Shown here: in pieces, positions 1-64,000 of the stretch
How positions within the stretch are numbered: position 1 is the first letter of the stretch
How the letters are laid out: each line of letters begins with the position of its first letter
Notes under the pieces: model-generated
Seen by the model: only the letters and a program-made list of their open reading frames with translations
Told to the model about the DNA's origin: nothing
Databases searched by the model: none
Translations under genes and position numbers: made by a program
Assembly: GCF_018736065.1 (NCBI RefSeq)
Contig: NZ_CP076130.1
Coordinates: 258,001 to 322,000, forward strand
Reading direction: 5' to 3'
DNA length: 64,000 nt
Source of the DNA: Flammeovirga kamogawensis
Lineage (GTDB): Bacteria > Bacteroidota > Bacteroidia > Cytophagales > Flammeovirgaceae

Positions 1-158
1 CTTATAGAGTAGCTAACCCACACTACATAACTCACTATTTACATTTACTTCATTTTCAACCTTAATTGTTCATAATTTTCATCATTTATTAACATTTGAA
101 AGGATAAAATGAATAGGTATTGTAATCTAGCGTAGATGTAAAGTTCATATGCTCAAAA

Positions 159-166
159 TACCTTTG
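159..166 (+). promoter_or_regulatory. Putative -7 promoter element for the receptor/phosphatase pair
   Basis: TACCTTTG matches the Bacteroidota -7 consensus TAnnTTTG and lies 55 bases before the receptor ATG. No good TTTG stands 19-21 bases upstream, so this may be an alternative-sigma or activator-dependent promoter. The rest of bases 1-221 is AT-rich with no gene seen. Confidence 0.4.
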
Positions 167-221
167 TGATGTTCATTAGTATTATCAATCTATTAATCGT
201 ATTTCAAAAAAAACAACTCAA

Positions 222-3029
222 ATGAGCAAACAATTAATTACTTTCTTTTTACTGTTTTTTATAACACAAGTAGTTATGGGACAGTCAACAACATCGGTAT
301 CTGGTTACATTATTGATGAAGATAATTTATCATTAGCAGGTGCGTCGGTATATTTTAAAGGTTTAGAAAATAGAGGGACAATTTCTGCAACGGATGGTAA
401 GTTTTTAATGGTAAATATACCTGCTGGAGATTACCAATTACACATTTCTTACTTAGGTTTTGAAACTTTTGAGAAAAATGTGGAATTAATTGAAGGACAA
501 AATTTAGACCTTGGTAACATCATTTTAAAAGGTAATTTTATTTTAGGAGATGAGGTGGTGATCTTGGGTAGCTCGCAAAGAGGACAGGCAAAGTCTTTAT
601 CTCAACAAAAAAATAGCGGAAACATTATTAATGTCATTTCATCTGATCAAGTAGGTAAATTTCCTGATGCAAATATTGGTGATGCCATGAAACGTGTGCC
701 TGGTATTACAATGCAGTATGATATGGGGGAGGCACGTTTTGGTTTAATTAGAGGTACACCTGCTGAACTTTCTTCTGTAACTATTAATGGAGAGCGTGTG
801 CCTTCTGCTGAAGGAGAAACAAGAGCGGTACAACTAGATCTAATACCTGCAGATATGATTCAATCTATTGAGGTATCTAAGGCAGTTACTCCAGATATGG
901 ATGCCGATGCAATTGGTGGTTCTGCAAATTTAGTATTACGTTCAGCTCCTGTAGATACTCGTATATCGGGTACGTTAGGTGTTGGTTATAACGCGTTATC
1001 TGAATTACCTGTTTATAATGGAGGTATTGTAATTGGAGATCGATTATTTAATGATAAGTTAGGAATAGTTGTATCTGGATCATATCAAAACAACCAATTA
1101 GGGGCACATAACTACGAAGCTGAATGGAGTAAAAATGAAGATAAAGAAAACGAATTATACCCAGAAGCTTTTGAAATTAGAAAGTACGATGTGCAACGTA
1201 TTCGTCAGTCTGTTTCAGCAAATTTAGATTATAAACTAGGCGATAACTCAAAGATATTCTTTACATCAATGTATAATCACAGAGATGATAAAGAGAATAG
1301 GTTTAAATTAAAATATGATGATATTGAGTACGATACTGAAAGTGGTACATATACATCAAAATTAAAAAGAGAATCTAAGGGGGGAACAAATGGAAAGCCG
1401 AATGATTCAAGAAGATTGGAACGTCAGCAAGCCTATAACTTCACACTTGGGGGAGATCATCTGATTAAAAATCTGGTAAAATTAACATGGTCAGGAACAT
1501 TAGCAAAGGCTTCAGAAGAAAGACCAAATGAGCGTTATAGTGTTTGGGAGCAAAAAGGAGTAACGATCATGAATGATCCTACTAATACAAGAACTCCTAA
1601 CATTAATGCTTACGGGGCGGAGTACGATTATGCTAATTTTGAATTTAAAGAGTATACAGAGGAATTTCAATACACAGAAGAGATGGATAAAAATGCTCGT
1701 CTTGATTTAGAAATCCCATTAAATGAATCAAAAAATAAGAGTATTTTAAAAGTAGGTGGCCGTTACAGAGGAAAGGAAAAAATGCGTAATAACTCATTTA
1801 TAGAATATGATTATGCTGATGGTTTCGTGGGACCTCAAACTCTAGCAGAAACAGACCTTTCGAACGAAACGCCTAATAATTGGATGGCAGGTGACTATAA
1901 AGTAGGAAATTTCCAATCAAAAAATCAGTTAGGTGCTTATGATTTTACAAATACATCTCAGTTTGTAGGAGAAGACAAGCCCGATGAATATTTGGCTGGT
2001 AATTATAACGCTAATGAAAATATTACTGCAGGATATGCCATGATAAAACAATCGATTGGAACTAAATGGTTATTTATTGCAGGGGTTAGAGTAGAGAATA
2101 CTAGAGTTAACTACACAGGTAATAAAGTAGTACTTGATGAAAATGGAGATTATGATCCAACTACTTCAGGAATTACTAAAGGCGAAAATAATTACACAAA
2201 CATTCTACCAAGTTTACACGCACGTTACAACTTATCAGAAAATTCAATCTTACGTTTTGCTTACACAAACACATTGGCTCGACCTAGATATTATGACCTT
2301 GTACCTTATCAAGAAATAAATAGAGAAGACAATGAAATTGCAGTTGGTAACCCAGAATTAAAGGCAACAGTAGCTCAGAATTTTGATTTAATGTTTGAGC
2401 ATTATATGAAAAATCTTGGTTTAGTGTCAGGTGGTGTGTATTACAAAAGTATGAGTAATTTTATCTATGATTTTTACGAAAGAGATGTAGAAGTTAATGG
2501 CAATGTATATGATCTTTACAAACAAGCTAGAAATGGAGATAATGCTTATTTATATGGTGTAGAAATCGCTTTTCAACGTCAGTTAGATTTCTTACCAGGT
2601 GTATTAAAGAACCTAAGCTTTTATGGCAATTACACGTATAGTGTTTCTGAAATGAGTGGCTTTGATAGTGAAAATGGCGAAGGAAGATCGGAAGCAACAC
2701 CATTACCAGGAACTGTTCCGCATACGTTCAATACTTCATTATCTTATGGAACAGACAAGCTATCAGTTAGAGTATCGTTCCACTACACAAGCTCATATAT
2801 TGATGAGTTAGGAGACGAGGCTTTCTACGACCGTTATTACGATAATCAGATGTTCTTAGATGCAAATGCATCTTACTTTATAAACGATAAATTTAGTGTA
2901 TTTGCAGAGGCGAATAATTTATTAAATACACCATTAAGATATTATCAAGGAGCTTCTGATTTAACAATGCAAGCAGAATATTACGGACCAAGATACAACC
3001 TTGGTTTAAAATTCGACCTAATGAAATAA
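222..3029 (+). CDS. TonB-dependent outer-membrane receptor with carboxypeptidase-regulatory-like N-terminal domain
   Basis: Outer-membrane gated transporter that uses TonB/ExbBD energy to import a bound ligand. A signal peptide (about residues 1-20, ending MGQ) is followed by a carboxypeptidase-regulatory-like beta-sandwich (about 24-102), a plug domain (about 115-245, with the characteristic IEVSKAVTPDMDADAIGGSANL-like stretch) and a C-terminal beta-barrel to residue 935, ending in an aromatic/hydrophobic strand. It is of the type often called TonB-Xanth-Caul rather than SusC, and no SusD follows. The next gene, 24 bases downstream on the same strand, is an inositol-phosphate phosphatase, so the likely ligand is phytate, another organic phosphate or a product of that enzyme. 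The ligand is inference; the family assignment is firm. Confidence 0.9.
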   Translation: MSKQLITFFLLFFITQVVMGQSTTSVSGYIIDEDNLSLAGASVYFKGLENRGTISATDGKFLMVNIPAGDYQLHISYLGFETFEKNVELIEGQNLDLGNIILKGNFILGDEVVILGSSQRGQAKSLSQQKNSGNIINVISSDQVGKFPDANIGDAMKRVPGITMQYDMGEARFGLIRGTPAELSSVTINGERVPSAEGETRAVQLDLIPADMIQSIEVSKAVTPDMDADAIGGSANLVLRSAPVDTRISGTLGVGYNALSELPVYNGGIVIGDRLFNDKLGIVVSGSYQNNQLGAHNYEAEWSKNEDKENELYPEAFEIRKYDVQRIRQSVSANLDYKLGDNSKIFFTSMYNHRDDKENRFKLKYDDIEYDTESGTYTSKLKRESKGGTNGKPNDSRRLERQQAYNFTLGGDHLIKNLVKLTWSGTLAKASEERPNERYSVWEQKGVTIMNDPTNTRTPNINAYGAEYDYANFEFKEYTEEFQYTEEMDKNARLDLEIPLNESKNKSILKVGGRYRGKEKMRNNSFIEYDYADGFVGPQTLAETDLSNETPNNWMAGDYKVGNFQSKNQLGAYDFTNTSQFVGEDKPDEYLAGNYNANENITAGYAMIKQSIGTKWLFIAGVRVENTRVNYTGNKVVLDENGDYDPTTSGITKGENNYTNILPSLHARYNLSENSILRFAYTNTLARPRYYDLVPYQEINREDNEIAVGNPELKATVAQNFDLMFEHYMKNLGLVSGGVYYKSMSNFIYDFYERDVEVNGNVYDLYKQARNGDNAYLYGVEIAFQRQLDFLPGVLKNLSFYGNYTYSVSEMSGFDSENGEGRSEATPLPGTVPHTFNTSLSYGTDKLSVRVSFHYTSSYIDELGDEAFYDRYYDNQMFLDANASYFINDKFSVFAEANNLLNTPLRYYQGASDLTMQAEYYGPRYNLGLKFDLMK

Positions 3030-3053
3030 TTAAACCTAAAAATTATAATTTAT

Positions 3054-4433
3054 ATGAAACTATTCAGCACAACTTTCGCTCTTCTGTTTTTATTCATTTC
3101 TTGTTCTACTGTTCCACATGCTGAACAACAAGAAACTGTAGAAAATAATACAGAGGATTTATATCTAGGTACAAAGCAATCTTATAGAGCTCCTAAAGAA
3201 GTAGTCGCTTTGCCTAAAGGGTATGATGTGCAATTTGTAAGTATGTTAGCACGCCATGGTTCTCGTTACATGGGCGGCCCAGATGAAGATATTGCATTGG
3301 GTAACCTTTTTGAAGATGCAAAAATAAATAACGGATTAACTGAAGAAGGAATAAAGTTATTTGAAGAGATTAAGGCATTAAAATTACTTCAAGCAGGTAA
3401 TTATGGTTTACTAACGCCAAAAGGAGAAAAAGAGCATCTAGAATTAGGAAAAAGAATGTATGTCTTGTCTCCTAAATTCTTTGATGAAGCTACGTTGATG
3501 GTAGGCAATGCAACCTATAAACCACGTACACAAGCTTCCCGTTCTTTCTTTGAAATTGGCTTGAATAGAAATGAGAATATTCAATGGGAAAATCATGATT
3601 TTAAAAAAGGACAGGATCCATTATTACGTTATCATAAAATTACACCTTCATATTCAGCATATTTAGATTCAGCACTTTGGTTACCACAAGTTGAACGTGA
3701 ATTACAAAGTGCTTCTTACTTGCAATTAGTAGACAGAATTGTTCGTAAATATTTCTCAGCAGAATATTTAAAAGCATTTAAAGGAGAACATAAGGTGTTT
3801 TTAGATGGAGAAGGTGAAGAAGCAATTACAAAGTTGTCTGATATTCCATTATGCATTTACGCATGTTATAAAATATCTTTTGCCATTTCTACGGATATAA
3901 GACCACATTTTCAAAACATATTTTCTGAGAGTGAACTGTCTCAATTAGAATACATTGGAGACATAGAAGCCTTTTATGAAAAAGGTCCAGGGTTTAAAGA
4001 TAGATCGGCAAGCTATATCAATGCAATTGCTTTGTTATCAAAAATTACGCTTGAATTAGAAACAGAAATTAATGGAAAACAAAACAAACAAGGGTATCTA
4101 AATTTTGCACATGCAGAAACTACCTTACCTCTAGTTGTATTACTTGATATTAATAATGTTCAGGTACATCAGAATCAATTAAAAAAAGGTTCTTGGAAAA
4201 CATCTAAATGGGCAACTATGGCCAATAATATTCAGTGGTTTGTATTAGAGAAAGAAGGTGAAGTATTTATTCATGTTCGTTTTAATGAAAAGCCTGCTGA
4301 ACTTCCAATTTCATCTGTTGAAAAAGGAACTTATACTTGGGATGCATATAAAAATTATATTAATAAGCTAACCACGTCTGTGGATATGGATTACCATAAT
4401 CAAGAATATAAACAGATGTTACAAGCTTTATAA
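3054..4433 (+). CDS. Histidine acid phosphatase of the MINPP (multiple inositol polyphosphate phosphatase) type, lipoprotein
   Basis: Predicted phytase-like enzyme that removes phosphate from inositol phosphates through a phospho-histidine intermediate. The N-terminus has a lipoprotein signal peptide with lipobox Cys17 (LFLFISC). The nucleophile motif R67-H68-G69-S70-R71 is followed far downstream by H353-A-E355. HAE in place of the HD proton donor of classical phytases is the hallmark of the MINPP branch, known in animals and in gut Bacteroides. Length (459 aa) fits that family. It is lipid-anchored, probably on the outer membrane, and sits 24 bases after a TonB-dependent receptor gene, so the two probably form an operon for phosphate or inositol scavenging. 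Substrate is inferred from the motif; other phosphomonoesters are possible. Confidence 0.85.
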   Translation: MKLFSTTFALLFLFISCSTVPHAEQQETVENNTEDLYLGTKQSYRAPKEVVALPKGYDVQFVSMLARHGSRYMGGPDEDIALGNLFEDAKINNGLTEEGIKLFEEIKALKLLQAGNYGLLTPKGEKEHLELGKRMYVLSPKFFDEATLMVGNATYKPRTQASRSFFEIGLNRNENIQWENHDFKKGQDPLLRYHKITPSYSAYLDSALWLPQVERELQSASYLQLVDRIVRKYFSAEYLKAFKGEHKVFLDGEGEEAITKLSDIPLCIYACYKISFAISTDIRPHFQNIFSESELSQLEYIGDIEAFYEKGPGFKDRSASYINAIALLSKITLELETEINGKQNKQGYLNFAHAETTLPLVVLLDINNVQVHQNQLKKGSWKTSKWATMANNIQWFVLEKEGEVFIHVRFNEKPAELPISSVEKGTYTWDAYKNYINKLTTSVDMDYHNQEYKQMLQAL

Positions 4434-4507
4434 GCCATTAAATAGAGTAGAGTGCTTCCATAATCTACAGGATTATGGGACTTATGTTTAAGTAAAATTC
4501 TGTGTTA

Positions 4508-4540
4508 GGCCACCTTGTATTTTATGGGGTGGCCTTTTTT
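4508..4540 (+). terminator. Rho-independent terminator after the phosphatase
   Basis: Inverted repeat GGCCACC / GGTGGCC with a 13-base loop followed by TTTTTT. A second small perfect hairpin (CCATAATC / GATTATGG, 4458-4478) lies just before it. Confidence 0.85.
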
Positions 4541-4677
4541 AAATACAGAATGTTAATAACTATAACCAAAAATGCCCAAGTAAAAAAAAAGATTGTCTTT
4601 TAACTGAATATCTATTACTACGATAATGACTTAACAGGTTGATTATCATTGTTATGTTTTAATTTAAAAGAATACCT

Positions 4678-5904
4678 ATGGCACTTCATGATAAAACTTT
4701 AAATTATATAAATCAGACATTTTCTAGGTATAATAATGACAACTCCTCTGTGTATGATAATTTACCTAATAACTTCTACGATCTTAATGTAGATAATCAA
4801 CTAGTTTGGCTGTCAGATCATGATTATGGACATATTGTTCCTCAGTCATTATTTCCAGATAAAATTAGTGCCCCTGATAATTGGGTTTGGCAAGAACATA
4901 TAGATAATGTACAGAATGGTACAAATGTTTTAGATGCTGATAAGTTAGCAGAAATAGCAGAAGAAAATTATTCTTCTGTCGAATCTCTTTTAGCTACACA
5001 AGATATTACAGATACAATAGAAAATATTGATATTCCTCTTGGTTTAGATATCGCAGATATTAATTCTTCAATAGAATTTATCAACATCTCTGATGCTTCT
5101 GATGCAGTTGAAGGAGGTCTTGATATTACCGATTCATTAGAGATTGTTGATGGGTTAGATGTAGTAGATGTTTTTAATATTCTTGGAGTAACGTCCATAT
5201 TATCAATTGGTTTAAGGGTTTATAATGATACTTCTAATAGACACTTTACACAAAAAATTGGAAAAGCAACATTTCAATCAGTTACTGCTCCTGTTAGAAT
5301 GGTGTATAACTTAACGGATTATATATTTGATTTTTCGGGCAAAAGAAAAAGAGAACGAGAAGAACAAGAAAGAAAGGAAAGACAAGTTGTTTCTTTTAAT
5401 CATTCATTAGATGTATTAAACGAGGAAATAGCTTGTTCTAATGAGATTTTTAAGAAAAACCAAAGGATGAATAAAGCCAAGATGATCTTATTGAATTTGA
5501 AATTGCAGAGCTATCTAAAACTTTGTAAAAAGTATAATTCTAAAATAGATTTGAATGTAGTAAGGGCATTTGGTGTACTAATAAAACAGGTATCTATATT
5601 GTACAATAATGCAAACGATGAATTAGCTAAATTTAATAATGAAATTCAAAAGCTGAAAAACTTATTTTCAGTAGGGCCATATGAGTTTAAAAGCTACAGA
5701 GCAAAATGTGTGATGGATAAACTGACAATGCATACAGTGAAAATTGAAACATTGTCTAAAAAAGTTTATAAAGTAGATACAGATAGTGTTGATACTCAAA
5801 TAAAGTCAACATTATCCTATCAATTAGATAAAATATTTACGGAAACCCGAAAAGATTTACAAGAATTTAAATTAGTGAAGCAAGTAGATTACTTGTATGC
5901 TTAA
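4678..5904 (+). CDS. Hypothetical protein, acidic repeat region plus basic coiled coil
   Basis: I do not recognise this 408-aa protein. It has no signal peptide. Residues about 1-80 are rich in Asn, Asp and aromatic residues; about 110-170 hold an Asp/Ile/Val-rich stretch with degenerate repeats of the form GLDIxD (GLDIADI, GLDITDS, GLDVVDV); about 165-185 is moderately hydrophobic and could be a membrane-interacting helix. A very basic/acidic helix (KRKREREEQERKERQ, about 222-236) starts a mostly helical, lysine-rich second half likely to form coiled coil. It stands alone between a terminator and a lipoprotein gene on the same strand. Such an organisation could suit an effector, a cytoskeletal or a surface-associated protein, but the sequence gives no functional motif. 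Confidence 0.7.
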   Translation: MALHDKTLNYINQTFSRYNNDNSSVYDNLPNNFYDLNVDNQLVWLSDHDYGHIVPQSLFPDKISAPDNWVWQEHIDNVQNGTNVLDADKLAEIAEENYSSVESLLATQDITDTIENIDIPLGLDIADINSSIEFINISDASDAVEGGLDITDSLEIVDGLDVVDVFNILGVTSILSIGLRVYNDTSNRHFTQKIGKATFQSVTAPVRMVYNLTDYIFDFSGKRKREREEQERKERQVVSFNHSLDVLNEEIACSNEIFKKNQRMNKAKMILLNLKLQSYLKLCKKYNSKIDLNVVRAFGVLIKQVSILYNNANDELAKFNNEIQKLKNLFSVGPYEFKSYRAKCVMDKLTMHTVKIETLSKKVYKVDTDSVDTQIKSTLSYQLDKIFTETRKDLQEFKLVKQVDYLYA

Positions 5905-6079
5905 AGCGAAATTAATGAGTTAGTTAGTACGGATTAGATTTATTTTACTTGTTATATAAAGGTATCGTGTAAATTGTTATATGAAGGTTATTTTAAGTGC
6001 AAAACTTCTTAAATTCAGTTGTTGAATTTATAATATATGATTTTGTTAAACTTAAAAACTCTAATAACTATTTCTTGAT

Positions 6080-7477
6080 ATGAAAATTTTAAATCTCTTT
6101 GCTCTATTGTGTTTGCTGACAATTTTTTCTTGCTCAAAAGATGATGATGACCCATCTACAAATGTTGGAGACCCTACTACTGACATAGACTTAGAAGATC
6201 GATATTCATCGGTTGAAGTAACCTTATCAGAACAACCCAAAACACTTGAGAACTTACTTGGCAGTGATCTATATTCAAAGCCAACTTCTCCGTATGGAGT
6301 GAAAGCAATTGTAGACTTTCTATTAACCGATAACCCAGAAGAAATTGATGTATTTTGGCGATCTTCATCGGATGTGAAAAACCTAACACGTGTGAATATT
6401 ACCTCTGGCCAAATTGTGGCAACAATACCTTTACCTTCCGAAGTTCAAAGTGGTAGACATCTAGGCATTGCGTCTATTGGTTCTAATAAGTACTTGATGG
6501 GGTATTCTAAAGATAATGCTTCTGGAGATGAAAATTATGAAGCATGGTATACTGCTTTTGATAATAATGGAAGTGTAGATTTTAGTAAGCGTGTTTTTGG
6601 TGATACCGATAAAACAGTTACTTGGTCTAAAGGTGATGCTGGTGGTGCAGGAAATGGTATTATTGCTTATAATGCCACACAAAATGTAGCCTCAATCTTT
6701 TTAGCCCATCAGATGTTATGGGATAAAGGCCCAGATGATAGACACCAAGCAGGGTGGAAAGGTTTTATTGATATTGCTACTCAAGATACTATTAGTAATA
6801 ATGGAAAATTGGTAGGAAATTCTTGGTACTATTCTCATAATTTTGACCAAAGAACAATAGCACACACAGATAATAATTTCTATACACTTTCTCATGGAGA
6901 TACTTACGATAGAGCTTTAGCAATCACAAAGTGGTCGTCTTCAACTGGAAAAGAATTAGAAAGTCATTATCATGAAATTCAGTTTGGAAAGGATGGAAAT
7001 AACGAAACAAAAGCATCTACTGGAGATATTTGTGAATTACCAGACGGTAACTTAGCTGTAGTTTTTTCTACTGTAGATGAAAGAAATAGTAAAGATTTAC
7101 AGTTACAAATTATTAAAAAATCTGACTTAAAGAGTACGCAGCAACAATGGCTAACAGGTTACAGCTCTTCTGATGGCTTAGTAGGTTGGGGATCTAAAGT
7201 AGTTGCTTATGGAGACGATAAAATTCTTGTTGGTTATAACACATTTAAAGGTACAGAAGGTGCTGGATGGAATGATTATAACTTAAATTTGAGTGATTCA
7301 TACTCAACAATTGCTCTTACGGATTACGATGGAAACTTATTAGCAACACATGATTTTGATGATATGTTTATGTTCCCAACGCAATCTTTTAAAGCAACAA
7401 AAGATAATTCTAAAATTATTGCAGTATCTGCAGAAGATGGTTCAAAATTAAAGATTCATCTTATTAGCGTAGAATAA
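6080..7477 (+). CDS. Propeller-like surface lipoprotein of unknown function
   Basis: 465-aa lipoprotein with lipobox Cys18 (LLTIFSC) followed directly by SKDDDD, which resembles the Bacteroidota lipoprotein export signal that sends lipoproteins to the cell surface. The body contains repeated short blocks with Gly-Asp/Asn turns and strands of about 50 residues (for example around the DGNLAVVFSTVDE and DDKILVGYNTF segments), which suggests a beta-propeller resembling Bacteroidota PQQ/Kelch-like or DUF4374-type lipoproteins. No catalytic motif is visible. It is a single-gene unit: about 175 bases of gene-free DNA precede it and a strong hairpin terminator follows. Function is unknown; binding of a ligand at the surface is only a guess from the fold. 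Confidence 0.75.
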   Translation: MKILNLFALLCLLTIFSCSKDDDDPSTNVGDPTTDIDLEDRYSSVEVTLSEQPKTLENLLGSDLYSKPTSPYGVKAIVDFLLTDNPEEIDVFWRSSSDVKNLTRVNITSGQIVATIPLPSEVQSGRHLGIASIGSNKYLMGYSKDNASGDENYEAWYTAFDNNGSVDFSKRVFGDTDKTVTWSKGDAGGAGNGIIAYNATQNVASIFLAHQMLWDKGPDDRHQAGWKGFIDIATQDTISNNGKLVGNSWYYSHNFDQRTIAHTDNNFYTLSHGDTYDRALAITKWSSSTGKELESHYHEIQFGKDGNNETKASTGDICELPDGNLAVVFSTVDERNSKDLQLQIIKKSDLKSTQQQWLTGYSSSDGLVGWGSKVVAYGDDKILVGYNTFKGTEGAGWNDYNLNLSDSYSTIALTDYDGNLLATHDFDDMFMFPTQSFKATKDNSKIIAVSAEDGSKLKIHLISVE

Positions 7478-7503
7478 TAGCTTCATAAAATTATACTAAA
7501 ATA

Positions 7504-7550
7504 GGGTAAGTAGAAGGAATTGATTCGTTCTACTTGCCCTTATTTTTTTG
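7504..7550. terminator. Bidirectional terminator between convergent genes
   Basis: Stem GGGTAAGTAGAA / TTCTACTTGCCC (one G-U pair) with a 12-base loop, then a T-rich run. It overlaps the stop codon of the minus-strand araC-type gene. Confidence 0.8.
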
Positions 7551-8502
7551 AATGAGATTTCAAATACTCTCTAGGTGAACTTCCAAATTCTTTCTTGAAA
7601 CTTCTAGAAAAATGAGGTAAATCTGAAAAGCCAAGATGATAAGCAATTTCCTTAGGGCCCATTTCTTTGGATACTAATAAATCACGCCCCCTATACACTC
7701 TATGTTTTTGATAGTATTGATTTATACTACAACCAAAAATTATAGGAAAATTCACATCTAGATCGGCAGTGGTTATCCCATATAATTCTGATAATTCTTC
7801 GGAATTAAACTTTTGATCTATGTTTTCTATAATATGGTTTTGAACACTGATTATAATAGGCAACATTTCTTTTGGTAGTGCTGCCATTTGTTGTGATAAT
7901 AAAGGGTTATTCTGCCTTTCAATATATTCTAAAGCTATATAAAATAACGATTTTAATAAATGTTGCTGTGTATCATATTTAAAAGAACTTAAGTAATTAA
8001 AGGTTTGATGAATGGTACTTCTTGTCATGCTTAAGTCGTGGTGCTCATCAAAAAACTTGAAGTTTAAATTTTTAAAAAAAGATGAATATAAGGCAGGGCT
8101 TTTCTCTTTAATTATTTCTTTGGAACATAGAAAAGTGATGTGATGCGATTTTTGTTCTTCTTCATTAAAGTTGATATCAATATCAAAATCGGCATTCATT
8201 ACTAGAAAACCTTGACTATTATTAATCTTATATTCTTGTTCATCGGTTTTAAACAGAAGGCCTTTAGTAAAGAAAATGATGATAAAATCAACATTGTATT
8301 TTTCTGAAAACACAAGTGTCTCTTTTCCATTTTCTTTCATCTCATCAATATTAAATACAATACTGTTTAAACCATCAAATAGGTAATGAAAGTAGAGTTC
8401 TCCTTTTTCTAATAGGAGTAATGTGTCATCTTTTAATTTTCCTTTAAAGATTCTTTCTAATGTGGTTTTATGTTCTTCAAAAGAAGCGATTTCGTTTTTC
8501 AT
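7540..8502 (-). CDS. AraC-family transcriptional regulator
   Basis: 320-aa regulator with an N-terminal sensory half (no clear cupin signature) and a C-terminal double helix-turn-helix of the AraC/XylS type, about the last 95 residues, including the typical EIAYHLGFSDLPHFSRSFKKEFGSSPREY second HTH signature. I chose the ATG at 8502; an upstream in-frame ATG at 8526 would add eight residues, but the shorter form leaves more room for the divergent promoter. It is transcribed away from a membrane protein / sulfatase / lipoprotein cluster, and the intergenic region carries a direct-repeat site (8522-8549) that recurs before the small lipoprotein gene at 10983. I infer that this protein binds both sites and controls that cluster, perhaps in response to a sulfated or lipidic compound. 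Confidence 0.88.
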   Translation of the reverse strand: MKNEIASFEEHKTTLERIFKGKLKDDTLLLLEKGELYFHYLFDGLNSIVFNIDEMKENGKETLVFSEKYNVDFIIIFFTKGLLFKTDEQEYKINNSQGFLVMNADFDIDINFNEEEQKSHHITFLCSKEIIKEKSPALYSSFFKNLNFKFFDEHHDLSMTRSTIHQTFNYLSSFKYDTQQHLLKSLFYIALEYIERQNNPLLSQQMAALPKEMLPIIISVQNHIIENIDQKFNSEELSELYGITTADLDVNFPIIFGCSINQYYQKHRVYRGRDLLVSKEMGPKEIAYHLGFSDLPHFSRSFKKEFGSSPREYLKSHSKK

Positions 8503-8521
8503 ATCAGTAAAAAATAAAAGA

Positions 8522-8549
8522 TTCAACTATTGTCTTTTTTTGTTCAACT
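8522..8549 (+). promoter_or_regulatory. Putative AraC operator, copy 1 (TTCAACT direct repeats 21 bp apart)
   Basis: TTCAACT at 8522-8528 and again at 8543-8549, exactly two helical turns apart, separated by a T-rich spacer. The same arrangement, with the same distance to the promoter, occurs at 10889-10916. Direct repeats about 21 bp apart are the usual site form for AraC-family activators. Confidence 0.65.
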
Positions 8550-8568
8550 AAAGTTAGAGGTTATACAA

Positions 8569-8576
8569 TACCTTTG
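8569..8576 (+). promoter_or_regulatory. Putative -7 promoter element of the membrane-protein gene
   Basis: TACCTTTG matches TAnnTTTG. Its TTTG ends 27 bases after the downstream TTCAACT half-site. There is no TTTG at the expected -33 distance, consistent with activator dependence. Confidence 0.55.
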
Positions 8577-8633
8577 TAATTGTTCGGTAATCAGAAGGTT
8601 ACTTTATTAATTCAATCTAAAAAAAATAATATT

Positions 8634-9041
8634 ATGAATTCTAAATTTTGGAAAATATTCTTACGAGTTGCCGGTATAGTTACATTATTAGGGCCATTAC
8701 CATCTATGTTAGCTCCAATTAAAGGAACATTAATTACATTAAAAATAGACCTTACAGATTTACCTGCATTAGTACCAGTAGTTGGGCATTGGGGTATAAT
8801 GATAGTAGGTATTGGTATATTAATTTACCTGTCTGCTTCAAATATAGCATTGCGTAAAACAACATTAATTTATGCAATTTTAGAAAAAATATATATGGTT
8901 TCTGGTGGTGCTTGGTTAATGATGACAGCCCCAGAATTTGGTGTGAATTTTATTCCGGTTATGATAGCGGATACACTTCAAGTTATTGGCTTTTTAGTTT
9001 ATTTTATTCAACAATATAAGACATTAGGTAGGATTAGTTAA
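8634..9041 (+). CDS. Small four-helix integral membrane protein
   Basis: 135-aa polytopic membrane protein with about four hydrophobic segments (near residues 8-28, 48-68, 74-96 and 103-124 in this numbering) and short polar loops, resembling DoxX-like or other small Bacteroidota membrane proteins. No catalytic motif is seen. I chose the ATG at 8634, not the TTG at 8580, which lies inside the promoter just after its -7 element. It is the first gene reading away from the AraC-type regulator and is preceded by the putative operator at 8522-8549, so it is probably induced by that regulator. A strong hairpin follows it, so expression of the downstream sulfatase may need read-through or its own promoter. 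Function unknown. Confidence 0.75.
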   Translation: MNSKFWKIFLRVAGIVTLLGPLPSMLAPIKGTLITLKIDLTDLPALVPVVGHWGIMIVGIGILIYLSASNIALRKTTLIYAILEKIYMVSGGAWLMMTAPEFGVNFIPVMIADTLQVIGFLVYFIQQYKTLGRIS

Positions 9042-9055
9042 TATGTATTTTTCTT

Positions 9056-9086
9056 AAACATCTCAAGATTTTCTTGAGATGTTTTT
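9056..9086 (+). terminator. Hairpin terminator or attenuator before the sulfatase
   Basis: Perfect 13-bp stem AAACATCTCAAGA / TCTTGAGATGTTT with a three-base loop and following Ts. It lies 43 bases before the sulfatase ATG, so it would reduce read-through from the membrane-protein gene. Confidence 0.8.
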
Positions 9087-9129
9087 CACTAACCTTTTTA
9101 CAAAAACTATTTATAAACTTATAGAAATC

Positions 9130-10884
9130 ATGAAAAATAGTATAACAATTTTAATGGCAATTATGGTGTTATTTACATCATGTAATACAAAAACAAAATC
9201 TGCTGTTCAAAAAAAGAAACCTAATATTTTATTAATAGTAGGAGATGATATAGGGTTTGGAGACTTGGCTTCTTATGGCTCAGAAATAAACACACCAACT
9301 ATGAGTAAACTTTCAGAACATGGGGTTCAATTTTCAAATTTCCATGCATCTCCAGTATGTTCTGTTACAAGAGGTATGTTATTAACTGGAAATAATAGTC
9401 ACGAAATAGGACTAGGCACTTTTGATTATGCAGTCTACCCAGAGAGTGAAGGGAAACCTGGTTATGAAGGGTATTTAACACGAAACACTGTTGCTATTTC
9501 TGAACTTTTTAGAGATGAAGGGTACAATGTTTACAAAACAGGTAAATGGCATCTAGGTGATGGAGATAAAGGAGATAGACCAATGAATTGGGGTTTTACA
9601 AAAAGCTTTGGTATCCTATCTGGAGGGTCTAACCATTGGAATGATAGGGAGATGACACCAGATGTTAGCTCACCAGAAAACAAGAAGTTAATTGTCGAGG
9701 GCAAAATGCCTAAAGTAGGTCCGGAGCCATGGTTTTTAAATGGAGCACCTTATGATAGACCAAATGGTATTTATTCTGGAGAACTCTATACTGAGCATCT
9801 ATTAAATTTTATGAAAGAAGATGCAAATACAGACAAACCTTGGTTTGCTTATGTAGCATTTACAACAGCTCATTTTCCTGTTCAAGCACCTGCAGAACTG
9901 ATTGATAAATATTACGATTATTATTATAAAATGGGTTACGAAGGGTTAAAAGAAGAAAGATATAAAGCATTAAAAGATAGAGGTTTATTATCTCATTCTG
10001 CCAATAGAGCACCTAGTAATAATTTAACAACAAGATGGTCTGATTTAACAGAGGAAGAGAAAAAAATACAAGCAAAAATTATGGCTACTTATGCAGCGAT
10101 GATAGAAGATCAAGACCAACGTATTGGGCAGATTATAGACCATTTAAAATCAACAGGAGAATTAGACAATACATTGATTGTTTATTTAACAGATAATGGC
10201 CCTGAAGGAGCAGATCCGAAAAGCCCTTATGTAGGGAATGAGATGTTTGCAAATTGGATAAGCACAAATTTTGATCAATCATTAGAAGCTGTTGGCACAG
10301 AAAATTCTTTTCAAATGTTAGGTGTTTCTTGGGCAAATGCAGCAACAGGAGGTTTACAATGGTGGAAATGGTTTATAGGTGAAGGTGGTATTAGAGTACC
10401 TATGATGATTGTTCCTCCAGGTGCATTTAATGGAGAATATAGTAAAGCTGGTTCAACATCAAATGCTGTGGTATGTGTAAAGGATATTCCTATGACAATT
10501 TTAGAATATGCTGGAATTAAGCATCCTACTACAGATTATAAAGGCAGAGAAATTACTCCTCCGTCAGGAAAAAGTATAAAACCGTTTATGGATGGGACTA
10601 CGGACAAAGTACGAACAGAAGAAGAATGGTATGCTTTTGAATTATTCGGGAACAGCTATATCATGATGGGAGATTATAAAGCAATAAAAGTAAGAACTGG
10701 TATGTTTGGAGATGGGGAATGGCATTTATACAATGTAGTTAAAGACCCTTCGGAAACAATCCCATTAGAAAATATGCAAGCAGAACGATTATACCAGATG
10801 GTAGATATTTATTATGAGTATGCTAAAGAGAAAGGCATTGTAGAAGTAGATGATAGTTGGAGCCCTTTTAAGGCCATGAAATAA
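9130..10884 (+). CDS. Lipoprotein arylsulfatase (S1 family) with unusual C-S-V-T-R active-site motif
   Basis: 584-aa sulfatase predicted to hydrolyse sulfate esters. Lipobox Cys18 (VLFTSC) anchors it in a membrane. The sulfatase domain begins at about residue 30 with the metal-binding stretch ending GDDIGFGDLASYG, followed by the formylglycine region C77-S-V-T-R81 then GMLLTGNNSHEIGLG, KTGKWHLG and later the TDNGPEG metal-ligand region; layout resembles the AtsA-like S1_4 group. The canonical motif is C/S-x-P/A-x-R; here Val stands where Pro or Ala is expected, though Cys and Arg are kept. Start ATG 9130 is chosen because the longer frame from 9079 runs through a terminator stem and lacks a good signal peptide. 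It belongs to the cluster beside the AraC-type regulator; substrate unknown. Confidence 0.88.
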   Translation: MKNSITILMAIMVLFTSCNTKTKSAVQKKKPNILLIVGDDIGFGDLASYGSEINTPTMSKLSEHGVQFSNFHASPVCSVTRGMLLTGNNSHEIGLGTFDYAVYPESEGKPGYEGYLTRNTVAISELFRDEGYNVYKTGKWHLGDGDKGDRPMNWGFTKSFGILSGGSNHWNDREMTPDVSSPENKKLIVEGKMPKVGPEPWFLNGAPYDRPNGIYSGELYTEHLLNFMKEDANTDKPWFAYVAFTTAHFPVQAPAELIDKYYDYYYKMGYEGLKEERYKALKDRGLLSHSANRAPSNNLTTRWSDLTEEEKKIQAKIMATYAAMIEDQDQRIGQIIDHLKSTGELDNTLIVYLTDNGPEGADPKSPYVGNEMFANWISTNFDQSLEAVGTENSFQMLGVSWANAATGGLQWWKWFIGEGGIRVPMMIVPPGAFNGEYSKAGSTSNAVVCVKDIPMTILEYAGIKHPTTDYKGREITPPSGKSIKPFMDGTTDKVRTEEEWYAFELFGNSYIMMGDYKAIKVRTGMFGDGEWHLYNVVKDPSETIPLENMQAERLYQMVDIYYEYAKEKGIVEVDDSWSPFKAMK

Positions 10885-10888
10885 AAAA

Positions 10889-10916
10889 TTCAACTATTGC
10901 AGTTTTTTATTCAACT
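10889..10916 (+). promoter_or_regulatory. Putative AraC operator, copy 2 (TTCAACT direct repeats 21 bp apart)
   Basis: TTCAACT at 10889-10895 and 10910-10916, the same 21-base period, the same ATTG and T-run in the spacer, and the same 27 bases from the second half-site to the end of the TTTG of the promoter (10943) as the copy at 8522-8549. Confidence 0.65.
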
Positions 10917-10935
10917 TATTAGAAATAGGAACTAC

Positions 10936-10943
10936 GATATTTG
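10936..10943 (+). promoter_or_regulatory. Putative -7 promoter element of the small lipoprotein gene
   Basis: GATATTTG, one base from TAnnTTTG, followed by TAAT exactly as in the promoter at 8569-8576. It lies about 40 bases before the ATG at 10983. Confidence 0.5.
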
Positions 10944-10982
10944 TAATGTATTAAAAATCAAAACAATAAAATTATAGAAGTT

Positions 10983-11168
10983 ATGAAAAAGTTATTAATC
11001 ACAGCGTTATTATCAATTGTATTATTTTCTTGTAGTGACGATAGTTCTGAACCTCAACCAGAAGCTGTTGACCCAGGATATGAAAACCCAACAACACCTT
11101 TAGATCCAGATTATGGGAATACTCCAGGTGTAGACGGAGACTATGGAAATGATGGTTCAGGAGAATAA
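10983..11168 (+). CDS. Tiny acidic repeat lipoprotein
   Basis: 61-aa lipoprotein. The signal peptide ends in LFSC with Cys17 followed by SDDSSE, similar to a surface-export signal. The mature part is only about 44 residues and consists of three degenerate repeats around D-P/G-x-Y-x-N-x-x (GYENP, DYGNTPG, DYGNDGSG), with no hydrophobic core, so it is likely an unfolded Asp/Gly-rich surface peptide, perhaps metal-binding. It has its own promoter with the same putative AraC operator as the gene at 8634 and a strong hairpin follows it. That dedicated control argues that it is a real gene in spite of its size. Function unknown. Confidence 0.7.
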   Translation: MKKLLITALLSIVLFSCSDDSSEPQPEAVDPGYENPTTPLDPDYGNTPGVDGDYGNDGSGE

Positions 11169-11186
11169 ATCATTTTTTAAAATATA

Positions 11187-11235
11187 ATGATCAATACGCT
11201 AATTATTTCTTCAATTGTTATAGCGTATTGATCAT
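11187..11235 (+). terminator. Long hairpin between small lipoprotein and hydrolase genes
   Basis: Perfect 15-bp inverted repeat ATGATCAATACGCTA / TAGCGTATTGATCAT with a 19-base loop. No strong T run follows (AAAATAAAT), so it may act as an attenuator or mRNA-stability element for the small gene as well as a terminator. Confidence 0.65.
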
Positions 11236-11270
11236 AAAATAAATTGAAATACAATTAAAATTATATAACT

Positions 11271-12293
11271 ATGACTGCTGTAAAAGAAAATAATTCAACA
11301 CTTAGAAAAAGATCAGTATTAGACCGTTTTTATGCTTCATTTTTAATGACATTTACACGAGAATATAATCAGTTAGAACAGATTAGAAGAAAAAATAATT
11401 ATAATAAAAATACTCCTAGTATTGCAGAACCAACAATTATAGATACAAATTATGTTGAAATTAAAGGAGAAAAAATTAGATATGCACATTATCATAATCC
11501 AGGAAAAGAAACATTAATAATGCTTTCTCCACTTCCACAAAGTATTATAGCCTATTCTCCAATTTGGAAACAAGTAACAGCACAGTTTAATGTGTATGCT
11601 TATGATCTTCCCGGTTTTGGAAGAAGTACAGGAGGTATGGAGTTCATGAACTTTAAAGCACAAGGAGAGTTTCTAAAAGAATTTATAGAGACATTTGAAA
11701 TAGAAGCACCTCATATTATGGCCCCAGATATTGGAATGCCAACAGCAATTTATTATACAGGAATGTTTAAAAACGATGTAAAGAGCTTAATTGTAGGAGA
11801 TGGTCCAGCTATCGATCCTTCTACGAACGGTTCTATTATTGAAAAACTTGGTTTTTCTAATTTTTGGCAGTTTTTGATAGGTAATTTTGTAGGTGCAGGG
11901 GCATTTGTAGAAGTAGGTAACCGAATAGGTTATGTGAATTATGTACCGAATGCGTATGAGTTATCGGATTATATAAAATCATATGATGGTAGATTAAAAC
12001 TTTCTATTGAGTGGTTCAGAAAATATCCTGAAAGCTTAGCTACAGTTAACCCGTTGTTAGAAAAAATAGAAGTACCAACCCTCTTATTCTGGGGAGATAA
12101 TGATCAGATTTTACCGTATGATAATGGGGAGAGGATTAGCAAAAGAATGAAGAACAGTACATTACATATTATTGAAAACTGTGGTCACTTTTCGTACCAA
12201 GATCAACATGAAGCATTTTCAGAATTGCTTAGTAATTGGGTAAACGGAGAGTATCAAAAAAATGATAAAAGAAAAGAGGAATTAGTAGCGTAG
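11271..12293 (+). CDS. Alpha/beta hydrolase with Asp nucleophile (haloalkane dehalogenase / epoxide hydrolase-like)
   Basis: 340-aa alpha/beta-fold hydrolase. Oxyanion-region strand LIMLSPLPQS precedes a nucleophile elbow reading A-P-D153-I-G-M-P, where Asp rather than Ser is the likely nucleophile, as in haloalkane dehalogenases, fluoroacetate dehalogenases and epoxide hydrolases. An acidic residue lies in the FWGDND segment and the catalytic His is H306 in NCGHFSYQD. There is no signal peptide, so it should be cytoplasmic. It lies about 100 bases after the small lipoprotein gene and is bounded by hairpins on both sides; it may be the last member of the AraC-linked cluster. The exact substrate (haloalkane, epoxide or ester) cannot be told from sequence. 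Confidence 0.8.
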   Translation: MTAVKENNSTLRKRSVLDRFYASFLMTFTREYNQLEQIRRKNNYNKNTPSIAEPTIIDTNYVEIKGEKIRYAHYHNPGKETLIMLSPLPQSIIAYSPIWKQVTAQFNVYAYDLPGFGRSTGGMEFMNFKAQGEFLKEFIETFEIEAPHIMAPDIGMPTAIYYTGMFKNDVKSLIVGDGPAIDPSTNGSIIEKLGFSNFWQFLIGNFVGAGAFVEVGNRIGYVNYVPNAYELSDYIKSYDGRLKLSIEWFRKYPESLATVNPLLEKIEVPTLLFWGDNDQILPYDNGERISKRMKNSTLHIIENCGHFSYQDQHEAFSELLSNWVNGEYQKNDKRKEELVA

Positions 12294-12303
12294 AGTTACT
12301 TAG

Positions 12304-12333
12304 TAGAAGCGATAAGTAATCTTATCGCTTCTA
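12304..12333. terminator. Bidirectional hairpin between hydrolase and STAS genes
   Basis: Perfect 13-bp inverted repeat TAGAAGCGATAAG / CTTATCGCTTCTA with a four-base loop, in the 50-base gap between convergent genes. No strong T-run, so efficiency is uncertain. Confidence 0.7.
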
Positions 12334-12343
12334 CCATTTATAA

Positions 12344-12676
12344 TTAATAACTGCTTACTGCAGCATCATATGTTTCGATCACATCAACAATAATATCGAA
12401 ACCCGTCATTTTAATGACTTCCATAACGTCTGGTGTTACTTCGCATACCTTAAATTTGCCTTTTAAAGGTCTAACAGCCTTAGAAGCATTTAAGAAAACA
12501 CGTAATCCAGAGCTACTCATATAGCCAACATCTTTTAAATTTAATAGAATATTTGCATTCCCATCTGCTACAAGATCTGCTATTTTCTGATCTAAAACTG
12601 GGGATGTGTTTGCATCTAAGTAGCCATTTACATTAATAACAGTAATATTATCTGTGTTTTGAATATCAATTTCCAT
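12344..12676 (-). CDS. STAS-domain anti-sigma-factor antagonist-like protein
   Basis: 110-aa single STAS domain, the size of SpoIIAA/RsbV-type antagonists. The segment around residues 49-60 (DVGYMSSSGLRV) contains the S-S-G motif (55-57) whose Ser is phosphorylated by a cognate HPK-like kinase in characterised family members. In the usual pathway the unphosphorylated form sequesters an anti-sigma kinase and frees a target. No kinase, phosphatase or sigma factor gene lies nearby, so its partner must be elsewhere. Its 3' end meets the alpha/beta hydrolase gene convergently across a hairpin; upstream it is divergent from a TPR protein gene. Confidence 0.88.
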   Translation of the reverse strand: MEIDIQNTDNITVINVNGYLDANTSPVLDQKIADLVADGNANILLNLKDVGYMSSSGLRVFLNASKAVRPLKGKFKVCEVTPDVMEVIKMTGFDIIVDVIETYDAAVSSY

Positions 12677-12927
12677 TGTATAAAAGTAAGTCAGGATCTT
12701 TAATTTGTTTTTACTGAAGGTTATTATTCAGATTGCTTAATTCGAATACAAATTAGTCTATTTTTTGGATTGAAAAAAGAAAAATTTTCAATTATCGAAT
12801 AGGAGTCCTCCTTTTACACATTGTTATTGATAATGGTAAAAAAAAATCAATTGATGGTGGTGACATTTTGAAGTGGCTGTTATTAGTAAATGAGAACAGA
12901 ATAAAAGTATTACAAAAAAATAGAATT

Positions 12928-13329
12928 ATGAAAAAGTTACTTATAACCATTTCGATTTTGTGTGCAAGTTTATCCATTACACAAGCAAAAATATTAGAAG
13001 ACGATAAGCCTTTATCAAAAAGTACACAAGAATTATCTGAAGCACTTACACATGCAGCGGAAGATGATTATGAAATTTATGCAAAGTCTGCTCAAATTAT
13101 AGTGAATTGGAATACAGATTTAGAGACAGCGAAAGAGTGGATTGATACGTCTAACGAAATAGAAGAAAATGCATTGGCCTATGAAGTATTAGGAGATTAT
13201 TATTTACACCTAGGTAACAATGAAAAAGCAATAGAAAGTTATGAGAAATCTTTATCCATTGTAATGTTTGATTCTGACACTTCTTTAGAAGCTAGAGTAC
13301 AACGAAAATTATTGACATTTAATAGGTAA
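12928..13329 (+). CDS. Small exported TPR-motif protein
   Basis: 133-aa protein with a signal peptide of about 20 residues (MKKLLITISILCASLSITQA) and a helical mature part. One clear tetratricopeptide motif (LAYEVLGDYYLHLGNNEKAIESYEKSL, about residues 85-112) and a weaker helical pair before it indicate a short TPR-type periplasmic protein-interaction module. I chose the ATG at 12928; a TTG at 12868 would add 20 residues without a signal peptide. It stands alone, divergent from the STAS gene and followed by a hairpin with T-run. Partner and role unknown. Confidence 0.72.
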   Translation: MKKLLITISILCASLSITQAKILEDDKPLSKSTQELSEALTHAAEDDYEIYAKSAQIIVNWNTDLETAKEWIDTSNEIEENALAYEVLGDYYLHLGNNEKAIESYEKSLSIVMFDSDTSLEARVQRKLLTFNR

Positions 13330-13378
13330 TATACAATATTAATTTATACCCAATTCATATAGATGCTATATGAGATCT

Positions 13379-13410
13379 CCCTTCTACATGCATAATGTGA
13401 AGGGTTTTCT
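13379..13410 (+). terminator. Terminator after the TPR gene
   Basis: CCCTTC-T-ACAT / ATGT-GAAGGG stem with one bulged T, short loop, then TTTTCTT. Confidence 0.65.
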
Positions 13411-13417
13411 TATGTGA

Positions 13418-13450
13418 AAAAAGCTGCCTTTTTTTTAGAGGCAGCTTTGA
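13418..13450 (-). terminator. Terminator of the minus-strand barrel gene
   Basis: On the minus strand AAAGCTGCC / GGCAGCTTT with an A-rich loop followed by a run of Ts. It can also serve plus-strand transcripts. Confidence 0.8.
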
Positions 13451-13472
13451 TTATTTTTTTGAGTGAACTCAA

Positions 13473-14327
13473 TTATTTTCCTCCATAAAATTGCATATTG
13501 ATAGAGCTAAACAATTGGAAATTCCCTTGTCCAGTTCCTTGAGAATAAACAGAGTATTGAGGCTCTAAGAATAGGTTAAAAACAGTAGAGCCGACTTTAA
13601 ATACTTTACCTGCACCAATACCAATAGGGAAATTATAATTGCTATTCGTAAAATCCATTGTCCATATTGGAGCACCTCTTAAGTAATTTCCTTTTCCGAG
13701 TTGGAAAAAGTAGAAAGGTTGTATTGCAGCCATGTTTTCATCTGCTTTCATGGCATCACCATTGGCATCTTTAAGTTTAGAATCTTCACCAACACCAGCA
13801 GTCCATGTAATTAAGCCACCCCATTGAAACTGTTTAGATTTCGCTACAAATAAGATAACAGCAGCACCTACTTGCCAATTATTTGCACCAATACTTACAT
13901 CGTAATCATTGGTAATAAAGCCATTATTAGAAGAAGTAGCTACCCCTGTAGATGTGGGTGCAAAAACCATTGGCCCAGCACCAAATTGTACAGGCGACGA
14001 TGATTCTGTAGCAAGATAAGTAGCAAATAAATTAAAATCGCCAACTCCAGTAATCGAAGTGTTTTGTGCTGGGCGGTTGGCTGTTAAGGTTGGTAATGTT
14101 GCTCTAAATAGTATTCTACCTACAGGTTGTGCATACCTAAAAGAGGTAACCATATTGGTTCCTTCTACCCCCGTTAAGTTTGTCATATAGTTAAACTGAA
14201 TATTAAAAGCTTTTAAATCTGCTAATGGGTTATTTGCATTTGCAGCAGCAGCATCTTTTTTATCTTGCTCCTCTTGAGCAAATAAGAAGGATGGGATGAA
14301 CAAAATAAGTAAGAGTAATTTTCTCAT
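13473..14327 (-). CDS. Outer-membrane beta-barrel protein
   Basis: 284-aa exported protein with signal peptide (about residues 1-17, ending LFAQ) and a short Lys/Asp/Ala/Asn-rich linker, followed by alternating amphipathic strands and ending in a strand with aromatic residues (SINMQFYGGK). The pattern, including GVGDFNLFATY and repeated GAG/GIG turns, resembles the transporter/MetA-pathway-like outer-membrane barrels common in marine Bacteroidota. No ligand-specific motif is visible. It is a monocistronic unit with its own terminator and is divergent from a TetR-type regulator gene about 240 bases away, so it might be part of that regulator's target set, although the palindromic site found lies much closer to tetR. 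Confidence 0.75.
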   Translation of the reverse strand: MRKLLLLILFIPSFLFAQEEQDKKDAAAANANNPLADLKAFNIQFNYMTNLTGVEGTNMVTSFRYAQPVGRILFRATLPTLTANRPAQNTSITGVGDFNLFATYLATESSSPVQFGAGPMVFAPTSTGVATSSNNGFITNDYDVSIGANNWQVGAAVILFVAKSKQFQWGGLITWTAGVGEDSKLKDANGDAMKADENMAAIQPFYFFQLGKGNYLRGAPIWTMDFTNSNYNFPIGIGAGKVFKVGSTVFNLFLEPQYSVYSQGTGQGNFQLFSSINMQFYGGK

Positions 14328-14522
14328 TTTAATGATATTAATTTGTAAAGTTATTTAGATTGAAAGGACCTTATTAAATATAGTGTAATCAAAAAAATAT
14401 GTTAATTGTAAGTATATACATTCACCTTGGTTATTTAAATTGTTATACATTATATTGTTTAGTTTCAATCATATAGTTTATTCTTTTGTGTTGGTTAATA
14501 TTAGTTAATGCTATAAAGTTGT

Positions 14523-14546
14523 AAAACATTCTGTTTGGAATGTTTT
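14523..14546 (+). promoter_or_regulatory. Palindromic operator overlapping the tetR-type promoter
   Basis: Perfect inverted repeat AAAACATTC-N6-GAATGTTTT immediately before the TetR-family gene. The TTTG at 14534-14537 (putative -33) lies within it, so bound repressor would block the promoter; autoregulation is the simplest reading. Confidence 0.65.
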
Positions 14547-14564
14547 ATTGATTTGCTACATTTA
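14534..14564 (+). promoter_or_regulatory. Putative promoter of the TetR-family gene (TTTG-N19-TACATTTA)
   Basis: TTTG 14534-14537 and TACATTTA 14557-14564 are separated by 19 bases, the usual Bacteroidota spacing, with one mismatch in the -7 element. The -7 element ends only five bases before the ATG at 14570, so the transcript would be leaderless or nearly so. Confidence 0.5.
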
Positions 14565-14569
14565 CGATT

Positions 14570-15169
14570 ATGGAACAGAAATTAAAATCAGAAATCACTA
14601 AACAATTAATTTTAGACACCGCGTTTAAATTATTCTATAGAGATGGTTTTAATTTGATCAGTATAAATCAAATAATGAAGGAGACAGCCCTTACAAAAGG
14701 AGCTTTTTATCATCATTTTAAAAATAAAGAAGAAATAGGCAAAGCAGTTATTACAGAAATTGTGGAGCAACGTATTGTAAAAAATATGATAGATCCTTTA
14801 TATGAAGAAGGTGATATTATTGAAAAACTAAAAAACATTTTTACACTTAGGATTAAAAAATTTTCAATTTACGAAAAGGAGAAAGGGTGTCCTACAAATA
14901 ACTTGATTAACGAGATAAGTGGGAACGAAGAGGTATATAGGAATGCACTTAAAGTAATTATTGATAAGTGGCGTAAAGTTCTTGTAAAAACCCTTGATAT
15001 TGAGAGAGAAAAAGGAACGATAAAAAATGATGTAAACAGTAATGCTGTCGCAGTATTTTTAATCAGTTCTTTTGAAGGTGTTCGTGGATTAAGAAAACTG
15101 TATAGAGATGACGTTATTTTTGATAACTACCTTTTAGCTGTAAACCAATACATAGATCAATTAAAATAA
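14570..15169 (+). CDS. TetR-family transcriptional repressor
   Basis: 199-aa TetR-type repressor. The N-terminal helix-turn-helix (about residues 10-58) contains the family signature ITKQLILDTAFKLFYRDGF...ALTKGAFYHHFKNKEEI; the C-terminal ligand-binding domain is all helical and follows the YxaF/AcrR-like pattern with the CPTNNLINEISGNEE segment typical of the C-terminal domain of that branch. A perfect palindrome overlaps its promoter, suggesting autorepression. It is followed 115 bases downstream by an exported haloacid dehalogenase-like gene and then by a ketopantoate-reductase-like gene; these may be the regulated functions, with a small organic or halogenated molecule as inducer (inference). 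Confidence 0.88.
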   Translation: MEQKLKSEITKQLILDTAFKLFYRDGFNLISINQIMKETALTKGAFYHHFKNKEEIGKAVITEIVEQRIVKNMIDPLYEEGDIIEKLKNIFTLRIKKFSIYEKEKGCPTNNLINEISGNEEVYRNALKVIIDKWRKVLVKTLDIEREKGTIKNDVNSNAVAVFLISSFEGVRGLRKLYRDDVIFDNYLLAVNQYIDQLK

Positions 15170-15283
15170 TTAAACAAACACTCAATCTAATTAAACTCTT
15201 ATTTTAAAACTGTTAAACTTCCTCTAACGGGGTAATCTAATTTATATACATCCAATTTTATTGTACTCTAAACCAGCAAAAAA

Positions 15284-16051
15284 ATGAAAACTTTATTTTT
15301 ATTAATTATCACATTTCTTTTAGCCTCTTCGTTTTCTTCCAATGAAGAAATTAAAAAAGAAGCACAAATCAAGGTTATTTTTCTTGATGTCAACGAAACT
15401 ATTCTTGACTTAAATAACATGAGAACCTCTGTTGCAAAAGCATTAGACGGTAGAAGTGACCTTTTGGATTTATGGTTCTCAAAAATGCTTCATTATTCTC
15501 TAGTAGCAAGTGATATTAATCGTTATGAGCACTTCGGAACAATTGGAGTTGCCACATTAATGATGGTAGCAGAAAGCCACCATATAAATCTTACTAAAGA
15601 AGATGCAAAAAAGGCAATCATAACGCCTTTAAGATCTTTGCCAGCACACCCTGATGTAAAAGAAGGATTACGAATTTTAAAAAGCAAAGGCTACAGAGTA
15701 ATTACACTTACAAATTCTTCATTCGAAGGTGTAAAAACACAAATGGATAATGCGGACTTGACATCGTATCTAGATGGAATGTTAAGCATAGAAGCAATTA
15801 AAGTTTATAAGCCTCATTTAGATAGCTACAAATGGGCACTTAAACAAGCGGGAGTAAAACCAGAAGAAGCATTAATGGTAGCGGCACATGGTTGGGATAT
15901 TGCGGGAGCACAAGAAGCAGGACTAAAGACTGCATTTATTGCTAGACCAGGCAAAGTACTCTATCCTTTAGTAGAAAAACCAACTTATGAAGTGAATGAC
16001 CTCATTCAATTAGCTACTCTCCTTAAAGATCAATCACAAGCTATGAATTAA
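15284..16051 (+). CDS. Exported HAD-superfamily protein, haloacid dehalogenase type II-like
   Basis: 255-aa HAD hydrolase with an N-terminal signal peptide (about residues 1-19), so predicted periplasmic. Motif I is F-L-D35-V-N-E-T with Asp35 as nucleophile; motif II falls at ITLTNSS (Thr/Ser-Asn), the Lys of motif III in EAIKVYKPHLDSYKWAL, and the last motif in AAHGWDIAGAQEAGLKTAFI, which is the signature of type II (L-2-haloacid) dehalogenases. The DVNET form of motif I is a variant of the DAYGT form of well-studied enzymes, and occurs in marine relatives. Family knowledge suggests hydrolytic removal of a halide from 2-haloacids, but other HAD substrates are possible. It lies between tetR-type and ketopantoate-reductase-like genes. 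Confidence 0.82.
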   Translation: MKTLFLLIITFLLASSFSSNEEIKKEAQIKVIFLDVNETILDLNNMRTSVAKALDGRSDLLDLWFSKMLHYSLVASDINRYEHFGTIGVATLMMVAESHHINLTKEDAKKAIITPLRSLPAHPDVKEGLRILKSKGYRVITLTNSSFEGVKTQMDNADLTSYLDGMLSIEAIKVYKPHLDSYKWALKQAGVKPEEALMVAAHGWDIAGAQEAGLKTAFIARPGKVLYPLVEKPTYEVNDLIQLATLLKDQSQAMN

Positions 16052-16075
16052 ATAGATGTTCACTTATTGATAATT

Positions 16076-16112
16076 AAAAGGTTTACTCTATTTATAACAA
16101 TGAGTACCTTTT
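16076..16112 (+). terminator. Probable terminator after the dehalogenase-like gene
   Basis: AAAAGGT(TT)ACTC / GAGTACCTTTT stem with a two-base bulge, then a T-rich sequence. Confidence 0.55.
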
Positions 16113-16171
16113 ATTTATCATTAATTGAACGATTACATTGTACATCTAACTTACTTTAAAAACTAATTAAA

Positions 16172-17101
16172 ATGCGCATCGGAATTCTAGGAATCGGTGG
16201 TATTGGGGGTTTTATTGGCGCCCAATTACTTTCAGGTAATAAATATCAAAATAAAATTGAAGTGATATTTATTTGTAGAGGAGCAACTAAAAAAGCGATT
16301 AAACAAAATGGGCTACTTTTTAGATCAGACAGTAAAGAAAAGGTGATAAGGCCACACCTTGTTTCTGATGATCCTACTGAAATTGGTAAACTCGACTTAC
16401 TAATCATTGCTACAAAATCATATCAATTAGAAGAGGCTATAAAACGGTATTTACCTTGCTTGCAGGAAGAAACCTTACTGCTTCCTTTAATAAATGGGGT
16501 AAATGCTAAAGAACTTATTGCAGGTTATATTCCTCATCCTGTATGTAAAATACTCGAAGGCTGTATTTACATTATTAGCAATCAGGTAGCACCAGGTCAG
16601 GTGGTTCATATGGGCGGACTTGGCAAAGTATTTTTTGGAACAACGCTCTCTCAAGATTATCACTGGCTTGAGAAACTACTAAAAGATTTTGGCGTTGATG
16701 CTAATTATACTAGAAACATAAAAGAAGTGATTTGGAAAAAATTCTTATTTGTGTCTCCAATAAGTGCTCTAACCTCATCATATGGTATAACATTCGGTCA
16801 ATTAAGAAATAACGAAGATTATATGTTTATTTTTCAGAAGTTGATGAGTGAAATTTTAGATTTAGCAAACAGTTTAAAAATATACTTATCGCAAGGAGAT
16901 GTAAATGATGTAATGATGATGCTCTCATCATTTCCTGAGAATGCGAAAACATCTCTGCAGTTAGATATCGAGGGAGAATCGTTACAAAACGAAAAGTCTA
17001 TTTTTATTGATTATGTGATTAATAAAAGTATAAAAGAAGGGAGTAAGCATTACTATTATTCTAGAATGAATTCGCAAATTCTTTCTGCCTTTTCTTATTA
17101 A
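16172..17101 (+). CDS. Ketopantoate reductase family protein (ApbA/PanE-like)
   Basis: 309-aa NADPH-dependent oxidoreductase. The N-terminal Rossmann domain begins GILGIGGIGGFIG (dinucleotide-binding glycines at residues 7-13) and has the RGATKKAIKQNGL cofactor-phosphate region; the C-terminal ApbA domain shows the VIWKKFLFVSPISALTS segment that carries the catalytic Lys in PanE, and the SSFPENAKTSLQLDIE motif. In the characterised family it reduces 2-dehydropantoate to pantoate for CoA synthesis; paralogues in gene clusters often act on other 2-oxo acids. Here it follows a TetR-type regulator and a dehalogenase-like gene, so a catabolic or detoxifying role cannot be excluded. A very strong bidirectional hairpin follows. 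Confidence 0.85.
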   Translation: MRIGILGIGGIGGFIGAQLLSGNKYQNKIEVIFICRGATKKAIKQNGLLFRSDSKEKVIRPHLVSDDPTEIGKLDLLIIATKSYQLEEAIKRYLPCLQEETLLLPLINGVNAKELIAGYIPHPVCKILEGCIYIISNQVAPGQVVHMGGLGKVFFGTTLSQDYHWLEKLLKDFGVDANYTRNIKEVIWKKFLFVSPISALTSSYGITFGQLRNNEDYMFIFQKLMSEILDLANSLKIYLSQGDVNDVMMMLSSFPENAKTSLQLDIEGESLQNEKSIFIDYVINKSIKEGSKHYYYSRMNSQILSAFSY

Positions 17102-17114
17102 GTTCAGGCAAAAA

Positions 17115-17158
17115 AATAAACCCTTGATAGTACTAAATTATACTATCAAGGGTTTATT
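17115..17158. terminator. Strong bidirectional terminator
   Basis: Perfect 18-bp inverted repeat (arms 17115-17132 and 17141-17158, AATAAACCCTTGATAGTA and its complement) with an 8-base loop between convergent genes. Confidence 0.9.
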
Positions 17159-17179
17159 ATATAGAATATTAATTCCTAC

Positions 17180-17518
17180 TTACGAACAAGGGAATAATAA
17201 CAAAGCTTCAAGAACTTGAAGTTGAGTATCAATTTGTTCTTTAGCTTCTTCAGCTTCTTCAGTAGTATCAGATGCAGCATCAATACCGTCGTTGATACAT
17301 GATTTGTTGCTGTTGTAGAAATCTACCAATTTTTGAGCACCAGCTTTTTGGTCTTCACAAGATGCCTCATCATCAATGTTAGTGAATTCATCAAATTCTT
17401 CTTGTAAATCAACAATGATTTGAGTAGTGTCACATGCTGCAACTTCGTCTTCGTCTCCACAAGAAACAAAAGAAAAAGCCATTACGCTAAGTAGTAGGAA
17501 AGTGAATAAATTCTTCAT
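17180..17518 (-). CDS. Small acidic cysteine-containing lipoprotein
   Basis: 112-aa lipoprotein. Lipobox Cys20 (FSFVSC) is followed by GDEDEV, an acidic export-signal-like stretch. The mature part is strongly acidic, helical, and has four further Cys residues (near positions 29, 54, 75 and the penultimate residue), suggesting one or two disulfides in the periplasm or at the surface. No family is recognised. It is monocistronic: it is convergent with the ketopantoate-reductase-like gene across a strong terminator and about 200 AT-rich bases separate it from the 7TM receptor gene upstream. Confidence 0.72.
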   Translation of the reverse strand: MKNLFTFLLLSVMAFSFVSCGDEDEVAACDTTQIIVDLQEEFDEFTNIDDEASCEDQKAGAQKLVDFYNSNKSCINDGIDAASDTTEEAEEAKEQIDTQLQVLEALLLFPCS

Positions 17519-17717
17519 CCGAATAGTTTGTTTAAAAATAATTAAAAAATATATAGCACTTCGAAAGTTTAAATATTTATACTAAAAAACAAAATATTGC
17601 ATCTTAGATATTTAACATATTTATGTAACTACCTCATAATCATTAACTTTTATTTAGATTTTGTTTTTTTGTAAAGTGCTGATTGTCTATTAATTGCTAA
17701 TTAAATAACTTCTGTGG

Positions 17718-19607
17718 TTAACTCTGCTGATAAATAAAGATCAATTCTTCCCAACCTCTTTTTAACAATTCGTCTTCAGATCCCAATTCTTCACACTTCA
17801 TTTTCATAGCTTCTTTTACTTTATTGTAGAATTTCCAACAAGTGTTAGGGCGCATATTTAACATTTCCGCGAGTTTGGAAGAGGGAATATTCCCTTTGTT
17901 TGCGTATACAATAAATAACAGAAGAAAAGCATTTCTAATAGGGAAATGAAGACGGTGAAATAATGTACCGTTTGTAGCAGATTCATTATAACTACATTTT
18001 TTACATCTTCTTGCTTCATGACCTTGTCCATTAGAATAATTATTACTTCCACATTTTTTACATGCAAATACATCGTTCCATTTTATTTTAGCTAAGTATT
18101 TATAACATGAGATATCATCTGGAAATAATTCTTCAAACTCTTCGAAGCTTACCTCTTTTAATAAAACACGGGCATTAGAGAGTTCAGAAACATCATCATG
18201 TAGTTGTTCGTTTTCGATGGTTAATTTAGTGTTCATCTTCTCAATAGTACGTCTATGGTCTGTAAGCATTTTGTTTACAACTTCTAGTTCTTCGTTTTTT
18301 CTAAAGATGATTTGTTTCTGATTTTCAACTTCTTGTGTTCTATCAATTACTTTTGTTTCAATAATTTTTTCTCTTTCCTTTAAATTTGAAATGATTTTTT
18401 GCTGTGCAGCATCTTTCTCATCTTTATACATTTTAAAACTTTGTACAAGACCCAACGTCATTAAAAACACATTGATTATAAGTCCGATATTAAAGGCATA
18501 AACATAAATTATACTATCTAAATAGAGGCCATATCCTCTTAAAACAAGGAAAATAACCCCTAATACTATAGTACTGTATCCACTAATAAAATAGTTCTGT
18601 TTAAACTTTTTAGTTTTTATTAAATACAGCATATAACCAAATACAATCAAAAAAGGGATAAGGTAGGTAGGTGCTTGCCATAAGAAATGATTAAAGTCCC
18701 CGAAAAGAATTAAGTAACCAATATTTATCAGAACACTTATCCATATCACTACATAAACTTTTCTATTATCTCGTCTAATTTTTAAAAATGATGAGGTGAA
18801 CAAAACTACAGAAGTCATAAATAGAGCAGGTGTAATCTGTTTTATTACATAGTTAACGTAAGGCGTATCTCCCCAAATGTATTGAAAACCTAAATTATCT
18901 TCTGATAGTCCAACTAGCATGCTACTAATTACAAAAAATGACAAGTAGATAGGATAGCGTTCTTTTAAAGTAACAAACAGCATTAAGTTATATATTGCAA
19001 GCAAGAAAAGCATACCATAAAAACCACCAAGTAAGATATACTCTCCATTGGCATATCGAATAAAAGATTTATCGTCTTTTACTTTATAAAGAAAGATGTT
19101 CTTAAAACGTGTTTTGTATTTTAGATAAATAGTAAGTGAGCTATTTTTATTAACAGGAGGGAGGGGAACAACAATGTTTTTATGCGAATACAATCTTTTA
19201 TTGAATTCGATATCGTAACCACCTCTTGCTACTGCATTTATTTCATTATTATCTATTTGTTGGTACGCTTCAAAATAATCAATATGACTATCTAAAACTT
19301 CTAAGAGTAGGTGACCTTGATAGAGCCTTTCTCCACTAAAAGCCATTTTAACCCAATAGGTTTGTGCAGTATCTTGAATAATATAAAAATGGTCATCTTC
19401 AGCGTACACATTAAAAGGGTTATGAAGAGATAAAATTTCATTTAAAGAAAATGAATTACTGTTATCTTCAAAAATACCTATGGATTGCTTCTCAATAATC
19501 TGATCAATATTAGTTGTATTTAAAAAAACAGTGTCGAGTAGATGTGTTTTACCATTTACATTTATGCTAAAAAAAAGTAATGTGAATAGAAGAATTCTAA
19601 AGAGCAT
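17718..19607 (-). CDS. 7TM-DISM membrane receptor fused to an IS1595-transposase-type zinc ribbon and HTH
   Basis: 629-aa protein (start ATG 19607, giving signal peptide MLFRILLFTLLFFSINVNG; an in-frame start at 19706 would add 33 residues). Order: extracellular DISMED2-like beta-sandwich (about 30-180), seven transmembrane helices of the 7TMR-DISM type (about 190-395), a long coiled coil (about 400-490), then a C-terminal zinc ribbon with C516-x2-C519 and C535-x2-C538, and a helix-turn-helix region (about 550-600). The ribbon-HTH part, with GTLFHRLHFPIRNAFLLLF and SKLAEMLNMRPNTCWKF, is that of the N-terminus of IS1595-family transposases, but no DDE nuclease domain follows. In known 7TM-DISM proteins the output is a histidine kinase or cyclase; here it looks like a DNA-binding domain held at the membrane. 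Strong for the domains, weak for function. Confidence 0.85.
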   Translation of the reverse strand: MLFRILLFTLLFFSINVNGKTHLLDTVFLNTTNIDQIIEKQSIGIFEDNSNSFSLNEILSLHNPFNVYAEDDHFYIIQDTAQTYWVKMAFSGERLYQGHLLLEVLDSHIDYFEAYQQIDNNEINAVARGGYDIEFNKRLYSHKNIVVPLPPVNKNSSLTIYLKYKTRFKNIFLYKVKDDKSFIRYANGEYILLGGFYGMLFLLAIYNLMLFVTLKERYPIYLSFFVISSMLVGLSEDNLGFQYIWGDTPYVNYVIKQITPALFMTSVVLFTSSFLKIRRDNRKVYVVIWISVLINIGYLILFGDFNHFLWQAPTYLIPFLIVFGYMLYLIKTKKFKQNYFISGYSTIVLGVIFLVLRGYGLYLDSIIYVYAFNIGLIINVFLMTLGLVQSFKMYKDEKDAAQQKIISNLKEREKIIETKVIDRTQEVENQKQIIFRKNEELEVVNKMLTDHRRTIEKMNTKLTIENEQLHDDVSELSNARVLLKEVSFEEFEELFPDDISCYKYLAKIKWNDVFACKKCGSNNYSNGQGHEARRCKKCSYNESATNGTLFHRLHFPIRNAFLLLFIVYANKGNIPSSKLAEMLNMRPNTCWKFYNKVKEAMKMKCEELGSEDELLKRGWEELIFIYQQS

Positions 19608-20148
19608 TTTTCTAAAATAGTTAGTGATAAATTGATTAAGAAAGATTGATAATGGGGATAATAAACTGTCTATTTTGCGATAATTGTTGTTTAGATAGCT
19701 TTCCAAATTTTCACTTTATTATTTGTTCTTGACTACCTGTATCCAATTAATAAATATTTCTATTGACGAAAAAATTTTATGAATGAAATTCTTTAAGAAG
19801 TCGGATTTTTCGACATTTTTTATGTTAAATATATATTTTTTAAATGGATAATTTTCAATTCCATTCTATTCTCTTTAAGGTGTTAAGTAATTGATGATTA
19901 GAATTTTAACGACTGTTTTTTAAGTGATAAATTGATTTTTTAGTGAATTTTGAACCTGATGAATGTTGGTATATGTTTGTTTTCAGAAGTTGCTAGCCGA
20001 AAGGCAAATCGCTATTATCTAGATAAAAATTATGAATTGAAATTGATGAGCAAACTATAGAAGGTGCACACGAACATAGTAAGCAAACCAATAACTATTG
20101 AACTTTCAGTCTCTCTAAAAAAGCAGACTAATTATTACTTAACTAAAT
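19608..20148 (+). promoter_or_regulatory. Divergent intergenic region with consensus promoter for the GH81 gene
   Basis: TTTG (19949-19952), 19 bases, then TATGTTTG (19972-19979): an exact match to the Bacteroidota consensus. This gives the GH81 transcript a 5' untranslated leader of about 160 bases. The rest of this gap is AT-rich; no other gene is seen. Confidence 0.65.
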
Positions 20149-23100
20149 ATGAGAAAAACAACTACGACTAGTATGGCTTTTCTATGGACAATTTTGTCTG
20201 TAATAGCCATTCAATTTACCAGTTTTGCACAAGTTACAGGAGTAGGTAGCGGAAGCTATACAACTACTTTTCCAGGTACAGATGCAGCAGGTAGAAATTC
20301 ATACCCATCAGGTACACCACAATTAAGTGAAAATGCTTTAGGAAACCCTGTACCTACAAACGATTGGTGGTCTACTTTAATCCAAAGTGACCATGCATCG
20401 AATTTATTTAATTACCCATTGGCAATGAAAACAACCAATGACGGTTTAGTAATGAGTTACATCTCTTGGGGTGTTTTTGATGATTTATTACCAATCGTTG
20501 TAGGTGTCGACGGGTTGAATGCATCAAGAACAACTGTAGCAGACCATAGTGATTGGACAGTTACAATGGACTGGAATGATGATACCCATCATTTTCAAGC
20601 CACTTCTGGTATAGGAATGCCTTTTGTTTATTTCAATAAATTAGATGCAGATGTTGCACAGGTAACTGTAAACCACGGTACTGTAACTGTAGCAGATGAG
20701 GTGCTTATTATTGAAAATGCAAGAGAAGGTGCTGACTTTGTTGTTTATGCGCCAGTTGGTAGTGAGTGGACTTTAGAAGGTACAACTTACTCATCAACTT
20801 TAAATGGTGAAAACTATTGGTCAATGGTAATGTTGCCCTTAACTACTTCAGATGTAAGCACTGAAGCAATTAATTATCAAAAATATGCTTATGTATTTCC
20901 TATTAATACTACCGCTAATTGGGAATATAATGAATCAACTTCTGTTCTAACTACAACATTTTCTGTAGAAACGGAGATTAAAGAAGGATCTTCTGAAGAT
21001 ATGCTTATTGGGTTACTTCCACATCAATGGGCTAATCTATCATCAACTTCAACACAACCATCAATTATTAACTACACATCTGTAAGAGGGGAACTCAAGA
21101 TGATTGAGGGAACCTCTTTTGTAGTTGAAAATACGTTCCATGGTATATTACCAACGCTTCCTTATTTAAGCAATTATAGTGATGGATTTGATGTATCAGC
21201 TTTAAATGATAAAGTAACGGCTTTAGAAAACGAGGGGTTAGCTTCTTGGACGGATTCTTACAATGAAGGACAAGCAATGAACCGCTTGATTCAAACGGCA
21301 AGAATAGCAGATTTATCGGGCAATACTGAGACAAGAGATAAATTGGTGGCAACTGTAAAAGAACGTTTAGAAGATTGGTTAACTGCCGAAGAAGGTGAGG
21401 TTGCTTTCTTGTTTTATTACAATGAAGATTGGTCAGCATTATTAGGTTACCCTGCCGGTCATGGTCAAGATTCTAATTTAAATGATCACCATTTCCATTG
21501 GGGGTATTTTATTCATGCAGCTGCATTTATGGAACAGTATGAGCCAGGTTGGGCAGACCAATACGGAGATATGATAAACTTATTAGTAAGAGATGCCTCT
21601 TCTCCTAATAGAGATGATGATACCTTCCCTTATTTAAGAAGTTTTAGTCCGTATGCAGGACACTGTTGGGCCAATGGTTTTGCCTCTTTCCCACAAGGAA
21701 ATGATCAAGAATCGACTTCTGAAAGTATGCAATTTCACTCTGCTTTAATTCACTGGGGAACGGTTACAGGCAATGATGAAATTAGAGATTTAGGTATTTA
21801 CTTATACACTACAGAACAAACTGCTGTCGAAGAATATTGGTTCGATGTGAACGAGCGCAATTTTAAAGATGATCAACCTTATAGTGTAGTATCTAGGGTT
21901 TGGGGAAATAGTTATGATAATGGAACATTCTGGACAGCAGATATTGCTGCTTCTTACAATATAGAATTGTATCCAATTCATGGCGGTGCATTGTATTTAG
22001 GACATAATACGGAATACGTAGATAAATTATGGAATGAAATGTCTGTAAATACAGATGTATTGAACAAAATAGATAACCCAAATCTATGGTACGATGTGAT
22101 GTGGAGCTACTTATCTTTTACAGATCCTGCTAAAGCAATTGATTTGTATAACGACTATCCAGAAAGAGCAATGAAATTTGGTGTGGCAGATGCACAAACT
22201 TATTACTGGTTGCATAATATGAATGCAATGGGTAAAGTAGATGCAACTATTACTGCTGATTACCCAATGGGTGTTGCTTTTAATAAAGAAGGAGAGATGA
22301 CGTATGTGGCTCATAATTATGGAGATACAGAGATTACGGTTTCTTTTTCTGATGGATACGAACTAACTGTACCCGCAAATTCTACGGCAACAAACAGAGA
22401 TGTTGATATAGAAGGTATTTTAGTGAGCAGTTTTGATCAGGCGGCTGTAAATGGAGCTGTTGATTTAACAGTAACTGTTGATGGGGCTTCTCCTACAAAA
22501 GTAGAATTCTTTGATAAAGGACAACTTTTAGGAGAAGTGACTTCATCACCATATACGTTTAAAGCGGAAAATTTAGCTGCAGGTGAGCATCAATTTTATT
22601 CAAAAATCTATAATGAAGATGTGTTTGGTGTTTCTAATATTGTATCAGTTATTGTTGGTTTGCAAGTGCCTTTTGGAGGAGAGCCAACTGTAATTCCAGG
22701 TGCTTTAGAAGCAGGTAATTTCGATACCTTCGAAGGAGGTTTAGGTCAGGGTGTAACATATAGTGATCAGTCTGCTTTTAATGAAGGAGACTTCCGTAAA
22801 GAGGAATATGTAGACAATGTGTATGATGAAGCAGAAGGAGCCACTGTAGGATGGACTGCAGCTGGAGAATGGATGGAATATACCGTAGAAGTAGAAACAT
22901 CTGGTTTATATACTGTTTCATTTAGATACGCTTCTGATAATGCAACAGGCGGACCTTTCTCTATCTCTTCTGATGGCGAAGTTGTAGCCGATGCTATTTC
23001 GGTAACGTCTACTGGCGGATGGGGCACATGGGCAACAGGTGTTGTAGAAAATGTTCCATTGTCAGCAGGAAAACACATTTTAAGAGTAGCTTTTGGTGAT

Positions 23101-26088
23101 GGAGGTTTCAACTTAGGTCGCTTAACTTTTGAGCTTTCTGGAGATTTACCATACAGTCAGCCAGTGGCCGATGCAGGAGACGATTTAATTATCGATTTAT
23201 CTGGCGATGATACCATTTTAGATGCATCAAACAGTACAGATCCTGATAATGGAACACTGACGTATGCGTGGTCGCAAGTATATGGCCCGAGTGTAATTGA
23301 ATTTTCGGATGCATCAAGCGCAATGCCAACGATCTACGCTTTAGTAGAGGGGACATATTTAGTGGAGTTAACAGTAAGTAATGGAGAATACACAAGTACA
23401 GATGAGTTGCTTTTAGTAGCTACTACAGACGGAACAATTGCTCCATCAGTTAGTTTAACTGCACCAATGGATCAAGCATCATTTTATATTAATAAAGATA
23501 TAACACTTTCTGCTACAGCCACTGATTTAGACGGTACTATTGCACAAGTTGAATTCTTTGTTGATGATGAACCTGTAGGAACTGTAACTGAAGCACCTTT
23601 TAATGTAGTTTGGGTTGCATCTGAAGCAAAAGAATATACAATCCATGCAGTAGCAACAGATAATGATGGAAAATCTACAACCGCTCCATCTGTTCGTATT
23701 GTTACAGAAGATGCACCTCCATGTAGAGGTACTAGCGAAAACGGAGATTATGACTTTGAGTTTTCTGATGCAGCAGAGAATCCTACTTTAACATTCATTC
23801 CAAACCAAACAGGAATGGGTTCACCAGTATGTATTTTATACTTATCAGTTAATGGAGGTGGCTATGGTGGTTATTCTGCAACAGCAGGAGAACCATTCCA
23901 AGTTAATGCAGCAAATGGTAGCACAATATCGTTTTATTATACCTATACGCATCCAGCTGGTGGAGAAAGAAATACATCTGCAAATCCAAATCATTATATA
24001 GTTGGATCTTGCGAAAACATAGTTGTAGATACCACAATTCCTACTGTAGCGATTACCTCTCCAGAAAAAGGAGCATTTATAAAAGAAGGTACAGCACTTA
24101 CAATTACTGCATCTGCTAATGATGAAGACGGTACAGTTGCACAAGTAGAATTCTTTGCAAATGGTAATTCTATTGGAGTAGTAACAGAAGCACCTTATGA
24201 AGTTGAATGGACTTTGTTGAAAGGAAAAGTTTCCTTGACGGCTCAAGCAACTGATAATGATGATAAAGTTGGTACTTCTATGGAAGTTAATATTGAAGGA
24301 ACTTCGGCTTCAGCTTGTTATGAAGGTGTGGCAGCTAATGGCGATTTTGCTTACCTTTTCTCAGAAGATTTAGAGAACCCTACATTAACCTTACAACCAC
24401 AAATTAGTGGTGCAGGAAGTAGCGTTTTAATTCTTTATTATTCTGTAGATGGTGTAGATAAAGGAGGCCACAATGCAACGCCAAATGAGCCTTTCCAATT
24501 AACAGCGGCAGAAGGTAGTACAATTACTTTCTATTATACCTATTCTCATCCGGAAGGAGGAGAGCGTAACACAATTGAAGATATAAAATCTTTTGAGGTG
24601 GGAAGTTGTAATGATAGTGATGATGACGATGTTGTTGACCCAGAACCAAATGAGTTGTCAGTTTCTATACAAGCTCCAGTAAATGATAAAGTATTAATTT
24701 ATGGTAAGGAAGTAGCTATTACTGTAACTACTGCAACTGAAAATGATGCCATTAAGCAAGTTGAATTTTTTGCTAATGATGTTTCAATAGGTATCGAAAC
24801 GGAAGCACCTTATACATTGTTATGGTCTACAGACGTAAATGGAGCAGTTGCACTAAAAGCAATTGTGAGTGATATTAATGATAATACTGCTACTTCTGAA
24901 GTTGTAAACTTAACAGTTGGTAAAGTAACGCCTTATGGAGGAACAGCTTCTGCTATTCCTGGTGTAATTGAAGCGGCAAATTATGATGTATTTGAATTAG
25001 GAAATGGACAAGGAGTTACTTATTTCGATACTTCAGAAAATAACGAAGGAGATTACAGAACAGGAGAATTTGTAGATGCTGTTTTAGGTGATGAAGAAGG
25101 AGCGACCATCGGATGGGTTGCACCTGGAGAATGGTTAAGATATACAGTTGATGTTGCCACAAATGGATTGTATTCTTTTGAGTTTAGATATGCATCAGAC
25201 AACCAAGTAAGCAGAGGACCATTTTATCTTGAAGTAGATGGCTACAAGGTGACAGGTGATATTGATGTAAGTACAACTGCAGGATGGAATAGTTGGGAAA
25301 GTAAAAAAGTTTCTGACATAGAGCTTTCAGCAGGTGAACACGTATTAAGAGTAGTATTTATTGGAGGTGAATTTAACGTAGGTAAAATGACGTTCACTTT
25401 AGATGAAGAAATCGTAAACCTATCGCCATCAGTTGCTTTAACTACAGCATCAGAAGCCACTTCTTTTGAAGTAGGAACAAGCATTATACTTAATGTAGAT
25501 GCAACAGATGCAGATGGTACAATCGAAAAGGTAGAATACTTTATTGATAATGTATCAATGGGAGAATTTACATCAGCGCCTTATTCATTATCTTGGTTAG
25601 CAGAGGAAGTGGGAACTTTTGAAGTTACTGCAGTTGCTACAGATAATCAAGGAGAAACATCTGAATCATCTTTAACAATAGAGATTACAGCTATTGCTGG
25701 TGATGACACAGATGGAGATGATGATACAGATAATGACGATACGGACGAGGATTCAGATAATGACGATGACACGGATAATCCTGATGATTCTGACGATGAT
25801 ACTGATGAAGATGATATAGATAATGATAACGGAGAAGTGACCGCAATTGATGCGAATGAAGTTATAGTATCGTATTATCCAAACCCAGTAACTCACTCGT
25901 TAACGATTGACCTTCCTGAATTAAATCAAAAGGTTGTTGTATTTAATTTAGACGGAAAAGTAATTGGTACTTTTGAATTAGGACAAGGTAAATCAGTTAT
26001 TGATATGTCAATGTATCAATCTGGAATTTACTTTATCAATATCCAAAGTGATCAATACACAACGCAATTAAAAATTGTAAAACAATAA
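20149..26088 (+). CDS. Modular secreted GH81 endo-beta-1,3-glucanase with CBM6 and CBM56-like modules, T9SS-sorted
   Basis: 1979-aa laminarinase-type enzyme that should cleave beta-1,3-glucan outside the cell. Modules: signal peptide (about 1-28); GH81 catalytic domain (about 35-745) with the NDHHFHWGYF motif (D446, probable acid) and E521-S-T-S-E525 (probable base region); Ig-like (753-839); CBM6 (842-995); PKD (1005-1095); Ig-like (1099-1187); CBM56-like beta-1,3-glucan-binding module (1192-1288); Ig-like (1299-1384); second CBM56-like (1390-1487); Ig-like (1503-1591); second CBM6 (1594-1751); Ig-like (1760-1850); an almost pure Asp/Thr/Asn linker (1851-1899); and a type A T9SS sorting domain (YYPNPVTHSL..., 1905-1979). 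Two different glucan-binding families in duplicate suggest tight attachment to insoluble glucan. It has its own promoter and terminator. Confidence 0.92.
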   Translation: MRKTTTTSMAFLWTILSVIAIQFTSFAQVTGVGSGSYTTTFPGTDAAGRNSYPSGTPQLSENALGNPVPTNDWWSTLIQSDHASNLFNYPLAMKTTNDGLVMSYISWGVFDDLLPIVVGVDGLNASRTTVADHSDWTVTMDWNDDTHHFQATSGIGMPFVYFNKLDADVAQVTVNHGTVTVADEVLIIENAREGADFVVYAPVGSEWTLEGTTYSSTLNGENYWSMVMLPLTTSDVSTEAINYQKYAYVFPINTTANWEYNESTSVLTTTFSVETEIKEGSSEDMLIGLLPHQWANLSSTSTQPSIINYTSVRGELKMIEGTSFVVENTFHGILPTLPYLSNYSDGFDVSALNDKVTALENEGLASWTDSYNEGQAMNRLIQTARIADLSGNTETRDKLVATVKERLEDWLTAEEGEVAFLFYYNEDWSALLGYPAGHGQDSNLNDHHFHWGYFIHAAAFMEQYEPGWADQYGDMINLLVRDASSPNRDDDTFPYLRSFSPYAGHCWANGFASFPQGNDQESTSESMQFHSALIHWGTVTGNDEIRDLGIYLYTTEQTAVEEYWFDVNERNFKDDQPYSVVSRVWGNSYDNGTFWTADIAASYNIELYPIHGGALYLGHNTEYVDKLWNEMSVNTDVLNKIDNPNLWYDVMWSYLSFTDPAKAIDLYNDYPERAMKFGVADAQTYYWLHNMNAMGKVDATITADYPMGVAFNKEGEMTYVAHNYGDTEITVSFSDGYELTVPANSTATNRDVDIEGILVSSFDQAAVNGAVDLTVTVDGASPTKVEFFDKGQLLGEVTSSPYTFKAENLAAGEHQFYSKIYNEDVFGVSNIVSVIVGLQVPFGGEPTVIPGALEAGNFDTFEGGLGQGVTYSDQSAFNEGDFRKEEYVDNVYDEAEGATVGWTAAGEWMEYTVEVETSGLYTVSFRYASDNATGGPFSISSDGEVVADAISVTSTGGWGTWATGVVENVPLSAGKHILRVAFGDGGFNLGRLTFELSGDLPYSQPVADAGDDLIIDLSGDDTILDASNSTDPDNGTLTYAWSQVYGPSVIEFSDASSAMPTIYALVEGTYLVELTVSNGEYTSTDELLLVATTDGTIAPSVSLTAPMDQASFYINKDITLSATATDLDGTIAQVEFFVDDEPVGTVTEAPFNVVWVASEAKEYTIHAVATDNDGKSTTAPSVRIVTEDAPPCRGTSENGDYDFEFSDAAENPTLTFIPNQTGMGSPVCILYLSVNGGGYGGYSATAGEPFQVNAANGSTISFYYTYTHPAGGERNTSANPNHYIVGSCENIVVDTTIPTVAITSPEKGAFIKEGTALTITASANDEDGTVAQVEFFANGNSIGVVTEAPYEVEWTLLKGKVSLTAQATDNDDKVGTSMEVNIEGTSASACYEGVAANGDFAYLFSEDLENPTLTLQPQISGAGSSVLILYYSVDGVDKGGHNATPNEPFQLTAAEGSTITFYYTYSHPEGGERNTIEDIKSFEVGSCNDSDDDDVVDPEPNELSVSIQAPVNDKVLIYGKEVAITVTTATENDAIKQVEFFANDVSIGIETEAPYTLLWSTDVNGAVALKAIVSDINDNTATSEVVNLTVGKVTPYGGTASAIPGVIEAANYDVFELGNGQGVTYFDTSENNEGDYRTGEFVDAVLGDEEGATIGWVAPGEWLRYTVDVATNGLYSFEFRYASDNQVSRGPFYLEVDGYKVTGDIDVSTTAGWNSWESKKVSDIELSAGEHVLRVVFIGGEFNVGKMTFTLDEEIVNLSPSVALTTASEATSFEVGTSIILNVDATDADGTIEKVEYFIDNVSMGEFTSAPYSLSWLAEEVGTFEVTAVATDNQGETSESSLTIEITAIAGDDTDGDDDTDNDDTDEDSDNDDDTDNPDDSDDDTDEDDIDNDNGEVTAIDANEVIVSYYPNPVTHSLTIDLPELNQKVVVFNLDGKVIGTFELGQGKSVIDMSMYQSGIYFINIQSDQYTTQLKIVKQ
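25700..25845 (+). repeat. Asp-rich linker-coding repeat (GAT/GAC-rich)
   Basis: Degenerate GAT-GAC-ACN-GAT repeats encode roughly 48 residues, mostly Asp, Asn and Thr, between the last Ig-like domain and the T9SS signal of the GH81 protein. It may bind calcium or act as a spacer, and is likely to vary in length between strains. Confidence 0.75.
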
Positions 26089-26160
26089 ACTAAATCTATC
26101 GCTAAGTTATTATTAAATAGCTTGGTAAGAGAGATTTTGATCTAAGAAGACGACATAAAA

Positions 26161-26196
26161 ACACCCTGCTAATACATTATTAGCAGGGTGTTTTTT
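26161..26196. terminator. Strong bidirectional terminator after the GH81 gene
   Basis: Perfect 14-bp stem ACACCCTGCTAATA / TATTAGCAGGGTGT with a three-base-range loop and TTTTTT on the plus strand; it also faces the minus-strand barrel gene. Confidence 0.9.
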
Positions 26197-26215
26197 ATTT
26201 TTATAAATAGTTTTT

Positions 26216-26920
26216 TTACAAGAAGATGGATATACCAGTTCTAACAGTATTACCATAGTTTTGTGACGTTGTCACAGTGGTAGTCCACTGTAAGTTTTTA
26301 CTAATTGTGACATACGATCCTAACTCAAAAGAAAGGTCTGTACCAGAATTTCTAAAGTCAGGAAGCTGAATTGCTGGGGTAGCTCTAATGAAAAACTTAT
26401 CGTTTATTTGAATAGGAGTTACCACTTGAAAACTCATACCGTGTTGTACAGCTCCTTTAAAATTAGATCTATACTGATAAGAAATGATTGGAAAGAATTG
26501 CACTTTTTCCCATGCCATAACTCCAAGAAGTACACCAGGACTAATCATCCACATATCATCGGTTCCACCAGGTGCAATAACATCTACACTAGCACCCCAA
26601 GTACCCATTACTTTATCATATTGCTTGTTCACCACATGGAATACTCTTAATCGAGCATTTTCTATATTTACCTTGCCTGTATTGTTGTCATACATAACAG
26701 GTAATTCACCAACAATCATTGTTCTACCATCTGCTGATGCTTTATCAATTGAAAATCTCATACCAGCACCATTATCAGATAACTCACCCTCTGCCATCAC
26801 AGATGTATAAAGGTTGGTTGGTTTAGCATTATCAATTTCAGGAGTTGTATCTTGAGCTGTAACTGTAAATGATACTATCGATAACATTGCAATTGCAATT
26901 GATTTATATAACTTTTTCAT
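26216..26920 (-). CDS. Outer-membrane beta-barrel protein
   Basis: 234-aa exported protein with signal peptide (about 1-22, ending VTAQ). The mature part is a series of amphipathic strands (for example MWMISPGVLLGVMAW, FFPIISYQYRSNF, MSFQVVTPIQI, FFIRATPAIQLPDF) and it ends with a hydrophobic strand and terminal Phe-Leu (TGISIFL), the usual end of an outer-membrane barrel recognised by BAM. The family is not certain. It starts 33 bases after the stop of the C45-type hydrolase gene and is probably co-transcribed with it, so it may let the hydrolase's substrate or product cross the outer membrane. Confidence 0.75.
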   Translation of the reverse strand: MKKLYKSIAIAMLSIVSFTVTAQDTTPEIDNAKPTNLYTSVMAEGELSDNGAGMRFSIDKASADGRTMIVGELPVMYDNNTGKVNIENARLRVFHVVNKQYDKVMGTWGASVDVIAPGGTDDMWMISPGVLLGVMAWEKVQFFPIISYQYRSNFKGAVQHGMSFQVVTPIQINDKFFIRATPAIQLPDFRNSGTDLSFELGSYVTISKNLQWTTTVTTSQNYGNTVRTGISIFL

Positions 26921-26953
26921 TTTTATATTTGTTAGATCTATTTATTAATGGAA

Positions 26954-28099
26954 CTACTTACTATTTGTATTTGTATTTAACTCGATTTTAGTATACTCTA
27001 CAAATCGAGGATTGTCTGGAGTGATATAAGCAACACCATTTGCTACATCAAAAATCATTGTTTGTACTGTTACAAATGTGGATTCGGGAGCATCTTTAGA
27101 AATATTGATAGGGCGAACACTAAACACATGTTGCATTGCTCCTACAGTTAATTCAGGTGAATATTTTAAGAAAGAACGAGCAGCTTCTTCTCTTGCAAAA
27201 GTATTTGATGTATAACTGTTAGCAGTGTAGATATCAAATTTCTTTAGTATTGCATCTTTAGTAGCTTGCGTGTGGTTTGCACTATAGCTACCTCTATCAT
27301 CGTGATTAGCTACTTCCATACGGTCTTCAAAAAGTCGGACAGCATAGTGATTACCTTGGTCATCAGCAATCGTAAAATTAATAGGTGATGGCGTTCCAAA
27401 GCCTTTTATTTTTTCTAAGAATTCATCAGCCGATTTACATTGTACAGCCATGGCAAAAACCGCATCGGTAGAGACAATATTATCTTTCCCTAGAGTAGTA
27501 CCTGATTCCAAATCTATGATTGTATTAAGAACAATGCCTACATGTTCGCCCATTCCTTGAAAGTGAGCTCCATCTGTAGGAATAAATAAAGAATTTTTGG
27601 TTCTAATCATCACAGTAGGAGCACCTTCTAGAAAATCAATACCCATATCGTTGTTCTGACCAACAATACCATTATTAAAAGCCATTGATGTGCAACCTTT
27701 TAATGCTTGCTTAATTTTTATTTTCCCATATTCAGAAACTTCTACATCAACATAGCTTGCTTCAGCAAATAATTGAACAACATCTACTCCTCTCAATTTT
27801 GCTTGTATTTCCATCATTGCCACATATTCTGGAGCAATTTTTCTATTGTTTTCTACTACGGCAGCATATTGTTCTAGAACCTCTGAAGGAACAGTATCTC
27901 TATCAATTTTAGAAAGGTATTCTGCAAGTTCATAATCAGTCTTATCAGTAAAGTCAATAACTTCTACAGTTGTTTGTACAGGTTGGCGTTGTGCATTAAA
28001 GTAGTCTAGGTTATCTCCAGCAACTTGAGCATTAGAATATTTTACACCAACAATTAACATTAATATGGATAAGGCGAGAGATAAAATAAATTTTTTCAT
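26954..28099 (-). CDS. Exported C45-type Ntn hydrolase (acyl-CoA:6-APA acyltransferase-like)
   Basis: 381-aa exported protein: signal peptide (about 1-24), helical pro-region, then G-C136-T-S-M-A, which looks like the autocleavage site and N-terminal nucleophile of the C45 / carcinine hydrolase / isopenicillin N acyltransferase group. The segment after Cys136 shows GIVGQNNDMG (the conserved QNxD-type region) and later IADDQGNHYAVRL, as in that group. After cleavage the new N-terminal Cys would act on an amide bond of an N-acyl compound such as a beta-lactam, an acyl amino acid or beta-alanyl amide. Operon partner is the barrel gene downstream. Substrate unknown. Confidence 0.78.
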   Translation of the reverse strand: MKKFILSLALSILMLIVGVKYSNAQVAGDNLDYFNAQRQPVQTTVEVIDFTDKTDYELAEYLSKIDRDTVPSEVLEQYAAVVENNRKIAPEYVAMMEIQAKLRGVDVVQLFAEASYVDVEVSEYGKIKIKQALKGCTSMAFNNGIVGQNNDMGIDFLEGAPTVMIRTKNSLFIPTDGAHFQGMGEHVGIVLNTIIDLESGTTLGKDNIVSTDAVFAMAVQCKSADEFLEKIKGFGTPSPINFTIADDQGNHYAVRLFEDRMEVANHDDRGSYSANHTQATKDAILKKFDIYTANSYTSNTFAREEAARSFLKYSPELTVGAMQHVFSVRPINISKDAPESTFVTVQTMIFDVANGVAYITPDNPRFVEYTKIELNTNTNSK

Positions 28100-28246
28100 G
28101 ATATTTTTTAAATTTTTGATTCATTATTCGTTTCACTAAGAGAAGTGAAAACAGGTAAAAGAATCCCTATCATGTTAACTTATATTGGCACTTTAATTAA
28201 TGCTTTACAATAGGGTTTGGCAACTCTGTTAGTTTTTGATCAAAAA

Positions 28247-28296
28247 AAATAGCTTAGATAAAAAGGAGGCTATACTCTTTTCTATCCAAGCTATTT
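28247..28296 (-). terminator. Long terminator hairpin, now serving the IS4 transposase
   Basis: Arms 28247-28268 and 28275-28296 pair at 21 of 22 positions (two G-U) around a 6-base loop. On the minus strand the 3' arm runs into eight Us (28242-28249). The outer nine bases of the arm (AAGCTATTT, 28288-28296) are the target duplication of the adjacent IS. Confidence 0.85.
28288..28296. repeat. Left target-site duplication (AAGCTATTT)
   Basis: Nine bases directly outside the left terminal inverted repeat; the identical nine bases occur at 29456-29464 directly outside the right one. Confidence 0.9.
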
Positions 28297-29370
28297 CTAA
28301 GTACATGACAAAAATCGATTAGCTACAAAATTATAATCATTAGTATCCTTCTTCATCAATTCATTTGAAATATATTCTAAGCCATATTTGAAAAAACTTT
28401 TAGCTCTTCTACCATGTTTTAAAACTCGTATTTCTTTCACCTTTTGATGGAGATAAATGCCCATATTATAAGACCATACAAATGATAAAGCAATGATATA
28501 TAGTAGTTTATTGATCCTGCTGTAGTGAATTAAATGGGTATCTTCCAAATTAAATCCTGAAGATTTAAATGCTTTGAACATTGTTTCGATTTGCCATCTA
28601 TTCTTGTACATTTCAAAACTTTGATCTGTTTTATTGTAGGATGCAATCATTAAAAATTTAAGTACTCCTTTCTCATAATATTTCATACCTGAAAAATACA
28701 CAAGGGTATTGTTGATACTAACAATTGAAGGGTGGAAATAAGGTGTATTCAACTTTTGGGATCTTAAAATCCAATGCCCTTTAATTACTCTTTTCCCTTT
28801 TAATGTAATATCAAAGTTATCTCTAAATCGAATAAAAAAAGGTATTTGATGAGCTATTAAATAATCCCACCATCTGCCACCAATAAATTCTCTATCAGCA
28901 GTAATATACTCAATACATGATAGATCAAAAAGAAGATGAAATCTATCAAAAAGTTCTATCCTTTCAGCTTCACTAGAATTTCCTCTTTTATCACCTAAGA
29001 TGGTCCACAAAATTGGAAGACCTACACCATGATAAATCACACTTAAATACAAAATATTGATATTCAGTTGTCCAAATTTCCAATTTGTACGATCTAACGA
29101 TAATCGTAATGGGCCTTGAATTGGTAACATCTCTAATAAAAGCTTTGAAAATAGAGTTTCATCTAGTTCAAATTCTGAGAAAAAACGTTGAATTCTTCGA
29201 AGCTTAGATTCAAGTTTTGCAGAGGATGAAAATCCTTGTGATAATCTATTAAAATTAACAGTCTGTACTTTCAAAAGGCTTAGAATTAAGCAACAAAGAC
29301 AAGTTAACCTTGCCTTATTAAGCGTTAATGTTTTTGATAAAATATCAAATAATGGTGTATATTCGTTCAT
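28297..29370 (-). CDS. IS4-family DDE transposase
   Basis: 357-aa RNase-H-fold transposase. Catalytic residues are visible as D93 (LSLDRTNWKFG), D159 (TADREFIGG) and E262 in Y-x2-R-x3-E-x6-K (YKNRWQIETMFKAFK), an exact match of the IS4-family YREK signature. The frame is intact and of normal length. The last codons and the TAG stop are encoded by the left inverted repeat, so the gene runs to the very edge of the element and its transcript ends in the host terminator next to it. Confidence 0.95.
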   Translation of the reverse strand: MNEYTPLFDILSKTLTLNKARLTCLCCLILSLLKVQTVNFNRLSQGFSSSAKLESKLRRIQRFFSEFELDETLFSKLLLEMLPIQGPLRLSLDRTNWKFGQLNINILYLSVIYHGVGLPILWTILGDKRGNSSEAERIELFDRFHLLFDLSCIEYITADREFIGGRWWDYLIAHQIPFFIRFRDNFDITLKGKRVIKGHWILRSQKLNTPYFHPSIVSINNTLVYFSGMKYYEKGVLKFLMIASYNKTDQSFEMYKNRWQIETMFKAFKSSGFNLEDTHLIHYSRINKLLYIIALSFVWSYNMGIYLHQKVKEIRVLKHGRRAKSFFKYGLEYISNELMKKDTNDYNFVANRFLSCT

Positions 29371-29455
29371 GCTAATCAGGTTTAGTTCAATTTTTTGTGT
29401 GGTAACTCAAAATTAAACATTTTATCTGATTAGCTTTTTTTTGTCATGTACTTAG
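28297..29455 (-). mobile_element. Complete IS4-family insertion sequence, 1159 bp
   Basis: Perfect 18-bp terminal inverted repeats CTAAGTACATGACAAAAA (28297-28314) and its complement (29438-29455), flanked by 9-bp direct repeats AAGCTATTT, enclosing a single intact transposase gene. Nine-base duplications are common in the IS4 family. Identical repeats and an intact gene suggest a recent insertion. It sits between the VOC-protein gene and that gene's terminator. Confidence 0.95.
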
Positions 29456-29464
29456 AAGCTATTT
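29456..29464. repeat. Right target-site duplication (AAGCTATTT)
   Basis: Second copy of the nine-base target, directly after the right inverted repeat of the IS4 element. Confidence 0.9.
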
Positions 29465-29501
29465 AAGTAAATATTTTAGACGTAGTTTAAATAAACGTGT
29501 T

Positions 29502-29924
29502 TTATTCTACAGAGAATAACCCGACTCTATTGCCTTCAGAATCAATAATAATTGCAATATATCCAGCATCAACATCTTTAGAACCAGTTTCTATCTTCGT
29601 TTTACCAAGTTCAATCTTACCTCCACATTTTTCTACCTTATGGAGTACGTTCTGAATATTCGGGTTTGCATTTATATAAACCATTGTTCCATTTGTAGAA
29701 GGCTTATTCTTTTTAGATTGAGATAAAACTCCTGTTACTCTATTTGATTTTGCTTGAGGAACCTTTGGATCGAATGGAAAGAACGCCGCCTCTTCTTCTC
29801 CATCAACTCTTTTAATCATAGAAATTTCTAAGATTGATTCGTAGAATTGTTGTGCTCTGTCAAGGTTTTGAACTGCAATTTCAAACCAAGTTATTACGTT
29901 GTTTTCTAAATTAATCTTTTCCAT
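29502..29924 (-). CDS. VOC (glyoxalase/bleomycin-resistance-type) protein
   Basis: 140-aa single vicinal-oxygen-chelate domain. It starts with the typical VITWFEIAVQNLDRAQQFYESILEI strand-helix unit and has the second beta-alpha-beta unit with NVLHKVEKCGGKIELGKTKIE and ends IDSEGNRVGLFSVE. Proteins of this VOC subtype are small dimeric metalloenzymes or ligand-binding proteins; the family alone does not tell the substrate. A perfect CRP-type site lies about 95 bases upstream, directly after the end of the Crp/Fnr-type gene, so this gene may be a target of that regulator. Its original terminator is now separated from it by the IS4 insertion (28297-29455). Confidence 0.88.
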   Translation of the reverse strand: MEKINLENNVITWFEIAVQNLDRAQQFYESILEISMIKRVDGEEEAAFFPFDPKVPQAKSNRVTGVLSQSKKNKPSTNGTMVYINANPNIQNVLHKVEKCGGKIELGKTKIETGSKDVDAGYIAIIIDSEGNRVGLFSVE

Positions 29925-30018
29925 TTATATAGTATTTTATAATTGATATGTTCATAAAACAGTTTTGTTTTATACTGAATTAATACTGCAAATATCACTA
30001 GTATAAATGAAGTCAACC

Positions 30019-30034
30019 TGTGACAAACGTCACA
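30019..30034. promoter_or_regulatory. Crp/Fnr-type palindrome TGTGA-N6-TCACA
   Basis: TGTGACAAACGTCACA, a perfect CRP-consensus inverted repeat, lies between the Crp/Fnr-type gene and the VOC gene, both minus strand. A GATATTTG element (29989-29996 on the minus strand) would place the site's centre near -44 of the VOC promoter, the usual position for a class II activator. Confidence 0.6.
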
Positions 30035-30036
30035 AT

Positions 30037-30609
30037 CTACGATTCCATTCTTCTTTTTCGTATTCTGCTAAGCGTTTCTCTAGAGACACCTATAAAAGAG
30101 GAAAGTTGAGATAAAGAGACCCTGAGTATAAGGTTTGGGTAATTTTTTTCTATGTATTCTAATCTTTCTTGAGGGCTATAAAGACTAAATAGATTTAAAA
30201 ATTCTTCTTGTTTTGTGGCAAAAACTCTTAAACAGTTTCTACCAAGATCTTCAATTTCTTTATTTTCTTTAGCCAGTTCAAATAGAAGCTTTTTATCAAA
30301 TACTATAGTTGATAAAGAACTACATGCACTGATATTGAATTTAGATTTTTCGCCTGTTCCAAAACTATTTACGTTTGTCGCAATTTCATTTTCGAAAAAA
30401 AAGCCTGTGTTTTTTACTACACCATCTACTTCGTAATAGCTTTTACAAAAGCCATCTACAATGTAAAAAAGAGCATTACATACTTCTCCTTCTTTAAGCA
30501 GCATGTCATTTTTAGCATATGTTTTAAGGGTTAAAGCACTTTGTAATTCTTCCCAACTTTTAGTCGAAAAATCATTAAGTGATTGAATATAATTTAGTAA
30601 TTCATCCAT
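30037..30609 (-). CDS. Crp/Fnr-family transcriptional regulator
   Basis: 190-aa regulator with an N-terminal cyclic-nucleotide-binding-type beta-roll (about 20-120; contains LLKEGEVCNALFYIVDGFCKSYY) and a C-terminal helix-turn-helix (about 165-186, SLSQLSSFIGVSRETLSRIRKR), a form common in Bacteroidota. The cNMP phosphate-binding RxS-type Arg is not obvious, so the inducer is likely not cAMP; there are no FNR-type clustered cysteines either. It starts 32 bases after the DUF5996 gene on the same strand, and a perfect CRP-like palindrome lies just past its stop, in front of the VOC gene, the best candidate target visible here. Confidence 0.88.
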   Translation of the reverse strand: MDELLNYIQSLNDFSTKSWEELQSALTLKTYAKNDMLLKEGEVCNALFYIVDGFCKSYYEVDGVVKNTGFFFENEIATNVNSFGTGEKSKFNISACSSLSTIVFDKKLLFELAKENKEIEDLGRNCLRVFATKQEEFLNLFSLYSPQERLEYIEKNYPNLILRVSLSQLSSFIGVSRETLSRIRKRRMES

Positions 30610-30641
30610 AAGGATATTTATAAAAAATCTGACTGAAATTC

Positions 30642-31574
30642 TTATTTATTAAATTTTGTTCTTTCTAATTCATTCCTTTCCCAATTTGCAGTGTTTGCTG
30701 CAGCTTCATAAGTTGTCTGTAAAAAGGAATAAAGCATTTCTTCTGGGTTCTCAGCTTTTATAACATCTTCATATTTTAAGAAAAATTCTCCCATTTCTGT
30801 ACTATAAAAAGCGTCACTTGGTAAAACTTTTTGTTCTCCAAATGTTGGTGCACTAGGGTAAGCATAGGCATAAAATGCAGGAGAAGGAAATCCCTCAGAT
30901 CCAGGCCAAAAACCAGCACTACTTACTTCTTTCGAATAGGCTTCTTGCATAACTTTTTGAGGCATGTTTGGCATCTGACCTTGGTGTAATGGAGCATCTT
31001 TACCAGAGAAACGAGTTACAGCTAAATCAAATGCACCCCAGAATAAGTGTACAGGACTACATTTTCCTATAAAATCACTTCTAAAATCAGCAAAAACACT
31101 ATTTACTTTTACCATAGCTTTCCATAGATCATTTGCTACTTTAGGATCGTAAGATTTATTTGTAGTGTTTTCTTTAAATGGAATGGCCACCTCTAATTCG
31201 TTTGGGCTACCATGTATGGTTACATCAATCCCTAAGTTATCTAATTCATCAAATAATAGCGTATAAAATTTAGCTACTGTCATAGGTTTTAATGCTATAC
31301 TCACCGTTGTTTTACCTGTACATTCAATAAACAGCTTATTTTGTTCAAAGTCAAAATCAATTTGAAAAACCTTACCTTGATATGGAATACTTTGGGTAGT
31401 ATATCCATGAGAGGAAATATATAAAGTGGTATGCCATGAATGGTTTTGCCAAGGCATAGTTTTTAATCTTATTTTACCAACAATCTGAATCCATTGATGA
31501 AGGGTAGCAAGAGTGTCTTTCATCTCGTTAAAGTTTAAGACTGGCCACTTGTTTTTATTAATTTCTGATGACAT
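30642..31574 (-). CDS. DUF5996 family protein
   Basis: 310-aa cytoplasmic protein of the DUF5996 family, recognised by WPVLNFNEMKDTLATLHQWIQIVGKIRL at the start, MPWQNHSWHTTLYIS, and the VHLFWGAFDLAVTRFSG and AGFWPGSEGFPSPAFYAYAYP blocks. The conserved His, Trp and Tyr residues suggest an enzyme or ligand-binding fold, but no function is established to my knowledge. I chose ATG 31574 (MSSEINKNKWP), which starts at the conserved region; a start at 31640 would add 22 unconserved residues. It is followed 32 bases later by the Crp/Fnr-type gene. Confidence 0.82.
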   Translation of the reverse strand: MSSEINKNKWPVLNFNEMKDTLATLHQWIQIVGKIRLKTMPWQNHSWHTTLYISSHGYTTQSIPYQGKVFQIDFDFEQNKLFIECTGKTTVSIALKPMTVAKFYTLLFDELDNLGIDVTIHGSPNELEVAIPFKENTTNKSYDPKVANDLWKAMVKVNSVFADFRSDFIGKCSPVHLFWGAFDLAVTRFSGKDAPLHQGQMPNMPQKVMQEAYSKEVSSAGFWPGSEGFPSPAFYAYAYPSAPTFGEQKVLPSDAFYSTEMGEFFLKYEDVIKAENPEEMLYSFLQTTYEAAANTANWERNELERTKFNK

Positions 31575-31717
31575 TTTTCTTGGGTTAATGGATAGATGAT
31601 TTCGGGTTATGCTATTCTTATTCTTGTAGAAGAAAAGCATTTATAAAAGTTACCATAAATTCTTTACTAAGAAAAGATAAATTGGTTTTTACTTGATATC
31701 GTTAATAGGTTAGAAGT

Positions 31718-31752
31718 AGAAAGCCGTTAATGTTGAAATCAACGACTTTATT
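31718..31752 (-). terminator. Weak hairpin after the DUF434 gene
   Basis: On the minus strand AAAGTCGTTGAT / ATTAACGGCTTT pairs with wobble bases, without a long U-run. Confidence 0.35.
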
Positions 31753-31797
31753 TTTTATTAATGTGATGTGAACCTAAATGAGTTTTTCAATTGTAGC

Positions 31798-32508
31798 TTA
31801 TACAGTAATTGTATTTGCCTCTTTTATATAGTTTTCAATAATAAATGCCCCAAGGTTAGACCATTTATTAGCGTTGTCAATAATCCAACCATCTGATGAA
31901 ACTACAATGTGTTCACTTTTAGCAAGTACTTTATCAGGGTCAAAAACAAGTTCAACTTCCCATGGGAAATTATACGTTTTACTTAATTCTAATAACCTTG
32001 TTTTTAAAGAACCACTATTAGAAACTGGTTGATCAAAATACCATTTTACAGTACTAATATTCAACTCATTTAATACATTACCTATTAAGCACAATGCCTC
32101 TTCGGTTTTTGTAACTCGTTTATAAGTACCATGTACACTAGAAATATCTCTATATAAACCATCTCTAGCTTTAAAAATATAAGCACCCGACAAAGCATTT
32201 TCTAATAAAATCAATAGATTAAAACCATCTATTTCTATTGCTTTCCCTTTTAAGTCAGCACACTCAATTTCTGTTGTCGAACGATCAGTTACTTTATTAT
32301 GATTACAACTAATTCTAGAGAGGGCATCATGCTGCCTTTTATTTAATCTGTATTTATGCCCCACTAATTGTAGTGTAGAACTCTCAGGATAACCTCTTGT
32401 AAGTAAATAGCAAAGATCATCGGTGGCTTCTTTAATAACGTCAATCCATTTTGTTGAGAAGAGTGTATCATCATTAGATTGTTTTCCTCTATTTCTAGTT
32501 GTACTCAA
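31798..32508 (-). CDS. DUF434 / DUF5616 domain protein
   Basis: 236-aa protein matching the DUF434 (N-terminal, about 20-75: ATDDLCYLLTRGYPESSTLQLVGHKYRLNKRQHDAL) plus DUF5616 (about 85-225) arrangement. The second half, with IDGFNLLILLENAL and FDPDKVL / SSDGWIID segments, has conserved acidic residues in a PIN- or Toprim-like order, compatible with a nuclease-like fold, but this is inference. It has no signal peptide. It is the first gene of a minus-strand group (DUF434, DUF5996, Crp/Fnr, VOC), although the gap to the next gene is 223 bases, so co-transcription is not certain. It is divergent from the second sulfatase gene. Confidence 0.78.
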   Translation of the reverse strand: MSTTRNRGKQSNDDTLFSTKWIDVIKEATDDLCYLLTRGYPESSTLQLVGHKYRLNKRQHDALSRISCNHNKVTDRSTTEIECADLKGKAIEIDGFNLLILLENALSGAYIFKARDGLYRDISSVHGTYKRVTKTEEALCLIGNVLNELNISTVKWYFDQPVSNSGSLKTRLLELSKTYNFPWEVELVFDPDKVLAKSEHIVVSSDGWIIDNANKWSNLGAFIIENYIKEANTITV

Positions 32509-32761
32509 GTGCTTAGTAGTTTATTTGATTTAGGTATTTTTTCTTGATAGAAGTTCTATGCTTATCAAATTTAATAGAATTGTATTTTGTATCACTTACT
32601 AAGTACATATAATTTAGGTTGCAAGGCAATCAATTTGATATATAGAGAGAATGTGGCTTTTTACTAAGATGTTCTTTTTCGTAAGTCAAATGTTGTTTTA
32701 TAAAAATCTGTTAAAAAGAACTACCGTTAAACTAGCTATCAACAAAAAAAACACTTTGATT

Positions 32762-34381
32762 ATGAAAACAAATCTATTCACATTATTAGCAGTATTAGTT
32801 GGCTTATCAGCCTTCGGACAAAATAAAGCAACTAAAAAATTAAAAGGAAGTAAGCCAAATATTATCATGATTGTTTCTGACGATACAGGTTGGGGCGATT
32901 TCGGATCTTATGGCGGTGGCGAAGGTAGAGGAATGGCTACTCCTAACTTTGATAGAATGGACCAAGAAGGAATGCAATTCTGGGATTTTTACGGTCAGCC
33001 ATCTTGTACACCGGGTAGAGCAGCAATGCAAACAGGTAGAATTCCAAACCGATCGGGTATGACAACAGTTGCTTTTCAGGGGCAAGGCGGTGGTTTAGCT
33101 CATGGAGAAATAACAATAGCCGATGTGCTTAAAAGTGGTGGTTATAACACTTACTTTGCAGGTAAATGGCACTTAGGTGAGTCTGATTATGCAATGCCTA
33201 CGGCACATGGTTACGATAAAATGGAAAGTGTAATTCTTTATCACTTAAATGCGTATACTTATACAATGAAGTCGTTCCACCCAGGTATGACGGACGAACA
33301 AATAGCGTTCTATAAAAAAGCAACTACAGGTATTTTAGAGGGTGAAGCAGGGCAACCTGTTAGAGAAATCTCTAAGGTAACAGAAGAAAATTTACCTGAA
33401 TTAGATGTAATGATGACAGATAATGTGATCAAACAATTAGATACTTATGCTAAAGACAAAGATAAGCCATTCTTTATGAGTGTAAACTTTGCGAAAAATC
33501 ATCAACCAAATATACCAGGTAAAGATTTTGTAGGTAAATCTGCTGCAAAAACTAAATATGCAGATGCTGTTTGTGAATTAGATCATCACGTAGGTCAAAT
33601 TTTAGATGAAGTTGAGCGTTTAGGAATATCAGAAAATACATTAATCTTATTTACTGTAGATAATGGTGCGTGGCAAGATGTTTACCCAGATGCAGGTTAC
33701 ACTCCTTTTAGAGGAACTAAAGGAACAGATAGAGAAGCGGGTTCTAGAGTGCCAGCTTACGCAATGTGGAAAGGAGTAATAGAGCCGGGTGCAGATAATT
33801 ACAATATTGTTGGAGGGTTAGATTACTTAGCCACTTTTGCAAACCTTGCAGGTGTAGAAGTACCAACTGAAGATAGAGATGGTAAACCAACAGTTTTTGA
33901 TAGTTACGATATGACTCCTTTATTAACTGGTGATAATGATGCCTTTAAAAGAGATACATGGTTCTACTTCACAGAACAAGAATTGTCTCCTGGAGCAGTA
34001 AGAGTTGGACGTTGGAAAGCAACTTTTAATTTAAGAGGTGACAATGGTGCTGTAGCAGGATCAACAGATAGTCCTAACCAATCTTTAGGATGGACTGGCC
34101 CTGAAAAATATGCAGCAACAACACCTGCAATCTATGATTTATGGTCTGATCCTCAAGAACGTTATGATGTGTTCATGACATCATTTACTGAAAACACTTG
34201 GACGTTGCCTATTTTTATTAAAGAGATGACAAAATTACAATCAACGTATGAAAAATATCCTCCTCGTCCAGTTCAATCTGAGGCATATGATGGAGTAATG
34301 ACAATAAAAAGATTTAATGATTTACGAAAAATAAACACCGAATTGAAAAAAGAAGGTGCTGATTTCGAAATCAAGAAATAA
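32762..34381 (+). CDS. Secreted arylsulfatase (S1 family) with canonical C-T-P-G-R motif
   Basis: 539-aa sulfatase. Signal peptide (about 1-20, ending AFGQ), so periplasmic or secreted rather than lipid-anchored. The metal-binding strand ends SDDTGWGDFGSYG, the formylglycine motif is C82-T-P-G-R86, followed by AAMQTGR, then FAGKWHLGE, NFAKNHQPN and FTVDNGAWQD, covering the expected nucleophile, sulfate- and Ca2+-binding residues. I chose ATG 32762 because an in-frame ATG at 32651 would put 37 non-signal residues before the signal peptide. Unlike the lipoprotein sulfatase at 9130 it has the standard motif. A formylglycine-generating or anaerobic maturase is not in this window. Substrate is probably a sulfated algal polysaccharide or oligosaccharide, but nothing fixes it. 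Confidence 0.92.
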   Translation: MKTNLFTLLAVLVGLSAFGQNKATKKLKGSKPNIIMIVSDDTGWGDFGSYGGGEGRGMATPNFDRMDQEGMQFWDFYGQPSCTPGRAAMQTGRIPNRSGMTTVAFQGQGGGLAHGEITIADVLKSGGYNTYFAGKWHLGESDYAMPTAHGYDKMESVILYHLNAYTYTMKSFHPGMTDEQIAFYKKATTGILEGEAGQPVREISKVTEENLPELDVMMTDNVIKQLDTYAKDKDKPFFMSVNFAKNHQPNIPGKDFVGKSAAKTKYADAVCELDHHVGQILDEVERLGISENTLILFTVDNGAWQDVYPDAGYTPFRGTKGTDREAGSRVPAYAMWKGVIEPGADNYNIVGGLDYLATFANLAGVEVPTEDRDGKPTVFDSYDMTPLLTGDNDAFKRDTWFYFTEQELSPGAVRVGRWKATFNLRGDNGAVAGSTDSPNQSLGWTGPEKYAATTPAIYDLWSDPQERYDVFMTSFTENTWTLPIFIKEMTKLQSTYEKYPPRPVQSEAYDGVMTIKRFNDLRKINTELKKEGADFEIKK

Positions 34382-34408
34382 CAATAACCTATTTAAATTT
34401 ATAGTATT

Positions 34409-34442
34409 AGCTGTTGATCTTTTTAAGGTCAACGGCTTTTTT
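34409..34442 (+). terminator. Terminator after the second sulfatase
   Basis: AGCTGTTGATC / GGTCAACGGCT stem (with G-U pairs) followed by TTTTTT. Confidence 0.85.
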
Positions 34443-34590
34443 AATGTTCAAGAGTTTTGAAATAGGACCTCATAATTATTGTATTAATCAAAAGTCCATA
34501 CCCTTGAACTTTTTGTCCATTTGATTAAGCATTTGATTATTGAAATTTGTAGAAGACAAAACAAAAAGACACCTAATAATCAAATCAATC

Positions 34591-35154
34591 ATGGAAAATT
34601 TCACAATCCACACACTAGAATCAGCACCAAAAGAAAGTCAACCTTTTTTAGAGGAAAAGGTAAAAGCTTACGGGTATTTACCAAACTTAACGGCAACTTT
34701 AGCAGAATCTCCGGAGTTGCTAGAAGCCTATTTAATGTTGCATGATTTTTTTGTGAAAACATCTTTTGATAAGGACGAATTAACAGTTGTATGGCAAGCA
34801 ATTAATGTAGAAAATGATTGCCATTATTGTGTGCCAGCACATACAGCAATTGCTAATATGATGAAAGTTGATCCAGAAATAACTAAGGCTTTAAGAGATC
34901 AAACCCCTTTACCAACAGAGAAGTTAGAAGCTTTAAGAAACTTTTCACTTGCAATGGTAAGAGAAAGAGGTTTTGTTTCTGATGAAGAATTAGAAGCCTT
35001 CTATTCTGTAGGTTATACCCATAAAAATGTTTTAGAAGTAATTTTAGGGTTAGCACAAAAAACGATTAGTAATTATACGAATCATGTTGCGAAAACACCT
35101 TTAGATAAAGTGCATAGCAAATACGCATGGAGTAAAGCGACAATAGTAGAGTAA
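34591..35154 (+). CDS. AhpD-like / carboxymuconolactone decarboxylase family protein
   Basis: 187-aa cytoplasmic protein of the AhpD-like fold. The redox motif is N-D-C77-H-Y-C80-V-P-A-H84, the CxxC-x3-H arrangement of alkylhydroperoxidase D relatives, preceded by a conserved Glu (VEND). It probably acts as a peroxidase or thiol oxidoreductase. The helical repeat unit LAESPELLEAYLMLHDFF and YTHKNVLEVILGLAQKTISNYTNH after the motif also fit the family. I chose ATG 34591 (MENFTIHTLESAPK). A GATATTTG-like promoter (GAAATTTG, 34542-34549, with TTTG 18 bases upstream) precedes it. It stands alone, followed by the convergent GH9 gene. Confidence 0.87.
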   Translation: MENFTIHTLESAPKESQPFLEEKVKAYGYLPNLTATLAESPELLEAYLMLHDFFVKTSFDKDELTVVWQAINVENDCHYCVPAHTAIANMMKVDPEITKALRDQTPLPTEKLEALRNFSLAMVRERGFVSDEELEAFYSVGYTHKNVLEVILGLAQKTISNYTNHVAKTPLDKVHSKYAWSKATIVE

Positions 35155-35214
35155 AAGACAATTGTAGTATTTTAGAAAGGCAGGGATTTACGGAATGTAG
35201 GTTCTTGCTTTTTT

Positions 35215-35250
35215 TAATAAAAAAGGCTGCCTTTTAGAAAGACAGCCTTT
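35215..35250 (-). terminator. Terminator of the GH9 gene
   Basis: AAAGGCTG / CAGCCTTT hairpin; on the minus strand it is followed by a run of six Us. It lies directly after the GH9 stop. Confidence 0.8.
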
Positions 35251-35277
35251 AATTATAAGTAGTTGAGAAATTAAGAA

Positions 35278-38200
35278 CTATTTCTTAAGGAATTTCAGGC
35301 TTTTTGTAAAGTTGTTGCCAGAAATTTGTATTACATATAAACCAGATTTTAAATTATCAATTGCTAATTTTTGACCTCCTTGAGCATTATTAATTGATAA
35401 GAAATTTTCTAGTTTTCCTGAGATAGAATAAATAGCTACCTGGAACTGTCCTTCTCCTAATCCGTTCAAGTTTATTTCATGTTGAGCAGGGTTTGGATAA
35501 AGGCTTAATTCTTCTTCAAGTTGAAGTGAAGTTGTAGCTTCTACAGCAGCAGTTCTGCCATTACTAGAGCAAGAACCTCCTGCGTTCCATCCCCAAATAG
35601 CTACATCTGGAGCACCTGCAGTCCCATTCCATTCATTATTTGATGTATAATTATTGCCATTGTAACTCACTACAGTTCCAACAGGGTAATTCGTGTTAGG
35701 TTCCCATACTGTACATGCATCCCCATTATCGTCATCACCTTCTTCATTTGAGATTTCTAACCAATTCATGTTAAAACCATCACTAGAAGCTTGTACTCTA
35801 ATTGTAGTTTGTCCAGATGGGAGAGTAGCATCAACAGAAATTGTTTTCCAGTTTTGCCATCCACCTGTTGCTTGGAAAGTTACGTCTGCCAAAGTGCTTC
35901 CGTTTGCAGAAACAGTAAACGATTTATTATCAAAACCATCTGCAGCCACACGGAACCTTAATTTACCTTGGCCAGCACCTGGAATGTTTACATTGTATTC
36001 CATAAAATCACCACTGTCTACCCATCCAATATTATTCACACCATCTACATCTTGCGTAGGCTCTACTTGGATACCTGACATTGTACTAAACTCTTCTGCT
36101 TCTATTCTAAGTGTAAATTTACCTTGAAGGCTTACAGAAACAGTAGAAGAACTAGATGCTTCACCATCAGAAACTACTAAAGAGAATTCATAATTAGTGT
36201 CATCTTGAAGACCACTAATAGAAGGTTGTGCAATTGAAGTATTATCAAAAGTTACAGCAGGACCAGCAGTTTGAGACCAAGCATAAGTTAAAGCTATCGG
36301 TCCATTATCTGGATCGCTAGAAACCGAACCACCTAGAGTTGTTGATGTAGTTCCGTTTTGTAAGATTTGATCTGCACCTGCATTCGCAATAGGAGCTTCA
36401 TTTGCTTTAGGTAGTTTTTCTAATACAACATTGTCTATAAAAACATCAATATTACTGTTACCTACATTGAAAGTAACTCTACCATTTGTTTCGGTAGCTT
36501 CTTCCATTGTAAACTCGTAAGAGAATTGTTGTGTTCTATTATTTAAACTAGGTTGAGCACTGAAAAACCCTGTCCAAGGTTCTCCATTTTTTTCTATAGA
36601 AAGAACGATAGAACGATTATCTGACGAACGAGCATCAAAAGAGATTCTATACTCTGCACCATTTTCAATTGTTAAACCTCCTTGATTGTATTGTACATGC
36701 CAAGTGTCAGAACCACCATTGCTAATCATAGCATGTAATTGATTGTCTACAACATCATGGTTTGCAGTAGCACTTGCGTTGATATACGTTGTCCAACCTT
36801 CAAAACCATTACTAAAATCGCCATTCGTTAGCATATTGATAACGTCTTTGACTTCAACATTTACTTGGTCTGTACTTGTATTACCTGCAGCATCAGTAGC
36901 TGTCAATTCAAATACGTAAGTCCCTAATACTAAATCATTGATTACAGTAATTGCTGAAGTAGGATTTAGGATAGTTGCAGTTGAAGGCCCATCTATTTGT
37001 GCCCAATTATAAGTTAAAGCGTCATCTTCTGGGTCAGTGGCACTACCCGTTAATTGTGCAGTACCATTAATAAGACTAGTAGAAACATTATTACCTGCAT
37101 TGGCAACAGGAGGTTGATTTGGAGTTACAGTAATAGCTACTACCGCAGTTACATTACCTACTGTTGCTGTAACCTGATCTGATGCTCCCAATGTTGTAGC
37201 AGTATACACACCATTTGGTGCATTTGCAGACCAAGTAATTACTTCATCTTGCATCAATTGACCACAACCATTTTTTACTATTGCAGAGAAATTGAATGTT
37301 TGATCAATTACTATTGATTGATCTCCTTCAGAAATCTCAACAGTAGTAACTTCAGGTGTTTCACAAACTAAAGTTAAAACAACTCCTTCAATTTTAATTT
37401 CATCTACAGCTACAGTTCCTGTAGTTCCAGTAGGCCCCTGAACTTCATATTGAATACTTGTTACATCCGTAGCGTTAAAAGAAACGGCATCTCCCCAGCC
37501 AGCTTGAGAGAACTGATTCCATGATAATTCTACCATTGTCCAATCTGCATGAGCAGGAACTGGAGAAGCGTAGTAATCAAAATCTGTAATAGAAGTGGTA
37601 GGAACTTTTACAATCATTGCATCTCCTTTATGCCAAAAAGAGATACCTGTAGAACTTGCAATATCTTCTCTACCTGTTCCTTCTTCAGATAATGGAAATC
37701 CAAAGCCAACAAAAGGATTGAATTCTAAAGTTCCCTCATTTAATACATAAGAAACTTCTACACTGTTTGAAGTACTAACAGCCCCACCACTTGTCATTGG
37801 TAAAGGAGTTGCATTAGGAGTAATAGTAGAAGCACCGCCATTACCATTATCATCTAAAGCAAACCACTCTGTATTTAATTTTGTAATACCATTATTTTCT
37901 GCATCTGCCACAAGTGTTGCATTTTCTGGAACAACTGTAATTGTGACTTGTGTGCTAATACCGTCTACTGTTAAAGTAACCACTTCTGTAGTTAATGTAC
38001 TTGTGTTTGAGAAAACACCATTGGGAGCATTTGATGACCAATTGAAAACGGCATCTCTTACTGTTCCTCCACATTCATTTAATGCACGAGCAGATAAAGT
38101 AATCGACTCATTTAATTCTATAGTGATAGAACTTTCACCATTAATAAGTACATCTACAACGGCAGGGTTTTCACAATCTGTATTGCCAATAGCTAATATA

Positions 38201-39879
38201 CCATTTGCAACAAATACCATAGGAGCATTCCAGTTAATTGTTACCTCATTAGTAGAATAACTACACCAATCATCAAAATAACGTTTAGCAGGAATATTTG
38301 AATTTGGGTGAAAACATTCACCTCCTGGTAATGATGCATTTTGTGCACCACCAACAACCATACCCGGTACAGGTTCAAAAATACCATCTGCCTGACTCGG
38401 TCTATGATGTGGTTGCATTGGTCTGTTTTCTCCAAAACCTGTGAAATAGCTAATACCTACAGGGTTCTTACCTAAAATATAATCTAAACTAGATTGAGCT
38501 ACAGATAAATGATCACCGTTTCCTGTTAATTCATAACCATAAAGAGCAATCATGCCATCATTTAAGAAATTGGCATTATTACCCCAGTTAAAAGATGTTT
38601 CAACAACTTTATATGGAGAGCTATTAAATTCGCCAATTTTCATGTTGGCATAATTAATCACACGAGATTCAACTTCTGCGATATTAGCAGCACCTGTTAA
38701 GTTATCTTTGTTTGCAATAAGCGAAAGGTAACCAAGCGGAGCAACATCTGGCCAACCAGGAACACGCATTCCATGATTTAATAAATCAGAGGCAAACCAA
38801 TAGGCATCTTGTTTTGTTGTAATATATAATTCGATGGCAGCCCACGCTTTCTCATCTGATAAATTTCTATCACCATAAGTTCCTGTGTGTACATCTCCTG
38901 GGTTGTCAAAAGTAATGTTGTCATTATTTACACCCCAGTTCCAAGCACGTTCTGCAGCTGTAAGGCATTGTTGTGCATAAGCAGCATCATATGGAGCGTA
39001 CACTCTTGCAGCTTGTGCCATTAATGCAGCAAAATCGAACGTTGCAGCCGTAGCCTTACCAATTACATATCTTTGCTGATTTGCAGCACTAGGCATCACT
39101 TCACCTTCAAAACCTAAAGTAGTCATCTTGTGGTATACGCCACCATCTACAGGGTCTTGCATTTGTAATAACCAGTCAAGGTTCCATTTTGCTTCATCTA
39201 AAATGTCGGGCATATTATTGCCACTTTCAGGAATATTTACCTCAAAATCTGCTGAAAATTCAGGGTACATTTCATAAAACGCCATTAACGTCCAAGTAGA
39301 AATACCTGAGTTCACTACATATTTACCGTAATCACCGGCATCATACCATCCTTTAGGAGCAGAGAAAGAAGAACCTACAGCTCTACCACCTCCAGCAGAA
39401 GAGTGCACTCGTACATTTGTATCTGGGTGACCAAATCCTCTAGCCCACGTTCCTCCATGTTCTGAGGTAATGCTTGTAGATGATCTTTGGTAGTAGTAAA
39501 ATTTAAGCGATGCTGAAGCAACACCATCATAAACACTTTGACCAATTTCAAATGGATGAGATTCATTCCCGCCTGCTACTATTTTGTAAGTACCAGGAGT
39601 TTCTACTGCAGAGAAATCTGCAGTTGCGAATGCTTCTTGTGCTTCTTGCCAATTGACAGAAGAACTTAGTGTACCATTAAATACTACTGCGTTAGAGTTT
39701 GTGTTTACCACTTGGAAAGATCCACTTCCATTGGGCACTTGGGCAAGTTTAGTACTTGAGGGTAAAAAACCTGTTTGGTTTACATCTATATCTTGTGCTT
39801 GTAAAGTCAAGCCTTGCAAAGCAGTGCAAGAAATCAAGAATAGTACTTTTAAATAAATAGTGTTGAGTAATTTTTTCAT
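35278..39879 (-). CDS. Modular secreted GH9 glycoside hydrolase (endoglucanase-type), T9SS-sorted
   Basis: 1533-aa enzyme expected to hydrolyse beta-1,4-glucan or a related polymer. Modules: signal peptide (about 1-28); N-terminal Ig-like CelD_N domain (about 30-112); GH9 barrel (about 117-560) with G-W-Y-D180-A-G-D183-Y-G-K-Y and the proton-donor Glu545 in STNEVTINWN; Ig-like (566-648); CBM11/CIA30-like sandwich (650-836); Ig-like (838-916); PKD (916-1010); CBM4_9-like (1015-1158); PKD (1160-1250); CBM6 (1253-1375); a CBM5/12-like chitin/cellulose-binding module (1388-1436, TVWEPNTNYPVGTVVSYNG); T9SS sorting domain with LYPNPAQHEINL (1456-1533). It is monocistronic. Substrate within GH9 (cellulose, mixed-linkage glucan, xyloglucan, chitosan) cannot be fixed from sequence. 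Confidence 0.92.
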   Translation of the reverse strand: MKKLLNTIYLKVLFLISCTALQGLTLQAQDIDVNQTGFLPSSTKLAQVPNGSGSFQVVNTNSNAVVFNGTLSSSVNWQEAQEAFATADFSAVETPGTYKIVAGGNESHPFEIGQSVYDGVASASLKFYYYQRSSTSITSEHGGTWARGFGHPDTNVRVHSSAGGGRAVGSSFSAPKGWYDAGDYGKYVVNSGISTWTLMAFYEMYPEFSADFEVNIPESGNNMPDILDEAKWNLDWLLQMQDPVDGGVYHKMTTLGFEGEVMPSAANQQRYVIGKATAATFDFAALMAQAARVYAPYDAAYAQQCLTAAERAWNWGVNNDNITFDNPGDVHTGTYGDRNLSDEKAWAAIELYITTKQDAYWFASDLLNHGMRVPGWPDVAPLGYLSLIANKDNLTGAANIAEVESRVINYANMKIGEFNSSPYKVVETSFNWGNNANFLNDGMIALYGYELTGNGDHLSVAQSSLDYILGKNPVGISYFTGFGENRPMQPHHRPSQADGIFEPVPGMVVGGAQNASLPGGECFHPNSNIPAKRYFDDWCSYSTNEVTINWNAPMVFVANGILAIGNTDCENPAVVDVLINGESSITIELNESITLSARALNECGGTVRDAVFNWSSNAPNGVFSNTSTLTTEVVTLTVDGISTQVTITVVPENATLVADAENNGITKLNTEWFALDDNGNGGASTITPNATPLPMTSGGAVSTSNSVEVSYVLNEGTLEFNPFVGFGFPLSEEGTGREDIASSTGISFWHKGDAMIVKVPTTSITDFDYYASPVPAHADWTMVELSWNQFSQAGWGDAVSFNATDVTSIQYEVQGPTGTTGTVAVDEIKIEGVVLTLVCETPEVTTVEISEGDQSIVIDQTFNFSAIVKNGCGQLMQDEVITWSANAPNGVYTATTLGASDQVTATVGNVTAVVAITVTPNQPPVANAGNNVSTSLINGTAQLTGSATDPEDDALTYNWAQIDGPSTATILNPTSAITVINDLVLGTYVFELTATDAAGNTSTDQVNVEVKDVINMLTNGDFSNGFEGWTTYINASATANHDVVDNQLHAMISNGGSDTWHVQYNQGGLTIENGAEYRISFDARSSDNRSIVLSIEKNGEPWTGFFSAQPSLNNRTQQFSYEFTMEEATETNGRVTFNVGNSNIDVFIDNVVLEKLPKANEAPIANAGADQILQNGTTSTTLGGSVSSDPDNGPIALTYAWSQTAGPAVTFDNTSIAQPSISGLQDDTNYEFSLVVSDGEASSSSTVSVSLQGKFTLRIEAEEFSTMSGIQVEPTQDVDGVNNIGWVDSGDFMEYNVNIPGAGQGKLRFRVAADGFDNKSFTVSANGSTLADVTFQATGGWQNWKTISVDATLPSGQTTIRVQASSDGFNMNWLEISNEEGDDDNGDACTVWEPNTNYPVGTVVSYNGNNYTSNNEWNGTAGAPDVAIWGWNAGGSCSSNGRTAAVEATTSLQLEEELSLYPNPAQHEINLNGLGEGQFQVAIYSISGKLENFLSINNAQGGQKLAIDNLKSGLYVIQISGNNFTKSLKFLKK

Positions 39880-40462
39880 TTCTTAGTCGGGAAAATAGTT
39901 GTATTAATTACATTTCATATATGCAATGTTATTTCATGTTAGATAAGTAGTGTTCACTATTTGTTTGGAGTTTTACATCATATGTTCATTTTTAATTATG
40001 ATGAGTAGATGATGTACTGGGATATTATTGAACATTTAATACGCAATAACACTTCTTAGAAATACTAATGTGACTGTCTAATTTTTCTTAAATAAGGTAG
40101 ATGATTTATAGCAAAAAAGTGTTGATTGTGTATACGTTAAAAATATTTTGAATGTAATATAATTGCGTTTGGTAATTACGTATTCGTTTTTGTAATTGAT
40201 AGATAAACAGTAGTTTATGTAATATTTTGAATACGTTTTTCAGCTGTTGATAATTGAAATAAATGAATACTGTTGGTACTTAAGTGAGTTTGTGTATAGA
40301 TTTAATTTAGAAGATAAAGTAGGGGGTGTTTTATTTTAATGTTAAGATTATAATAACGTTGAAATTACTACGTGATTGAATGATTTACAGTATTATTTTT
40401 TTGGAGGGAGTTACACTCATAACCGGTTAAATATTCTTGATTTTTTTTCTTAATTTGTCTTT
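39880..40462. other. 583-bp AT-rich divergent intergenic region
   Basis: No gene or RNA is recognised here. It separates the GH9 gene (minus) from an AraC-type gene (plus). Short repeats such as TAATATTTTGAATACG-like segments around 40140-40250 are present, but no clear operator or complete promoter can be assigned. Confidence 0.5.
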
Positions 40463-41314
40463 ATGTCAAAAGAAAAGAGACAAAGTTTTAAATACAAAGG
40501 CAGGGCTTTAGTAGAGAAAGTATCTATATCAGTTCCTTATACTAAAGAGGGCGTTTTCCAAAACGAAGGCTGTTTTTTGTATATGAAAGATGCGACAATA
40601 AAGCTTCATTCTGCTCATGATAGTATTGAGGTTAAACAAAAAGAAGCTATTCTTTTAAAATGCGATACCTACTTTTTAGAATTTATTGGCCGTGAAAACG
40701 CTGGAGAAGTAGATGTAATTGCCTTCCACTTATTCCCTGATGTATTAAAAAAATTATATATAAATGAATTACCCTCATTAATAGAGAAAAAGATTAAGAA
40801 TCCAGAAACAAAGCATATTGTTGATGAAACGATTGTAGCTAGGTTTATTGATTCACTAGAGTTTTATTTTGACAATCCTTCTCTTGTCAATGATGATCTC
40901 CTGGAGTTAAAAATCAAAGAATTGGTGTTGTTACTTGTGCAAACAAAAAATGTAACTTCAGTGCTAGAGCTTGTATCTGATTTATATTCACCAAGAAAAT
41001 CAAAATTGAAGAATGTAATAGAGCTTCATACCTTTAATAATGTTTCGTTAGAAGAATTAGCAAAGATGTGTGATTTGAGTTTATCTTCTTTTAAAAGAGA
41101 ATTCCAAAAAACATTCACTGAAACACCTTCCCGTTACATTACCTCTCAAAGAATAAATAAAGCAAAAGAATTACTATCATTATCTGAGTTACATATTAAT
41201 GAAATTGCATACCAAATAGGATACAATGATCCTTTATACTTTACAAGAATTTTTAAGAAAAAGGAAGGTCTTTCTCCATCTCAATTTAGAGAGGAACATA
41301 AGATGTTAGGGTAG
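40463..41314 (+). CDS. AraC-family transcriptional regulator
   Basis: 283-aa regulator: an N-terminal sensory half (about 1-180, no clear cupin signature) and a C-terminal AraC double HTH (about 185-280) with SLEELAKMCDLSLSSFKREFQKTFTETPSRYI and EIAYQIGYNDPLYFTRIFKKKEGLSPSQF. Divergent from the large GH9 gene across 583 bases, it may control that gene, but no repeated operator was found. No overlap with the TTCAACT site type seen near the other AraC gene. Confidence 0.87.
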   Translation: MSKEKRQSFKYKGRALVEKVSISVPYTKEGVFQNEGCFLYMKDATIKLHSAHDSIEVKQKEAILLKCDTYFLEFIGRENAGEVDVIAFHLFPDVLKKLYINELPSLIEKKIKNPETKHIVDETIVARFIDSLEFYFDNPSLVNDDLLELKIKELVLLLVQTKNVTSVLELVSDLYSPRKSKLKNVIELHTFNNVSLEELAKMCDLSLSSFKREFQKTFTETPSRYITSQRINKAKELLSLSELHINEIAYQIGYNDPLYFTRIFKKKEGLSPSQFREEHKMLG

Positions 41315-41548
41315 TTTGTTAGGTTTAAATATAGTAACAATACTTGATTTAGGATATCATGCTATACAAATTGCTTTAATTTCAATGGAAGAGGGGTATT
41401 AATAGTATTTCAGCATTAATGGATAAGATCTTTGACTTTATTTTTTTGTAGAAATTTTAGAGTGAAATAATGATTAATTCATTCCTGATTTCTCCTTTTT
41501 TCTTGGAACGATTTTTTGATAGATACTTTTTAAAATACACTTCGCTTT

Positions 41549-42931
41549 ATGCTAAAAATATTGTTCTATACCTTTTTCTTATTTTATGTTTATTCGTGCT
41601 CATTTCCAACTGTTGATGAACAGAAGAAAAGTAGCGTAGAAATTAAACATAAGTGGGAATCGCTAGCAACCCAAATATATAGAGTTCCTAAAGACTCCAT
41701 ATCTATTTTAAAAACAGAAAATAACAACATTTTATATTTTGATGGCAGTTCAGTCTTAGACGATGTTGAAGGCAACGAATTGCTTATACACCTCAAAGAA
41801 TACATGACTGCAGAAGAATGTGCAGCAGTCAATTTAAGTACTATCACTGAAAATGGTGAATTACTTAAAACGGAAGGGAGCTTTTTTATTAAAGTGACCT
41901 CGTTAGATAATATTCCTATCAATTTAAAAAGCCGTTCAGATAATCATTTACTAGTTCAACCGAGAAAGGAAATTGATAAAGAAATGGATGTTTATGTAAA
42001 ATCAGAAAAAGAAAATGGTTTTTCATGGAAGAAAAGTATTGATAGTTTATCTACATTATTTGATTCTATTTCTTCACCTCAAGAAATACATCTAAAAGAG
42101 AAAAGCTTATTCCCTTATTATGGTATCGAAAAATATTTAGAGGATTTAAAATCGTTTTATGTTTTAGATACTCTAACCAATACTTATGCATACAAGCAGT
42201 TCCCGTCATTAATTTCTTTATTAAAAGAGATGGACGGCAAAGGTTTTGTAAAGTATGAAGGTGAAAAGTATTTTCATAGAATGAATTACCCCGAACCAAA
42301 AAATACTTACTTTGATTCAGAGGGAGGTATAATTTATACTTCAGATAAGTTTCAGATTGTTAAAGATAGTGTGCAGCATACTTACTATTTATCGCGCCTA
42401 GTTAAAAATCAAATTGTAATTGAAGAACTAAGAAATGTATTGTTAGAAGATCAATTAAAACAGCTACTCAAAAACGGGAAGCAACAGTATGATAAGGCCA
42501 AAAATTTTAATAAAAATAGGGTTTATCAATATGCTGAATATAAAGAAAGGAAAAGAAAGTTTATAGACTACCAACTTAAAAAGCAAGGGATGAATAGTGT
42601 AGATCAGTTGTATAAATTAAATTTTTCGAGTACTAATAGTTGGTATAATATTGATAGATTGTATGCTCTTTTATCTATTAAAATATATAAAGGGGTGCTT
42701 ACAGATGAAGATAAAAAGCCTCTAGGAGGCATTATTAAATTTGTTTCAACATCGAGTGCCAATGTAGTGGCAAGTGATGTTACTACTGGAAATTATGAAA
42801 TGACTTTTATGAATGATGATACATTTAAAGTCAAAATTACGGTTGATAATTATTTGCCTTTTGAATTTGAGTTTGACCCTCAGAATGAAAATTTAGATAC
42901 AATTGTAATGCCTAATTCTTATAAGCTATAA
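41549..42931 (+). CDS. Lipoprotein of unknown function with C-terminal carboxypeptidase-regulatory-like domain
   Basis: 460-aa lipoprotein, lipobox Cys17 (YVYSC). The long middle (about 20-375) is charged and mostly helical with no recognised domain; the C-terminal 85 residues (about 377-460, IKIYKGVLTDEDKKPLGGIIKFVSTSS...) form a carboxypeptidase-regulatory-like beta-sandwich of the kind used as a ligand-binding or spacer module. Genes on either side are unrelated: an AraC-type regulator 234 bases upstream and ahpC downstream. A weak hairpin follows it. Function unknown. Confidence 0.72.
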   Translation: MLKILFYTFFLFYVYSCSFPTVDEQKKSSVEIKHKWESLATQIYRVPKDSISILKTENNNILYFDGSSVLDDVEGNELLIHLKEYMTAEECAAVNLSTITENGELLKTEGSFFIKVTSLDNIPINLKSRSDNHLLVQPRKEIDKEMDVYVKSEKENGFSWKKSIDSLSTLFDSISSPQEIHLKEKSLFPYYGIEKYLEDLKSFYVLDTLTNTYAYKQFPSLISLLKEMDGKGFVKYEGEKYFHRMNYPEPKNTYFDSEGGIIYTSDKFQIVKDSVQHTYYLSRLVKNQIVIEELRNVLLEDQLKQLLKNGKQQYDKAKNFNKNRVYQYAEYKERKRKFIDYQLKKQGMNSVDQLYKLNFSSTNSWYNIDRLYALLSIKIYKGVLTDEDKKPLGGIIKFVSTSSANVVASDVTTGNYEMTFMNDDTFKVKITVDNYLPFEFEFDPQNENLDTIVMPNSYKL

Positions 42932-42955
42932 AAAGTGAAGCTTACTATTTTAATC

Positions 42956-42982
42956 ATACACTTTGAGATGTGTATAGTTTTT
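42956..42982 (+). terminator. Weak terminator after the 41549-42931 lipoprotein
   Basis: ATACAC / GTGTAT stem with an eight-base loop followed by AGTTTTTATTT. Confidence 0.5.
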
Positions 42983-43008
42983 ATTTATGATGTTATAAAA
43001 ACAATCAA

Positions 43009-43040
43009 TTTTACAAATAGTTCAATCTGTCGTAAGTTTG
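43009..43040 (+). promoter_or_regulatory. Putative ahpC promoter
   Basis: TAAGTTTG (43033-43040) matches the -7 consensus; a T-rich TTTTA (43009-43013) stands at the -33 distance. The ATG is 48 bases downstream. An OxyR site is expected from family knowledge, but I could not identify one. Confidence 0.5.
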
Positions 43041-43087
43041 TAACACAATAAATCGAAAGAGTAATCAATTAAAATTAATATAGCATT

Positions 43088-43651
43088 ATGTCACAAATCG
43101 GAAAACAAGTAGTAGACTTCAAAGTTCAAGCATTTGCAAACAACCAATTCGAAACAGTAACTAAAGCAGATGTTTTAGGAAAATGGTCTATCTTCTTCTT
43201 TTACCCAGCTGACTTCACTTTTGTTTGTCCAACAGAACTAGAAGACTTGGCTAACTTGTACGAAGAATTTAAAGCAACAGGAACAGAAATTTATTCAGTT
43301 TCTACAGATACTCACTTTGTACATAAAGCGTGGCAAGATACGTCTGAAACAATCAAAAAAATTAATTATCCAATGTTAGCAGACCCAACAGGTGTGTTAT
43401 CAAGAGGTTTTGATGTAATGATAGAAGAAGATGGAATGGCTGAAAGAGGTACTTTTGTAGTTAATCCAGAAGGCGAAATAGTTTCTTATGAAGTAGTTGC
43501 AGGTAATGTAGGTAGAAATGCTGAAGAGTTACTAAGAAAGTTAAAAGCTTTACAATTTGTAGCAGCAAATCCAGCAGAGGTTTGTCCTGCAAAATGGAAA
43601 GAAGGAAACGAAACATTAAAGCCTAGCATTGATCTAGTAGGTTTAATCTAA
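43088..43651 (+). CDS. ahpC: Alkyl hydroperoxide reductase subunit C (2-Cys peroxiredoxin)
   Basis: 187-aa typical 2-Cys peroxiredoxin reducing H2O2, organic peroxides and peroxynitrite in the cytoplasm. Peroxidatic C47 lies in FVCPTE, resolving C166 in EVCPAKW, and GTFVVNPEGEIV and the conserved Arg region (GRNAEELLRKL) are as expected; length matches the AhpC type. It is reduced by AhpF, encoded 116 bases downstream on the same strand. The intervening DNA has no clear terminator, so a shared transcript is likely. Confidence 0.97.
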   Translation: MSQIGKQVVDFKVQAFANNQFETVTKADVLGKWSIFFFYPADFTFVCPTELEDLANLYEEFKATGTEIYSVSTDTHFVHKAWQDTSETIKKINYPMLADPTGVLSRGFDVMIEEDGMAERGTFVVNPEGEIVSYEVVAGNVGRNAEELLRKLKALQFVAANPAEVCPAKWKEGNETLKPSIDLVGLI

Positions 43652-43767
43652 GGCTTAATATCAATTAACACTCAAACCTAAAGGTCTATCAAATACGTAA
43701 TTAAATAAGATTATTTATTTGATAGGCTCCATTCACCTTTTATCAGAAGAAATTAAAATATATCGTT

Positions 43768-45348
43768 ATGTTAGAACAAGCATTAAAAGAACAAGTACGC
43801 GGATTATTCGGTAACCTTAAAAGCAAATTTACATTTAACGTAATTGTAGCAGCAGACCATAAAAGTAAAAGCGATTTAGTATCGTTATTAGAAGATGTGG
43901 TTTCTACAACAGATAAAATTACATTAAATGTATCTGAAGGTGAGGGCTTATCTTTTACAATATTAAAAGAGGATGTAGACTCAGGAATTGTTTTTAGAGC
44001 AGTGCCCACCGGACATGAATTTACTTCGTTATTAATGGCTGTATTAAACATGGACGGTATTGGTAAAAACCTTCCAGATGAAATGTTGACAAAACGTATT
44101 AAGAACATTTCGGGAAAAGTAGAATTAAAAAGTTACATCTCTTTAACGTGTACAAATTGTCCAGAAGTAGTTCAAGCTTTGAACGTTATGGCAATTTATA
44201 ATCCTAACATCAAACACGCTATAGTTGACGGAGGTATTAATAAAGAAGAAGTTGAAGCATTAGGTATTCAAGCAGTACCAACTGTAACACTTAATGGCGA
44301 ACAGTTGCATGTAGGAAGATCATCATTAGGTGAATTACTTGGTAAAATTGAAGAGCAATTAGGCACTACTTTTTCTTTAGATGATGCAGAAGAAAAAGAG
44401 TATGATGTAGTTGTTGTTGGAGGCGGACCTGCTGGAGTTTCATCAGCTATTTATTCTGCTAGAAAAGGGTTTTCAGTAGCTATTATAGCAGGTACCGTTG
44501 GTGGTCAGGTAAAGGAAACTGTTTCTATTGAGAACATGATTTCTATATCAAAAACGACTGGTGCAGAATTAACAGCTAATTTAAATCAGCATTTAAAAGA
44601 TTATCCAATTGATGTATTGGAAAATAGAATGGTAGAAGGTGTTGAGATAATAGATGGTGTAAAGCATTTAACAACATCTTTAGGAGAGAAATTTTCTACG
44701 CCTGCATTAATTATTGCAACTGGGGCGAGCTGGAGAAAACTTGGCGTACCTGGAGAGACAGAATACATTGGTTCTGGTGTTGCTTTTTGTACACACTGTG
44801 ATGCTCCTTACTTTAAAGGTAAAAAAGTGGTTGTTGTAGGTGGAGGTAACTCTGGTTTAGAAGCAGCTATTGATTTATCGGCAATTGCCGCTGAAGTAAC
44901 TGTTTTAGAATTTATGGATACACTTAAAGGAGATCAGGTTTTACAAGATAAAGTAAATAGCTTGTCAAATGTGTCTGTAATAACAAATGCCAAAACTCTA
45001 GAGGTTGAAGGTGATGGTAAAAAAGTGACAGGTCTTAAATACGAAAACCGCGAAAATGGTAAAGTAGAAACAGTTATCACTGATGGTGTATTTGTACAAA
45101 TTGGTTTAACTGCAAATAGTGGAGCATTTAAAGAAATTTTGGATACTAACCGTATGGGTGAAATTGAAATTGATGCGCATTGTAGAACAAAAGTAGCAGG
45201 TGTTTATGCTGCTGGAGATGTATCTATTGTACCTTATAAACAAATTGTAATTGCTATGGGAGAAGGCTCAAAAGCAGCCCTTTCAGCATTCGAAGATAAG
45301 ATCAAGAACAAACAACTTTCTAACGATGTAGCGTTAGCAACAGCATAG
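43768..45348 (+). CDS. ahpF: Alkyl hydroperoxide reductase subunit F
   Basis: 526-aa NADH-dependent flavoprotein that recycles AhpC. N-terminal double-thioredoxin-fold domain (about 1-200) has the redox pair C128-T-N-C131; the thioredoxin-reductase-like part starts at about 210 with [21 protein letters not shown] (FAD), has the second redox pair C341-T-H-C344 (CTHCDAPYF), an NAD-binding [13 protein letters not shown] motif and the C-terminal [12 protein letters not shown] motif. Length is standard. With ahpC directly upstream, this is the usual peroxide-defence pair, followed by a strong terminator. Confidence 0.97.
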
Positions 45349-45373
45349 TTTATTAGTTCTAGTCTAACTTAAT

Positions 45374-45406
45374 AACCCAACATTCTAACCGATTGTTGGG
45401 TTTTTT
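45374..45406 (+). terminator. Terminator of the ahpCF unit
   Basis: AACCCAACA / TGTTGGGTT stem followed by TTTTTT. Confidence 0.9.
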
Positions 45407-45607
45407 ATTTTAAAAGCATAAAGTTATAACCATTAAAAAATGGTAACACTAACCTACTAAATTTTATTGTTCATTAAATATTTTGAGCGTATTGGTTTAT
45501 AGACTACTACGCTTTTTTTTTGTTAAAATGATTAGAGATCGTTAACAGCAATTCACTGCCAATAATAACATTGTCATTGTCTTAGGTATGAATAAAATAG
45601 AAAAAAC

Positions 45608-46471
45608 ATGAACAAAAATATATTCTCAATTTTAATTTTAACGCTACTAGGTTTAAGTACAATTAGTTGTCATAAAAATGACGAAGCTGTACTTTCATTA
45701 GGGCCAGAGCTAGAAATTATTAATCATAAAGATATTATAAAAGTCACTCCATATGATACTATTGAAGTTTCTTTACACGCTTTTGCGTTAGGAGATTACG
45801 AACTTTCAGAAGTAAATAATGACGATAGATATTTAAGTAAAATTGGTCATACTTCTAATTCGAATGGCAAGGTGACGAATGCCACTTATAAGTTTCTTGC
45901 CGAAGAGAAAAAAGGTACTTATGATTATGTATTTACCGTAAGAACATCAACTGGGGTAATTGAGAAAGTAACTCAAAAAGTTGAAGTAGTAGTAGACGCG
46001 TCTAGTATTGTAATAGATAAGGAAAGTTATAATAAAGAATTTTCGGCTGGAGATAAAGTAGTACTTACAGGTACAATTTCAACAGTTAAAGAATTGTCTG
46101 AAATAACTTTTTCTACAAACATCACTAAAACACTAATTAATGCTGTTTCTCAAAATGCAGTAGTAAAGAAAAATGAGACGAATAAGTACATAAAATTATT
46201 AGAGAGCGAGGTACTAGATACAGATGAAAATGGTGTAAGAACTTTTTCGTTTAAAATTGAAATAACAATTCCTGATATAGATCAACTCAATAAAGAATTG
46301 AAATTAAAATACGAGCAGTTTAAGAAGCTCAAAATTAATGTGGGACCTATACATTATTATGAAGGATTTTCTTTAAAAATCAGGTATTCTGATGAGAACA
46401 CTGTCTATTATCATAATAAAGGTAATCACGATTTATCTAAAAATTGGGAACACAAATTTGATATTAAGTAG
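45608..46471 (+). CDS. Lipoprotein of unknown function upstream of the DUF4493/PCMD operon
   Basis: 287-aa lipoprotein with lipobox Cys21 (GLSTISC) followed by HKNDE. The mature part looks like two beta-sandwich (Ig-like) units (about 30-135 and 136-240) with alternating Val/Lys/Thr strands, then a basic C-terminal part (LKLKYEQFKKLKINVG, NWEHKFDIK). No family is recognised with confidence. It has its own terminator 25 bases downstream, so it is a separate unit from the five-gene operon that begins at 46726, though its style and location suggest an accessory surface protein of that system (inference). Confidence 0.7.
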   Translation: MNKNIFSILILTLLGLSTISCHKNDEAVLSLGPELEIINHKDIIKVTPYDTIEVSLHAFALGDYELSEVNNDDRYLSKIGHTSNSNGKVTNATYKFLAEEKKGTYDYVFTVRTSTGVIEKVTQKVEVVVDASSIVIDKESYNKEFSAGDKVVLTGTISTVKELSEITFSTNITKTLINAVSQNAVVKKNETNKYIKLLESEVLDTDENGVRTFSFKIEITIPDIDQLNKELKLKYEQFKKLKINVGPIHYYEGFSLKIRYSDENTVYYHNKGNHDLSKNWEHKFDIK

Positions 46472-46495
46472 CCAAATTAAGCTAAGGATATTATC

Positions 46496-46527
46496 AGGAT
46501 TAGAATATTTACTATTCTAATCCTTTT
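46496..46527 (+). terminator. Terminator before the DUF4493/PCMD operon
   Basis: Perfect 12-bp stem AGGATTAGAATA / TATTCTAATCCT with a five-base loop, then TTT. Confidence 0.85.
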
Positions 46528-46725
46528 CCCATATTCATGTTCTTATAAAAAGATCTTTTAAGTAGTTTATTCTTCTAATTTACATTCATTTGTTAGTACA
46601 ATAGTTATAAAAAAAACGAATAATAATAAATTGAATTTTATAAAAACTAAAGAAAGAACTCTGCTTCTAAGCCTAATAAATAAAACTGTATTAAATCATT
46701 CAATCTATCAAAAACACTTTCATCA

Positions 46726-48819
46726 ATGCGTAAATTTTTACATCTAAAAGTTCTACTTTTAATGTTACTCAGTATATCCTGTTCTAAAAAGGAGGATGTA
46801 TTAAGAAAAGGAACGGTCTCCTTATTTCTTAATGCGAATAATAATGTAACTGTAGTTAATTTCCGACGGGCTTCTTCAATTAATGTATCATCATTTTCAA
46901 TTAGTATTTTTGATAATAATGATAAGTTGGTTAAAGAATTTCCTACTTATAAAGACTTTCCAGATCAATTTTACCTCAATCAAGGTACATATAAGTTGGT
47001 GGCACAATCTAGTCCGGTTACAACTGCGGCTTTTTCGAGTCCTTATTATTATGGGGAAACGGAATTTAAAGTCAACGATCTAAAATCCACAAAAATAGAG
47101 CTCACTTGTGCAATTGCAAACAGTAAAGTTTCTGTAAAATATACTTCAGATTTTATTGATGTATTTGGAGAGGTGTATACGGAGATTGAGAACAAAAGTG
47201 GAAAACTAACCTTTGAGCAAAATGAACTGAAAGAGGGTTATTTTAGTCCAGAGCCATTTACGGTGAAGTTGTATCAGAAAGCAACTCAAAAGCTATTGAT
47301 TTCTAGAACGTTTAATGATGTAAAACCAAAAGATTACTACAAATTTACGTTCGAAGCTCTTAAAGGCACGGGTGGAATCAGCGTTATAGTAGACGAATCT
47401 GTAACAGAAAAAAATGTAGAATTTAGAATTCCAGAACAATGGTTAGAGGTAAATATCCCAACTATAGAAGGAGAAGGAATTGATATTTCTCAAGAACAAG
47501 AAGTTGTTGAAGGAAGTACACAACAAACTGTAATTAAGTTTAAGGCAGAAGGAGGAATTAAATCATTAAAAGTGTTTGTAAAATCTACTAACCTTTTAAA
47601 TGATGGGTGGCCTGATGCTATAGATTTCGCACAATTATCTCAAGAAGAGATTGATTTCTTGGCAGATAAAGGTATTACATATCCTGTTATTGTGAGTGGT
47701 GCAAATGAGGTTGCTATAGATTTTACAGCATATATAAAAACATTACAAGCTGGCCAAGGTGTTGCAGATGTATTTGAATTTGGTTTTGATATTGAAGATA
47801 ATTTCTATCAAAGAGATGCTACAAAGTCTTTAAACTTAAAAGTAACTCCTGCCCAGTTCACTATTAATTTTGATGAAGGAGATATTTGGGTTGCTAAAGC
47901 GACTATAAATGTTGCTCTTACAGAAGGTGATAAAGATTTTGTCACTGTATTCTACCAAGAGAAAGGGCAATCTGTTTGGTTAAAATCAAAAAGTTATACT
48001 ACTGTAAACAATAAAGATTTCACGTATTTATTAACAGGGCTATCGTCTAATAAAGAATATCGTGTTAAAGCTGTTTATAATAAAAATTCATCTTCTGAAT
48101 TACTTTTTAATACAGAGGAAGAAAAGCAATTACCTAATGCAAAAATGGAAGATTGGTATAGTGATGTTGTGGCTCCTAGTCATTGGATTGGGTATGCAGA
48201 AATCAGAAAATACATTCCGAATTCAAGAGGTGAGTCTACTTGGAGTACAGTAAATGAAAAAACGACAGAACATAGAGGTTCTTTCCGATATAATTATAAC
48301 TCTTTATCTGGTACTTATAATAGTTCAGATTCTTATAAAGGGAGTAACGCCGCTGAAATTGTAACTGTAGGTTATGGCTATGGAACTACAAAAGCAGGTA
48401 GTGCAAGTGTAGTTAAAAAACGTGCCTCAGGGCAGTTATTTATAGGTAGTTATTCTTATAGTGGTGGTTCTGAAAGTTTTAATTATGGAATGCCATTTAC
48501 CTCAAGACCAACTTCTTTTACAGGATATTATAAATATGATCCATACAGAAGCGATGAGTTTTCTGTAGAAATTGTAATTGAAAATAGAGATAATGGAACG
48601 GTAACAGAATTGGCTAGAGAGCAATATATTTCTGGTACAAAACAAGAAAGTTACACGCAATTTAATATTCCAATCAATTATTCAAATACTACACTAAAAG
48701 CAACACATATGTATGTTGTTATCAAATCATCTATTAAAAGCCTAGATACTAGAGTAGTTAATGGAAGACACTTAGGTAGTATGCTGTTAATAGACGAACT
48801 CTCTTTAAACTACAACTAA
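46726..48819 (+). CDS. DUF4493 + PCMD surface lipoprotein
   Basis: 697-aa lipoprotein, Cys19 (LLSISC) followed by SKKED, an export-signal-like stretch. N-terminal DUF4493 domain (about 25-230), recognised by GTVSLFLN, the ISIFDNNDKLVKEF strand, SPYYYGETEFKV and the ITxTCAIANSKVSV-like strand; a second DUF4493-type part (about 235-385) with a V-x-I-E-G-E-G-I-D-I start; a fibronectin-like module (about 385-465); and a C-terminal PCMD (putative carbohydrate metabolism domain, about 470-697) with the pattern WSTVN...Y...PNS, MPFTSRP and LIDELSLNYN. First gene of a five-gene operon (16 bases to the next). PCMD proteins in gut and marine Bacteroidota are thought to bind glycans; that is family inference. 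Confidence 0.82.
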   Translation: MRKFLHLKVLLLMLLSISCSKKEDVLRKGTVSLFLNANNNVTVVNFRRASSINVSSFSISIFDNNDKLVKEFPTYKDFPDQFYLNQGTYKLVAQSSPVTTAAFSSPYYYGETEFKVNDLKSTKIELTCAIANSKVSVKYTSDFIDVFGEVYTEIENKSGKLTFEQNELKEGYFSPEPFTVKLYQKATQKLLISRTFNDVKPKDYYKFTFEALKGTGGISVIVDESVTEKNVEFRIPEQWLEVNIPTIEGEGIDISQEQEVVEGSTQQTVIKFKAEGGIKSLKVFVKSTNLLNDGWPDAIDFAQLSQEEIDFLADKGITYPVIVSGANEVAIDFTAYIKTLQAGQGVADVFEFGFDIEDNFYQRDATKSLNLKVTPAQFTINFDEGDIWVAKATINVALTEGDKDFVTVFYQEKGQSVWLKSKSYTTVNNKDFTYLLTGLSSNKEYRVKAVYNKNSSSELLFNTEEEKQLPNAKMEDWYSDVVAPSHWIGYAEIRKYIPNSRGESTWSTVNEKTTEHRGSFRYNYNSLSGTYNSSDSYKGSNAAEIVTVGYGYGTTKAGSASVVKKRASGQLFIGSYSYSGGSESFNYGMPFTSRPTSFTGYYKYDPYRSDEFSVEIVIENRDNGTVTELAREQYISGTKQESYTQFNIPINYSNTTLKATHMYVVIKSSIKSLDTRVVNGRHLGSMLLIDELSLNYN

Positions 48820-48835
48820 TAAAAATACTTCAATC

Positions 48836-50017
48836 ATGAATATAAAATCATATAGTTATATATTAATCTCAGCCATAACATTATTTTTAATTGGTTGTAA
48901 TATTCTTCAAGGCGAAACAGAAATTCCTTCTGCAAAAGGGTCGTTAGCATTAAATATGTCTGGAGATGATACATTAATTCCTGTCTCATTTTTAAGAGAA
49001 AAAGATGCGATTGATATTTCTAGTTATCGAGTAGAAATTAGAGATGAGAATGGTGTACTTGTAAAGTTTTATGAGAAGTATGCAGACGTACCAGAAAAAA
49101 TAGATTTACGTAAAGGAATTTATACAATTAAAGCTGCATCTGATGCTCAACACCTTTCGGCAGGGTTTGAATGTCCTTATTATGAAGGAACAACTACTGT
49201 TGAAATAAAATCTGGAGAAGTTGTAGAAGCAAAAGTTATCTGTTCGCTGATAAATATGAAAGTTCATATATCTTATTCGGCTGATTTTGGTACTTATTTT
49301 ACTGCTTATGAAGCAGTAGTAAGTAACGGTATGAATGGAGGCGAACTTACTTTTTCTAAAGATGAAGCTAGAAGTGCTTACTTTTTACCAAATCTTTTAA
49401 CAATCACTTTAAAAGTGACCGCTAAAGATGGTATAACAAAGTTTCAGAAAGAATTTCTAATTAGTGATGTTGCTGCCAAAGATTTCCATAATATAGAATT
49501 TAGCCCATACATTGGTGTTGGAGATGCATCTTTAAATATCAAAATTGATGATAAGATGAATGAAAAAGATGTAGTGATTACTGGTCCATCTACGTTACCT
49601 CCAGATGCTTTGGCTATAGAAGGGGATGGTTTTGATATTGATAAAGAATTTGAGATTAACAAAGGTGAAACTCCTGTAGTTAAAGTAAATATAGAAGCAC
49701 CAAAATTAATTAAGAATTTAATTGTTAGGATTGACAGCAAGAAGTTAACAAAAGATGAATTACTAAAGGTAGGTTTAGATGATACTTTTGACTTGGCTAC
49801 TGTAGATCCAACATCTTCATTGGGAGCTAATCTAAAAAATCTTGGTTTTATATCAGATGATCCCATTCAAGGGAAAGATAGAATGGTTTTTAACCTAAGT
49901 CAGTTTATGCCAATGTTGGCTTTATTTGGAACAGAAACACACCGCTTCCATATTAAAGTAATTGACCAAGATGGAGTTGAAATAGAAAAGACCTTGACAA
50001 TCAAAATAAATGCATAA
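48836..50017 (+). CDS. DUF4493 surface lipoprotein without PCMD
   Basis: 393-aa lipoprotein with lipobox Cys21 (LFLIGC). It carries the same N-terminal DUF4493 unit (GSLALNMSGDD, VRDENG-like strand, CPYYEGTTTVEI, VKVHISYSADF; about 30-245) and the second DUF4493-type unit (IEGDGFDIDKEFEI, about 246-393) as its neighbours, but stops where the other two continue into fibronectin-like and PCMD modules. It starts 16 bases after the preceding gene; its stop overlaps the next start by 8 bases, so translation is probably coupled. Confidence 0.82.
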   Translation: MNIKSYSYILISAITLFLIGCNILQGETEIPSAKGSLALNMSGDDTLIPVSFLREKDAIDISSYRVEIRDENGVLVKFYEKYADVPEKIDLRKGIYTIKAASDAQHLSAGFECPYYEGTTTVEIKSGEVVEAKVICSLINMKVHISYSADFGTYFTAYEAVVSNGMNGGELTFSKDEARSAYFLPNLLTITLKVTAKDGITKFQKEFLISDVAAKDFHNIEFSPYIGVGDASLNIKIDDKMNEKDVVITGPSTLPPDALAIEGDGFDIDKEFEINKGETPVVKVNIEAPKLIKNLIVRIDSKKLTKDELLKVGLDDTFDLATVDPTSSLGANLKNLGFISDDPIQGKDRMVFNLSQFMPMLALFGTETHRFHIKVIDQDGVEIEKTLTIKINA

Positions 50018-52118
50018 AAAGATGAATCAGTTTATTCTAAAATACTGTCTTCTTTCTTTGATTGTATTGTCATTTGGTTGTCATAAATCAGAGAAAGAAG
50101 AAGTAATACTAAAAGGTGATGTATCAATAGTTATCACGAAACAATCTTCTTTAATTAATGTAGCTGCAGCTAGAACGGTAGATGTTTCTAACTACCATGT
50201 TCAGATTATTAATAGCAAAAATGCAGTAGTTAAAGAGTATAATAATTTAAGTGAAGTTCCGGCTTCTGTAACTTTGAATGAAGGGATTTATACAATTGCA
50301 GTTTCTTCAACAAAGAATCAGCAAGAGGCAATTTTTGATATTCCATATTACGAAGGAAAAGAAGTTGTAAAGGTTAAAGCAAATAAACATACAGATGCTT
50401 TAATTACATGCAAGTTAATTCAGACCAAAGTTTCTGTTGGTTTTACTGAACATGTTAAAAGTGCATTTAAGAAATTGAATGTTACAGTAAGTAATAAGAA
50501 AGGAGACTTAATTTTTGAAAAGGAAGAAAAACGAGCTGGTTATTTTAAATTGGCTACTGATAGTACTTTAACACTTTTACTTTCTGTTGAAAATTTAAAA
50601 GGAAATGTATATACAAGATCTTTAAAATTAGAACATGTAAAACCTAGTGAATATTACCATGTAGTATTTGATTTAGAGGGAAGTGGAGGGTCATCTAGTT
50701 TACAAATTGAAGTAGATGAGAGAACTACTGATAAAAAATGGAATTTTGAAATGCCTGTAACAGCAGAAAATATTCCAGTAATATCAAGTGCTAATTTTGA
50801 CTTTGATAACCCTCCAACATTTAGAGTAGGAGACGGAACTGATGCAATAATTAAAGTAGTAACCAAATCACCATTAAAATCTCTTATCGTTCATGTAAAG
50901 TCAAATTTTCTAAAGTTACAAGGGGTTCCTGCATCTTTTGATATTGAAAATATGACTCCTTCTGTAGCGAATGTATTAACAAGTTTAGGCGTTGTTATTA
51001 CTACTGTTCAAGATGAGAAAGTGATTGATTTTTCTGAATTATCGAAGAAATTACCTGTTGAAAATAATGGGTTAACAAAGCATGAATTAAAAGTTATTGC
51101 TACAAATTCTGAAGATATTGGGTACGAAAAAGAAATCGTGTTTAATGTAATTCCTTTGGCAGATGTAGCTGCTACTATAGCTGTTGATCCTTGGGCCAAA
51201 TTTGCCATATTATCTGGTTCTTATGCCGGTGGAGATGCAAGTAACCTTACGTTTCAATACAGGGAAAAGAATGGTAGTTGGATTACAATTAATGATAATA
51301 TGAATGTTGTTGGTAATGTATACAACTATAAGTTAGAAGGTTTAAACCCTGCTACAAGTTACGAGTTTAGAGCATATAGAGCAGATGATGTAACTGGAGT
51401 AATTCTGCCTTTTACAACCGAATCTATTATTGGAATTGATTTCTTAGATTTTAAAACTTGGACATCAAATGGTAAGTATTCGTTACCTGGTAATAACTTA
51501 TCATCAACTCAATGGGGTTCTGGAGATAAAGGGGCTGCCGAGTTAGCAATTCCTGCATATTTAAATACAATTCAGCCAAAGCCATCATTAAATGCAGCAG
51601 AATATGCACGTTTAGAATCAAAATCAGCTCCGTTTGGTTTTAAAGCTGCGGGTTCATTGTTCTTAGGCACAGTACATGGTAGTGGCTATAAAGATGTTGC
51701 AATTAATTTTGGTATTCCATTTACATCGCGACCAACAAAATTTAAATTCAAATACCGTTATAACCCCAATCAATATGATGGGAAGACCGATGAGTTTGAT
51801 GCTTATGTATTGCTTCAAGTAAGGCAAGGAGGAACGCGTTACAGATTGGGAACGGCTTGGCTTCGTTCTAATACAAAAGAAACTGATTGGGTAGAAATTG
51901 AGCTTCCAATTATTTATGGTGATGACCCAAACTTTTCTGGATATATGCAGCCAAAATCTAATTTCGCTGAAAATCGTGAACAAGGTTTTTATGCACAGAC
52001 CACTGCAAAACCAACTGACTTGATTATGGTTTTTTCTTCTTCAGCACATGGAGCAGATAAAAAGTCAGCAGCCGTTGGGACAACATTTGATGTTAAAGAT
52101 GTAGAAATACTTTATTAG
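50010..52118 (+). CDS. DUF4493 + PCMD surface lipoprotein
   Basis: 702-aa lipoprotein, lipobox Cys24 (IVLSFGC) followed by HKSEKEE. DUF4493 first unit (about 30-240; FDIPYYEGKEVVKV), second unit (about 245-375; ISSANFDFDN), fibronectin-like region (about 380-470; PATSYEFRAYRADD), then PCMD (about 480-702) with W-T-S-N-G-x-Y-S-L-P-G-N-N-L, RLGTAWLRSN and VMVFSSSAHGAD-like blocks. The alternative start ATG 50022 lies 4 bases after the stop of the previous gene and would give a shorter signal peptide; both are plausible. Its C-terminal domain closely resembles that of the last gene of the operon. Confidence 0.82.
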   Translation: MHKKMNQFILKYCLLSLIVLSFGCHKSEKEEVILKGDVSIVITKQSSLINVAAARTVDVSNYHVQIINSKNAVVKEYNNLSEVPASVTLNEGIYTIAVSSTKNQQEAIFDIPYYEGKEVVKVKANKHTDALITCKLIQTKVSVGFTEHVKSAFKKLNVTVSNKKGDLIFEKEEKRAGYFKLATDSTLTLLLSVENLKGNVYTRSLKLEHVKPSEYYHVVFDLEGSGGSSSLQIEVDERTTDKKWNFEMPVTAENIPVISSANFDFDNPPTFRVGDGTDAIIKVVTKSPLKSLIVHVKSNFLKLQGVPASFDIENMTPSVANVLTSLGVVITTVQDEKVIDFSELSKKLPVENNGLTKHELKVIATNSEDIGYEKEIVFNVIPLADVAATIAVDPWAKFAILSGSYAGGDASNLTFQYREKNGSWITINDNMNVVGNVYNYKLEGLNPATSYEFRAYRADDVTGVILPFTTESIIGIDFLDFKTWTSNGKYSLPGNNLSSTQWGSGDKGAAELAIPAYLNTIQPKPSLNAAEYARLESKSAPFGFKAAGSLFLGTVHGSGYKDVAINFGIPFTSRPTKFKFKYRYNPNQYDGKTDEFDAYVLLQVRQGGTRYRLGTAWLRSNTKETDWVEIELPIIYGDDPNFSGYMQPKSNFAENREQGFYAQTTAKPTDLIMVFSSSAHGADKKSAAVGTTFDVKDVEILY

Positions 52119-52130
52119 ACTTAATAAATT

Positions 52131-52910
52131 ATGAAACTTAAAAATATAATTTTAGGACTTTTGTTTTTGTGTTCGTTTTCTTCTTTTGCTCAGGTAATAG
52201 AATACGATAGTGCAGGGAATAGAATACCTAGAAAAGAGCAATTTAGTAGATCAATTCCAAATGTAACCTTTGTACCTAAAGGACAGTGGTTGGTTGGTTC
52301 TACGTTTATGTATTCAGAACATAAAAACGATAATTATCAATTTTTAATTATGAAAGATTGGGACGGAAAAGGGTATAACCTTGCTGTAAGTCCATTTTTC
52401 GCTTATTTTATTAAAGATAATTTTGCTGTTGGTGGTCGCTTTACTTATAAGCGTTCAGGTTTAGACATCGATCAATTAAATATTACATTAACAGACGACC
52501 TAAAGTTTTCTATTAATGGCGCACATCAAATATCTCAGACTTTTTACACAACGGCGTTTATGAGGAATTATATTAGCCTTGGACATAGTAAAAGATTTGG
52601 ACTATTTAATGAGGCTAGAATTTCTTATGGTTATGGACAGTCGAAAGAAACTGTGGTTGGAGAAAATGCCGAAGATACAAAAGGAGTCTATTCTGAAACA
52701 CATGAATTTAATATAGGAGTAGCACCAGGTATGGTTGCTTTTATTAATGATATGGTAGCGTTAGAAGTTTCTATTGGTGTACTTGGTTTTACAAACAAGT
52801 GGGTTAAACAAACCGAAAACCAAGTAGAATCAGGCTCTAGAAGTGTAAATAACGCCAATTTCAAAATTGATATTTTCTCTTTAAATATTGGTTTAGCATT
52901 TTATTTATAA
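52131..52910 (+). CDS. Outer-membrane beta-barrel protein in the DUF4493/PCMD operon
   Basis: 259-aa exported protein with signal peptide (about 1-20, ending SFAQ). The mature part is a sequence of amphipathic strands (WLVGSTFMYSEH, YNLAVSPFFAYFI, NFAVGGRFTYKR, FYTTAFMRNYISLG, FGLFNEARISYGYGQ, EFNIGVAPGMVAF, LEVSIGVLGF, FSLNIGLAFYL) with a terminal hydrophobic strand ending in Leu, i.e. an 8- to 12-stranded outer-membrane barrel of the OmpA/Opa-like or DUF6646-type group. It is 12 bases after the second PCMD gene and 5 bases before the third, so it is translated from the same mRNA and may anchor or export the surface lipoproteins. Confidence 0.8.
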   Translation: MKLKNIILGLLFLCSFSSFAQVIEYDSAGNRIPRKEQFSRSIPNVTFVPKGQWLVGSTFMYSEHKNDNYQFLIMKDWDGKGYNLAVSPFFAYFIKDNFAVGGRFTYKRSGLDIDQLNITLTDDLKFSINGAHQISQTFYTTAFMRNYISLGHSKRFGLFNEARISYGYGQSKETVVGENAEDTKGVYSETHEFNIGVAPGMVAFINDMVALEVSIGVLGFTNKWVKQTENQVESGSRSVNNANFKIDIFSLNIGLAFYL

Positions 52911-52915
52911 TCAAA

Positions 52916-54220
52916 ATGAAAAAGTATTATATAATTCTTTTAGGACTATCTTTTTTGATTGGTTCTTGTATTAAAAATGATATTCCTTTTCCAACTGTTT
53001 TCGGTGAAATTGAACAATTTTCTATTAACGGACAGCAAGGACAATCAATCATCTCAACAGACAAACAGACTGTTGAGATTACAATGCCTTTTGGTACAGA
53101 CCTTACAGAGTTAGCAATAGATAATATTGTATTGTCTGAAGGTGCAAAATTAATGTCTGATACATCAAAAGTGAGAAACTTTTCTATTCCTGTGGTACTA
53201 AGAGTCGAAACGTATCAAGAGTATTTATGGGAGATTAAAGTAAAAGAAGGGATACAACAGGTAGATGTTACTTCTTTTAAAATTAAAGGACAAGTAGCGT
53301 CTTCTATAGATGTACTTACTAAAACGGTTAGGGTAGTAGTACCTGTAGGAACTGATGTGAGTAATTTAGAAGTTGAAGAAATGGATTTTATTCCTGTTAC
53401 CGCTAAAAGTTCTAAAGATGTACTCACAATAAAAGACTTTTCTACTCCTGTTTCTGTAGTTTTTAATGGTAGTTCTACATGGACAATCCGTGTTACTATT
53501 GAAGGCCAAGTTGTACAAGGAGAGCAATTGCCTTTTGCTGATTTCAAAACTTGGTATCAACACGGTACTGGTGCAAATTCTTTTTATTTACCAGGCAATG
53601 ATCTTACCTCAATATGGCAATCTGGTGATAGAGGGGCATCAGAATTAACCATAAAAACATATCCACAAACGGTCGTTCCTTATCCATCTTTTAGTCAACA
53701 AGATTATGCAGTGTTAGAAACTAAAACTGCAGTTGGAATAATTGCCGCAGGTTCGTTATTTGTTGGGTCTATTTCTGGTAGTGGAATTTCTGATGTTGTT
53801 ACAGATTTTGGTGTTCCGTTTACAGATCGCCCTACGAGTTTTTCTACAGAAATTCAATATCAGCCCAAAAAATACAATGGCTCAACTGTTGATGAATGTG
53901 ATGTTTTTGTGATACTCCAAGTAAGAGAGGGAGGTAAAAATTATCGTTTAGCAACAGGGTGGTTTAGAACAGATAAAGCAATGTCAACTTTTGAGGTAAA
54001 AGATATTCCGATGATTTATGGAAACAGCAATGCTTTGGCTTCTTATATGATGCCATCTACTTCTAATAAAGAACTTCCAGAAGAAGGTTTTTATTCTGAT
54101 ATTAATGCAGCTCCAACACATATTGTAGTGGCATTTTCTTCTAGTGCACATGGTGCAAAATTTGAAGGTGCAGAGGGAAGTAAATTAAAAGTAAAAGGTA
54201 TTAAGTTGAATTATAATTAA
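52916..54220 (+). CDS. PCMD surface lipoprotein, last gene of the DUF4493/PCMD operon
   Basis: 434-aa lipoprotein, lipobox Cys18 (LIGSC). Two small DUF5018-like/PCMD N-terminal beta-sandwiches (about 25-115 and 118-200) with repeated V-x-V-P-V-G-T-D-V-S-x-L / TMPFGTDLTEL blocks, then a C-terminal PCMD (about 205-434) with FYLPGNDLTSIWQSGDRGASELTI, GVPFTDRPTSF, RLATGWFRTD and VVAFSSSAHGA. The C-terminal domain is a close paralogue of that in the gene at 50010. No DUF4493. It ends the operon just before a strong bidirectional terminator. Role inferred to be glycan binding or surface assembly. Confidence 0.82.
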   Translation: MKKYYIILLGLSFLIGSCIKNDIPFPTVFGEIEQFSINGQQGQSIISTDKQTVEITMPFGTDLTELAIDNIVLSEGAKLMSDTSKVRNFSIPVVLRVETYQEYLWEIKVKEGIQQVDVTSFKIKGQVASSIDVLTKTVRVVVPVGTDVSNLEVEEMDFIPVTAKSSKDVLTIKDFSTPVSVVFNGSSTWTIRVTIEGQVVQGEQLPFADFKTWYQHGTGANSFYLPGNDLTSIWQSGDRGASELTIKTYPQTVVPYPSFSQQDYAVLETKTAVGIIAAGSLFVGSISGSGISDVVTDFGVPFTDRPTSFSTEIQYQPKKYNGSTVDECDVFVILQVREGGKNYRLATGWFRTDKAMSTFEVKDIPMIYGNSNALASYMMPSTSNKELPEEGFYSDINAAPTHIVVAFSSSAHGAKFEGAEGSKLKVKGIKLNYN

Positions 54221-54237
54221 TCGTTATTTTTCTATTG

Positions 54238-54282
54238 AAAAAGCCCAATACGCTGTTTTAAATTAGTGTATTGGGCTTTCTG
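54238..54282. terminator. Bidirectional terminator ending the PCMD operon
   Basis: AAAGCCCAATACGCT / AGTGTATTGGGCTTT stem (one G-U pair) between convergent genes. Confidence 0.9.
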
Positions 54283-54287
54283 TTTTA

Positions 54288-57200
54288 TTACTTTTTGATA
54301 AACCTCATGGCCCTATGTCCTTCTACTTTCAAGATGTATACACCGCTTCTTAAATTTTGGATATTTAGAGAATGCTTTACTTCTTCTTCTAGTATTACTC
54401 TACCGTTTATATCAATTACTAGAACAGGGGTAGGAGCTAATAATCCTTTGAAATACAGTTGGTGTTCTGCCGGATTAGGAGCAAATGAAAACTTTAAGTC
54501 TGTATCATCAACAGCCAAAACTCTACTGTTACTACTGTTAGTTGTAAAAGAGGCTAGTTCTGACCATGCAGAGGCATAAGCAGTATTGTATGCTCTAATT
54601 CTTACTGTGTAATCTGTACCTTCTTCAAGGTTAGAAAGCCAGTATTCATCAGAGTTGTCATTATAAATATCACTAATTGTTTGCCAAGCATAACCATCTT
54701 TTTTGTATTGTATTTTATGAGTTGTTGCATTTTGACCTTCAACCCATTCTACCTTAGCTGACTGATTGAAAGCTGTAATCACAACGTTAGATGGAACGGT
54801 TAAAGGTAGTGCAGAGGTTACAATTACATCGCATGAAGTAGAAATATGTCCACCTTCTGTAGCTGCAGAAATAATTGCCTTTCCTCCAGCTATTGCTGTT
54901 ACAAGTCCGTTTTGGTCTACAGTTGCAACTGCTTGGTTGTCACTTGTCCAAATAATAGTATGTGCAGTAGGTAAAATTGTTGCATTTAAAATCTGTGTAT
55001 CTCCTGCAGCAATAGTAACTAGGGAAGAATCAATTGATATCTCTTGAGGAGTAAGTGATATATCGTCTACAAATTCACCATTTTTGGCATTACATGCACC
55101 AATGTTCGGAGTTCCATCAAATAAGTTAATGCCATTACCATAATAATCTACTGTTGGGTAGGGAGTAAGGTCTTTAAAAATACCATAACCTGCACCAGGT
55201 ATAGCAGGCCCAACTTTAGTTGTACCACTATTTATTGCAGGGCTTCCTTCTTGCAACTGATAACCATATTTAGACAATACACCTTCTGCTAAAAAGGCTG
55301 GATCTCCCCACACTTTATCAACATCAAGATTAGAAAATTGACCATTAATTCCTCCAGCAAACAAGTTATTGCTCATAAAGAAAGTCTCTCCATTGGTATT
55401 TATACTTACACGTTTACCTCCAATATTACCTTCCGCTGCGTAAAAGATATTATTAAATATGTGTGTGCTTTTTCCATCAATATCAATAGAGGTAGAGTAA
55501 GCACTATCCATAAATACGGTATTGTTATAAATGTAATTTTCATCACTATAATGTGTACCAGAAGGAGCAACCTCATTAATCCAAATGGTATGATTACTAT
55601 TCGCCCAACTAGGGTTTTCCCTCCATCCATCATTTACACTTACGTTAAAACGATATACAGAATTATGATTTCCACCTAGAATTTCAACAAAACCACCTTC
55701 ACAATCTTCCATATAATTATATTGAATAAAAGTGTTCACATTCTCGTGATCAATATGAATACCATGGGAGTCTAAATATCCTCTTGTACTTAAACATTTA
55801 TTGTATTGAATTACAGTATTAAAGCAACGCCAATTCCATACAGAGCTTCCTCTACCAGGCATTCTGTCGTCTATACTAGCACCCGGGTGGTTAAATAAAT
55901 TATCTTCTATAAGTGCATTATATGTTCTAATAGGAAGAACACAAGTACCCCCAATAAAATGGAATTCATTATTTCGTACTACACAATTCATATTAGAATT
56001 AATAGAGTCATTTCCAACACCTGTATCACCACCTTGGTGTTTTATGTGTATACCTAGACGTTGTAAATCAGTGAAATAGCTATCTTCAACTAATATATTA
56101 TTTATATTTTTTTCTTGGCCTATTGTTGTGTTTTTAGTACTGTAAAAGCGTAGAGCTGCTACTTCAAGGTTATTGAAAGCGTCTTCTCCTTCTTCTTTTA
56201 GTACTGCTTTAGCAGCATAGACATTTTGAAATTTAACATTACGTATTACAAAATTATTCATTGATTGACTTCCCGTATTTATTATTAAAATACCGTATGC
56301 ATCATCATCTAAAATACCTTCTCTACTAGCAGAACGTTCATTATTGATTTCTAAATTACTTATTTCAATATTATCATTATTCTCAACAAGAATTGCTTCT
56401 TGATAATCTCCTCCATTTTCTTCTCCTACCTCGCCAGTAATAATTGGAAGGTTTCCGGTACCATACGACGTTATTACCAATGGAGCATCTTGCATTCCAG
56501 ATCCATTCACCACAAAATGACCATCAAATCGATCTCCTTTCTTAAAGAAAACACTATCCCCAGCACCCAAAGAAGTAGCTGATATTTTAGCTAAAGTTTT
56601 CCAAGGTTTATTTTCTGTACCCGCATCACTATCATTTCCATTATTACTTAAATAGAAATTTTTACTTGCTCGTTGCGTTTTAATTCTGACACTTCCTAAA
56701 TGACCTTTCCAAGCAGCATTGCCTTCTGAGAGTACCACTTTGATATATTTTGTATTTAACGGAAGATCATTTACCGTTGTAAAAGTAGATAAGTCTCTGT
56801 AACCATAACTTATATAAACCGAAGTAGTAAGAACTGTTTTTTGGTAATCGACCCCATTAGAAGATATGTATACAGAAATATCTCCTGATCCTGTATCGCC
56901 TGTCACTCCCCAAAAATCTACTTCAAGGTTTAGCATATCAGAAGAGTTTTGATATACTAAAGAAGCAGAATCTGTATTAACTCGAACTGCTCTACTCATA
57001 TCGTTATTAAACGAACTTGTATTATTGTTATCAATTATTAGATTAGAATAACTGATTACATTTTCGAAGTTGTTTAAACTATCTGTAGCAACAGAGTTAG
57101 AGAAAATTGTATTAGTGATTTCAATTTTAGAGAGTTGTGCTTTCCAACTTGCGTCTCCACCGCTTAACTCGATTTTAATAAAATTAATACCGTTCCATAA

Positions 57201-57608
57201 AGCATTGGCATTTTGATAGCGTTTAAGGTATCTAAGCGAACTCGTTTCGTCTAATATTTCATTTTGTAAAGTAAGTTGCACATAAGTTACTCCATCAGAA
57301 GAAGCAAAAACCTTAACAATTCCATCATTAGGATCTCCGTCAACTCCCCAAAAATCTACAGATACAGCAGATATATTTCTGATTGCATAAATGACATGTC
57401 CATTTTGAATATCTGAGCGAACAATTCTACTAGAATCATTATTGAAATTAGCAGGTATACCTGTGTCAATAGATATGTTATTGGTTTTTTCAAATAGGTA
57501 ATCAAAATTACTAAGATTATCAATTGTTTTTGTTTGTGCATTTATGTTCGTGTTTGGGTAAACTGCAAAAATAAATGAAAGTAGTAAAGTAGTAAATAGT
57601 ATCCTCAT
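54288..57608 (-). CDS. T9SS-secreted parallel beta-helix protein, lyase-like, with two N-terminal repeat modules
   Basis: 1106-aa secreted protein. Signal peptide (about 1-24); two homologous beta-sandwich modules (about 27-170 and 172-312) sharing FNNDxSRxVR, VDFWGVxGD and W-K-A/G-H-L-x-x-I; a right-handed parallel beta-helix (about 314-845) starting FYLSNNGNDSDAGTENKPWKTLAKIS, with many N-N-x-F/I-x-x-V rungs; Big_2-type Ig (about 846-935); fibronectin III (about 936-1025); T9SS sorting domain (about 1034-1106, FAPNPAEHQLYF). Enzymes with this layout are polysaccharide lyases or glycosidases of beta-helix families; the FHFIGGTC and GNHNSVYRF-type loops could hold the site, but no lyase-family-defining residues are recognised. 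Monocistronic. Confidence 0.82.
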   Translation of the reverse strand: MRILFTTLLLSFIFAVYPNTNINAQTKTIDNLSNFDYLFEKTNNISIDTGIPANFNNDSSRIVRSDIQNGHVIYAIRNISAVSVDFWGVDGDPNDGIVKVFASSDGVTYVQLTLQNEILDETSSLRYLKRYQNANALWNGINFIKIELSGGDASWKAQLSKIEITNTIFSNSVATDSLNNFENVISYSNLIIDNNNTSSFNNDMSRAVRVNTDSASLVYQNSSDMLNLEVDFWGVTGDTGSGDISVYISSNGVDYQKTVLTTSVYISYGYRDLSTFTTVNDLPLNTKYIKVVLSEGNAAWKGHLGSVRIKTQRASKNFYLSNNGNDSDAGTENKPWKTLAKISATSLGAGDSVFFKKGDRFDGHFVVNGSGMQDAPLVITSYGTGNLPIITGEVGEENGGDYQEAILVENNDNIEISNLEINNERSASREGILDDDAYGILIINTGSQSMNNFVIRNVKFQNVYAAKAVLKEEGEDAFNNLEVAALRFYSTKNTTIGQEKNINNILVEDSYFTDLQRLGIHIKHQGGDTGVGNDSINSNMNCVVRNNEFHFIGGTCVLPIRTYNALIEDNLFNHPGASIDDRMPGRGSSVWNWRCFNTVIQYNKCLSTRGYLDSHGIHIDHENVNTFIQYNYMEDCEGGFVEILGGNHNSVYRFNVSVNDGWRENPSWANSNHTIWINEVAPSGTHYSDENYIYNNTVFMDSAYSTSIDIDGKSTHIFNNIFYAAEGNIGGKRVSINTNGETFFMSNNLFAGGINGQFSNLDVDKVWGDPAFLAEGVLSKYGYQLQEGSPAINSGTTKVGPAIPGAGYGIFKDLTPYPTVDYYGNGINLFDGTPNIGACNAKNGEFVDDISLTPQEISIDSSLVTIAAGDTQILNATILPTAHTIIWTSDNQAVATVDQNGLVTAIAGGKAIISAATEGGHISTSCDVIVTSALPLTVPSNVVITAFNQSAKVEWVEGQNATTHKIQYKKDGYAWQTISDIYNDNSDEYWLSNLEEGTDYTVRIRAYNTAYASAWSELASFTTNSSNSRVLAVDDTDLKFSFAPNPAEHQLYFKGLLAPTPVLVIDINGRVILEEEVKHSLNIQNLRSGVYILKVEGHRAMRFIKK

Positions 57609-58104
57609 AGCTTATATTTTGTAGTGGTTGAAAAAAGTAAAGAGTATTATTAAGTGTTGTTTGTACAAATATTGAGTAATAATTGGTAGGATAGTAGACG
57701 TATTTTAGCAAATTGTAGGCTTTTTTTGATTAATGTTTATAGTTTACATGTTAATTGTAAATTATGGATATTCAGTGGTTTAGTGTCAATATAAGTGTAT
57801 TTTATTGACACTATATAGTATTATTTTGATTTCAGTTTGTTTTATTTCAACACTATTAACAAAGCTAAACCTATTGTTGACTTAAAGGGTGTAGTGAATT
57901 GAACTAAGGATTTTTATGAATGTCTAGTCTGTCCAAAGCGTTACAGGGTATAGACTCGGTGCTATTTTTACTTTTATAAGTTCTCATTTATTGATGCATC
58001 TCAACAGGTGTCTTCATATAATTACACCAATGAGGCCTTTCATTATTGTTAATACACAGCATGAATAGATAACAACAAACGAGAGTACAAAATATGATTA
58101 TTAA
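57609..58104. other. Intergenic region with IS3 remnant
   Basis: About 310 AT-rich bases with no recognised feature (57609-57920), then an IS3 remnant (57921-58055) and about 50 bases before the stop codon of the T9SS protein gene at 58105. Confidence 0.7.
57921..58055 (-). mobile_element. Remnant of an IS3-family element (terminal repeat plus 3' end of orfB)
   Basis: The sequence from TGTCTAGTCTGTCCAAAGCG to GGCCTTTCATTATTG aligns with the terminus of the IS3 element at 62920 onward, with a gap of about 34 bases near 57947, another of about 12 near 57990 and several substitutions. It keeps the outer end and the last codons of the transposase, but homology stops near 58055, so the rest of the element was lost. 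It shows an older insertion of the same IS type in this region. Confidence 0.85.
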
Positions 58105-59259
58105 TTAATCTTTATTTTCATGGTCATCTGTAACTTCTTCATTTACTCTTGATCTATTGTTCAGAACAACAACTTTACCATTATAAATTACTTTATTTCT
58201 ATCCTTCACATGTAAAATATATGTACCTGCAGGTAAATCTTTTACATTATATACAGCCTTACTTTCTGTAGGATTATAATGAGGTTGATCAATAATATGT
58301 TTCCCAGAATTGATATTTATCAGTTCAAAAGTAGTTTCAGCATCTGGTAGTAAGGATAATAAAATGTTTAATTCATATTGAGCAGGATTAGGATATACTT
58401 TTAGTACTTCGCTAGTGTTATTTGAGTTATGTTCATTATAAACTTCCCGAAGCCAGGAAGTAGATTTACCATCAAAGTCAACTTGAGTAAGTCTGTAGAT
58501 AAGTTTTTCTTGATTAGGTTTTATGTGATCAATTTCATAAAATTGAGACGTATTAGAATTTCCCGCACCTTGAATACTTTGTTCTAGAATATGGAAATTG
58601 ACACCATCCGAAGAATATTCAATGATATAATGAGAATTATTAATTTCTTGAGCTGTTTCCCAAGTTAGATGTACACTTTCATTATCAATTTTAACGCTGA
58701 AATCAGTTAATTCAATTGGTAAGTTTGTAGTTCTTTTGTTGTAATCACAATCTATGTTTCTAGTGGAACTTCCTACACAAACTTTTATATTACTCCCATT
58801 TTCGGGCATAAATTTATCTCTCCCTCCTTTTACAACAATTCTACCATATCCATCAATATTTGTCCCTTTGTCAATTTTAAATTCTTCTTTTGCTATAAAA
58901 ACTTGTGTGTTCACTAAACAAGTTTCTTTTGATTTAGAAAAAAACTTTCCAATTTCTACTTTAGATTTATCATGAAATTTACCTTCTGAATTATCTTCAA
59001 AATAAACCTCTTTGGCTTTAAAAGATCCTCCAGGTTCAACAATAATTGAAGACTTATCTTTTAAAGTAAGCTTCTTATCTTTCATTATTAAGTTACCTCT
59101 AACAATCAGCTTTTGGGAGCCTTTAAGTTCATTATCATTTTTCCATTTAACTGTTTCTCCTTTCTTTATTATTATATCATTACCATAAGTAGATAAAGGT
59201 TTAAAACTACTCACGCATAAAAACATAATTAAAACAGAAAATATTAAAATGTGTTTCAT
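58105..59259 (-). CDS. T9SS-sorted secreted protein of unknown function
   Basis: 384-aa exported protein: signal peptide (about 1-18, ending SSFKP), a repetitive Lys/Asp-rich region with short beta repeats such as LIVRGNLIMKDKKLTLKDKSSIIVEPGGSF (about 25-165, beta-helix- or coat-like), a fibronectin-like module (about 180-275, SVHLTWETAQEINNSHYIIEYSSDGVNFH), and a T9SS type A sorting domain (about 290-366; VYPNPAQYELNI, ILHVKDRNKVIYNGKVVVLN). Unusually, the domain does not end at VVVLN but is followed by about 17 more residues (NRSRVNEEVTDDHENKD). The gene ends 50 bases from an IS3 remnant, so that tail may have come from the insertion. It might be a surface or matrix protein. Confidence 0.76.
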   Translation of the reverse strand: MKHILIFSVLIMFLCVSSFKPLSTYGNDIIIKKGETVKWKNDNELKGSQKLIVRGNLIMKDKKLTLKDKSSIIVEPGGSFKAKEVYFEDNSEGKFHDKSKVEIGKFFSKSKETCLVNTQVFIAKEEFKIDKGTNIDGYGRIVVKGGRDKFMPENGSNIKVCVGSSTRNIDCDYNKRTTNLPIELTDFSVKIDNESVHLTWETAQEINNSHYIIEYSSDGVNFHILEQSIQGAGNSNTSQFYEIDHIKPNQEKLIYRLTQVDFDGKSTSWLREVYNEHNSNNTSEVLKVYPNPAQYELNILLSLLPDAETTFELININSGKHIIDQPHYNPTESKAVYNVKDLPAGTYILHVKDRNKVIYNGKVVVLNNRSRVNEEVTDDHENKD

Positions 59260-59392
59260 AATAAAATACGATTGGGTGTTTTATCAATATCCTCAAAAGG
59301 TTTTATTTATAAAATAATAGCTACAATAGGTGACATAAAAACTAAGTATTCTTCAATTTATTTAGCATTCAGAAAAATCGAATTGTCAATTT

Positions 59393-61024
59393 CTATATTA
59401 TTACTTCAAGGTTATTACAAGCATTGATGATTTGTTTAGGATAGTGATAATGGTCTAGAATCTTTATTGCATTTAATTTTGAGATTTTTCCTCTTTTTAA
59501 TTTATGGTCAAAAACGAGGTCATTGTTATCGATTTTTTCAGAAAAGTGCCATAATTCATAATTATTTTTCTGTAGATCCGTTAATTCCAAATCATGAGTA
59601 GCAATAAAAGTATAGTGAGGAGGTCTACCTATATACGATAAAATAGCATTCGCACCTTTTATTCTCTCTATCGTGTTTGTTCCTTTAAAAAGTTCATCCA
59701 TAATAAATAATGAAGGTAAATCCACCTCAGAAGCATCAACAATTTTTTTAACGGTTTTCACTTCTTGAAGGTAGTAGCTACTATTATCTTTGATACTATC
59801 ATTAATTCTTATACTAGAATAGATTTTAAAAAATGGAGCAGTATATTCATCTGCAAAGCAAAAATTGAAATTTTGAGCTAGAATGGTATTTAGACCTATT
59901 GTTCTAATGAATGTTGTTTTACCAGACATATTTGAGCCTGTTAGGAGCATGCCTCTTTTAGATAATGAAAAAGAATTTGGAACACAATTTTTAATAAGCG
60001 GATGAATACTGTTTTTTACTGCATAAGTGTCTGAGAATGTAGGAATACAGGTGGCTATATCCGAATCTAATACATTTGCAATAGATTGAGCAGTATCTAT
60101 TGTTCCAATATATTGATATAGTTGATTAATATTTTCTGCTTGTTTTTCTAACTTTCTTATACAAAGAAAGAAAGCGATAACTTCAATATTAAATGCTATT
60201 TTAATAATTTCTAAGCCCCAAAATAAAATTTGTTTTATAGGGTCTCCATCTTCTTCAGATGAGAATTTAATGAAAAAAGAATACCATTTTATTCTTTCTA
60301 TTCCACGGGTATCAATATCATCAATACTATTTTTGAGATGAGGATGCATCTTTTTCTTTACTTTTAACATTAAGAATAAATAGGAGATGATATCACTATA
60401 AGTATCTAAATTTCTTTTATTTAGCATATGCATAGCCATATTCATTAAGAATAGTATTAGTATGAAAGCCAATAAAAAAGGAAATTTTATAGATAGAATT
60501 AAACAAGTGATTGTTAGTATATTGCTGAAATAAGATAACCAATTATAATCAGGATTTTTCCCGAATTTATCATGAATAAGTTTTTCGACATTGAACCCAT
60601 GCGAAGAGGATAATTTACTTAGTAGTAGCTGTATTTCAAGACGTTTTTCTGTATTTTCCTGAAAGAAACTAGTTAGTTTATTGAATGTTGTATTTTTTTG
60701 AGTAAGTGTATTAATAGTAAGGAATTTGAAATACATATACTGTTCTCCAATACTTGAACATGTTCTATTTATAAAACGAAAAACATCGTTTAGATCTAAG
60801 TCATTTATACTATTTTGTTCTATCTTTTGATAGATTGAAGAATTTGTACTTTTATTAAGGTATATTTTAACTCTATCAAAATTAATATATCTATCTTCTT
60901 GTTTTTTACCCCATTGCGTTTTAAAAAAAGCAATTTTTTCTTCTTTACTTTTATAGATTCCATAATATCGGAATAATATAAAACTGATGATTCCGCCAAT
61001 AATAAAAAATGTGTTATTATCCAT
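59393..61024 (-). CDS. Membrane-anchored MutS-like ATPase
   Basis: 543-aa protein. The C-terminal half (about 320-543) is a MutS-type ATPase: Walker A G363-S-N-M-S-G-K369-T, Walker B LFIMDELFKGTN, and the ATHDLELTDL switch region. The N-terminal half is not a mismatch-recognition domain: it has hydrophobic segments near 4-20, 168-200 and 265-290, an otherwise helical core, and no DNA-clamp signature. Such MutS-related membrane proteins occur in Bacteroidota beside canonical MutS; their function is not known to me. The first helix at the N-terminus could be a membrane anchor. It stands alone on the minus strand, 133 bases from the T9SS gene. Confidence 0.85.
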   Translation of the reverse strand: MDNNTFFIIGGIISFILFRYYGIYKSKEEKIAFFKTQWGKKQEDRYINFDRVKIYLNKSTNSSIYQKIEQNSINDLDLNDVFRFINRTCSSIGEQYMYFKFLTINTLTQKNTTFNKLTSFFQENTEKRLEIQLLLSKLSSSHGFNVEKLIHDKFGKNPDYNWLSYFSNILTITCLILSIKFPFLLAFILILFLMNMAMHMLNKRNLDTYSDIISYLFLMLKVKKKMHPHLKNSIDDIDTRGIERIKWYSFFIKFSSEEDGDPIKQILFWGLEIIKIAFNIEVIAFFLCIRKLEKQAENINQLYQYIGTIDTAQSIANVLDSDIATCIPTFSDTYAVKNSIHPLIKNCVPNSFSLSKRGMLLTGSNMSGKTTFIRTIGLNTILAQNFNFCFADEYTAPFFKIYSSIRINDSIKDNSSYYLQEVKTVKKIVDASEVDLPSLFIMDELFKGTNTIERIKGANAILSYIGRPPHYTFIATHDLELTDLQKNNYELWHFSEKIDNNDLVFDHKLKRGKISKLNAIKILDHYHYPKQIINACNNLEVII

Positions 61025-61271
61025 ATACAGTCAGTAATTTGAATAGCTTGTTGTTATTTATTGATTTTCTATTTATTAAATATATCATTAATTTTTCTAT
61101 GCTTAAAGTTGTAGGTAATAGTCATTGTTAACAAGAGGCATAGTAATTTTTTATAAAGATATAGTGTATTTCGAAGTTCATATACTTTAATGAAACTAGT
61201 ATATGACGAAACGAGTTCTAATGTTAAGCAAATAATTTACTTAACAAAGTATACCCCCAAAAACTATAAAT

Positions 61272-62906
61272 ATGAAAATTAGAATACTTGGAGTGCTATT
61301 TTTATCACTTCTTCTAAGTTTATCTTGTTCTAAAAAAGACGATGATAATGTAACACCAACAACAGGTGACCAAGTAAATGATGGATCAGGTAATGATGGA
61401 AATGTGGAAACAGTATCCAATAATTTCACTAAATCCTTTGATCAAGTTGCGATGATTCAATTGCATTATAATTATGATATTCAGCTTGTATTCAAAGCGA
61501 CGGAATCTTATCAGCATATAAAAAAAGATGATAAAATCTCATCAACAATTGTAACTATACCGCACGTAAATAGATTACAAGCAGAAGGGGCATATACAAT
61601 TTCACATGTGTATAATGGTGACGTTATTGAATCATCAAAAAATACAACAAATAACACTGTTTATACCTATTCATACAATGATGAAGGATACATTAGTGCA
61701 ATAAAAGAAGTAGGTACTGATACCAGGAATTATGAATTTACTTATAATGAAGATGGTAAAGTAGCGCAAAGTAAAAGAATTGATAATTCTGTTGAAACTA
61801 TTTTTAAGTACACTTATACAGGAGAAAATTATATAGCAAAAAAAGAAGGTGAAGACATTTCTGTAATTGTAAACTATGATGATGAAGGTAGAATTATTTC
61901 GTCAAGTTCTGAAGGTGCAGATGCTGGAAGCGATAATTATAAATTTGAATTCTCTTATCAAGAGAATGGTGAATTAGAGGAGTTAAAGATTACTGAATTT
62001 ACTGATTTCCCTACTAGTGGTACTTATGGAGTAGCTACCACCACTTTTGATACCAATGGAGATATTAAAGAAAGTAATGAATATTGGCATAATGAACTCA
62101 CATTAAAAGAAGTTTATCAGGAAGGTATTCTTACATTAAAAGAAGAATATACAAGTGGTAAATTAGCAAAAAAAGAAGAATATGTTGACGGAAAGGTATC
62201 CATGATTCAGGAATTCAACGATCAAGATGTTTTGAAGTTAAGAGAGACCTACTCAGAAGGACAACTTACATTAAAAGAAGAATTTCATGATAATACTCAA
62301 CTCTCTTTAAAAGAAGTTTATGTAAACGATAAGATTTCTTTGAAAGAAACTTTTGACGATCAAGGGAACAAGACTTTAAAAGAAGAATATACAAATGGTG
62401 ATATAACCATAAAGGAAGAATATCATACAAATGGGCAAGTATCATTAAGGATAAATTATGCTGATGATTTTATTGTGGAAACTAAAGAAGAATTTGATGA
62501 TACTGGATTGACAACTTATAAAGAAGCTTACACTTTTAGTAACGATTATATAACAAGTAAAACCCTTTACGAAGGAACTTATACAATAAAAGCCATTTAT
62601 TCTACAACAGATTGGAGATTGGAAAAAGTTGAAGCCTACACCGGTAATGCAACAGATGTCTTATTAGGTTATGGAGATCCGACTGATGCTAGTTACTATA
62701 CTGTTGGTCAGGAAGTAAGAGTTGCTGTAGATGGTATTATGGAATATTTTGACACAAGTAATACTTTAATTTACACAAGTCAGTATGGGTATTTTAGCAC
62801 AGCGAGTAATGGTACCGCTTCAGAGACAAATTATACTCACATGATGAATGCTTTACCAACAAGTGTTGATTGGATGGCAACTGTTCGTGAAGAGTTAGTA
62901 CGATAG
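61272..62906 (+). CDS. Lipoprotein with LKEEY-type (MORN_2/YwqK-like) repeats
   Basis: 544-aa surface lipoprotein; lipobox Cys19 (LLSLSC) followed by SKKDDD, an export-signal-like acidic stretch. Residues about 40-250 contain YD-repeat-like units (YSYNDEGYISAIKE, FTYNEDGKVAQSKR, VNYDDEGRIISSS). About 275-420 hold about twelve copies of a 10-14-residue repeat with core L-K-E-x-Y/F (LTLKEEYTSGK, LSLKEVYVNDK, TIKEEYHTNG), resembling the MORN_2 units of YwqK-type proteins. The remainder is a mixed domain (about 430-544). Such repeats fold as beta-hairpin arrays, suited to binding or structural roles. It is followed after 13 bases by the end of an IS3 element. Confidence 0.8.
   Translation: MKIRILGVLFLSLLLSLSCSKKDDDNVTPTTGDQVNDGSGNDGNVETVSNNFTKSFDQVAMIQLHYNYDIQLVFKATESYQHIKKDDKISSTIVTIPHVNRLQAEGAYTISHVYNGDVIESSKNTTNNTVYTYSYNDEGYISAIKEVGTDTRNYEFTYNEDGKVAQSKRIDNSVETIFKYTYTGENYIAKKEGEDISVIVNYDDEGRIISSSSEGADAGSDNYKFEFSYQENGELEELKITEFTDFPTSGTYGVATTTFDTNGDIKESNEYWHNELTLKEVYQEGILTLKEEYTSGKLAKKEEYVDGKVSMIQEFNDQDVLKLRETYSEGQLTLKEEFHDNTQLSLKEVYVNDKISLKETFDDQGNKTLKEEYTNGDITIKEEYHTNGQVSLRINYADDFIVETKEEFDDTGLTTYKEAYTFSNDYITSKTLYEGTYTIKAIYSTTDWRLEKVEAYTGNATDVLLGYGDPTDASYYTVGQEVRVAVDGIMEYFDTSNTLIYTSQYGYFSTASNGTASETNYTHMMNALPTSVDWMATVREELVR
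62095..62500 (+). repeat. Tandem LKEEY-coding repeats
   Basis: About twelve copies of a 30-40-base unit around TTAAAAGAAG encode the L-K-E-E-Y motif in the lipoprotein gene. The units differ in sequence and length, so the array is likely old; copy number may still vary between strains. Confidence 0.8.
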
Positions 62907-62955
62907 ATCAAAACGTTAATGTCTAGTCCGTCCATAGCGTTACAGATTTAGACTA

Positions 62956-63885
62956 TTATATATTGATAGCATCGAGTGTAGACTCGGTGCTATTTTTACT
63001 TTTATAAGTTCTCATTTTTATTTCACTTTGTTGATGCATCTCAACAGGTGTCTTCATATAATTACTCCAATGAGGCCTTTCATTATTGTAAATATATACA
63101 GATTCTCTAATAAATTTATTCATTAAATCGAGATCATTAATTTTTATTCCTAAAATAAATTCTTGCTTAAGAATTCCGTTTATTCTTTCTGCTACCGCAT
63201 TTTGATAAGGATCGTAAGATTCCGTCATCGAGCACAATACTTTATTTTCCTGAAGATGTCGTTGATACTCGTGACTACAATATTGTAATCCTCTATCTGA
63301 ATGGTGTATCATTGGTAAATCAACATAGTTTCTATTTTTCAGTGCTTCTTTTAATGCTGCAATAGCTCCATTTGCATTCAAACTATCTGATACATTTAAC
63401 CCCATTATTTTCTTAGAATAGGCATCTGTTACTAAGGATAGATACATTGGGTTACTTCGCTCACCTATGTAAGTTATATCAGAAACTAATACTTGTTCAG
63501 GTCTATTTATTTCCAAATGCTCAATAAGGTTTTTATGCTTTTTAAACCTGTGATGAGAATTTGTAGTGACATGATATTGTTTTTTAGGCTTGATATCGAG
63601 TCGATTAGCCCTCATGATATCAAAAAGCTTATCTCTACCTACATTTAGTAATTGCAATTCAGGAAGAAGTAATTGATATAATTTCCTTGTCCCTATTTTA
63701 GTTTGCTTCAAACGAATTCTTTTCACTAAGTCTACTACTTTAGATGCAATACTATTATTATTTTTTACTTTCCTTTTCGAACGATAATAAATTTGTCGAT
63801 CTAACCCAAGCAATTCACAAGTCGGTTTGACTCCTATTTTTTCTTCTTTTTTGAATTGGTCAACTGCTTGGGTAAAGACTTTTTT
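62956..63885 (-). CDS. IS3-family transposase OrfB (OrfAB C-terminal part)
   Basis: Integrase-core transposase made by -1 frameshifting from orfA. The open frame begins at the slippery site (63885) without an ATG; a TTG at 63813 gives a 285-aa stand-alone reading. It starts with the HTH_21-type region, then the rve DDE core: D112 (VSDITYIG, numbered from 63813), the second Asp in MIHHSDRGLQYCS, then Glu in NAVAERINGILKQEF exactly 35 residues later, the DD(35)E spacing of IS3. The core is intact and includes YNNERPH near the C-terminus. The element seems functional. Confidence 0.93.
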   Translation of the reverse strand, partial: KKVFTQAVDQFKKEEKIGVKPTCELLGLDRQIYYRSKRKVKNNNSIASKVVDLVKRIRLKQTKIGTRKLYQLLLPELQLLNVGRDKLFDIMRANRLDIKPKKQYHVTTNSHHRFKKHKNLIEHLEINRPEQVLVSDITYIGERSNPMYLSLVTDAYSKKIMGLNVSDSLNANGAIAALKEALKNRNYVDLPMIHHSDRGLQYCSHEYQRHLQENKVLCSMTESYDPYQNAVAERINGILKQEFILGIKINDLDLMNKFIRESVYIYNNERPHWSNYMKTPVEMHQQSEIKMRTYKSKNSTESTLDAINI

Positions 63886-64000
63886 CTAATAGGAATATTA
63901 AATTCATCCTCAGCAATATCGATCATCATATCAAAGAAAATTGCTTTTTTATCTGTTACGTAGAGTTGTTTTTCTAAAGAAGCTTTTTGTTTCTCTAATA
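63834..64000 (-). CDS. IS3-family OrfA, 5' end outside the window
   Basis: Only the last 54 codons are visible. They read as a leucine-zipper-like helix (LEKQKASLEKQLYVTDKKAIFFDMM) and end KKSLPKQLTNSKKKKK with TAG at 63834-63836. In this family OrfA is the helix-turn-helix DNA-binding subunit; its HTH lies beyond the window end. The frame overlaps orfB by about 50 bases, and contains the slippery heptamer A-AAA-AAG in its own frame (63879-63885). Confidence 0.88.
   Translation of the reverse strand, partial: LEKQKASLEKQLYVTDKKAIFFDMMIDIAEDEFNIPIRKKSLPKQLTNSKKKKK
63879..63885 (-). promoter_or_regulatory. A AAA AAG programmed -1 frameshift site in the IS3 element
   Basis: Read in the orfA frame (codons AGA-AAA-AAG), this heptamer is the classical X XXY YYZ signal. 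Shifting back one base continues into orfB (AAA-GTC-TTT-ACC). Confidence 0.85.

Follow-up and report, generated by a model that had tools for sequence, protein, structure and literature searches.

The gene at positions 17,718-19,607 of this stretch of the Flammeovirga kamogawensis genome very probably encodes a one-component transcription regulator that is anchored in the membrane and controls genes for glycan use. DNA binding, zinc, the ligand and the sign of regulation are inferred. The domain order, the kinship with transposases, purifying selection, the linkage to SusC/SusD or glucanase genes and the pairs of direct-repeat sites that the linked promoter regions contain were computed.

The receptor and its family

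The window (the whole stretch of 64,000 nucleotides that was analysed) contains on its reverse strand an open reading frame for a protein of 629 amino acids. From the N-terminus to the C-terminus, the protein has a signal-peptide-like start, DISMED2, 7TM and a long helix, and beyond this helix an IS1595-type zinc ribbon and a helix-turn-helix (HTH).

17718..19607, minus strand: gene for the 7TM-DISM receptor with a C-terminal transposase-type ribbon-HTH (translation and Pfam)
19548..19607, minus strand: signal-peptide-like N-terminus, residues 1-20 (sequence reading only; helix 2-17 in the AlphaFold2 model)
19101..19487, minus strand: 7TMR-DISMED2 periplasmic sensor, residues 41-169 (Pfam PF07696, 1.6e-13)
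18444..19043, minus strand: 7TMR-DISM_7TM membrane domain, residues 189-388 (Pfam PF07695, 4.1e-31; model helices)
18210..18512, minus strand: last TM helix leading into a coiled-coil-like stalk, one continuous helix 366-466 (AlphaFold2)
17988..18122, minus strand: zinc ribbon, residues 496-540, with C516, C519, C535 and C538 (Pfam PF12760, above cut-off)
17784..17939, minus strand: HTH, residues 557-608 (AlphaFold2 models of the whole protein and of the isolated domain; covered by the transposase match)
17736..17756, minus strand: conserved GWxxLIL-type C-terminal tail, residues 618-624 (tail conservation among receptors)

In Pfam, the 7TMR-DISM_7TM match scored 109 bits (cut-off 29), the DISMED2 match 51.2 bits (cut-off 22) and the Zn_ribbon_IS1595 match 29.4 bits (7.7e-7; curated cut-off 25.4). 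Pfam detected no DDE_Tnp_IS1595 nuclease, the frame stopping past the HTH, and no histidine kinase, receiver or AraC domain. AlphaFold2, given an alignment of 75 family members, modelled the protein with a mean pLDDT of 88.7 and placed ribbon strands before an HTH of three helices (557-569, 576-583 and 587-608). The ribbon-HTH modelled alone reached a pLDDT of 89.2 and a pTM of 0.81. A sequence-only reading of this DNA had described DISMED2, 7TM, a coiled coil, the four ribbon cysteines and an HTH without the nuclease part. Pfam confirmed its DISMED2, 7TM and ribbon, and the cysteines are exactly those that it had named. Its coiled coil corresponds to the unbroken continuation of the last TM helix, and its HTH and the missing nuclease were borne out by AlphaFold2 and Pfam, respectively. 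The structure prediction of the ribbon that it had proposed gave the strands and the three-helix HTH described above. Foldseek searches against the PDB returned nothing at E <= 0.001; the whole model showed only a weak likeness (E >0.003) to beta-sandwich domains of GH2/GH38 enzymes and to CBM27/CBM61. Compared with the orthologue of a second Flammeovirga genome (G002), the gene has a dN/dS of 0.042 overall and 0.030 in the ribbon-HTH; the stalk (residues 391-485) has the lowest value of the four segments compared, 0.019. Synonymous sites are near saturation in this comparison (pS 0.53-0.58).

The genome encodes three receptors of this architecture; the two paralogues are 45% and 43% identical to the window copy and keep the same domain order. 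The profile search for this order that the sequence-only reading had suggested found it in many Bacteroidota receptors, across Cytophagales, Sphingobacteriales and Chitinophagales. Matches to the C-terminal domain came from 27 of 58 relatives, from 187 of 391 genomes in a search of the order and from 61 of 392 in a search of the phylum; these counts take in transposases, and the order and phylum searches scored no more than ten candidates per genome. Among the matches listed in the order search, 145 of 150 lie in open frames of at least 590 aa, in 107 genomes; such frames occurred in 12 of 392 genomes in the phylum search. The best 80 of 135 loci fetched include Flammeovirga, Flexithrix, Pedobacter, Mucilaginibacter, Chitinophaga, Belliella, Fulvivirga and Roseivirga. 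Pfam (E 1e-3) recognized 7TMR-DISM_7TM in 74, DISMED2 in 73 and Zn_ribbon_IS1595 in 55 of 75 aligned receptors, and listed no DDE_Tnp_IS1595, kinase, receiver or AraC domain in them. All four ribbon cysteines are invariant in the 75, from which zinc binding is inferred. The invariance of C535 and C538 is partly selected for, because 42 of these receptors come from loci fetched by peptide patterns, one of which contained RC[TK]KC; the other 33 are unaffected. A W-x2-hydrophobic-hydrophobic motif lies within the last 30 residues of 77 of 91 receptors.

The ribbon-HTH was also observed in other settings. It caps HTCS-type Reg_prop/Y_Y_Y sensors at L057:5506-8712 and L165:3903-6896, and L057, which is among the 75 aligned proteins, sits immediately before SusC-SusD. 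Without a large sensor or nuclease, it occurs in L047:7901-8611 (236 aa, a likely TM segment) and L147:1194-1607 (137 aa, no TM segment).

Cleavage of the head from the membrane, to give a soluble factor instead of a tethered one, is possible in principle but unlikely. The existence of L147 and L047 as small head relatives would fit such a soluble form, and residues 462-484, modelled with pLDDT <50, could be a cleavable linker. However, the model predicts one unbroken helix from the last TM segment up to residue 466, and the stalk is the segment with the lowest dN/dS. We therefore prefer a head that stays tethered to the membrane.

Glycan loci and paired direct-repeat sites

The receptor genes are linked to SusC genes. 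SusC is the next co-directional gene for 49 of 110 receptors, compared with 7 of the 996 other genes at these loci; with near-duplicates removed, the counts are 40 of 88 and 5 of 717 (Fisher p 2e-37). SusC or SusD lies within three genes of 52 of the 88 non-redundant receptors, as judged with SusC and SusD models each built from nine neighbours at receptor loci. About half of the receptors have no adjoining SusC. Among the latter is the window receptor, which is divergent from a GH81 gene whose product carries CBM6 and CBM35. Of its paralogues, L045 sits upstream of SusC-SusD, and L046 precedes genes that are ribokinase-like (our reading), sugar-transporter-like and ADP-ribosylglycohydrolase-like.

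Two direct-repeat sites were found in 37 of the 49 receptor-SusC spacers (31 spacers with one motif, five with another, and L113). The repeated sites were first spotted by eye in a spacer alignment, and the motif learner was seeded with them. The motif TTtAAgCGTATCAa was learned for 31 spacers chosen as the GCGTATCA type, 29 of them of the Sphingobacteriales/Chitinophagales type and two (L176 and L177) of the window's order. With 60-100 bp allowed and relatives with at least about 75% domain identity left out of training, the best pair was spaced by 77-79 bp in 18 of them and by 88-92 bp in 13; 29 of the 31 reached p <= 0.01 and 30 reached p <= 0.05 against 100 shuffles. The motif TTTTTTAAGTGATA was learned for five spacers of Flammeovirga and two close genera; the pair lies at 80 or 81 bp in all five, on which the model itself was trained. 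In L113 the pair is at 79 bp (p 0.01). A motif-free direct-repeat test gave p < 0.05 for only 7 of 50 spacers; this test is too blunt for AT-rich DNA, and the motif model with relatives left out was used instead.

Twelve of the 49 spacers have no clear pair with either motif. Five of these have weak matches (p <= 0.02) at other spacings (L056 with its duplicate L069, L063, L129, L142 and L144), and nothing firm was found with either motif in L057, L134, L139, L140, L172 and L173. An AATCAG/TTATCAG-type element was also seen to recur between the sites and past site 2 (L111, L116, L122, L176 and others). ATCAG or TTCAG occurs within 46 bp before site 2 in 12 of 25 spacers, and ATCAG, TTCAG or TACAG past site 2 in 13 of 23, both without a shuffled control. 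Judged from these sequences alone, each operator half may be a longer composite.

In the window, a pair of sites faces the GH81 gene.

19836..19849, plus strand: predicted operator site 1, TTTTTTAAATGGAT, which faces the GH81 gene and lies 80 bp before site 2
19916..19929, plus strand: predicted operator site 2, exact TTTTTTAAGTGATA, 80 bp from site 1
20149..26088, plus strand: predicted target, gene for a 1979-aa GH81 (endo-beta-1,3-glucanase-type) protein with CBM6/CBM35 and a secretion-system sorting tail (Pfam)

Exact TTTTTTAAGTGATA occurs eight times in the 6.97-Mb genome, site 2 being one of the eight. Pairs of TTTAARTG-N-TTTAAGTG at spacings of 65-95 number nine in this genome, compared with four in a reversed control. 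Each of the three receptor loci has one pair, at exactly 80 bp, and none of the other six pairs is at 80. Before this search, L045 had been a training locus and the window pair had been seen by eye; the pair of L046 had not been seen. Over 15 relatives, the same pattern gave 38 pairs against 25 in the reversed control, which is little above background. Elsewhere in the window's genome, a 77-bp pair (L212:5754-5838) precedes a SusC-SusD operon with no receptor in the 8.5 kb inspected, and this operon is a candidate trans target.

GH81 genes are present in all nine genomes of the genus, 11 genes in total. Nine of the 11 have a pair spaced by 78-81 bp with one mismatch or none, whereas 200 shuffles gave a mean of 0.04 and never more than 1. 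These are not nine independent events, because GH81 upstream regions share descent. The two genes without a pair are second copies, one in G000 and one in G002, and each keeps one exact TTTAAGTG. In three genomes (G003, G004 and G007), pairs at 79-81 bp precede GH81 genes with no receptor in the 8.7-8.8 kb inspected. An 80-bp pair also precedes the gene of a 204-aa secreted-looking protein in G005, and another sits where a 239-aa frame begins in G001, perhaps by chance.

In 35 receptor genomes, CGTATCA pairs number 68, compared with 18 in a reversed control. Of the 68, 29 are spaced by 77-79 or 90-92 bp, where 13 are expected (p 9e-6); these bins were named only after the distribution had been seen. 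With 11 training loci removed, 18 of 57 pairs fall in the favoured bins (11 expected, p 0.019). No preference was found in 198 genomes of the phylum, a few of which have receptors (22 of 116 pairs, 22.5 expected). The pattern also led to 20 further places, 15 of them intergenic, 10 before SusC and six with a receptor directly upstream. At L195 the receptor gene is the second downstream, after a GH5/CBM6 gene; L198 and L199 precede GH30 genes, and L202 is the already known locus L104. The remaining five lie inside frames, though the frame at L205, which precedes SusC, has only 91 aa.

The paired sites could instead be bound by another regulator. In that case the receptor would be real and would signal at glycan loci, and its ribbon-HTH would contact RNA polymerase or another protein. 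The 12 spacers without a clear pair leave room for this, as does the weak resemblance of the ribbon segment to RPB9-type ribbons (E 0.3-0.6) and ribosomal zinc ribbons, none of it significant. We consider it somewhat less likely even than cleavage of the head. Conservation extends to the HTH along with the ribbon; the pair, where found, sits between receptor and SusC; the search with a DNA pattern led to further receptor genes; and the spacing preference is absent from the phylum sample. The SusC adjacency and the paired sites support the membrane-bound one-component transcription factor that the sequence-only reading had put forward, without binding data. In place of its picture, in which two closely paired heads read a single site, the target probably consists of two direct repeats with a spacing of about 80 bp.

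Kinship of the head with IS1595 transposases

The match of the C-terminal domain covers the ribbon and HTH of IS1595-type transposases. In a tree built by a quick method from 116 domains (143 columns), the receptors are nested inside the transposases, in line with the kinship suggested earlier, with weak support at the key fork. The main receptor fork holds 94 rows (SH-aLRT 81), namely 91 of receptor length, two shorter frames and a receptor fragment at a contig edge (L118). Transposases lie outside it, including L145, L146 and L184, which carry DDE_Tnp_IS1595. The label 'receptor' needs four changes on the tree, of which the starred branches force three, compared with a shuffled mean of 23.0.

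The row of L114 (475 aa) also lies outside the main fork, beside L147. Its near-copy L117, omitted from the tree for redundancy, is a complete receptor of 640 aa with DISMED2 and 7TM, and its ribbon match is below the Pfam cut-off. L114 and L117 form a Sporocytophaga receptor lineage with its head outside the main fork, and because of this lineage we do not claim a single capture. The comparison of sequences supports descent of the head from IS1595-type elements, in one capture or a few, between which the tree does not decide.

Genome G216, the source of L145 and L146, has at least 10 IS1595-type copies, which are among the transposases closest to the receptor heads. Terminal inverted repeats around L145 and L146, sought for comparison with the operator, were not found. 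IS1595-type matches are common in the genus, 30 of them in G005 alone, and this abundance is the one point in favour of a functionless fusion, accidental or decaying, between a receptor gene and a transposon fragment, a notion that is hardly tenable given three paralogues, a wide distribution, invariant cysteines and the low dN/dS (0.03 in the domain).

A proposed mechanism and comparison with known regulators

We propose that a glycan breakdown product would bind the periplasmic DISMED2, directly or via a partner, and that the 7TM bundle would relay the signal along the long helix that continues its last TM helix. Through this helix the receptors may act as dimers or higher forms. Their zinc-ribbon-HTH heads, IS1595-derived and without the nuclease, would bind two sites on the same strand, spaced by about 80 bp (7.5 turns) or about 90 bp (8.5 turns). 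Two heads on one face of the DNA fit this, because the spacings of about 79-81 and 91 bp are roughly a helical turn apart. Binding is predicted to change, most likely to activate, transcription of the SusCD operon, or of the GH81 gene in the window; the window receptor gene would be a copy lodged beside its own GH81 target.

Three Bacteroidetes-specific types of glycan-locus regulator, SusR-like, HTCS and ECF sigma/anti-sigma, are named in PMC3878776. According to the same paper, SusR-like regulators (BT3705) are membrane proteins with a periplasmic sensor and a cytoplasmic C-terminal DNA-binding part, and their genes often adjoin SusC/SusD, with predicted direct repeats 67 or 77 bp apart. The receptor family has the same layout, including long-spaced direct repeats before SusC (37 of 49 spacers), whereas the window pair precedes GH81 and not SusC. 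SusR carries DUF6377. Pfam did not find this architecture in the window receptor or in the 75 members. A DUF6377 protein lies directly upstream of SusC at L190, with a sub-threshold TPR match, and we read it as SusR-like. Unlike the receptors, it has no DISMED2, 7TM or ribbon in Pfam. A head common to SusR and the receptors was considered and rejected since this protein lacks the ribbon (Pfam); no certified SusR sequence was compared. The sensor and, as far as tested, the DNA-binding domain differ from those of SusR-like regulators.

HTCS are also glycan-locus regulators of Bacteroidota with direct-repeat sites (PMC3878776). L057 and L165 resemble them in joining Reg_prop/Y_Y_Y sensors to the ribbon-HTH, but the receptors have no histidine kinase, receiver or AraC domain. 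With 7TMR-DISM receptors, the window receptor shares the DISMED2 and 7TM domains. Six other 7TM-family proteins of this genome end in SpoIIE (three), HATPase (two, both with a 7TM match below cut-off) or a LuxR-type HTH (one). The last (L006:1042-2628) joins 7TM-DISM to a LuxR/GerE-type HTH (5.4e-5; 23.2 bits, just below the cut-off of 23.5) and is likely another membrane-bound regulator; the earlier statement that 7TM-DISM proteins end in signalling enzymes is thus too narrow. A seventh weak 7TM match, L014, was rejected as a sigma-54 activator without a 7TM match on rescan. The N-terminal ribbon and HTH are common to IS1595/ISXO2-type transposases and the receptors, but the receptors lack DDE_Tnp_IS1595 and have a GWxxLIL-type tail, with a receptor in front. 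Signalling helices between a sensor and an HTH domain have been described, at low frequency (PMC1592074). In the open-licence literature, we found nothing that joins 7TMR-DISM with a zinc ribbon or with polysaccharide utilization, and nothing on IS1595 zinc-ribbon transcription factors or on zinc-ribbon transposases in polysaccharide utilization.

With less confidence than for the window protein itself, we think it probable that these receptors form a large, apparently undescribed class of Bacteroidota glycan-locus regulators, in which 7TM receptors gained an IS1595 head in one or a few captures and read two sites, 7.5 or 8.5 helical turns apart, from a membrane anchor. In this reading, the head came to serve as the part that reads the promoter at many SusCD and glucanase loci. 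The same reading holds the head to be modular, given its occurrence on Reg_prop/Y_Y_Y sensors and by itself. If this is true, the class would be a further type beside the three Bacteroidetes-specific ones, and a transposase head would have been domesticated for transcription control in bacteria. It would give testable operators and targets, such as GH81 in Flammeovirga, to many uncharacterised loci. With the fixed spacing, how a membrane-held protein reads two distant sites would become directly testable.
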